From NCBI GenBank assembly GCA_023623185.1, contig JAMNXV010000037.1, positions 1-32,600 of the forward strand: a stretch of 32,600 nt of DNA. The letters run 5' to 3'. Every line of letters begins with the position of its first letter. Position 1 is the first letter of the stretch. This DNA comes from Bacillota bacterium. Its GTDB lineage: Bacteria > Bacillota > Sulfobacillia > Symbiobacteriales > Symbiobacteriaceae. The notes beneath the pieces are model-generated. The model was not told the DNA's origin and ran no database searches. It saw nothing but the letters and a program-made list of their open reading frames with translations. Below are positions 1 to 32,600 of the stretch, piece by piece. The position numbers and the translations under genes were made by a program.

Positions 1-1376
1 GTCGATGCAGATGACCGGATAGTCAGGCGGAAGGAACGTGGCGAGGCTGTGCCCGAGCACGCTGCCGATGTTCTCTTCCAGGACGACGATGATGGGCAGG
101 CGGCGCTCCACCAGTGGCTGGAGCCCCTGCACCAGCCCCTCCGCCAGGTTGCGCACCTGGTGGAAGCGGGGGTGGTGCAGCCCCGGGAACGTTATGGCCA
201 TCGGCTGATCGAGGTCCTCTTCGCCGTTGGCGAACCAGGAGAGCCCCTCGCGCACGGATGCGGCGATGTCGGCAGCCGGGGCCAGCGGATCAAAATTCGG
301 TGGTTTGACCATGGGCACGTTCTGGAGCGGGAGCAGTTTGTCGGCGTGCAGGAAGATGGTGGAGCCGCTGAGCTCCAGCACCTCCATGCCGGCGCCGATG
401 ACGGTGGCACCGTCTCCGGCGGCTCACGCAGCGTGAAGGTCTGGCACGTGGGTCCGACCCTGAGGGCGTCGGCCAGCATGGGGCCGAAGTCCCCGTACTG
501 GATCACCTCAGTCAGCGACCGGCGCTCGGTGGACTTGTACAGTTCCCGGCCGGTTCCGCCCGAGAAGGTCACCACATCGGCCCGGATGGGGGCCGATGGC
601 GGCGCCCCGATGAGCAGGGCCTGTGCCATGTCGGATTCCGCCCGACCCTGGATCAGCTCGTGCAGTCCCTGCGCCATGCCGGAGCAGAGCGTCCAGAGCG
701 TCTCGGGGTTGGCGGGCTGGCCCTCCTCGATCTGCAGCCCCAGGATCTCGGCCGCCCGCCGGGCGGGAGGCGAGATGCCGACGATGCGGGCGGTGGCGGG
801 ATCGATTCGGACCAGGCGGCCGCCGACGTGGGCGCAGACGGTGGCCTCGACCTCACCGGCGACGAAGAGCGTGCCGTTGGTCGTACCGCCGCCCACGTCC
901 AGGTTGAGAACCCGCAGGTTCTGCTCCTTGGAGAGCGCAGCTGCGCCGCTGCCCCGGCCGGCCAGGATGGCCTCGAGCTGGGGTCCGGCCGTCGCCACCA
1001 CGAAGCGGCCGGCATCCTCAGAAAGCTGCTCGATCACCGCCCGGGCGTTCCGGCGCTGCGCCGATTCGCCGGTGATGATCACGGCACCCGAGTCGACGCT
1101 GCCCCAGGTGATGTTGGCCTGCCGGAGCTGCTCCCTGACCCAGGTGAAGATGGCGTCGCTGTCCAGCGTGCTGTGGTCGATGAGCGGCGTGAAGATGACC
1201 GGGCTGCGGTAGAGCACCTCGCGGTCGATGATCTCCACCGACGCCATCGCGTGGACGCCTCCCAGCTGAGCCGTGGTCAGCCGGCTGACGATCAGGCAGG
1301 TAGATGTGGTGCCGATGTCGATACCGATGCTCGTGATGGTATCACGCACGGTTCCGTCGACATGCGTCTTGGGCAT
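1..1376 (-). pseudogene. eutA: EutA, ethanolamine ammonia-lyase reactivating factor; frameshifted and cut by the window edge
   Basis: EutA is an actin/Hsp70-fold ATPase that reactivates adenosylcobalamin-dependent ethanolamine ammonia-lyase (EutBC) by exchanging damaged cofactor. The N-terminal part shows phosphate-binding motifs GIDIGTTST (about residues 18-26), LDVGGGTTNGT and TFSGGTGREL. Homology runs to about residue 323 (LREPPETV) and then changes frame: at 406-410 one base appears to be missing. In the -1 frame the protein continues as TVIGAGMEVLELSGSTIF and on to the left edge, where it reads LPPDYPVICID. Left as it is, the ATG-started frame runs to 192 with a nonsense tail. The frameshift may be real or a sequencing error; the sequence beyond it is well conserved, so any inactivation is recent. 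It lies downstream of the ANTAR regulator, behind an antitermination leader. eutB and eutC would be expected further left. Confidence 0.88.
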
Positions 1377-1400
1377 CCTCTGGATTTCCCCCCGTTTCGC

Positions 1401-1481
1401 AAAAAAGCAAAAGACCCACTACCCTCACCAGGACGTGAGGGTGGTGGGCCTCTTTGCCCGGGTGCGGACGCCTTTGTCCGC
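1401..1481 (-). promoter_or_regulatory. ANTAR (EutV-type) two-hairpin antitermination leader with overlapping terminator
   Basis: Read on the minus strand, P1 (1481-1464) is a 6-bp stem GCGGAC/GTCCGC with hexaloop AAAGGC. After a 4-base linker comes P2 (1459-1446), a 4-bp stem GGGC/GCCC with hexaloop AAAGAG. Both loops have A at position 1 and G at position 4, the signature of RNA bound by ANTAR proteins. The 3' arm of P2 (1446-1448) is also the start of the 5' arm of a 13-bp terminator stem (1448-1436 with 1427-1415), followed by a U-rich tail (1414-1401). P2 and the terminator cannot form together, so a bound ANTAR dimer should allow read-through into eutA. The regulator is encoded immediately upstream. 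Confidence 0.85.
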
Positions 1482-1500
1482 CAGTATTTCGGTTGAGCGA

Positions 1501-2082
1501 TCAGGAGCGGAGCGACCGATCCAACAGCACCATCTCGGCCACCTCGCCGAGCGACTTGCGGCTGTTCATGCTCAGCCTGCGCAGGTGCCGGTAGGCTTCG
1601 GCCTCGCTGATCTGAAGCTCTTCCATGAGAGCGGCCTTCGCCCTGTCCACCAGCTTGCGGTCCGCCAGCCGCCGTTCGGCGGTTTCGGCCCGCTTCCGCA
1701 GCGCCTGAATCTCCGCGCGCTGGCGGGCGGCGAAGAGGGCGGTTAACACGATCTGTTCCGGCTGGACGGGTCTCAGGAGACAGGCGGATGCTTCGACCCG
1801 GGCAATCTCGCAAAGCACAGACAGACCCTTGGGTTCCGAGAGCAGGACGAGGGAGATGTCGGACGTCGACCGAACTTTGTCGACCACCCGTTCGCCCTTC
1901 GCGACCCTGAGCTGGGCGTCCAGAATCAACAGGTCAGGGGTCAGATGACGGCTGAGTTCGTACGCAACCTGGCCGTCTCCGGTGTCAGCGACCGGCGGGA
2001 TGTTGGCTGCCCGCAGCGCTGCCACGGTCTGCTCGCGTTCGCGCCGGTCTTCGAGAGCGACGAGTACACGGACCGACTGCAT
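1501..2082 (-). CDS. eutV: ANTAR-domain response regulator, EutV-like transcription antiterminator
   Basis: 193 residues: an N-terminal receiver-like domain (about 1-120), a coiled-coil linker (about 125-150) and a C-terminal ANTAR RNA-binding domain (about 135-190) with the typical helices around AERRLADRKLVDRAKAALME and ISEAEAYRHLRRLSMNSRKSLGEVAEMVL. The phospho-acceptor Asp is kept (LLILDAQL), but the usual Lys before Pro is Arg (CLLRPVQ) and the N-terminal acidic pair is weak, so control by phosphorylation is doubtful. ATG start with GGAGG six bases upstream. It follows eutS by 25 bases and precedes the two-hairpin leader of eutA, its likely RNA target. No EutW-type kinase is next to it, unlike in Enterococcus eut operons. 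Confidence 0.9.
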   Translation of the reverse strand: MQSVRVLVALEDRREREQTVAALRAANIPPVADTGDGQVAYELSRHLTPDLLILDAQLRVAKGERVVDKVRSTSDISLVLLSEPKGLSVLCEIARVEASACLLRPVQPEQIVLTALFAARQRAEIQALRKRAETAERRLADRKLVDRAKAALMEELQISEAEAYRHLRRLSMNSRKSLGEVAEMVLLDRSLRS

Positions 2083-2107
2083 GCAGTGCCTCCAGTATGA
2101 GCCGAAG

Positions 2108-2455
2108 TTAAGAGCGTGTGATGCTGGCTGGAGTAAACCTCAGTACCTCTCCCAGTGTCTCGTTGACTGCCCGCAATCCGGCTTCCACACTGGCCACGTC
2201 GCCGTAGATGACCACTGCGCCGCTGAAGCGATCCAGAAAGGCAATATGGACCGCTGCGGCCTTCGTGGCCACATCCCCGGCGATGATCGCCCCCTCACCG
2301 GGGGTGATGGTCAGGATGCCGATGGCGCCGGCCTGTTCAATGCCGAGCCGCTCACACAGTTCGCCGGTCGGATGCGCGATGAGGTGTGAAAGGGTGACCT
2401 GTTTGCCGGGAACGAACTCCTGAATGATCCGCTGTTTCTCTTGTCTCTCTCCCAG
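2108..2455 (-). CDS. eutS: EutS/PduU-type bacterial microcompartment shell protein
   Basis: Translating the minus strand gives a 115-residue protein with strong EutS features: [22 protein letters not shown] near the N-terminus, [24 protein letters not shown] in the middle and [22 protein letters not shown] before the end. This is the circularly permuted BMC fold that forms hexameric shell tiles; E. coli EutS is about 111 residues. An in-frame TGA lies just upstream, so there is no room for an ATG start. The best start is CTG at 2455, placed about ten bases after AGGGAGGTG; a non-standard start is inferred. First gene of the eutS-ANTAR-eutA unit. Confidence 0.9.
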
Positions 2456-2460
2456 GGTTC

Positions 2461-2765
2461 AGAACACCTCCCTGGCGGGGCGCCTGGCCTGGCCGGCATC
2501 GGCCGCAGTCGTCCTCTTTATGCTTCGATCAACGGAGAATGCAATCCTGCTGATACGAATCTAATCAGCGTAGTATTTTCTGGGGTAACCATCTTCGTGT
2601 CTGAGATAAGACTTAATTCCCTACAACACGCAGCGTAATGTTACCACAGTAACACAGTCGATGCATGAGGCGAAGAGACTAGTTCCAATGCACTGGGGAC
2701 CATAGGCAGCCCGGAATCCGCAACAAACATATTTATTAGTCAAAGATGGAAGGCTAAAGGGAATA
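2461..2765. other. Upstream region of the eut unit, no gene seen
   Basis: About 300 bases of lower GC than the flanks. On the minus strand a weak promoter-like pair (TTGCAT, 16 bases, CATAAA, near 2514-2541) lies upstream of eutS, and a 5-bp inverted repeat CTGAT/ATCAG sits near 2549-2567. No two-hairpin ANTAR leader like that before eutA was found here. Nothing else could be supported. Confidence 0.4.
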
Positions 2766-2935
2766 TTGGGGGACGGTGGGTTCTGGGATGCGCGCGGCGC
2801 GGTCGAGCGGTTCACGGACCTGTACGTGTGGACCGAGGAGGAGTGCTACACGGTGGGACTACGCCCACCTGCTGGTTGAGCAGGACATCCGCTGCCGCTG
2901 CGACTCGGCTCACAAGAAGTGGATATGTAGTTTAA
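2766..2935 (+). pseudogene. Possible remnant of a small protein gene, frameshifted
   Basis: One frame, from a TTG at 2766 preceded by AAAGGG, reads a protein-like stretch containing FWDARGAVERFTDLYVWTEEE; the next frame then continues with DYAHLLVEQDIRCRCDSAHKKW until a TAG. A single-base indel near 2860 would join them. The composition looks coding but I do not recognise the family, and the join is an inference. It may simply be chance coding potential in GC-rich DNA. Confidence 0.25.
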
Positions 2936-2952
2936 GGTCCGCTTCGTGGCGC

Positions 2953-2968
2953 CCCTGCCGCGGCAGGG
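2953..2968. repeat. 16-bp perfect palindrome
   Basis: CCCTGCCGCGGCAGGG is fully self-complementary and lies 84 bases before the redox gene. It could be a protein-binding site or part of a weak terminator for the remnant upstream. No T-run follows it on either strand. Confidence 0.4.
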
Positions 2969-3007
2969 ACGGCATCCTCCGGAAGCGAATAGGGGACCAA
3001 TGAACAC

Positions 3008-3034
3008 GGGCTCCCCGCCGCTGAGGGGGAGCCC
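3008..3034 (+). promoter_or_regulatory. 9-bp hairpin just before the ribosome binding site of the selenoprotein gene
   Basis: GGGCTCCCC and GGGGAGCCC form a perfect 9-bp stem with a 9-base loop. It ends a few bases before the AGGAGG that serves the GTG start at 3052. Its position suggests a post-transcriptional or attenuation role, but it lacks a T-run, so it is not a normal terminator. Confidence 0.45.
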
Positions 3035-3051
3035 CTGAGGAGGAACACGGA

Positions 3052-3723
3052 GTGGCCATGCTTTCCGCTGCCCAGCGCCGGCAGGCGAAGGAGCTGTTTG
3101 CCGAGCACCTCCCGGCGCCGGTGCAGGTTCTTTTTTTCTACGCCGATGCCTACGCGCCGTCCACCGCTGCCGCAAGAGCACTGTTCGATGAGCTGGTGCC
3201 CCTTTCGGACGGGAAGATCCGGGTCAAGGCCATGACCGGGCCGGAGGGGCGGGCGGAGGCGGCCCGCTACCGGGTGGAGCAGGCCCCGGCGCTCGTGCTG
3301 CTGGACGAGGGCGGCCGCGATGCCCGCATTCGTTTCTACGGCGCGCCGCTGGGCTACGAACTCATGGTCCTGCTGGAGGACCTGATCGACGTCTCGCGCG
3401 GGGCGACCCGCCTCTCTGCGCCGGCCCGCGCCTTGATCCGGGCGATCGACGCGGACGTGGTCATCCGCGTCTTCTCCAGCCCCACGTGACCCTGGTGCCC
3501 CCAGGCGGTTCGCCTGGCGCACATGGCGGCCATGGAGAATCCCCGCATTCTGGCGTACGCTGTGGACGCGGCCGAGTTCCCCGGGCTGGCCGGCCGGCAC
3601 GGCGTCCGTTCCGTGCCTCACACCGTCATCGACGGACGGAGGCAGGTCGCCTTCGCAGGCCGCTACCCCGAGGCGCAGTTTCTGGCCGAACTGCAGCGGG
3701 CTACGAGCCCCCCTGCCCGGTAG
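3052..3723 (+). CDS. Glutaredoxin-like protein disulfide oxidoreductase, probable selenoprotein (UPWC; TGA codon 146 read through)
   Basis: The frame from GTG 3052 (AGGAGG eight bases upstream) is open to 3723 except for one TGA at 3487-3489. Read through, it gives 223 residues, the usual length of the double-thioredoxin-fold PDO family. The N-terminal half is a redox-dead thioredoxin fold: where the first CxxC would be it reads YADAYAPS. The C-terminal half has FSSPT-[TGA]-PWCPQAVRLAHMAA, then a cis-Pro loop SVPHTVI (Pro189). The TGA thus sits exactly on the first Cys of the catalytic CxxC, giving Sec146-Pro-Trp-Cys149. A stem-loop with a GGU apex begins six bases later. Conservation on both sides argues against simple decay. 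Likely role: cytosolic thiol/disulfide exchange. It overlaps the 3' end of convergent dsbA by 23 bases. The alternative is a nonsense mutation or sequencing error. Confidence 0.82.
3495..3522 (+). promoter_or_regulatory. Candidate bacterial SECIS element
   Basis: Directly after the in-frame TGA (3487-3489) the mRNA can form GTGC/GCAC (3495-3498 with 3519-3522), a small 2x1 internal bulge, then CCAGGCG/CGCCTGG (3501-3507 with 3511-3517), closed by GTT, or GGTTC if the last pair opens. The apical G is 18 bases past the TGA. Known bacterial SECIS elements place a short G-containing loop about 16-37 bases after the UGA, with GGU in E. coli fdhF, so distance and loop both fit. The stem also encodes protein, so selection on RNA is inferred. 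Confidence 0.7.
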
Positions 3724-4417
3724 TCTGGCCCGCCGCGGCCTGAACCGCATCGATGACGTCCAGGAAGGATCGGAGACGGAGAAGTTCGCCGTTGACCAGG
3801 TAGGAGGGCGTGCCCGTGATGCCGGGGGTGCCGTAGGCCTCGGTGTTGTCGGCCAGCACCTTGTCGCGGTGGGTCTTCCTGTCCATGCACTCGTTGAAGG
3901 CCTGGGTGTCAAGCCCCAGCTCCCGGGCGTACTGCTTCATCGCGTCGCGGGTCCACTTCTGCCCGTGGCCGGTCTGGTTGGCGAAGAGCAGGTCGTGGAA
4001 CGCCCAGTAGTACCCCTGGTCCGCCGCGCACTCGACGGCCTCCGCGGCGTTGAGGGACGTGTCGTCAGGATCGATGACCAGCATGTGCTTGCGGACGTAG
4101 CGCACGGTGCCGTCGCTCACCAGCTGCTCGATGTGGTCTCCCAGCGCCAGGTTGGCCTGCATGCAGGCGGGGCAGCGGAAGTCGCTGAACTCCACCAGCT
4201 CGACCGGCGCGTCTGCGCTGCCCAGGACGTTGCGTTCGCCCCCCCGCTCCTGATCGGTGAGGATGACCTCCGGCAGGGTGATCTCGCCGAGCCTGCGGGC
4301 CGTCGCGTTGCTCGCAACGATGAGCGCTGCGGTCACCACGACGGCGATGCCGGCGATCCACCAGAGGCTTCTGTCCTTCTTGCGGCCGGGGCTCTTGCCT
4401 CCCTTGGACTTGGACAT
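3701..4417 (-). CDS. Membrane-anchored DsbA/BdbD-like thiol:disulfide oxidoreductase
   Basis: 238 residues. A basic N-terminus is followed by one membrane segment (about 19-36, WWIAGIAVVVTAALIVAS), then a DsbA-fold domain outside the membrane. The catalytic motif is CPAC (residues 82-85, in FSDFRCPACMQANL), and the cis-Pro loop is near the C-terminus (GITGTPSYLVNG). An inserted helical domain lies between. This is the architecture of Gram-positive BdbD, which oxidises exported proteins. The ATG at 4417 has AAAGGAG at good spacing; a longer upstream frame exists but lacks such a site. The partner membrane quinone reductase (BdbC/DsbB) is not nearby. The 3' end overlaps the selenoprotein PDO gene tail to tail. 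Confidence 0.88.
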   Translation of the reverse strand: MSKSKGGKSPGRKKDRSLWWIAGIAVVVTAALIVASNATARRLGEITLPEVILTDQERGGERNVLGSADAPVELVEFSDFRCPACMQANLALGDHIEQLVSDGTVRYVRKHMLVIDPDDTSLNAAEAVECAADQGYYWAFHDLLFANQTGHGQKWTRDAMKQYARELGLDTQAFNECMDRKTHRDKVLADNTEAYGTPGITGTPSYLVNGELLRLRSFLDVIDAVQAAAGQTTGQGGS

Positions 4418-4449
4418 CGGGACGTCGCTCCTTTGGGATAGTTTGTCCC

Positions 4450-4479
4450 ATTGTAATAGAACATTGGCATGATACACAA
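4450..4479 (-). promoter_or_regulatory. Candidate promoter of the dsbA-like gene
   Basis: On the minus strand, TTGTGT (4479-4474) and TACAAT (4455-4450) are separated by 18 bases, 33 bases before the dsbA start. The -10 matches five of six consensus bases; the -35 is weak. Confidence 0.4.
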
Positions 4480-4499
4480 CCGGAAACTAACAGAATGTA

Positions 4500-4531
4500 C
4501 CCCCGATGGTTTGGGCCGATCGGGGGTTTTT
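4500..4531 (+). terminator. Intrinsic terminator hairpin without an obvious upstream gene
   Basis: CCCCCGAT (4500-4507) and ATCGGGGG (4519-4526) form a perfect 8-bp stem followed by TTTTT. On the plus strand there is no sense gene immediately before it, since 3701-4417 is dsbA on the other strand. It may stop transcription running past the convergent PDO gene, or it may be an attenuator in a long leader of the molybdoenzyme operon. Confidence 0.6.
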
Positions 4532-4638
4532 GCGTCGGCGCGGCCCCTGCCCTATTTTGCTGCAGGTTCTGCTTCCTAGTGCTTTCGTCGTGGCGGGGCG
4601 CGGCAGCAAATCCGCGCCGGACCTGGCGTTGGCCGGGC

Positions 4639-4687
4639 AGTGATGAACATCACAAAGGCGCATCGGGTGCTCGCTTGAAAATACAAT
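4639..4687 (+). promoter_or_regulatory. CRP/FNR-type box and -10 element of the molybdoenzyme operon
   Basis: AGTGATGAACATCACA (4639-4654) is a near-perfect dyad: it contains TGAT-N4-ATCA, the FNR core, and AGTGA-N6-TCACA, the CRP/Gram-positive Fnr form. A TACAAT -10 lies at 4682-4687 with no good -35, as expected of an activator-dependent promoter; the box centre would fall near -47. A second TACAAT is at 4737-4742. This would tie the operon to oxygen limitation or a related signal. Which family member binds is unknown. Confidence 0.55.
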
Positions 4688-4786
4688 GCGCCCTTGTTTG
4701 TCCATGCGGTCACTGTGAGGTAAACGCACCTGGCTCTACAATTTTAAGCAAGACAGTTTCTCGACGGTGCAAAGGGGGATTCACAT

Positions 4787-6991
4787 ATGACAGGCGGAAT
4801 GAACCGACGCGCGTTCCTGAAGCTCTCGGTTGCCGCCACGGCGGCTGCGGGGGCGGCCGGCGCCGTCATAGCCGGCGAACCCGGCAGTTACGTCAGTGGG
4901 GGAGCCGCCCCGGCGCACGTGGAACCCGACACGTGGACGTACTCCACCTGCGGTTTCTGCGGGACCGGCTGCGGCATCGAGATCGGCACGAAGGACGGCC
5001 GTCCCGTGGCGATCCGCGGGACGAAGGGGTATCCGGTAAACGACGGGCTGCTCTGTGCTAAGGGCATCTACCAGTGGAAGACGATCACGGCTCCCGACCG
5101 GGGCAAGCACCCGCTGATCCGCAAGGATGGGAAGCTGGTGCGGGCATCCTGGGACGAGGCGCTTACCGCGATGACCGATAAGCTGAAGCAGCTCCTGGCC
5201 GACCACGGCCCGGAGTCGATCGCCTGCTACAACACCGGCCAGCTCTGCATGGAGGAGTTCTACACCCTTGGAAAGCTGATGCGGGCCGGGTTCCGCACGC
5301 CGAACCTGGATGGCAACACCCGCACCTGCATGGCCTCGGCCGTGGTGGGCCACACGCGCTCCTTCGGCACCGACGGCGCCATCGGGGCGTACGCAGACAT
5401 CGAGGCGGCCGAGGTCATCCTCATCTCGGGCTCCAACATGGCCGAGTGCCACCCGATTCTCTTCGGCCGGGTGGTGAAGGCGGTGGAGAAGGGGGCGAAG
5501 CTGATCTGCGTCGACCCCCGCCTCACCCAGGTGAGCCGGCTGGCGACCATCAACCTGGCCATCCGGCCGGGCACGGACGTGGTGCTGCTCAACGCGATGG
5601 CCCACGTCATCATCCGGGAAGGGCTGATCGACCGGGCCTACATCGACGCCCACACCACCGGCTACGAAGCGCTGGAGCAGCACCTGCGGAAGTACACGCC
5701 CGAGTACGCCGCCGGGATCTGCGGCGTGCCCGCCGGGGACATCGAGGCCGCCGCCCTGCTCTACGGCCGGGCGGAGCGCTCCCTCTCCATGTGGGTGATG
5801 GGCATCAACCAGTCGGTGAACGGCACCATCGCCAACAACTGCTTCCACAATCTCAACCTGATCCAGGGCAAGATCGGCAAGCCTGGCTGCGCCTCCTTCT
5901 CCATCACGGGCCAGCCGGCCGCAATGGCCTCCCGGGAGGTGGGCGGCTCCTCCACGTACCCCGGCTACCGGGCCATCGGAAACCCGGAACACCGGGCCGA
6001 GATCGCCGCGCTCTGGGGGGTGGACCCGGCCACGCTGCCGGATAAGTCTCCGGCCATCACCGAGATCATCGACGCGATCCTGGAGGGCAAGATCAAGGCC
6101 CTGTGGGTGATCTGCACCAACCCCATCATGTCGCTGCCCGACCAGAACCGGGTGCGCGAGGCCCTGCAGAAGCTGGAGCTCCTCGTGGTGCAGGACGCCT
6201 ACGAGACGGTGGACACCGCCGAGTACGCGCACATCTTCCTGCCGGCCTCGCTCTGGGCGGAGAAGAGCGGTATTATGGTCAACTCCGAGCGGCGGCTCAA
6301 CCTGCTGAAGCCGGCGGTCGCACCGCCCGGAGAGGCCCGCACGGACTTCGAGATCTTCCTGGATGTCGCGGACCGCATGGGCTTCGGCCACCTGTTCCCG
6401 TACCGCACGACCGAGGAATGCTTCGAGGAGATCAAGCGGGTGACCAGGGGCCGGCCCAACGATTACTCCGGCGCCACCTACGCCCGCATCGAGGCGAACA
6501 AGGGGCTGCAGTGGCCCATCCCCGACGAAAACTCCACCGGCACCCCCCGGCTCTACGCCGACGGGCGGTTCAACACGCCGGACGGCCGGGCCGTGCTCTG
6601 GGCGGTGGACCCGATTGAGCTGCCCGAGCTTCCCGACGAGGAGTATCCGTTCAACCTCAACAGCGGCCGGGTGCAGGAGCACTACCACACCGGCACCAAG
6701 ACCCGCAAGGTTCCGGAGCTGAACCACCTGGTGCCCACGGCCTACGTGGAGCTGAACCCCCGGGACGCCGAGGCCCTGGGCGTACAGTACGGCGACCGGG
6801 TGCGTATCGAGAGCCGGCGGGGTGAGATCGAGGCGAAGGTGGTCGTCACCTCGCAGGTGGCGCCGGGCTCGTGCTTCGTCCCGATGCACTTCAACGAGGG
6901 CCCGGTGAACCGGCTGACCGTCTGGGCGGTCGACCCGTTCTCCAAGGAGCCCAACTACAAGCAGCAGGCCGTGCGCCTGCGCAGGGCGTAA
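4787..6991 (+). CDS. Tat-exported molybdopterin oxidoreductase (DMSO-reductase superfamily, NapA/Nas-like catalytic subunit)
   Basis: 734 residues. A twin-arginine signal (NRRAFLKLS, Arg7-Arg8) and an Ala-rich hydrophobic stretch predict export of the folded enzyme. A [4Fe-4S] site is formed by Cys55, Cys58, Cys62 and Cys90. The molybdenum ligand position is Cys181 (NTRTCMASAVVGHTRSFG), close to NapA and assimilatory nitrate reductases and unlike the Ser of true DMSO reductase or Sec of many formate dehydrogenases. Also seen are SGSNMAECHPILF and the C-terminal molybdopterin dinucleotide-binding domain (LNSGRVQEHYHTGTKTRK). The GGGGG ribosome site fits the ATG at 4787. It heads an operon with an Fe-S subunit and a DmsC-like anchor, so it is a quinone-linked respiratory complex facing outward. 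Substrate not provable: nitrate is plausible; an S- or N-oxide or an oxyanion is possible. No TorD/DmsD chaperone gene is adjacent. Confidence 0.85.
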   Translation: MTGGMNRRAFLKLSVAATAAAGAAGAVIAGEPGSYVSGGAAPAHVEPDTWTYSTCGFCGTGCGIEIGTKDGRPVAIRGTKGYPVNDGLLCAKGIYQWKTITAPDRGKHPLIRKDGKLVRASWDEALTAMTDKLKQLLADHGPESIACYNTGQLCMEEFYTLGKLMRAGFRTPNLDGNTRTCMASAVVGHTRSFGTDGAIGAYADIEAAEVILISGSNMAECHPILFGRVVKAVEKGAKLICVDPRLTQVSRLATINLAIRPGTDVVLLNAMAHVIIREGLIDRAYIDAHTTGYEALEQHLRKYTPEYAAGICGVPAGDIEAAALLYGRAERSLSMWVMGINQSVNGTIANNCFHNLNLIQGKIGKPGCASFSITGQPAAMASREVGGSSTYPGYRAIGNPEHRAEIAALWGVDPATLPDKSPAITEIIDAILEGKIKALWVICTNPIMSLPDQNRVREALQKLELLVVQDAYETVDTAEYAHIFLPASLWAEKSGIMVNSERRLNLLKPAVAPPGEARTDFEIFLDVADRMGFGHLFPYRTTEECFEEIKRVTRGRPNDYSGATYARIEANKGLQWPIPDENSTGTPRLYADGRFNTPDGRAVLWAVDPIELPELPDEEYPFNLNSGRVQEHYHTGTKTRKVPELNHLVPTAYVELNPRDAEALGVQYGDRVRIESRRGEIEAKVVVTSQVAPGSCFVPMHFNEGPVNRLTVWAVDPFSKEPNYKQQAVRLRRA

Positions 6992-7005
6992 GGGGGGATC
7001 CGCAG

Positions 7006-7632
7006 ATGAGCACACAGCTTGGTTTTCACGTGGACATGGAGAAGTGCATCGGCTGCAAGGCGTGCGAGGCGGCCTGCAAGGACTTCTACCGGCTGCCGCC
7101 GGAGATCCGCTGGCGCCGGGTCCGCTCCTTCGAGATGGGCGAGTTTCCCACCGCGCTGCGGGTCCACCTGACGCTGGCCTGCAACCACTGCGAGGACCCG
7201 GCCTGCATGAAGGGCTGTCCGGTGGAGGCGTACACCAAGCGGGCGGATGGCCTGGTGATCCACGATCCCGCCGCCTGCATCGGCTGCCAGTACTGCACCT
7301 GGACCTGCCCCTATGGTGTGCCGCAGTTCGACCCCGAGCACGGCGTGGTCTCCAAGTGCAACGGGTGCTATCAGCTGGTGGACCAGGGGCAGCTGCCCCG
7401 CTGCGTGCAGTCCTGCCTCACGGGGGCGCTCAGCTTCGGTGAGAGGGCGGCGCACGAGGCGGACAAGCGGCAGGCGGTGAAGGAGGCGCCGGGCTTCCCC
7501 GATCCCTCCGTCACCCGGCCCGCCACCCGGTTTGCCTGGCCCAGAAAGGGGCCGCAGCCTGAGCGGCAGGTGCGCGTGGCGCCGCCGCCCGCCGGGGCGG
7601 AGCGGGCAGCCGATGCGGGGGAGGTGAGGTAG
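7006..7632 (+). CDS. Four-cluster [4Fe-4S] electron-transfer subunit (DmsB/NrfC family)
   Basis: 208 residues with four ferredoxin-type cysteine groups: CIGCKACEAAC, CNHCEDPACMKGC, CIGCQYCTWTC (ending CPYG), and CNGCYQLVDQGQLPRCVQSC. This is the DmsB/NrfC/PhsB pattern of subunits that pass electrons between a membrane anchor and a molybdenum subunit. There is no signal peptide; such subunits are usually co-exported with the Tat-bearing partner. The tail after about residue 160 is Pro/Ala/Arg-rich and probably flexible. It begins 14 bases after the catalytic gene behind GGGGGG, and its stop is one base before the next start. Confidence 0.9.
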   Translation: MSTQLGFHVDMEKCIGCKACEAACKDFYRLPPEIRWRRVRSFEMGEFPTALRVHLTLACNHCEDPACMKGCPVEAYTKRADGLVIHDPAACIGCQYCTWTCPYGVPQFDPEHGVVSKCNGCYQLVDQGQLPRCVQSCLTGALSFGERAAHEADKRQAVKEAPGFPDPSVTRPATRFAWPRKGPQPERQVRVAPPPAGAERAADAGEVR

Positions 7633-7633
7633 C

Positions 7634-8629
7634 ATGGCGGAGTGGCTGCACGAAGCGCAGTACAGTCTGGTCGTCTTTACGGTCCTAATTCAGGTGACCG
7701 TCGGGGCGCTCTGGGTGCTGGCGGCCGCCGATCTGCAGCTGGCGCAGGCGCCGGACGCCGTCCGGGCGCGGTTCACCCGGCTGGGCAGCGCCCTCCTGGT
7801 GCCCGTGGCGGCGGTCGGCCTGCTGTTCTCCACCACCCACCTGGGCCGGCCGCTGCTGGCCATCCGGGCCCTGCGTCACTGGGAGAGCTCGTGGATGTCG
7901 CGGGAGATCTGGGCGACAGGTCTCTTCTTCGGGCTCATCGCCCTGTACACGGTGCTCTGGTGGTGGCGGCCTGAGGCCGGGAAGGCCCGCCGGAGCATCG
8001 GCGCCCTCGGCGCGGTCGTCGGCGCCGCGACCATCGTCACGCAGGCGATGATCTATCTCATCCCCGGTCGTCCCATGTGGAACCACTGGTCCACCGTGGT
8101 CCTCTTCTTCGGCACCGCCCTGACCCTGGGGCCGCTGGCGGTGGCCGCGCTGCACGGCGCCGTGTGGAGCGGCCTCCGGAGTCGCACGCGGGCGGGAGAT
8201 GCCGGCCCGGCCGAGGCGGGCGCGGTGCTCCGCACCTCGTACCGGCACGTGGGGCCGGCGCTGCTGGCCGGCTCTGTGGTTTACGGCATCGGGCTGCTGG
8301 CGCGGCTGAGCCACCTCTTTGGCGGGGCCGCGGCCGCTCTGGCCACGCCGGGGGCCGCGGGCAAGGCGGCGGTGGGCGGCGAGACGGTGAAGACCGCCCT
8401 GCTGTTGGGCCAGCAGGTGGTGGCGATGAACAGCCCGCTGCTGTGGCTGGAGATCTCCCTGGCGGTCGGGGTGCCCGCGCTGCTGGGCGTGGCGCTCTGG
8501 ACGCTGAGCGGCCAGGGCGGGAGCCTGAGGAGTTGCGGCCAGCTGGTGGCCGCCGGTCTCGGCCTTGCGCTGCTGGGCAACTTGGCGGGCCGTGCGCTCT
8601 TCTACCTGAGCGGCCAGCCCTGGTTCTAG
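7634..8629 (+). CDS. DmsC-like membrane anchor subunit of the molybdoenzyme
   Basis: 331 residues, highly hydrophobic, about eight membrane helices. DmsC family features include the N-terminal EAQYSLVVFTVLIQVTVGALWVL-type helix and STTHLGRPLLAIRALRHWESSWMSREI, a conserved segment between helices 2 and 3. DmsC proteins oxidise quinol at the membrane and hand electrons to the Fe-S subunit. The gene starts one base after the preceding stop, with GGGGGAGGTGAGG upstream, so translation is probably coupled. Pairing a NapA-like catalytic subunit with a DmsC-type anchor is less usual than with NapB/NapC. Confidence 0.88.
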   Translation: MAEWLHEAQYSLVVFTVLIQVTVGALWVLAAADLQLAQAPDAVRARFTRLGSALLVPVAAVGLLFSTTHLGRPLLAIRALRHWESSWMSREIWATGLFFGLIALYTVLWWWRPEAGKARRSIGALGAVVGAATIVTQAMIYLIPGRPMWNHWSTVVLFFGTALTLGPLAVAALHGAVWSGLRSRTRAGDAGPAEAGAVLRTSYRHVGPALLAGSVVYGIGLLARLSHLFGGAAAALATPGAAGKAAVGGETVKTALLLGQQVVAMNSPLLWLEISLAVGVPALLGVALWTLSGQGGSLRSCGQLVAAGLGLALLGNLAGRALFYLSGQPWF

Positions 8630-8644
8630 AGGGGAGGGGGAGCG

Positions 8645-8827
8645 ATGAACTCGACCCGGCGGAAGGCGATCCTGACGCTCTTCACCGGCGCCCTGGCTGC
8701 TTTGGCCGCGGCGGCGGCCCGGAAGGGGCTGCCCAGGGCCGGCGCGGCGGCGCGCCGGCTGGCGAAGCCGGCGATGCAGCAGGCGAAGGTGGAGATGTAT
8801 GGGTATACGGAAGTGAACCTGAGTTAG
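8645..8827 (+). CDS. Small hydrophobic protein of the molybdoenzyme operon, unknown function
   Basis: 60 residues starting MNSTRRKAILTLFTGALAALAAAAARKG: a basic start, a hydrophobic helix (about 8-24), then a basic Ala/Arg-rich part and a Tyr-containing tail MYGYTEVNLS. It has GGGGAGGGGG upstream of ATG 8645 and follows the anchor gene by 15 bases, so it is probably translated and co-transcribed. I do not recognise the family. It may be a small membrane-associated accessory protein. No cysteine is present, so it carries no Fe-S cluster or covalent haem. Confidence 0.55.
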   Translation: MNSTRRKAILTLFTGALAALAAAAARKGLPRAGAAARRLAKPAMQQAKVEMYGYTEVNLS

Positions 8828-8901
8828 TCCCCGAGTTCAGCGGACCGGGCTCCCCGGGCTGCCGCTCTGTCGCTTCTGATTGGGCCGCGGGACTTCTGGG
8901 A

Positions 8902-8923
8902 GCCCTTCACCGCCTGCTTATGG
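8902..8923 (-). repeat. Dispersed 22-bp repeat, copy 1
   Basis: On the minus strand this reads CCATAAGCAGGCGGTGAAGG followed by GC, an exact match over 22 bases to 22222-22243 on the plus strand. Both copies have a TGTGTCA a short way upstream. It lies in the otherwise empty convergent gap between the small hydrophobic gene and the MoaD-like gene. A 6-bp hairpin (GGCCAG/CTGGCC) is also present near 8948-8962. Confidence 0.6.
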
Positions 8924-8990
8924 CGTTCCGATGACACAGAGGGATGCGGCCAGAATCTGGCCATATCCCCGCAACAGTGTGATCAAGACG

Positions 8991-9227
8991 TCACCCACCC
9001 GCCGCCGGGGAGAGGAGGTAGAGCACGTCGCCCGCCTTCAGGGGGGTGCGCAGGCCCGCCCGCTCGCCGTTCACAAAGACCGCCGCCTGCAGGAGCGGGC
9101 CCGCGCCGGGCAGCCCCAGGGCGGCGGCGGTTTTTTCCAGGGCCTCGGCCACCGTCGCCGCGTCCACCTCCACCTGGCGCCGGCCGGCGTCCAGCCGCAA
9201 GGTGCCGAAGAGGCGCACCGTCACCAT
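8991..9227 (-). CDS. MoaD/ThiS-like sulfur-carrier protein
   Basis: 78 residues with a beta-grasp pattern, MVTVRLFGTLRL at the start, VFVNGERAGLRTPLKAGDVLYLLSPAAGG at the end. The C-terminal Gly-Gly is the group activated and thiocarboxylated in MoaD, which delivers dithiolene sulfur to molybdopterin. The ATG lies within the last codons of the AOR gene (overlap 9221-9227), with GGGAGGTG upstream, so it is coupled to AOR translation. MoaD-like proteins often sit beside AOR genes and may be devoted to the tungsten or molybdenum pterin of that enzyme. Confidence 0.87.
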   Translation of the reverse strand: MVTVRLFGTLRLDAGRRQVEVDAATVAEALEKTAAALGLPGAGPLLQAAVFVNGERAGLRTPLKAGDVLYLLSPAAGG

Positions 9228-11221
9228 GCGCCCACCTCCCGCTGGATCCTGAGCCGGCGCAGCAGGGCAGGCGTCGGCACGCCGTCGGGCGTCCAGCCCC
9301 GCAGCCGGTAGTACTGCCGCTTCATCGGCGCCAGCGGCACCCTGGTGCGGGGGTCGCCCGGCACCTGCTCGACGGACTTCAGCCGCTCGGGCAGGTCGTC
9401 GTCCGCCGCCGTCACGCCAAGGCGCGTGTTCACCAGCCGCTCCAGGTTGTAGCCCCGCTCGCCGATGAGCTTCAGGCGGCCGAGGTCCATCTTCATTCCC
9501 GTTACCGCCTCCAGCGCGTGGGTGAGCGGCAGGCCCGGCAGGTGGATGGGCATCCAGCGCAGCCAGAGGATGAGGGCCACGGGGCCGCCGACCCACGGCA
9601 GGAGCCGGTTGACGGCCCGGGCGAGCAGGCCGTTGGGCCGGTTCAGCAGGGCGGCGGGGAAGACGTCGTACGAGCTGAATAGGCAGTTGCCCGCGGCGGA
9701 GATGGCCTCCATCAGGTCCTGCATCAGCATGGTGAGGGCCGCCTTGGCCCGCGGCGTCTGTGGGTCCATCTCGAGCCCCAGCCCCTCCAGCACGGCCAGG
9801 TAGCCCGCGTTCAGGTGGCAGCCTCCCCGGTTGGAGACGGCGTAGCCCAGCCCCTGCCCCACGGCAGCCCGGGGTTCGTAGGCGGGCAGCTCGAGCCCCT
9901 TCACCTGCATGGCGAAGCCCATCCCGCCGAACCGCTCGGCCAGCCGGCGGCTGCCCTCGGCCAGCAGGTCGCCGATGCCCCGCCGGTGGGCGATGTCCTC
10001 GAAGAGCCGGGGCAGGTCCTGCACCTCGCCGAAGCGCAGGCCGTTCTCCCAGAGCCCCTTCTCGTTCAGCTCCATGGCGAAGGCGATGGTGCCGCCTGTG
10101 GAGATGGAATCCATGCCCAGCTCGTCCAGTAGGTGGTTCCAGCGGATGATCGCCGGGAGGTCGGCGTTCTCCAGGTTGGGCCCCAGCAGCACAATGGTCT
10201 CCAGTTCGGGCCCCTTCACCCGGCGGCCCTTCGGGCCGGCCTTCTGGCCGCTGCCAGTGGCCCGGGGGGCGCCTGCGCCCGCGCACTCCGCCTCGGCGGC
10301 GCCTGCGCCCGCGCCCTCCTCGGGCAGGCTGACCTCGCGCCCGCAGTGGACGGGGCAGCCGGTGCAGCCGCCGTTGCGGATCAGGTGCGCCTCGGCCAGC
10401 GTCTCGCCGGAGACGGCGTCGAACCGCTCAAACTGCCCCCGGCTGAAGTTGCGGGTGGCCAGCATCCGGCGGGCGTGCATCCCGGCGAGCAGCCCGGCCG
10501 TGCCCAGCCGTGGCAGCTGGTTGCCGGTGATGGGATGCGCCCGCAGCTCCTGCGCCCAGCCCTTGATCCGGCTCCGCACCTGTTCCTGTCGGGCGACGGG
10601 CACCACCTTGCGGCCGTGGGCCACCAGGGCCTTCAGGTTCTTGGCGCCGAAGACCGCGCCGATGCCGGCCCTGGCCGCCATGCGGTCGTCGCTGACCAGG
10701 CCGGCATAGCGGACCCGGTTCTCCCCCGCCGGCCCGATGACCAGCTTGCCGGTGCGGGGCGGGAGGGCCGCCTGGGTCTCGCCGGTGGTCATGCCCCACA
10801 GGTCGGAGGCGTCGTGGAAGCGGACCCCGTCCTCCGCGATCTCCACCCAGACCGGGGCGTCGGCCCGGCCGGTGATGACCAGCCCGTCGCAGCCGGCCTT
10901 CTTCAGGTGCAGCCCGAAGGAGCCGCCGCAGTTGGAGGAGGCGAGCAGCCCGGTGAGGGGGGAGATGCTGGAGACGTTGAACCGGCTCGCCATGGGGGCG
11001 CCGGTGCCGGTGAGCGGCCCGGTGGTGACGACGATGACGTTCTCGGGCCCGAAGGGGTCCAGCGGACCCGTGATCAGGTCCGCCAGGATGCGTGCTGCCA
11101 GCACCTTGCCGCCCAGGTAAAGCTCGCGCTGCTCGTCGGAGATCGGGTACTCACTCACCTCACGGGTGGTGAGGTCGATCTTCAGCATCCGGCCCATGTA
11201 GCCGCCAAACCGCGTGGTCAT
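9221..11221 (-). CDS. Aldehyde:ferredoxin oxidoreductase (tungsten/molybdenum pterin enzyme)
   Basis: About 666 residues. AOR family features: N-terminal pterin-binding beta domain (MGRMLKIDLTTREV, YLGGKVLAARIL, FGPENVIVVTTGPLTGTGAPMASR), SNCGGSFGLHLKKAGCDGLVITG, and the cubane cysteines CTGCPVHC (about residue 300) with the distal Cys near the C-terminal third (AAGNCLFSSY). AORs oxidise aldehydes to acids using ferredoxin, usually with tungsten. An Ala/Gly-rich segment of about 30 residues follows CPVHC, where the family normally goes straight to GPE; it contains a 17-base direct repeat. ATG 11221 is preferred over GTG 11230 because AAGGAAGG is then correctly spaced. The MoaD-like gene overlaps its end. 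Confidence 0.9.
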   Translation of the reverse strand: MTTRFGGYMGRMLKIDLTTREVSEYPISDEQRELYLGGKVLAARILADLITGPLDPFGPENVIVVTTGPLTGTGAPMASRFNVSSISPLTGLLASSNCGGSFGLHLKKAGCDGLVITGRADAPVWVEIAEDGVRFHDASDLWGMTTGETQAALPPRTGKLVIGPAGENRVRYAGLVSDDRMAARAGIGAVFGAKNLKALVAHGRKVVPVARQEQVRSRIKGWAQELRAHPITGNQLPRLGTAGLLAGMHARRMLATRNFSRGQFERFDAVSGETLAEAHLIRNGGCTGCPVHCGREVSLPEEGAGAGAAEAECAGAGAPRATGSGQKAGPKGRRVKGPELETIVLLGPNLENADLPAIIRWNHLLDELGMDSISTGGTIAFAMELNEKGLWENGLRFGEVQDLPRLFEDIAHRRGIGDLLAEGSRRLAERFGGMGFAMQVKGLELPAYEPRAAVGQGLGYAVSNRGGCHLNAGYLAVLEGLGLEMDPQTPRAKAALTMLMQDLMEAISAAGNCLFSSYDVFPAALLNRPNGLLARAVNRLLPWVGGPVALILWLRWMPIHLPGLPLTHALEAVTGMKMDLGRLKLIGERGYNLERLVNTRLGVTAADDDLPERLKSVEQVPGDPRTRVPLAPMKRQYYRLRGWTPDGVPTPALLRRLRIQREVGAW
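10268..10314. repeat. Two 17-bp direct repeats inside the AOR gene
   Basis: GGCGCCTGCGCCCGCGC occurs at 10268-10284 and again at 10298-10314, a period of 30 bases or ten codons. It encodes the repeated AGAGA of the low-complexity insertion, so the insert probably grew by in-frame slippage. Confidence 0.7.
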
Positions 11222-11256
11222 CCGCCTCACCTTCCTTTCTGCCGCCGAACCCGCGC

Positions 11257-11910
11257 TTACGGGAAGAACCAGATTATGAACTGGTGGAATACAACATGAG
11301 ACGAACTGGGCACGTAGATCACGCCGTCGAAGAGGAACTCCTCCGGGTGGGCCCGCGCGTAATCCAGGATCACCGTATCGAGGTCGGTCTGCGCCTCCAG
11401 CTCCCAGAACCGCTGGGTAATCTCCCCGAAGTCCGGTTTCAGCTGATCCAGCAGCGCCTCACGCTCGCGCCTGTCCAGGGGCGGGTCGCCGCCCAGCAGG
11501 TCTGCGGACGCCCGGAGGTTGTCGGCGAACTCTTCCAGCCCCAGCAGTTCGAACCCGGCCAGGACATCGCGCCAGACGATGCCGGTGGAGTTGCCGTAGA
11601 ACTGGCCGTGCCCGCCGTTGTCCACCTCAGCCCGGTACCACTGGATGGCGTTGACCAGCCGCTGGGCCCGGGTGAAGGGGGCGAGGCTCTCCTCGTAGGC
11701 GGCGGGGCCGTCGTAGATGGTGACGGTCCACCACACGGGCTCGATGAGATCCATGACGTCGTCGATGGCGGCGATGCGGGCCTCGTCGATGCGGATGTGC
11801 TTCGGCCGAGTCTCGGGTTCTCTGCGCACGTGGGCGATGCTCCGGCCGGTGACGAAGACCACCGCCAGGGCGGCGGCCAGCGCCACGGCAAAGCGGATGA
11901 ATCTACGCAC
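11257..11910 (-). CDS. Exported or membrane-anchored DMP19-like (DUF4375) protein
   Basis: 217 residues from GTG 11910, with GGGAGGTG six bases upstream. The N-terminus RRFIRFAVALAAALAVVFVTG is a signal peptide or membrane anchor. The core VNAIQWYRAEVDNGGHGQFYGNSTG followed by a helix with LAGFELLGLEEFADNLRASADLL matches the DMP19/DUF4375 family, where the NGG-x-QF-x-N pattern is conserved. The DMP19 family includes a Neisseria DNA-mimic, but most members have no known role, and an exported member is unlikely to be a DNA mimic. It lies alone, divergent from the next gene. Confidence 0.75.
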   Translation of the reverse strand: MRRFIRFAVALAAALAVVFVTGRSIAHVRREPETRPKHIRIDEARIAAIDDVMDLIEPVWWTVTIYDGPAAYEESLAPFTRAQRLVNAIQWYRAEVDNGGHGQFYGNSTGIVWRDVLAGFELLGLEEFADNLRASADLLGGDPPLDRREREALLDQLKPDFGEITQRFWELEAQTDLDTVILDYARAHPEEFLFDGVIYVPSSSHVVFHQFIIWFFP

Positions 11911-12043
11911 ACACGCACCTCCCGTAAGCCGCTCGGCGTGAGTGGAGCCGGCGGAAGGTGAAACCTGCCTCCCCGGCAACACCGTCTACTTCACGGAAAC
12001 TTATGGCTTGTCTTCGCTATCGCGCCTCGAAGGAGGATAGGTC

Positions 12044-12685
12044 GTGCGAAAAGGCCTGATCGCGCTGCTGCTGGGGATCGCGCTGCTGGGGGCGCCCGTT
12101 CTGTCGGGGAAGGCGCGGGCCCTGTCCTGCGAGCAGCGGCTGGACGACTACGCCCTGGTGGTGCTGGGCCGGATCCAGAGCGCCCGGCCGATTCCAGGGG
12201 AGAAGCCGATGGTGGTGCAGCTCCCGTCGGCAGACGGCAGGCTCCTGATCCGCCTCTTGGAGCCATATGTGGCCAGTACCGAGGTGACCATGGAGGTCGA
12301 CCGCTACCTGAAGGGCGAGGGGCCGCCCACGTTGACCTTCGTCTACACCTACAGCGGGTATCGCCGTGTGACCGCCAGCGGACTGCAGGTCTACATCGGC
12401 CTGGACTACAGCCCGGAAGACCAGCGGTACACGGCTTCGGACTGTTCGCTGCTGATCAGCGCCACGACCAGGGACGAGGGGGAACAGTGGACGCTCAGGC
12501 GCCTGCACGACATGTACGGCCGGGGGCGGCGGCCCGTGCAACCGCTGCGGGGCCAGGGGCTGCTGTGGGGAAGCATGGGCGCGCTGGCGGCGATGGTGGG
12601 CGCTGCCCACACCCGGCGGGGGCGGCTCAGAGGGCCTGCCGCAGGATCTGCAGCACGTCGTCGAGCCCGGCCTCCTTCGGGTTGA
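12044..12685 (+). CDS. Exported protein of unknown function with C-terminal membrane segment
   Basis: 213 residues from GTG 12044, preceded by GAAGGAGG. The first 26 residues form a signal peptide (RKGLIALLLGIALLGAPVLSGKARA). The mature part starts SCEQRLDDYALVVLGRIQSARP, contains TMEVDRYLKGEGPPTLTFVYTYSG and a second Cys (ASDCSLLI), and ends with a hydrophobic stretch (LLWGSMGALAAMVGAA) and an Arg-rich tail. This resembles small-signal-peptide proteins with an all-beta domain and a C-terminal anchor, where the two cysteines may pair. I do not recognise a named family. The last 59 bases overlap the convergent alcohol dehydrogenase gene. Confidence 0.7.
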   Translation: MRKGLIALLLGIALLGAPVLSGKARALSCEQRLDDYALVVLGRIQSARPIPGEKPMVVQLPSADGRLLIRLLEPYVASTEVTMEVDRYLKGEGPPTLTFVYTYSGYRRVTASGLQVYIGLDYSPEDQRYTASDCSLLISATTRDEGEQWTLRRLHDMYGRGRRPVQPLRGQGLLWGSMGALAAMVGAAHTRRGRLRGPAAGSAARRRARPPSG

Positions 12686-13811
12686 GCAGCAGGGCGCCGT
12701 CGTTGATGGCCGTGCGGGCGATGGCCGGAAGCACATCGTCGGTCACGCCCACGTCGCGGAGCCTGAGGGGCAGACCGCAGGCCTCGTGGAGCCGCTGGCT
12801 GAAGGCCCGCACCACGGCGATGGCCTGCTGCCCGCGCTCCGGGGCCGGCGTCGCCGCGTAGAGCTCGGGCCCGGCCAGGGCCAGCAGCAATCGGCCATAG
12901 CGCTCGTGCACCAGGTCCAGGTTGTACTCCATGACGTGGGGAAGCAGGATGGCCATGGCGTCGCCGTGCGCCACCCTGCAGATGGCCCCCACGGCGTGGC
13001 CGATGGCATGGACCAGCCCCACCATCGCGTTGGAGAAGGCCGCTCCGGCCATGAGGGCGGCGTTGGCCATGGCCAGGCGCGCCTCGGTGTCGTGGCCATT
13101 GGCCACCGCCCTGGGCAGATGGTCGCGGATCAGTTCGATGGCCGCCCAGGCGTAAGCGTCGCTCAGCGGGTTGCGCTGAACCGACGTGTAGCTCTCGATC
13201 GCGTGAACCAGGGCGTCCATGCCCGTGGAGGCGGTGATGCGGGGCGGCAGCGAGCGGGTCAGGCGCGGGTCGAGCACGGCCAGGTCCGGGAGCAGGTGGT
13301 GCGAGACGAACTCCATCTTCACCTGCCGCTCCGGGTGGGCGATGACCGCCACCAGGGTGGCCTCGGAGCCGGTGCCGGCCGTGGTCGGGATGACGGCGAA
13401 GGGCACGCGCCGCGCCGGCTTCACGATGTCGGCGCCCATGTACTGCATGATGTCGTCTGTCTCCTGGCCGATCAGCACCCGCAGCCCCTTGGCGGTGTCG
13501 ATGACGGAGCCGCCCCCCAGGGCGATGATGCTGTCACAGCCGGCCTCACGGAAGACTCGGCCGGCAGCGTTCACCACATGCACCGAAGAGTCCGGCGGGA
13601 TCTCGGTGAACTGGGCGGCGATGACGAGCTCGGAGCCCCGCAGCGCGGATTCGAGGATGCGGGTGAGCCCCACCTCCACCAGCTGCTGGTTGGTGAGCAG
13701 GATGGGACGGCTGGCGCTGAGGTGCGCCATCTCGTACGGCAGGTTCTCCAGCGCGTGATCACCCGACAGCACCTTGACCGGATTGTAGAACTCATAATAC
13801 CGCGGGAGCAC
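12627..13811 (-). CDS. Iron-dependent (group III) alcohol dehydrogenase
   Basis: 394 residues. Typical Fe-ADH pattern: NAD(P)-binding GGGSVIDTAKGL, then IPTTAGTGSEAT, and metal ligands in TGMDALVHAIESYTS and GLVHAIGHAVGAICRVAHGDAMA. The start is taken as GTG 13811, eight bases after AGGAGG; an upstream GTG at 13820 abuts that site. Likely reaction: interconversion of a short-chain alcohol and aldehyde with NAD(P)H. It is downstream of the SCP2-like gene by 13 bases, so the two are probably co-transcribed. A link to the aldehyde steps at either end of the window (EutG-like role) is possible but not shown. Confidence 0.9.
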   Translation of the reverse strand: MLPRYYEFYNPVKVLSGDHALENLPYEMAHLSASRPILLTNQQLVEVGLTRILESALRGSELVIAAQFTEIPPDSSVHVVNAAGRVFREAGCDSIIALGGGSVIDTAKGLRVLIGQETDDIMQYMGADIVKPARRVPFAVIPTTAGTGSEATLVAVIAHPERQVKMEFVSHHLLPDLAVLDPRLTRSLPPRITASTGMDALVHAIESYTSVQRNPLSDAYAWAAIELIRDHLPRAVANGHDTEARLAMANAALMAGAAFSNAMVGLVHAIGHAVGAICRVAHGDAMAILLPHVMEYNLDLVHERYGRLLLALAGPELYAATPAPERGQQAIAVVRAFSQRLHEACGLPLRLRDVGVTDDVLPAIARTAINDGALLLNPKEAGLDDVLQILRQAL

Positions 13812-13824
13812 GTGGGGCACCTCC

Positions 13825-14304
13825 TCAAGCTGTCAGCAGCGTGCTCAGGTAGACGCGGGCCGCCGACACCTCGCGCTCGGGGACCCGCTGCATGATGCGC
13901 CGGGTGATCAGTCCCGGGAAAAGGTAGGCCTCGGTGATGAGCATAACGCGCACCACCGACATGGCAAAGGTGAGGTCGCCCTTCATGGTCATACGGCGCT
14001 GGGCGTAGGCCTGGGCGATGGACTGCCTGCCCAGAAAGACCGGCAGGGCCCCTTCCGGGTGCTTGAACTGAATCACCAAATCGGCAGCGGGTTCCGCCCT
14101 CAGACCCAGGAACCGCAGCCGCCCGTCCGATTTCGTGAGGGCCATGGCCGGGCCCGTCGGCGCGATCTGCAGGCAGAGCCCCTGCCCTTCCGCCCAGCCG
14201 GCAACCTCGGCCGCTGCGCGGCTGTCGAGCCTGGCGCATGCGCAGATGCCCCGGCCCAGGAACCAGAGGAGAATGCGAAGGAGGAGGGCCTTCAGCCACC
14301 TCAC
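13825..14304 (-). CDS. SCP2-like (sterol carrier) domain protein with N-terminal hydrophobic segment
   Basis: 159 residues from GTG 14304, AAAGGAG eight bases upstream. The N-terminus (RWLKALLLRILLWFLGRGI) is an amphipathic or membrane helix. The remainder has the SCP2 pattern: ADLVIQFKHPEGALPVFLGRQSIAQAYAQRRMTMKGDLTFAMSVVRVM, i.e. a strand, a helix and the MTMKGD strand before a helix. SCP2 folds bind lipids or fatty acyl groups. It precedes the iron alcohol dehydrogenase in one transcription unit. Function in bacteria mostly unknown; the lipid-binding role is inferred. Confidence 0.7.
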   Translation of the reverse strand: MRWLKALLLRILLWFLGRGICACARLDSRAAAEVAGWAEGQGLCLQIAPTGPAMALTKSDGRLRFLGLRAEPAADLVIQFKHPEGALPVFLGRQSIAQAYAQRRMTMKGDLTFAMSVVRVMLITEAYLFPGLITRRIMQRVPEREVSAARVYLSTLLTA

Positions 14305-14344
14305 CGGCGACTCTCCTTTCCGACCATCATCGCATGATATGTAT

Positions 14345-14646
14345 GCCAATTCGCTGACTCCCCGCCAGAATCCTGTACGTCTGGCGATGCTCCGCGCCGT
14401 CCGCGGGGGCGGCAGGACAGGGCTCGGGCGGACAATGTAGTCCTTTTGGCTGAGAGGCCGGCCAGCAGCGCCGGCCTTATGCAATGCCGCAAAACCGCAC
14501 CGGGAATGGCTTTGACGCCCCGCGCAAGACATAACCCGGAATTATGACGGATATCAACATTACGTCTTTGTGTCTAGAAAGATTCTAGTTTATCGTGAGA
14601 TTACAAACGGCGTACGCCGTGGAACCACGCAGAGGAGGATGCAGGC
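14345..14646. promoter_or_regulatory. Peroxidase gene upstream region with two inverted repeats
   Basis: This gap holds two dyads ahead of the cytochrome c peroxidase: CTAGAA-AGA-TTCTAG (14574-14588) and the fully palindromic ACGGCGTACGCCGT (14607-14620), the latter 26 bases before the start codon. A TTGACG is found at 14510-14515, without a well-placed -10. The palindromes look like operator sites or leader structure; which regulator binds is unknown. Confidence 0.45.
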
Positions 14647-15657
14647 ATGTTTCGACGGAAGCGCTGGATTGCGCTGGTCGGAGCCCTCGTCATGGTCATG
14701 GTCGCAGGCTGTAGCTCGAGTTCCACCAAGTCGCAGGGTTCGTCGGGTGAACTCACCGAAGTCCGCCAGGGCAGCTTCGCCACCATCGTGGCAGCGCCTG
14801 ACAACCCGGACAACCCGTCCACCCCTGAGAAGGTGGAGCTCGGCAAGATGCTCTTCTTCGATCCACGGCTCAGCAGCAGCGGCGTGATCTCCTGTGCGAC
14901 CTGTCATAACCTGGGCCTGGGCGGCACCGACCGTCTCCCGGTGTCGTTCGGTCACGGCTTCGCGCAGACCCCCCGCAACGCCCCGACGGTGCTGAACGCG
15001 GCGTTCTTCCAGAACCAGTTCTGGGACGGCCGTGCCCAGGGGCTGGAGGAGCAGGCCAAGGGCCCGATCCAGGCCGAAGCCGAGATGAACATGCCCGCCG
15101 ACATGGCCGTGGAGCGGATCAAGTCGATCAAGGGCTACCACGAGTACTTTGAGAAGGCCTTCCCGGGCGAGGAGGATCCCATCACCTTCGACAACATCGT
15201 CAAGGCCATCGCCGCCTTCGAGCGCACGCTGATCACCCCCAACGACGCGCTGGACCGCTACCTGCGGGGCGACAAGAATGCGCTCTCGCCCCAGGCCATC
15301 CGCGGCATGGAGACCTTTGAGGCGATCGGCTGCACGTCCTGCCACGCCGGCCCGGCCCTCTCCAGCGGCGCCATGATGAAGTTCGACTGGGGCAACGACG
15401 CCGGCAAGGCGAGCTGGACGGGCGATCCGAACGACGAGAAGTTCTTCCGGGTGCAGACCCTGCGCAACATCTCGCTGACCGGCCCGTACTTCCACGACGG
15501 CTCGGTGGAGACCCTGGAGGAAGCGGTGACGATTATGGCCAAGGTGCAGCTCGGCCATGACCTGACCGACCAGGAGCGGGATGACATCGTCGCCTTCCTG
15601 AACTCGCTGGTGGGCGAGATGCCGCAGGTCGAGGTGCCCGTGCTGCCGGCCAACTAG
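14647..15657 (+). CDS. Dihaem cytochrome c peroxidase (CcpA/MauG family), lipoprotein
   Basis: 336 residues. A lipoprotein signal with lipobox VAGC puts Cys22 at the mature N-terminus, so the enzyme is tethered outside the membrane. There are two haem c motifs, CATCH (83-87) and CTSCH (229-233). Family blocks: VELGKMLFFDPRLSSSGVISC, TPRNAPTVLNAAFF, FWDGRAQGLEEQAKGPI, FRVQTLRNISLTGPYFHDGSVETLEEAV. It probably reduces hydrogen peroxide using an external c-type cytochrome or other small donor. Start ATG 14647 with AGAGGAGG upstream. Single gene with its own terminator. Confidence 0.93.
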   Translation: MFRRKRWIALVGALVMVMVAGCSSSSTKSQGSSGELTEVRQGSFATIVAAPDNPDNPSTPEKVELGKMLFFDPRLSSSGVISCATCHNLGLGGTDRLPVSFGHGFAQTPRNAPTVLNAAFFQNQFWDGRAQGLEEQAKGPIQAEAEMNMPADMAVERIKSIKGYHEYFEKAFPGEEDPITFDNIVKAIAAFERTLITPNDALDRYLRGDKNALSPQAIRGMETFEAIGCTSCHAGPALSSGAMMKFDWGNDAGKASWTGDPNDEKFFRVQTLRNISLTGPYFHDGSVETLEEAVTIMAKVQLGHDLTDQERDDIVAFLNSLVGEMPQVEVPVLPAN

Positions 15658-15671
15658 CCAACACACAAACG

Positions 15672-15702
15672 CAGCCCCCTGGCCCGAATGGCCGGGGGGC
15701 TG
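15672..15702. terminator. Bidirectional terminator between peroxidase and ABC substrate-binding genes
   Basis: CAGCCCCCTGGCC (15672-15684) and GGCCGGGGGGCTG (15690-15702) pair over 13 bp with one wobble and a 5-base loop. The genes on both sides converge on it. T-runs are short on both strands. Confidence 0.7.
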
Positions 15703-15706
15703 TCTC

Positions 15707-16693
15707 TTACGGATAGAGCCACTCCACCAGTTCTGCCAGGCCGTCCACGATGCCGGTGCTGGCCGAGTAGAACGAGCGGGCGGGCACCAGGCGCACGTTT
15801 CCGTTCTGCACGGCCTTGACGGTGGCCATCCCCGGGTTTTCCATCAGCTCCCTGAAGGAGTCCTCGCCCCTGCCGAGCACGTCCACGAGCAGCAGGTAGT
15901 CCGGGTCGGCCTGAACGATCTGTTCCACGTCCGCCGGCATCGACCGCGTGAGCCCCAGGCTGTCCACCGCCGGGACCGCTCCGGCCCGCATGATCAGCTC
16001 GTAGCTGAGGCTGTCCGGGCCCGCCATGAGCGGCCGTGTGGCCTGGTTGGAGATCATCAGGACGCTGGGGGGGTTCTCCTGCTCGGGAACCCGGCTCTCG
16101 ATTTCGGCCAGGCGCCGGTTCATGTCGTCCACGATCTCCCTCGCCCTGGCCGCCGACTCGGGCCCCAGCGCCTCGCCGATGGTCAGCATGTTCTGCTGGA
16201 AGGCCGCGATGGAAGACCAGTCCGAAAAGGAGAGGAGGGGCACGCCGGCCGCCTCAAACACGGCGATGGCGTCCTTTTCCGCCCCCAGCCGGCCGGTGAG
16301 CAGAATGAGATCTGGCTCATGGGCCAGCACCTGCTCGGGGTCCAGGCTGGCCCCGTCGATGATGGTGTTGGGGACCTGCCGGGCCAGGTCGGCATGGTTG
16401 CTGAGGGCCGGGTTCAGGGCGTTCCGGCCGATGAGGACGATGCGCTCCGGACCGGCCAGCTGCAGCGCGATCTCGGCGACGTTGGTCGAGAGGGCGGCGA
16501 TGCGCTGCGGCGCCTGTGCAGTCTGTTCCGCGCCGGGCTCGGCGCGATCGGGCTCCGCCTCCCCGGGCTCGCCCGAAGACGGGCCGCCCCCGCAGGCGGC
16601 GAGGAGCAGGAGGCCGATCAGCAGGACGGCCAGGTGCCGGAACCGGCGGGATGCGCGGCCTTGGCTGGATATGGTCGACTTCATGACTCGCAT
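15707..16693 (-). CDS. ABC-importer substrate-binding lipoprotein, cobalamin/Fe3+-siderophore/haem type
   Basis: 328 residues. The signal ends in a lipobox (LLLAACGGG), then a Gly/Glu/Ala/Pro-rich linker, then a class III periplasmic-binding domain: RIAALSTNVAEIALQLAGPERIVLIGR at the start, DPEQVLAHEPDLILL, PSVLMISNQATRPLMAGPDSLSYELIMRAG and GNVRLVPARSFYSASTGIVDGLAELVEWLYP at the end. This is the BtuF/FhuD/HmuT fold. Last gene of permease-ATPase-binding protein. ATG 16693 is close to its GGGGAGG; an ATG nine bases later is an alternative. The ligand cannot be told: cobalamin fits the B12-dependent genes at the window ends, haem or siderophore fits the peroxidase and radical SAM neighbours. 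Confidence 0.87.
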   Translation of the reverse strand: MRVMKSTISSQGRASRRFRHLAVLLIGLLLLAACGGGPSSGEPGEAEPDRAEPGAEQTAQAPQRIAALSTNVAEIALQLAGPERIVLIGRNALNPALSNHADLARQVPNTIIDGASLDPEQVLAHEPDLILLTGRLGAEKDAIAVFEAAGVPLLSFSDWSSIAAFQQNMLTIGEALGPESAARAREIVDDMNRRLAEIESRVPEQENPPSVLMISNQATRPLMAGPDSLSYELIMRAGAVPAVDSLGLTRSMPADVEQIVQADPDYLLLVDVLGRGEDSFRELMENPGMATVKAVQNGNVRLVPARSFYSASTGIVDGLAELVEWLYP

Positions 16694-16705
16694 ATCCTCC
16701 CCTTC

Positions 16706-17890
16706 TCAGGAAGCCAGGATGTGCTCGAGGTTCGCGGGCTTCTGGGGCAGCAGGTCGGTGAGGAGCAGGGCCTGGGTCTGGGGTCTGGGCCCCAGCGGGA
16801 GCACCTGCCTGCCCTTCAGAAGCCGCTCCAGGGCGGCGTTGGCGGGGCCGAGGGGCACCGGAGCCGCAAGGATCAGATCGGCCCGGTTGAGCCACTCGCC
16901 GGCCTCCTGCAGAATGCCGTCCGGCAGGTGATGAAACGGCGGGTAGGTCAGCACCGGCAGGCCCAGCGCGCGGGCCAGCTGCGCGTCGGGATCCCGCTCC
17001 TCCACCGGCCCCACCGTGACGCTGGCCCCCCGCCGGACGAGCTGGGCCAGGGTGGGACCGGCGGTGCCTCCGCCGGCCAGCACGTGGAAGCGGCGGTCGT
17101 CCCGTGACTCCGACGGATCGTCGAAAGCGACGACGTGCGGGCAGCCGGTAAGCGGGTCCGTCCGCACCATGGCCGTCACCCCGTAGGCTTCCTTCAGGTT
17201 GGCCGGGGTCAGCACCGCGCGCGGGCTGCCCATGGCCAGCACCCGGCCCCTGGCCAGCAGCACCAGCTCATCGCAGTAGCGGGCCGCGAGGTTCAGATCG
17301 TGCAGCACGGCGATGGCGGCCATCCCCTCCCTGCACAGGGAGCGGATCAGGTTCAGGGCCCGGAGCTGATGGTTGAGGTCCAGTGCGGAGATGGGCTCGT
17401 CCAGGAGCAGGACGTTGGGCTCCTGCGCCAGGGTCTTGGCGAGGAAGGTCATCTGCCGCTCGCCGCCGGAGAGAGTCGTGACCGGCTGCTCAGCCAGGTG
17501 CAGGGTGCCGGTGAGCTCCATCGCACGCCGGACGGCCTCCTCGTCGCGCCGGCCCTCCACGCTGAAACGGCCCAGGTGCGGGTGGCGGCCCATCATGACC
17601 ACTTCCCAGGCCGGGAAGGCGAAGTCGATCTGGGTTTCCTGCGGCAGGTAAGCCAGCTCCCGGGCGAGCGCGCGGGCGCCCAGACGGGAAACGGGGCTGC
17701 CGTTCAGGAGGGCCTCGCCGCGGGTGGGGCTCAGCAGCCCGGCCATGATCCGCAGGAGGGTGGACTTGCCGACCCCGTTGGGGCCGATGATGCCGGTGAA
17801 GCGGCCGGGGCCGCTTTCCATGCTCACGGCGTCCAGGATCAGGCGGCCGGCAATCTCCAGGCTGACCGCCTGTGCGGCAATCCGGTTCAT
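16706..17890 (-). CDS. ABC-importer ATPase (BtuD/FecE/HmuV type) with an extra C-terminal domain
   Basis: 394 residues, about 140 longer than usual for this family. The ATPase domain (1-260) has Walker A GPNGVGKST (about 36-44), Q-loop PQETQ, signature LSGGERQ, Walker B VLLLDEP and H-loop VLHDLN. The permease-facing YGVTAMV end is typical. After about residue 265 an additional domain starts (HVLAGGGTAGPTLAQLVRRGASVTVGPVEERDPDAQLARALGLPVL and on to HILAS), with a Gly-rich turn that suggests a nucleotide-binding-like or small alpha/beta fold. Its role is unknown. The ATG overlaps the stop of the permease gene as ATGA. Confidence 0.9.
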   Translation of the reverse strand: MNRIAAQAVSLEIAGRLILDAVSMESGPGRFTGIIGPNGVGKSTLLRIMAGLLSPTRGEALLNGSPVSRLGARALARELAYLPQETQIDFAFPAWEVVMMGRHPHLGRFSVEGRRDEEAVRRAMELTGTLHLAEQPVTTLSGGERQMTFLAKTLAQEPNVLLLDEPISALDLNHQLRALNLIRSLCREGMAAIAVLHDLNLAARYCDELVLLARGRVLAMGSPRAVLTPANLKEAYGVTAMVRTDPLTGCPHVVAFDDPSESRDDRRFHVLAGGGTAGPTLAQLVRRGASVTVGPVEERDPDAQLARALGLPVLTYPPFHHLPDGILQEAGEWLNRADLILAAPVPLGPANAALERLLKGRQVLPLGPRPQTQALLLTDLLPQKPANLEHILAS

Positions 17891-18948
17891 CGAGTCGCTC
17901 CTTTCCTGTCGCCACGAAGCACCAGGTAAAGGAAAAACGGCGCTCCGATGAGCGACGTGACCACACCCACCTGGATGGTGATGGGGTTCCAGGCCAGGCG
18001 GGAGACGGTATCGGCGATGATCAGGAAGGCAGCGCCGCCCAGGGCGCTGGCCGGCAGGAGGAGGCGGTGGTCCGGTCCGGCGACCAGCCGGATGCTGTGG
18101 GGGATGACGAGGCCCACGAAGCCGATGATCCCGCTCACCGCCACCGCTGCTCCCGTGACGACCGAGGCGATCGCGAGCAGGGCGCCGCGGGTGCGGGCCA
18201 CGTCGATGCCGGAGGTGCGGGCGTGGTCGTCTCCCAGCAGGAGCATGTTCAGATCCCGGGCGAAGGCCATGAGCAGCAGGCACCCCAGCAGGATGGGCCC
18301 CGCGACCAGGTGCACGTGTTCCCAGGTGCGGGCCTCGAGACCGCCCTGCAGCCAGTAGATGATGCCCCGCAGTTCGTGTTCGTTGGGGGCGTTGGCGACC
18401 ATCAGGCTGATGACGGCGCTCAGGAACGAGTTGATGCCAATGCCCACCAGCAGCAGCGTCCCTGCACCGGAGCGCCGGCTGCGGGTCCAGACCAGGAAGA
18501 CGATGATGACGGCGAACATCGCGCCCACGAACGCGGCGGCCGGCATGAACCAGCGGCTCACGCCAGCCAGGCCGAAGTAGATGGCGCCCACCGCGCCCAG
18601 GGCTGCACCGCTGGAGACGCCCACGACCCCCGGCTCTGCCAGGGGGTTGCGGAACAGGGCCTGCATCACGACGCCGGAAACGCCCAGCGCGGCCCCGACC
18701 AGTCCGCCCACGAGGATTCGGGGCAGCCGGATCTGGTCGACCATCAGGAGCTCACGTTCGGTGATCGGGATGCTGGTGGCGATGCCGACACGTTTCAGGA
18801 GAATGGCCGCAGTGTGATCCCAGGGGATGCTGACCGGCCCGAGCGCTGCCGAGACGACGATTGCGCCGATGAGAACGAAGAAAAGGAGGAGCAGCGCGGC
18901 GAAGAGGCGGCGTGTGAGCGGTGTGGGGCGGGTGGGCAAGCCATACAC
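17887..18948 (-). CDS. ABC-importer permease, BtuC/FecCD family
   Basis: 353 residues with about ten membrane helices. FecCD family blocks: RLPRILVGGLVGAALGVSGVVMQALFRNPLAEPGVVGVSSGAALGAV, a RSRRSG loop, and GIIGFVGLVIPHSIRLVAGPDHRLLLPASALGGAAFLIIADTVSR, the coupling helix region. It forms a homodimeric channel for cobalamin, siderophore or haem. ATG 18948 is close to AGGAGG; a TTG nine bases on is possible. First gene of the importer operon. The leader on the minus strand is short, with no room for a cobalamin riboswitch, so the ligand remains open. Confidence 0.9.
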   Translation of the reverse strand: MYGLPTRPTPLTRRLFAALLLLFFVLIGAIVVSAALGPVSIPWDHTAAILLKRVGIATSIPITERELLMVDQIRLPRILVGGLVGAALGVSGVVMQALFRNPLAEPGVVGVSSGAALGAVGAIYFGLAGVSRWFMPAAAFVGAMFAVIIVFLVWTRSRRSGAGTLLLVGIGINSFLSAVISLMVANAPNEHELRGIIYWLQGGLEARTWEHVHLVAGPILLGCLLLMAFARDLNMLLLGDDHARTSGIDVARTRGALLAIASVVTGAAVAVSGIIGFVGLVIPHSIRLVAGPDHRLLLPASALGGAAFLIIADTVSRLAWNPITIQVGVVTSLIGAPFFLYLVLRGDRKGATR

Positions 18949-19239
18949 CTCCTCTGAACCATATACCTATTCTTCTTGTAACTTGAACAAAGGTCAATGG
19001 GTACATCGGTCAGGTATGTCTCCTAATTGGTCCGTTTGTGCCCCGCCATATGACCCTAAAAATGAGGAGGCGTGACCGCATCTAACTACTGTGCGGGCCC
19101 CGCCCCGATGGTCTTCGGAATGTATTGCAAAAATACAGACCGGGCCCGATGTCGTAGCACCGGATACCCATAGACGCTGCGGGCCGGTAGGTTTAAGCTA
19201 TATACATGTGCTGCGAGTTGTGGGAGGTGTGACTTTCCC
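18949..19239. promoter_or_regulatory. Divergent intergenic region between importer and radical SAM genes
   Basis: About 290 bases with promoters expected both ways. On the plus strand TTGGTC (19027-19032), a 16-base gap and TATGAC (19049-19054) make a weak candidate for the radical SAM gene. Downstream on that strand a structured stretch near 19094-19156 can pair GGGCC/GGCCC, GGTCT/AGACC and GTATT/AATAC. On the minus strand TTGACC lies upstream of the permease gene; a TTGA-N7-TCAA dyad is at about 18983-18997. No known riboswitch was recognised. Confidence 0.35.
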
Positions 19240-20283
19240 GTGTTTCGGGAACTGCCCAAGGTGGATTTCAATGAGCGTCCGCTCATCGTGATCTGGGAAG
19301 TGACCCGAGCCTGTGCGCTGGCCTGCCGGCACTGCCGCGCCGAGGCCATCCCCCGGCGGGATCCGCAGGAGCTCACCTTCGAAGAGGGTTGCCGGCTCAT
19401 CGATCAGGTGAAGGAGCTCGACCCCCCGCTCTTCGTGCTCACCGGGGGCGACCCGTTCATGCGGAAGGACCTGCCCGACCTGATCCGGTACGCGACCTCC
19501 ATCGGGCTGCGGGTGTCCAGCAGCCCAAGCGGCACCCGCCTCGCGAATCTGGCGAACATGAAGCGCTGCGCCGAAGCGGGCCTGCACCGGGTGGCCTTCA
19601 GCCTCGACCACGCTGACGAGGAGGCGCACGACGCCTTCCGCGGGGTGAAGGGCTCGTACCGCTGGACGATGGAGGGCATTGCCGCCGCGCGGGAGGCCGG
19701 CCTGGTGCCCCAGATCGGCACGACCGTCTCCCGCCACAACTGGAGGGAGCTGGACCGGATCGCGGAGAAGGTGGAGGAGATCGGGGTGGCGCTCTGGTCC
19801 GTGTTCTTCCACATCCCCACCGGGCGCGGACAGATGGAGGACATGCTCACCGCCGAGGAGACCGAGGAGGTCCTGGAGTGGCTGGCGGAGTACAGCCGCA
19901 CCGCCCCGTTCCCCATCAAGACCACCGAGGCCCCGCACTGGCGGCGCGTGCTGCTTCAGAAGGGGATGAAGATCCCCGGGCAGGGCGTCAACGACGGGAA
20001 GGGCTTTATCTTCATCTCCCATACCGGCGAGGTCAACCCCTCCGGCTTCCTGCCCTGGAATGCGGGCAACGTGCGGGAGGAGTCCCTGGCCAGGATCTAC
20101 CGGGAGTCGGAGGTCTTCCGGCTGCTGCGCGACCCGAGCAAGCTGAAGGGCCGCTGCGGCGCCTGCGAGTACCGCGAGGTCTGCGGCGGATCCCGTGCCC
20201 GGGCCTTCACGGTGCTCGGCGACTGGCTGGAGGAGGACCCCGCCTGCAGCTACGTGCCGGCCGGATACAGCGTGGTGGTGTAG
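19240..20283 (+). CDS. Radical SAM/SPASM-type protein
   Basis: 347 residues. The radical SAM [4Fe-4S] motif CxxxCxxC is CALACRHC (Cys25, 29, 32), followed by LTGGDPFMRKD, the SAM-binding 'GGE'-type loop. The C-terminal part contains HTGEVNPSGFLPWNAGNVREESLARIYRESEVFRLLRD and then CGACEYREVCGG plus a last Cys, the SPASM/twitch cluster pattern. Similar proteins work in haem (AhbC/AhbD, NirJ) or peptide modification. The overall look matches a widespread Gram-positive radical SAM family of unknown role. No precursor peptide or haem gene is adjacent. The start is GTG 19240, behind GGGAGGTG. Confidence 0.85.
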   Translation: MFRELPKVDFNERPLIVIWEVTRACALACRHCRAEAIPRRDPQELTFEEGCRLIDQVKELDPPLFVLTGGDPFMRKDLPDLIRYATSIGLRVSSSPSGTRLANLANMKRCAEAGLHRVAFSLDHADEEAHDAFRGVKGSYRWTMEGIAAAREAGLVPQIGTTVSRHNWRELDRIAEKVEEIGVALWSVFFHIPTGRGQMEDMLTAEETEEVLEWLAEYSRTAPFPIKTTEAPHWRRVLLQKGMKIPGQGVNDGKGFIFISHTGEVNPSGFLPWNAGNVREESLARIYRESEVFRLLRDPSKLKGRCGACEYREVCGGSRARAFTVLGDWLEEDPACSYVPAGYSVVV

Positions 20284-20324
20284 GACGGCTGGGCACTGGT
20301 AGGCGCGCTGGCGCGGAACACAGG

Positions 20325-20383
20325 AAAAAGGGCGCTGTCCCCGTGGTCATCGGGCATGACCGGGGGATAGCGCCTTTTGTTTT
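20325..20383 (+). terminator. Intrinsic terminator after the radical SAM gene
   Basis: A long hairpin pairs AAAAAGGGCGCTGTCCCCGTGGTCAT with ATGACCGGGGGATAGCGCCTTTT, with one bulge and a wobble, followed by TTTTGTTTT. It also gives an A/T-flanked structure for the minus strand, so it may stop the small membrane-protein gene too. Confidence 0.8.
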
Positions 20384-20436
20384 GGACGGGCTTTGGCACG
20401 GGCGCCTCGCCCTGCGATCTCGCCGGCCTTACCGGC

Positions 20437-20748
20437 TCAGCCGCGGGCGGCGCGCGACACGTGCACCGCTTCCGCGACGGCCAGGGGCAGTACGCCCAGG
20501 AACGCGATGAAAACGGCGAACGTCCGGCCGCCCCACCTGAAGAGCAATGCAGCAAGGGCGAGGTGCGCCAGGCTGCTGAACATCCGCTGCCTGCGGCTGT
20601 CTGCCATGGTGGTGAGGCACTGGCCGATCACCGTGGCCGCTGCGAAGAGGTAGAACACGACGCGCAACCAGGCAAAGCCTGCCTCTCGATCCGCCATGTG
20701 GGCGAAAAAGGATATCCAGAAGAGCATTACGACCGCCGGGTGCTTCAT
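20437..20748 (-). CDS. Small multi-pass membrane protein, unknown function
   Basis: 103 residues with three to four hydrophobic segments: AVVMLFWISFFAHMA, FAWLRVVFYLFAAATVIG, FSSLAHLALAALLF and FAVFIAFLGVLPLAVAEAVHV. ATG 20748 is preceded by GGGAGGAA at good spacing, and codon usage is GC3-rich like its neighbours. I do not recognise the family. It stands alone between two terminators. Confidence 0.65.
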   Translation of the reverse strand: MKHPAVVMLFWISFFAHMADREAGFAWLRVVFYLFAAATVIGQCLTTMADSRRQRMFSSLAHLALAALLFRWGGRTFAVFIAFLGVLPLAVAEAVHVSRAARG

Positions 20749-20968
20749 CGGACGTTCCTCCCGCTCCGCTGGTGGCTTGCCGCTGGACCTTCCGGGGCTG
20801 ATGGGTTGACGCCCACCAACGCCATGCGCTGCGATGCGCCTGTTCGGGCCCAGGGGAGATATCCGCGCAAGATTCGAATTTGACGGAGTATTATTCTACC
20901 CCGCCTGTCGCTGGTCCTGCTTTGGCGGGGCTGGCCACCGGTCGGCCCGCCGCGCCCCGGGCCAAGAC

Positions 20969-21020
20969 AAAAAGGGCCGGGGCTGTCCCGGCAGCTTGAT
21001 GCGCTGCAGGACAGCCCCGG
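20969..21020 (-). terminator. Intrinsic terminator of the esterase gene
   Basis: On the minus strand CCGGGGCTGTCC and GGACAGCCCCGG pair over 12 bp around a 20-base loop that can pair further (GCAGC/GCTGC), followed by CCCTTTTTGTC. Confidence 0.85.
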
Positions 21021-21037
21021 TTCACGCGCAAACCGGG

Positions 21038-21790
21038 TCAGCTGTGCTTCCTGATGAACTCCAGCGTCTTTTCGAGGATGAGCTCCTTGTCGTTATCCAG
21101 CGTGGCGACGTGGTAGGAGTTCTCCAGCCAGAACAGCTCCTTCTCCTCGCTGGAGATGGCGTTCAGGATCAGTTCGCCGTTGCGGGGCGGTACCACGTGG
21201 TCCTCCCGGGACGTGATGATCAGCGCGGGGCACTTGACCCGGGGGAGCATCATGTGCGTGACGGCGCCCAGCGCGATCAGGTGCTTGATGGCCGGCACCG
21301 GGGTGACCGGGTAGGCCAGCTCCTTCACGCCCTCGGCCTTGATGTCGCTGCCGATGCCCGGCAGTTCAGCCGGCGCGTCCGGCGCGAAGGCCAGCGCGGC
21401 CATGTCCGGGGAGTCTATTGATACGGCGGCGTTGATGGGGACGATGCCCGCGAACCGGTCCGGGAACTGGGCAGCGGCCCAGAGGGTCAGCGTGCCGCCC
21501 ATGGAGAGGCCGGTCATGAAGAGGGTGTCGCAGCGCTCCTCGAGCCAGCGCATCGCCGCCACGATGTCCGCCGTCCAGTCAGAGGCGGTCGCCTGGGCCA
21601 TGTCGGCCGGCGTGGTGCCGTGCCCCTTCAGACGGGGCATGGCCACCGTGTAGCCCGCCCTGGCGATGCCCTCGGCCAGGAAGCGCATCGACTGCGGTGT
21701 GCCCGTGAACCCATGCGAGACCAGGACGCCGGTGCGGTTGCCGACGCTGTACAGCGGTTCTGCGCCAGGAAGAACGGGAAGATTCGTCAT
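21038..21790 (-). CDS. Carboxylesterase, alpha/beta hydrolase (Est30-like)
   Basis: 250 residues, the length of Geobacillus Est30. Oxyanion region VLVSHGFTGTPQSMRFLAEG, nucleophile elbow GLSMGG (Ser96), then Asp in ITSREDHVVPP and His in NSYHVATLDNDKELIL complete the triad. No signal peptide, so cytosolic. Substrates of the family are short- to medium-chain esters and monoacylglycerols. ATG 21790 has AGAGGAG upstream; the longer open frame to 21892 lacks one. Its last 20 codons are closely matched by a fragment just upstream (21889-21952), evidence of a former tandem duplicate. Confidence 0.92.
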   Translation of the reverse strand: MTNLPVLPGAEPLYSVGNRTGVLVSHGFTGTPQSMRFLAEGIARAGYTVAMPRLKGHGTTPADMAQATASDWTADIVAAMRWLEERCDTLFMTGLSMGGTLTLWAAAQFPDRFAGIVPINAAVSIDSPDMAALAFAPDAPAELPGIGSDIKAEGVKELAYPVTPVPAIKHLIALGAVTHMMLPRVKCPALIITSREDHVVPPRNGELILNAISSEEKELFWLENSYHVATLDNDKELILEKTLEFIRKHS

Positions 21791-21888
21791 TCCGGAACCA
21801 CTCCTCTCTTGGGCATATCGCTGTGCTTCTTCGCTTCTCGAAGGGTTCCGGCAATTCCTGCTGCGCACGCGGCAGGGACGTGGAGGTT

Positions 21889-21952
21889 TCACAAGTCACT
21901 GTGCTTCAGGATGAACTCCAGCGTCTTCTCCAGCATGAGCGCCTTATCATTT
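21889..21952 (-). pseudogene. 3' remnant of a duplicated esterase gene
   Basis: On the minus strand this reads NDKALMLEKTLEFILKHSDL-stop, against NDKELILEKTLEFIRKHS-stop at the end of the intact esterase. Similarity begins abruptly at about 21952 with nothing of the esterase body before it. So a second, tandem copy once existed and all but its last 20 codons was lost. Confidence 0.8.
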
Positions 21953-22516
21953 CATCCCCCGGTTTCGTCCACTTGCACCCCGCGAGCCAGCTCCACCCCA
22001 CGCTCCAGTTCCGGGCCCGCAACGTCGATCCGCAGCCCGGTCGTTCACCGAATCCCCCCCCCCCATTTCGTCTGTTCACTGAACATACACATCACAGGCC
22101 GGAATGGTTCAGTGGTACAGGAGGGAGGAAGTGCGACGGATTGCCACTTGCCTGGCGGACGAAGTCGAAATTTGCCCCGGTTGCGTTGCGACGCCCCTTG
22201 TGTCACTAAGGCTGAGACCAACCATAAGCAGGCGGTGAAGGGCGCAGTCGAACCTCCGAGGGCGGCCAGTCAGGTAGTTGATGTATGACGGGTGGCCGAT
22301 TGAGCCAGACCGCAAAATCAGGTGGCTCATTTGTTCACCGTTCACGTCGCCTGAGGACATCAACGCTAGCATGAGGCACTACGGCCGCGCTGAGCAGGTG
22401 GTCCAGCGGAGACGAACAGTTGCCTGGCGCCCGGGAGACGGAGGGGGAAGGCAGCCCTTGCCGAAGTGATCAGGTGAAACCGCCCCCGGTCGGCGGGGGA
22501 ACGGGAGGGACCGGCA
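21953..22516. other. Gene-poor stretch with an 11-C run and dispersed repeat, probable rearrangement scar
   Basis: About 560 bases without a convincing gene. It begins at the break of the esterase remnant, contains 11 consecutive C at 22054-22064, an inverted repeat CACTGAAC/GTTCAGTG near 22077-22112, a GTGCGAC at about 22129 (resembling the GUGYG start of group II introns), copy 2 of the 22-bp repeat (22222-22243), and a 7-bp stem TGAGCCA/TGGCTCA near 22300-22330. A 63-codon frame at 22278-22469 has no recognisable content. No GNRA-capped domain V was found, so an intron is not proven. Confidence 0.5.
22222..22243 (+). repeat. Dispersed 22-bp repeat, copy 2
   Basis: Identical over 22 bases to 8902-8923 on the opposite strand. 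TGTGTCA lies shortly upstream in both copies (here 22199-22205). It is part of the gene-poor scar before the glycosidase gene. Confidence 0.6.
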
Positions 22517-24970
22517 TTGCTGAAGCACGAAGCGACCATCGCGAACATGAGCCTGGAAGAGAAGATCGCTTTCTGCTCAGGCGCCTCTTTCTGGACCACG
22601 AAAGCCTTTCCCCACCACGGCATTCCGGCGTTGTTCATGTGCGACGGCCCCCACGGCCTGCGCAAGCAGACCGGGGCGGGCGACCACCTGGGCCTCGACG
22701 CGAGCGTGGCCTCCACCTGCTTCCCCACCGCCAGCGCCGTGGCCTGCACCTGGGACGTGGACCTGGTGCGGGAGATGGGCGAGGCCCTGGGCGCAGAGGC
22801 GGCGATGGAAGAGGTCAACATCATCCTCGGCCCGGGTGTCAACATGAAGCGCAACCCCCTCTGCGGCCGGAACTTCGAGTACTTCAGCGAGGACCCGTAC
22901 CTGGCCGGCAAGCTGGCCGCCGCCTGGATCGCCGGGGTGCAGAGCCGGGGTGTGGGGGTGGCCTTGAAGCACTTCGCCCTGAACAACCAGGAGACCAAGC
23001 GCATGGCGACCGACGTGCGGGTGGACGAGCGGGCGCTGCGGGAGTACTACCTGGTGCCGTTCGAGATCGCGGTGAAGGAGGCTCGTCCCACCGCGGTGAT
23101 GTGCGCCTACAACCAGGTGGAGGGAGTGTACTGCAGCGACCATCGGCGCCTCTTGACGGACATTCTGCGGGACGAGTGGGGCTTCGACGGCGCCGTGATC
23201 AGCGACTGGGGCGCCACCCACGACCGGGTGGCTGCCTTCCGGGCCGGTATGGATCTGGAGATGCCCGGGAGCCGGGGCCGCTTCGACCGGGAGGTCCGGG
23301 AGGCGGTGGCGGAGGGCCGCCTGGACGAACGGTTCATCGACCTGAGCGTCGACCGTCTGCTGACCCTGATCGACCGTACGACCCGGAGCGACAGGGGCGC
23401 CCTGCCCGCAGACCTTCACGACAGGCGCCATCTGCATGACCGGCACCACCGGCTGGCCCGGCGTATCGCCGCCGCCGGCGCCGTGCTCCTGAAGAACGAC
23501 GGCCCGGCGCTGCCGCTGGCCGCTGGGGCGCAGGTGGCCGTCATCGGCGAGCTGGCCCGGACCCCGCGGTACCAGGGCACGGGCTCCTCCCAGGTCACGC
23601 CCACCCGGCTGGAGAGCCTGCTGGACGGGCTCGCGCAGTACACCGACCAGGTGCGCTTCGCCCCGGGGTACACGCTGCGGGATGCGCCGGACCCGGCGCT
23701 GGTGGATGAGGCGGTGGCCCTGGCTCGTGAGGCCGGGACTGCCATCCTCTGTTTGGGCCTCACCGACCTCTACGAAAGCGAGGCCTTTGACCGGCCGCAC
23801 ATGCGCCTTCCCGCCAACCAGAACGCCCTGGCGGAGGCCGTGGCGGCGGCGTGCGACCGGGTGATCGTGGTGCTGTTCGGCGGATCGGCGGTGGAACTGC
23901 CCTGGGCGGACCGGGTGAAGGCGATCCTCCACATGCACCTCCCTGGACAGGCGGGCGGGACGGCTGCGGCAGACCTGCTGTTCGGCGCGGAGAACCCCAG
24001 CGGCAAGCTGGCCGAGACCTACCCCTTCCGGTACGAGGACGTGGTGAGCAGCAGCTACTACCTGCAGAATCCCTGGCAGACCCCGTACCGGGAGAGCATG
24101 TACTGCGGCTACCGGTACTTCGCCAGCGCGGGGGTGCCCGTGCGCTACCCCTTCGGCCACGGCCTCTCCTACACCCGCTTCGCCTACTCCGACCTGCAGG
24201 TGCGGCAGACCGGCCCACACGCCTTCGAGGTCACCGCGGTCGTCACCAACGTGGGCGACCGGGATGGCGCCGAGGTGGCACAGCTGTACGTGGCGCCGCG
24301 GACGGGCGGGGCCTACCGGCCGGCGAAGGAGCTGAAGGGCTTTGCGAAAGTGCCCCTGAGGCCGGGGGAGGCCCGCACGGTCACCTTCCACCTGGACAGG
24401 CGTGCCTTTGCCATCTACGACCCGGACCGGAAGGACTGGGTGGTGGAGGCGGGGGAGTACCTCCTGGAGGTCGGGGCCAGCTCAGCGGATATCCGGCTGA
24501 CGGCCCGGGTGGAGGTGGAGGGGGTGGCCCCGGTGAGGACCCCGTGCAGCGACTGGTATTACGCCCTGCAGGGCGTGCCCAGCCAGCAGGATTTCCTCAC
24601 CATCCACGCCGCCTACCCCGAATACAGGCCGCCGACCCGGGGCCGCTTCGACTTGAACAGCTCGATCAACGAAATGAAAGAGAGCAGCCTGCTGTTCAAG
24701 CTGCTCTACAAGGTGCTGGAGCGGGTGGTGGCCCGGGGGGCCGGAGGTAAGGTGGACTACGAGAACCCGAGTTTCCGGATGATGATGCACACCGCTGCGG
24801 AGAACCCCATCCGCGCGCTGGTCCTGTTCAGCCCGGACCAGATGCCGCCGCATGTGGCAGAGGGGCTGGTTGAGTGGGCCAACGGCCGCCGGCTGCGCGG
24901 GTTGGGGCGCATGATCGGGGGCGACCGAGGGCGCACGCGCCGCCTGGCGAGTCCGCCGGGCAGCCGGTAG
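22517..24970 (+). CDS. Glycoside hydrolase family 3 beta-glycosidase
   Basis: 817 residues from TTG 22517, GGGAGG eight bases upstream. GH3 N-terminal barrel: CDGPHGLRKQ, ILGPGVNMKRNPLCGRNFEYFSEDP, VALKHFALNNQE, and the nucleophile Asp230 in AVISDWGATHDR. The second alpha/beta domain spans about 310-540 with VLLKNDGPALPL and GTGSSQVTP. A fibronectin III-like domain follows (VTNVGDRDGAEVAQLYV, RPAKELKGF). The last 130 residues are an extra helical tail (INEMKESSLLFKLLYKVLERV) of the kind found in some Firmicute beta-glucosidases. No signal peptide, so probably cytosolic, acting on imported beta-linked disaccharides. No sugar transporter or regulator is adjacent. Confidence 0.93.
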   Translation: MLKHEATIANMSLEEKIAFCSGASFWTTKAFPHHGIPALFMCDGPHGLRKQTGAGDHLGLDASVASTCFPTASAVACTWDVDLVREMGEALGAEAAMEEVNIILGPGVNMKRNPLCGRNFEYFSEDPYLAGKLAAAWIAGVQSRGVGVALKHFALNNQETKRMATDVRVDERALREYYLVPFEIAVKEARPTAVMCAYNQVEGVYCSDHRRLLTDILRDEWGFDGAVISDWGATHDRVAAFRAGMDLEMPGSRGRFDREVREAVAEGRLDERFIDLSVDRLLTLIDRTTRSDRGALPADLHDRRHLHDRHHRLARRIAAAGAVLLKNDGPALPLAAGAQVAVIGELARTPRYQGTGSSQVTPTRLESLLDGLAQYTDQVRFAPGYTLRDAPDPALVDEAVALAREAGTAILCLGLTDLYESEAFDRPHMRLPANQNALAEAVAAACDRVIVVLFGGSAVELPWADRVKAILHMHLPGQAGGTAAADLLFGAENPSGKLAETYPFRYEDVVSSSYYLQNPWQTPYRESMYCGYRYFASAGVPVRYPFGHGLSYTRFAYSDLQVRQTGPHAFEVTAVVTNVGDRDGAEVAQLYVAPRTGGAYRPAKELKGFAKVPLRPGEARTVTFHLDRRAFAIYDPDRKDWVVEAGEYLLEVGASSADIRLTARVEVEGVAPVRTPCSDWYYALQGVPSQQDFLTIHAAYPEYRPPTRGRFDLNSSINEMKESSLLFKLLYKVLERVVARGAGGKVDYENPSFRMMMHTAAENPIRALVLFSPDQMPPHVAEGLVEWANGRRLRGLGRMIGGDRGRTRRLASPPGSR

Positions 24971-25000
24971 CGGTTGAGCTGTCAGTGTGGGGTTGATGAG

Positions 25001-26368
25001 TCACGGCCACTTGTCAACACACGTTGGACAAGGGCCCGGTTCGTCGGCACAGGCGATCTGAATGGCCTGGCGGGTGATCGCGGTGACCCTGCCGGTCACG
25101 CTGCTGTGGACGACGGCGCCCAGGGCGCCCTCCGGCGGCCTGGCGATGAGTTGGCCGGCTGTCACGGTGTCGCCCTCGCGCACCAGCGGCTCGGCCGGGC
25201 TGCCGATGTGCTGGTCCAGGCGGATGCTCACGGCCGGGCAGGCGACCGCGGCCTCCACCAGCGGCGCCTTCCGGTCGTACTGGCTCACCCCGATCCGCTC
25301 CTCCACCCGGTGGGATGGCACCCGGCGTTCCGCGATGAAGGGGTGGGGCTCCCGCTCGGGGGTCGCCCCCGGCCGGTACCGGATCCCCTGCCGCGACAGC
25401 TCCTGCTTGATGTGGATCACCGCCTGCCGCGGCATCAGCAGCTCGGGGCAGGCGAAAGCCTCGCACAGGCCGCAGTCGCAGCAGAGGTAGGCGCCCAGCC
25501 GGGCTGCCTCGTCGTCGGGGCTGTAGTTGACCTGGAGCATGGCCTTGTTCGGGAACATGTGGTGGCCCAGGAGGTAGCGGGGGCAGAGTTCGGTGCAGAA
25601 GTTGCACTGGATGCACACCGTGGTCTGCTTTTTGTCGATCTCCCACGGCTGGGCGAGCCGCTGCACCCACCGGAGCTGGCGGGGGAGCACCACCACACCG
25701 CCGGTCCGTTTGGTCACCGGCTCCTCCGGCCCGGCGAGGCGGCCCATGAGCACCCCGCCCTCCATGAGCACGTAGTCCGCCACGGTGGGTCCGCCCGCCA
25801 GCTCCACCAGGGCGCCCAGGGGGACCCCGATCGGCGCCTCGACGGTGACGGGGCTGCGCACGGCGCCGGCGACCGTCAGGAACTTGGTGATCACGGGCCG
25901 CTCCTCATCCACCGCGCGGGCGATGTTCGCCAGGGTCTCCACATTCTGCACCACCGCACCCACGTGGAGGGGGATGCCCCCGGAGGGGATCGTACGGCCC
26001 GTCACCTGGTGGACGATGATGTGCTCGTCGCCCGCGGGGTAGAAGTCGTCCATGGGGAAAAGCTCGATCCCGGCCTCGGCGGCGGGGCCGGCCAGGGCCT
26101 CACGTGCGGCGCGGTACTTCGCCTTCAGCGCGATCACCGTCCGCCTGGCCCCGGTGGCCTTCCGGGCCAGCACCAGGCCGCGGACGATGGCCGCCGCCCG
26201 GTGCTCCATCAGCGCCTGGTCGGCGTAGAGGAGGGGTTCGCACTCGGCTCCGTTGGCGATGAGCCACTCCACCTGGCTGCTGAGCTTCACGTGGGTCGGA
26301 AAGCCCGCCCCGCCCGCGCCGACGACGCCGGCTGCCGCCACCCGCTCCCGAATGAAGGCCGCATTCAT
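25001..26368 (-). CDS. pduS: PduS-like cobalamin reductase (RnfC-type flavo-iron-sulfur protein)
   Basis: 455 residues, the PduS length. An N-terminal glycine-rich FMN/NADH site (VVGAGGAGFPTHVKL), the SLBB-like middle (IPLGALVELAGGP-type), and two [4Fe-4S] motifs: CIQCNFCTELCP (Cys252, 255, 258, 262) and CCDCGLCEAFACP (about 296-307). A barrel-sandwich segment with VREGDTVTAGQLIARPPEG follows. PduS reduces cob(III)alamin to cob(II)alamin inside microcompartments so that the adenosyltransferase can make AdoCbl. ATG 26368 has AGGAGG nine bases upstream. Last gene of ANTAR-aldehyde dehydrogenase-PduS. No adenosyltransferase or shell gene is seen beside it. Confidence 0.88.
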   Translation of the reverse strand: MNAAFIRERVAAAGVVGAGGAGFPTHVKLSSQVEWLIANGAECEPLLYADQALMEHRAAAIVRGLVLARKATGARRTVIALKAKYRAAREALAGPAAEAGIELFPMDDFYPAGDEHIIVHQVTGRTIPSGGIPLHVGAVVQNVETLANIARAVDEERPVITKFLTVAGAVRSPVTVEAPIGVPLGALVELAGGPTVADYVLMEGGVLMGRLAGPEEPVTKRTGGVVVLPRQLRWVQRLAQPWEIDKKQTTVCIQCNFCTELCPRYLLGHHMFPNKAMLQVNYSPDDEAARLGAYLCCDCGLCEAFACPELLMPRQAVIHIKQELSRQGIRYRPGATPEREPHPFIAERRVPSHRVEERIGVSQYDRKAPLVEAAVACPAVSIRLDQHIGSPAEPLVREGDTVTAGQLIARPPEGALGAVVHSSVTGRVTAITRQAIQIACADEPGPCPTCVDKWP

Positions 26369-26429
26369 GGTTTCGTGCCTCCTCCGCGCGCCGTGGTCCC
26401 TTTCCATGCTCACGACCGTCTCCGCCCGC

Positions 26430-27863
26430 TCAGCGGCCCCGCAACTCTGCCAGCACTGCCCGGGCGATCCGCTCGATGTCCGCGGACGTGGCGCCGGACT
26501 CCTGCGAAGGGTCGGGCTCCCGCAGGCCGTAGGCCACCCGCTTGATGTTGATGAGGTGGAGCGGGCCGACGTTGTCGGAGGTGGCGCTGCCGCCCATGGC
26601 GCCGGGCCCCAGGGTCATGGACGGGGCGAGCCCGGTGGTGGCCCCCACGGCGCCGTGCGTGGCCGGGGTGTTGACCAGGATGCGGAAGACAGGCTTCTCC
26701 AGCGCGAAGGCCATGATCACCTGTTCATCCCGGGAGTGGATGGCCATGGAGTGGCCGATGCCGCCGAACTCCAGGAGCTCGATGCACCGGTGGCAGGCCT
26801 CCCGCCAGTCGGCGGCGGTGTAAAAGGCCAGCACCGGGCAGAGCTTCTCCCGGGAGAGGGGGTACTCGGGACCCACCCCGTCCAGCGGGGCGATCAGCAC
26901 CCGGGTGCCCGCCGGGACCCGGATGCCGGCCATCTCGGCGATCCTGGCTGCCGGCTGGCCCACCGCCGCAGGGTTCACGCCGCTGCCCCGGATCACGGCG
27001 GCAGAGACCCGCTCCGTCTCCCCGGGGGAGAGGAAGTAGCCGCCCCTGCGCCGGAACTCGGCCACCACCTGGTCGGCGACGGGGGCGTCCGCGATGACCG
27101 CCTGCTCCGAGGCGCAGACCGTTCCGTTGTCAAAGGTCTTGCCGGCGATGATGTGGGAGACCGCCCTGGGCACGTCAGCCGTGCGCTCGATGAAGGCGGG
27201 CACGTTGCCGGGGCCGACTCCCAGGGCCGGGGTGCCCGAGCGGTAGGCGGCCTTCACCATCGCCGACCCGCCCGTCGCCAGGATCAGGGAGACTTCCGGG
27301 TGCGTCATCAGGGCCTGGGTGGCCTCCAGGTGCGGGTTTTCCAGGCACTGAATGAGCCCCTCCGGCGCGCCGGCCTCCACCGCGGCCTCCGCCACGATGC
27401 GTGCGGCCCGGCACGTGCAGGCGGCGGCCCGGGGGTGGGGGCTGATTACGATGCCGTTGCGGGACTTGGCGGCGATGATCGCCTTGTACATGGCGGTGGA
27501 GGTGGGGTTGGTGGTGGGCGTGAGGGCGGCGATCACCCCGACGGGCTCCGCAATCTCGATGACCTTGCGCTCGGCGTCGTGCCGGATGATGCCCGCGGTC
27601 TTCATGTCGCGGATGTGCCGGTGGAGATCGCGTGTGGCGAGCAGGTTCTTGACGGTCTTGTCCGCCACCACGCCCATGCCCGTCTCCTCCACGGCCTCCC
27701 GGGCCAGGCTCTCCGCCGCCGCCTCGCCGGCTTTCGCCATGGCGGCCACGATGGCATCCACCCGTTCCTGCGAGAAATGCCTCATCCTCTGCTGCGCCTC
27801 GTAGGCCCGGCTGACCGCCTCCCGCATTTGCTGGACGGCCATCAGGTCCCTGTCCAGCCTCAT
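26430..27863 (-). CDS. CoA-acylating aldehyde dehydrogenase, EutE/PduP family
   Basis: 477 residues. EutE/PduP features: [67 protein letters not shown], and catalytic Cys250 in [11 protein letters not shown]. It turns acetaldehyde or propionaldehyde plus CoA and NAD+ into acyl-CoA. It lacks the N-terminal targeting helix of PduP; instead a Pro/Ser linker ([12 protein letters not shown]) leads to a C-terminal amphipathic helix [18 protein letters not shown], which has the form of a microcompartment encapsulation peptide. ATG 27863, AGGGAGGTG upstream. It follows the second ANTAR gene by 42 bases. Confidence 0.92.
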
Positions 27864-27905
27864 GCCTGGTCACCTCCCTGAAGAGTTCTCTGCGGCTGTG
27901 CGGTT

Positions 27906-28493
27906 TCAGGTGGATCTCAACGAGTGGTTCAGGAGCAGCATGTGGGCCACGTCGCCCATGCTGCGGCGGCTCTTCATGCTCATGTGGCGCAGCCGAACGT
28001 AGGCTTCCTCCTCGCTGATGCGCTCCTGGGCCATGAGCAGGGCCTTGGCCCGTTCGACGTACTGCCGGTCGGCGAGTCGACGCTCGGCCGTCTGCGCCCG
28101 CTTCAGCAGGGCAAGCCGCTCCGCCCGGGCCCGAGCGGCGGCGGCAACCGCCAGGTCCAGCTGCTGGGGCGAGCAGGGTCTGATCAGGCAGCAGGCGGCG
28201 CCGGTTTCGGCGAGGCTGCGCGCGGCAGCCAGGTGGTGGTGGTGGACCAGCATGACCACCGCGACGCTCTGGTCCTGGAGGAGCTGGCGGGCGGCGTTCA
28301 AGCCGTCCAGGCCCTCCAGGTCGCTGTCCAGCACGATCACATCCGGTTTCAGCTGGCTGACGAGGAGGAGGGCCGTCTGCCCGTTGCCGGTTTCGCCGAG
28401 CACGCGCATGTCGGGTCCGGTCAGCGCGCTGCTCAGGTAGGCTCGTTCCTCCGGCTGCTGCACGGCCACCACTAACCGCACCTGCTGCGCCAA
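27906..28493 (-). CDS. Second ANTAR-domain response regulator, putative antiterminator
   Basis: 195 residues from TTG 28493, AAGGGGG eight bases upstream. Same layout as the regulator at the left of the window: receiver-like domain (1-120), coiled coil, ANTAR (about 140-190: AERRLADRQYVERAKALLMAQERISEEEAYVRLRHMSMKSRRSMGDVAHMLLL). The acceptor Asp remains (VIVLDSDL), but the N-terminal acidic pair is absent (AVQQPEE) and the conserved Lys is Arg (CLIRPCS), so it may not be phosphorylated normally. It leads the aldehyde dehydrogenase-PduS unit. No two-hairpin leader lies between it and the dehydrogenase, so its RNA targets may be elsewhere, possibly including the eutA leader. Confidence 0.9.
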   Translation of the reverse strand: MAQQVRLVVAVQQPEERAYLSSALTGPDMRVLGETGNGQTALLLVSQLKPDVIVLDSDLEGLDGLNAARQLLQDQSVAVVMLVHHHHLAAARSLAETGAACCLIRPCSPQQLDLAVAAAARARAERLALLKRAQTAERRLADRQYVERAKALLMAQERISEEEAYVRLRHMSMKSRRSMGDVAHMLLLNHSLRST

Positions 28494-28662
28494 TCCATCA
28501 ACCCCCTTGGTCCGTGGTAGCTAGGAGCGAGTGAGGGGCAGCGAGGAGTGAAGCCGAGGGTGGATCTGGAATGACTTCCGCACAAGTGTGCACCTCTGCT
28601 GGTGCCCACAACTCTTCGACACAGGACTCATTTTTCCCCCCAGAAAAAATGAAGAATTCTGT

Positions 28663-28692
28663 ATAATATTGACAGTCAATGCGTATTGTCGC
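28663..28692 (-). promoter_or_regulatory. Candidate promoter with palindromic operator for the second ANTAR unit
   Basis: On the minus strand GCGACA (28692-28687), 18 bases, TATTAT (28668-28663) form a sigma-A-like promoter about 165 bases before the ANTAR start. The perfect 13-bp dyad ATTGAC-A-GTCAAT (28668-28680) fills much of the spacer, a typical place for a repressor to bind. The long leader that follows has one hexaloop hairpin (28590-28605), whose loop AGCAGA lacks G at position 4. Confidence 0.45.
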
Positions 28693-28703
28693 CACAACGC
28701 GAA

Positions 28704-28730
28704 ACCGGCACGGGGCGCACCCGTGCCGGT
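28704..28730 (-). terminator. Terminator hairpin of the suf operon
   Basis: ACCGGCACGGG and CCCGTGCCGGT make a perfect 11-bp stem with a 5-base loop, 14 bases after the sufT stop. The following sequence, TTCGCGTTGT, is only weakly U-rich. Confidence 0.7.
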
Positions 28731-28744
28731 GAGTCGTGATTCGG

Positions 28745-29059
28745 TTACAGCAGCCCCATCTGCCGGGCCTTCTTGAGCCGCTCGCTCATCCGGTCCGGCG
28801 TCCAGGGCGGATCCCAGACCATCCGCACATCCACCTGGTTCACGCCGGGGATGGACTTCAGGGCCGCCTCGGCCTGCATCTGGATCAGGGGCCCGACCGG
28901 GCAGGCCTGCGACGTCAGCGTCATGTCGATGCCGACGTTGTTGTCCTCGGTGATCTCCACGTCGTAGACGAGGCCGAGGTCCACGATGTTGATGCGCAGC
29001 TCGGGGTCGTTCACCCGCTCGAGCACCTTGAGTACCTGTTCCTTGGTGATCTGTGCCAC
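28745..29059 (-). CDS. sufT: SufT-like MIP18-family (DUF59) Fe-S maturation protein
   Basis: 104 residues from GTG 29059. MIP18/PaaD-type domain: VLKVLERVNDPELRINIVDLGLVYDVEI at the start, then LTSQACPVGPLIQMQAEAAL containing the conserved Cys, and VRMVWDPPWTPDRMSERLKKARQMGLL at the end. SufT proteins help Fe-S insertion into target proteins. It closes the suf operon, six bases after the Rieske gene. Confidence 0.87.
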   Translation of the reverse strand: MAQITKEQVLKVLERVNDPELRINIVDLGLVYDVEITEDNNVGIDMTLTSQACPVGPLIQMQAEAALKSIPGVNQVDVRMVWDPPWTPDRMSERLKKARQMGLL

Positions 29060-29065
29060 CGGTCC

Positions 29066-29371
29066 TCACACCTCCACCAGAATATCGTTCCCCTGAACAA
29101 CCACCTGGTAGGTCTCCACCGGGGTGACCGCCGGGAGGGTGAGGGCTTTCCCGGTCCGGATGTCGAACCGGGCCCCGTGCAGGGGGCAGGCCACCTGGTC
29201 GCCCATCAGCTGGCCCTCGCAGAGCGAGGCCTCCGCGTGGGTGCAGGTGTCGTCGATGGCGTAGAATCCGTCGTCCAGGTGGAAGATGGCGATGGGATGA
29301 CGCTTCACCAGCACCCGCTTGCATCCGCCCGGGGGAATCTCGCCGAGCTCTGCGACCTTGACCAGGGCCAT
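29066..29371 (-). CDS. Rieske-type [2Fe-2S] ferredoxin
   Basis: 101 residues. Rieske cluster ligands: CTH (Cys43, His45) in DDTCTHAEASLCEG and CPLH (Cys62, His65) in VACPLHGARFD. This soluble, single-domain form resembles the ferredoxins of ring-hydroxylating oxygenases and the NirD family. No oxygenase is nearby. Its place between sufB and sufT is seen in several bacteria and suggests either an electron donor for cluster assembly or simply a client. ATG 29371 with AAGGAGG upstream. Confidence 0.92.
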   Translation of the reverse strand: MALVKVAELGEIPPGGCKRVLVKRHPIAIFHLDDGFYAIDDTCTHAEASLCEGQLMGDQVACPLHGARFDIRTGKALTLPAVTPVETYQVVVQGNDILVEV

Positions 29372-29386
29372 GCCGAAGCAACCTCC

Positions 29387-30787
29387 TTAGCCGACCGAGC
29401 CCTCCATCTCCATCTCGATGAGGCGGTTCAGCTCGACCGCGTACTCCATCGGCAGCTCCTTCGCGAAGGGCTCGATGAAGCCCATCACGATCATCGTCAG
29501 GGCCTGCTCCTCGGAGAGGCCGCGGCTCATCAGGTAGAACAGCTGCTCCTCGGAGACCTTGGAGACGGTGGCCTCGTGCTCGATGGCGACGTTCTGGTTC
29601 TTGATGTCCATATACGGGATGGTGTGCGACTCGGAGTAGTCGTCGAAGATCAGCGCGTCGCACTCCACCTTCACCTTCGCCCGCTCGGCCTGCGGCTCCA
29701 CGAGGATGTGGCCCCGGTAGGTGGTGTTGCCGCTGTCCCGGGAGATGGACTTGGAGGTGATGCGGGAGGAAGTGTCGGGAGCGAAGTGGTAGATCTTCGC
29801 GCCGGCGTCCTGGATCATGCCCTTCGAGGCGACGGCGATGGAGATGACATCGCCCCGGGCCCCGGGGCCCATCAGGTAGATGGCCGGGTACTTCATCGTC
29901 ACCTTGGAGCCGATGTTGCCGTCGACCCACTCCATGACCGCGTCGTCGTACGCCACGGCCCGCTTGGTCACCAGGTTGTAGACGTTGGTGGACCAGTTCT
30001 GGATGGTGGTGTAGCGGCAGCGGCCGCCCTTCTTCACGATGATCTCCACCACCGCCGCGTGCAGCGAGTCGGTGGAGTAGATGGGGGCGGTGCAGCCCTC
30101 CACGTAGTGGACGTTGGCCCCCTCGTCCACGATGATCAGCGTCCGCTCGAACTGGCCCATGTTCTCCGTGTTGATGCGGAAGTAGGCCTGCAGCGGGATC
30201 TCCACGGTGACCCCGGGGGGCACGTAGATGAAGGAGCCGCCCGACCAGACGGCGGTGTTGAGCGCCGCAAACTTGTTGTCGGTCATCGGCACGACGGTGC
30301 CGAAGTACTCCTTCACGATGTCGGGGTACTCCCGCACGGCGGTGTCCATGTCGCAGAAGAGGACGCCCTGCGCCTCAAGGTCCTTCCGGATGTTGTGGTA
30401 GACGACCTCCGACTCGTACTGCGCCGACACGCCGGCCAGGAACTTCCGCTCCGCCTCGGGAATGCCCAGGCGGTCGAAGGTCCGCTTGATTTCCTCGGGC
30501 ACCTCGTCCCAGGAGCGGCCCTGGCGGTCGGTCGCCCGCACGAAGTAGTGGATGTTCTGGAAGTCGATCGCGGAGAGGTCGACGCCCCACGTCGGCATCG
30601 GCTTGGCGTGGAAGACCTCGAAGGCCTTCAGCCGGATCTCCCGCATCCACTCGGGCTCGTTCTTGAACCGGGAGATCGACTCCACGATCTCGCGGGTCAG
30701 TCCCTTGTCAGACTTGAAGACATAGTTCTCCGGGTCACGGAACCCGTATTTATACTCACCGACGATGTCGCGCGGCTGGCTAACCAT
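29387..30787 (-). CDS. sufB: Fe-S cluster assembly scaffold SufB
   Basis: 466 residues, the usual SufB length. Recognised by [28 protein letters not shown] near the start, [47 protein letters not shown] in the beta-helix, and [36 protein letters not shown] at the end. SufB with SufC and SufD forms the SufBC2D scaffold on which clusters are built. The ATG at 30787 lies within the end of sufU (8-base overlap), so the two are coupled. Confidence 0.96.
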
Positions 30788-31247
30788 TCGCGTCCCCTCC
30801 TTCGTACTCCTTCATCCCCTCTTCCAGGCAGTGCCAGGCGAGGGTCGCGCACTTGATGCGCACGGGGAACTTGCTGACGCCCGAGAGCGCCTGAATCTCG
30901 CCCAGGGCCTTGTAATTGCCTTCCTCGCCCTGAATCATGCGGTAGAAGCTCTGCATCAGCTCCTGCGCCTCCGCCAGCGTCTTGCCCTTCAGGGCGACGG
31001 ACATCATCGAGGCGCTGGCCATCGAGATGGAGCAGCCCCGCCCGTTCCACTTGACGTCGTCGATTCTGCCGTCTTCCCCCAGGCTGACCTGGACCTCCAC
31101 GTCATCGCCGCAGGTGGGGTTGTGCAGGTGCTTCTTCAGCACCGCGCGCTCCACCGCCCCCTTGTTGCGCGGCTTCTTGTAGTGGTCCAGGATGACCTGC
31201 TGGTACAGAGCGCTCAGGTTCACCGGATGCCGAGCCTCAGACGTCAT
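30780..31247 (-). CDS. sufU: SufU, zinc-dependent sulfurtransferase partner of SufS
   Basis: 155 residues. IscU-like fold with SufU signatures: [24 protein letters not shown] (Cys46, Asp48), NGRGCSIS (Cys72), a 20-residue SufU insertion ([20 protein letters not shown]) and KCATLAWHC (Cys133). In Gram-positives SufU takes the persulfide sulfur from SufS. The start used is ATG 31247, which overlaps the end of sufS by 11 bases; GTG 31223, giving VNLSALYQQ, is an alternative that matches the usual family N-terminus. Confidence 0.94.
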
Positions 31248-32469
31248 AGCCGAAGAACTCCTTTGCGTGGAGGAGGGATTCGACCAACCGGTCGATCTCC
31301 GCCTGCGTATTGTAGATATAAAAGCTCGCCCGGTTGGTGGCCGGCACGTCGAGGATCTCCATCAGCGGCTGGGCGCAGTGGTGGCCCACCCGGATGGCGA
31401 CGCCGTCGGCGTTGAGCACGGCCGACAGATCGTGGGGATGAATGCCCTCCACGTCGAAGCTGATCAGCCCCGCCCGGGGCTGCCGGGGACCGAAGAGCCG
31501 GATGCCGCCGATTTCGGACAGGCGCTCCCAGGCGTACTCGGTGAGCGCCTTCTCGTGGGCGTACACGTTCTCCATGCCCAGCGAGGAGAGGTAGTCGACG
31601 GCCGCCCCGAAGGCGATGAAGTCCGCGATGTTCGGGGTGCCGGCCTCGAACTTCGCCGGGCACTCGGCCCACTTCGCGCCGGAGAGGTGGGCCTCGGAGA
31701 TCATCGAGCCGCCGAAGTAAGTGGGCTCCATCTCCTCCAGGAGCTCCATCTTGCCCCAGAGGAACCCGGTGCCGGTGGGCGCCAGCATCTTGTGGCCGGC
31801 GGCGGCGATCCAGTCCGCATCCCAGTCTACCACGTTCACGGGCATGTGGGGAACCACCTGCACGGCGTCCACCGCCACCTTCGCCCCCACCTGGTGCGCC
31901 TTGGCGACCATCTCCTTGATCGGGTTGAGGGTGCCCAGCACGTTGGAGGCGCCGGAGAAGGCCACGAAGCGCACGTTCCCCTCCGCCAGCAGCCGGTCGT
32001 AGTGCTCCTGGTTCAGGGTGCCGTCGGGCAGCAGCTCGATATACTTGATCTGCGCCCCGGCCGCCTGGGCTGCCTGCTGCCAGGGAATGAGGTTGGAGTG
32101 GTGCTCCATGCCCGAGGTGACGATGACGTCCCCCGGCCGCAGCCGCTGGCGCAGCCAGCCGTAGGCGATCATGTTCAGGGCCTCGGTGCCGTTGCGGGTG
32201 AAGACCACCTGGTTGGGCGAGGGGGAGCCGATGAACCGGGCGATCTTTGCCCGGGCCCCTTCGTAGGCGTCCGTGGCCCGTTCGGCCAGGGTGTGGATGC
32301 CGCGGTGGACGTTGGCGTTGTAGCCCTCATAGTATTCAACAAGGGCCTGGATCACCTGGCGCGGCTTCTGCGTGGTCGCTGCATTGTCGAGGTAGACCAG
32401 GGGATGGCCGTTCATCTCCTGGTGGAGAATCGGGAAGTCCTGCCGGATACGGGCCACATCCAGGGCCAA
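31237..32469 (-). CDS. sufS: Cysteine desulfurase SufS
   Basis: 410 residues from TTG 32469, directly after the sufD stop. Class II cysteine desulfurase: YLDNAATTQKPRQVI, VFTRNGTEALNM, PLP Lys227 in AAGHKMLAPTGTGFLWG, and the persulfide Cys365 in IRVGHHCAQPL. It removes sulfur from cysteine and passes it to SufU. The PLP-contacting loop reads DAVQVVPHMPV rather than the more usual DGAQ. Confidence 0.96.
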   Translation of the reverse strand: MALDVARIRQDFPILHQEMNGHPLVYLDNAATTQKPRQVIQALVEYYEGYNANVHRGIHTLAERATDAYEGARAKIARFIGSPSPNQVVFTRNGTEALNMIAYGWLRQRLRPGDVIVTSGMEHHSNLIPWQQAAQAAGAQIKYIELLPDGTLNQEHYDRLLAEGNVRFVAFSGASNVLGTLNPIKEMVAKAHQVGAKVAVDAVQVVPHMPVNVVDWDADWIAAAGHKMLAPTGTGFLWGKMELLEEMEPTYFGGSMISEAHLSGAKWAECPAKFEAGTPNIADFIAFGAAVDYLSSLGMENVYAHEKALTEYAWERLSEIGGIRLFGPRQPRAGLISFDVEGIHPHDLSAVLNADGVAIRVGHHCAQPLMEILDVPATNRASFYIYNTQAEIDRLVESLLHAKEFFGYDV

Positions 32470-32600
32470 TTAGCTCACCTTCTCTCCCATGAGGCGGATC
32501 ATCTCGTCGCGCAGTTCCTGGACGGGGATCTGCTCCAGCACCGGCGCGAGGAAGGCCATGACCAGCAGCCGCACGGCCTCCTGCCGGGTGAGGCCGCGGG
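32470..32600 (-). CDS. sufD: SufD, 3' end only
   Basis: The last 42 codons of a SufD-type protein: RGLTRQEAVRLLVMAFLAPVLEQIP and ELRDEMIRLMGEKVS-stop. SufB and SufD share this C-terminal RGL-x-x-x-EA-x-x-LL-x-x-F helix, and SufB is elsewhere in the operon, so this is SufD. The stop is immediately followed by the sufS TTG. The remainder, and presumably sufC, lies off the right edge. Confidence 0.87.
   Translation of the reverse strand, partial: RGLTRQEAVRLLVMAFLAPVLEQIPVQELRDEMIRLMGEKVS

Follow-up and report, generated by a model that had tools for sequence, protein, structure and literature searches.

In 2006, a selenoprotein family was reported under the name 'Homolog of AhpF, amino-terminal domain', and both Carboxydothermus hydrogenoformans and Symbiobacterium thermophilum were said to carry it (PMC1794560); this is the closest described system. 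Reviews from 2022 and 2026 list this family under TIGR02187 with the motif UxxC (PMC9312934, PMC13188914), and the later review adds Asgard archaea to the carriers (PMC13188914). A prediction paper from 2005 mentions Symbiobacterium; in the portion available, no entry for a protein disulfide oxidoreductase (PDO) was found. Classical archaeal PDOs carry one CxxC per thioredoxin fold and therefore two sites; TIGR02187 calls for a C-terminal CxxC or UxxC.

We examined a PDO gene in a 32,600-nucleotide stretch of DNA (the window) from a draft genome related to Symbiobacterium. A preliminary description had proposed that the gene encodes a new type of selenoprotein. Our analysis indicates that the protein is a genuine selenoprotein of a known kind, such that the proposed decoding was right and the claim of novelty was wrong. 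Because the family was described in 2006, with the same bacterial genus included, the gene is a new example rather than a new type, and the NCBI name of the TIGR02187 model is already PDO_seleno_TRX. The relevant features of the gene are as follows.

3038..3043, plus strand: perfect Shine-Dalgarno sequence AGGAGG, 8 bases 5′ of the GTG start, read directly
3052..3723, plus strand: Sec-containing PDO of 223 amino acids, assigned by matches to TIGR02187 and Pyrococcus PDO 1a8l
3052..3390 (approximate limits), plus strand: N-terminal thioredoxin-fold unit without CxxC, from alignments
3487..3489, plus strand: UGA codon 146, predicted selenocysteine codon at the first position of U-P-W-C; located on a Cys of CPYC, with TGA kept in relatives
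3496..3498, plus strand: Cys149 (TGC), the putative resolving residue of U-P-W-C and the sole cysteine of the protein
3501..3517, plus strand: bSECIS-type hairpin with a 7-bp stem, CCAGGCG/CGCCTGG, from folding and family comparison

The frame opens with GTG, contains a single internal TGA (3487-3489), and closes with TAG at 3721-3723. Under the standard code it yields a 145-amino acid ORF (3052-3489) and another ORF in an unrelated frame (3486-3743). When read through, the protein, of roughly 24 kDa, matches TIGR02187 at 196.5 bits, which exceeds the curated cut-off of 185 bits, with residues 8-216 corresponding to positions 4-208 of the 209-position model. Pyrococcus PDO 1a8l aligns to residues 3-217 (E = 6e-40) and places U146-P-W-C149 opposite its CPYC, with the Sec codon on the first Cys of this C-terminal motif. 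Thus, U146-P-W-C149 supplies the UxxC of TIGR02187. In contrast, the N-terminal unit has YADAYAPS where the Pyrococcus protein has CQYC, and therefore the two-site arrangement of the archaeal enzymes is lacking. In an alignment of relatives, inspected by eye, 12 of the 25 Sec forms and 5 of the 16 Cys forms also lack the N-terminal CxxC, so its loss is not tied to Sec. No signal sequence was seen in the PDO protein. These results bear out the preliminary description on its proposals of a glutaredoxin-like PDO with a full-length, 223-residue read-through frame, one in-frame TGA on the first catalytic Cys, an N-terminal fold lacking CxxC, and an expected split of the gene under standard calling.

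The source genome carries the components expected for Sec insertion, whose absence the preliminary description had named as a ground for rejecting it. A tRNA-Sec scores 71.4 bits, above the gathering score, and is called by ARAGORN as tRNA-SeC with anticodon TCA (UCA). SelB (379 bits), SelA (604 bits), and the adjoining SelD (383 bits) all score above their cut-offs, and so selA, selB, selC, and selD are all present. The SelD protein (L015, G000:C198:2397-3329) is itself a selenoprotein with one in-frame TGA in KSGUGCK, which indicates that this genome uses Sec elsewhere.

The codon at the PDO site was examined in 61 related genomes. TGA occupies the same codon in both other genomes of the genus (69 and 68% identity), in a genome from the same family (54%) and one from the same order (46%), and in many members of the class, with TGT or TGC present in other relatives. 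The same-family TGA gene is also found on a public contig. Note that a single-protein query against public contigs recovered only one relative, and whole-genome searches were far more productive; a plasmid search for PDO genes returned only distant homologues (32% identity at best). As expected for a selenoprotein, the in-frame UGA coincides with the catalytic Cys position of homologues and is preserved among relatives.

The hairpin that follows the TGA was assessed by comparison across the family. Its stem pairs 3501-3507 (CCAGGCG) with 3511-3517 (CGCCUGG), and the apical loop GUU starts 18 nt after the UGA. The region 3487-3526 folds with a minimum free energy of -20.7 kcal/mol (z = -1.9). 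The structure in the window taken alone is modestly above chance because third positions are 93% G+C, with 4.5% of synonymous recodings equaling it (p about 0.045). Rfam reported no family above threshold in the window and so gives the hairpin no library support. Among relatives, at least six contiguous pairs are present in 24 of 25 distinct Sec forms versus 2 of 16 Cys forms (Mann-Whitney p 3e-7, a value that is overstated, as are the covariation statistics, because the sequences are related and not independent). The mean number of pairs in Sec forms is 6.56, against 3.47 +/- 0.30 in recodings that keep the protein, whereas Cys forms (3.19 pairs) are no different from their own recodings (3.37 +/- 0.35), with the simplification that the codon usage of this window was applied to all sequences. 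When 21 Sec forms are placed in one register, 90.5% of cells are paired versus 25-44% when the partner is slid (maximum 43.5%), and compensatory changes on both sides occur at two pairs. Two further Sec forms (L033 and L034) have an 8-pair stem with the register shifted by one base, and one (L031) is without the hairpin. The contrast between Sec and Cys forms stands despite this kinship, and we regard the family comparison as decisive. Thus, a conserved bSECIS-type hairpin is present directly after the UGA as a structure to which SelB is predicted to bind. The preliminary description had named close relatives with TGC or TGT and no hairpin as a pattern that would contradict it; the closest relatives instead have TGA and keep the hairpin.

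We also observed that two Cys-type PDO genes with TGC (L037 and L054) keep a 6-pair hairpin like that of Sec forms, possibly reflecting a recent change from Sec to Cys, or else chance.

Three other explanations for the TGA were weighed, and all were rejected. An ordinary Cys-type PDO, with a TGC or TGT misread as TGA in sequencing or assembly, might be suspected because some relatives have these codons at the site, and because the source assembly is a draft of 226 contigs (88% complete, 1.7% contamination) with another frame disruption in the window, in the EutA-like gene. However, TGA independently occurs at this codon in two members of the genus, in the family member that is also represented by the public contig, and in many members of the class, and the hairpin tracks TGA rather than Cys codons. 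We consider such an error exceedingly improbable, and the same holds for a true stop that leaves either a decaying pseudogene or only a 145-residue N-terminal domain. Although an ORF of that length exists under the standard code, the protein is conserved past the TGA: relative to the two genus members, dN/dS is 0.18/0.75 and 0.20/0.69 downstream (a ratio of about 0.24-0.29), with 0.28/0.70 and 0.25/0.49 upstream. Selection on the protein beyond the TGA, together with TGA in relatives, makes both an error and a pseudogene very unlikely. Moreover, the disruption is single and falls exactly on the catalytic Cys, and the genome has the Sec machinery.

Readthrough of UGA as another residue (e.g., Trp or Cys by a near-cognate tRNA) was likewise judged highly improbable, given that the genome has a full set of Sec components, that TGA and Cys codons interchange at the catalytic position, and that the hairpin is under selection in TGA forms only. 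Computation established the family assignment, the placement of TGA at the catalytic Cys and the conservation of that codon, as well as the hairpin and the full set of Sec genes in the source genome. On these grounds, we favor with a probability of about 0.96 the reading that the gene encodes a cytoplasmic selenoprotein PDO whose UGA146 would be decoded as Sec via SelB, Sec-tRNA-Sec, and the downstream hairpin, as the preliminary description had proposed for codon 146.

For this Sec-containing PDO, SelD would supply selenophosphate and SelA would make Sec-tRNA-Sec, and SelB carrying Sec-tRNA-Sec would bind the hairpin just 3′ of UGA146 to permit decoding as Sec. In the protein, Sec146 probably makes the nucleophilic attack, with Cys149 acting as the resolving thiol. 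The N-terminal unit, having lost its CxxC, may be structural or serve as a substrate platform. Work on archaeal PDOs (PMC7465337) suggests that a one-site PDO would act mainly as a disulfide reductase rather than as an isomerase. Such an enzyme would probably be fed by a thioredoxin reductase; none was identified beside the PDO gene.

A second Sec-type PDO paralogue resides in the same genome (G000:C72:17451-17918; L048, about 1451-1918). It carries T-P-A-U-P-R-C, is about 34% identical, and has a 6-pair hairpin after its TGA (arms CCAGGCC and CGCCTGG around gtg). By eye, an ORF that resembles a proton-pumping pyrophosphatase lies 5′ of it, and thioesterase-like and ThrS-like ORFs lie 3′. No second PDO match was found in the two genus relatives searched. 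In the Symbiobacterium lineage, the PDO may have become a one-site enzyme with a Sec-Cys pair as its sole redox center. As the source genome has a second, divergent Sec-PDO that was not found in the two genus members searched, the lineage may hold a small set of specialized Sec-dependent disulfide reductases; we give this combined reading somewhat better than even odds.

The genes that follow the PDO gene were assigned by Pfam, and the order of its neighbors is kept in both genus relatives.

3701-4477, minus strand: DsbA-like/Thioredoxin_4 gene, convergent with the PDO gene
4787-6991: molybdopterin oxidoreductase, next after the DsbA-like gene
next, in this order: ferredoxin-like subunit, DmsC-like anchor, aldehyde ferredoxin oxidoreductase

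On the other side, the similarity of an EutA-like gene (192-1376, minus strand) breaks off near residue 323, and the gene carries on in a different frame (ORF 1-387, minus strand). Its sequence is apparently frameshifted at about 387-410 (minus strand), either in reality or through assembly; in a genus relative, the corresponding frame is uninterrupted. Window positions 3008-3034, just 5′ of the Shine-Dalgarno sequence, hold a strong inverted repeat, GGGCTCCCC...GGGGAGCCC, that may have a regulatory role or act as a terminator lacking a T run. A similar hairpin-like repeat occurs in the same place at L020 of a genus relative, is less clear at L019, and is not obvious at L009.

These findings correct the gene model for the PDO, since standard calling would cut 3052-3723 in two. 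Although they add no new selenoprotein family, they back Sec use by the TIGR02187 UxxC family through independent computation, based on the hairpins of Sec versus Cys forms and on synonymous recoding. A one-site PDO also provides a convenient natural means of testing which activities of PDOs require the second site.

Among known systems, the protein is most like the 'Homolog of AhpF N-terminal domain (Grx-like domain protein)' of TIGR02187/PDO_seleno_TRX (for example, ABB15282.1), in that it matches the same model above cut-off and has Sec at the same position in UxxC. That family has been reported from the genus of the source genome's likely closest named relative. Compared with the family as described, the protein here has U-P-W-C and lacks the N-terminal CxxC. 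The single TIGR02187-type gene of one genus relative (L020 in G002) is 68% identical, has TGA at the same codon followed by the same 7-bp hairpin, shares the EutA, DsbA-like, and molybdopterin oxidoreductase neighbors, and is likewise without the N-terminal CxxC, but its motif is U-P-R-C rather than U-P-W-C. In that relative, a reverse transcriptase-like ORF (L049, 7675-9312; by eye, of the group II intron type) also separates the DsbA-like gene from the oxidoreductase gene; the window has no such ORF there. The PDOs of Pyrococcus furiosus and Sulfolobus (1a8l; PMC7465337) similarly consist of two thioredoxin-fold units, and their C-terminal CPYC corresponds to UPWC here. However, they use Cys instead of Sec and, unlike the protein encoded in the window, keep both CxxC sites (PMC7465337).
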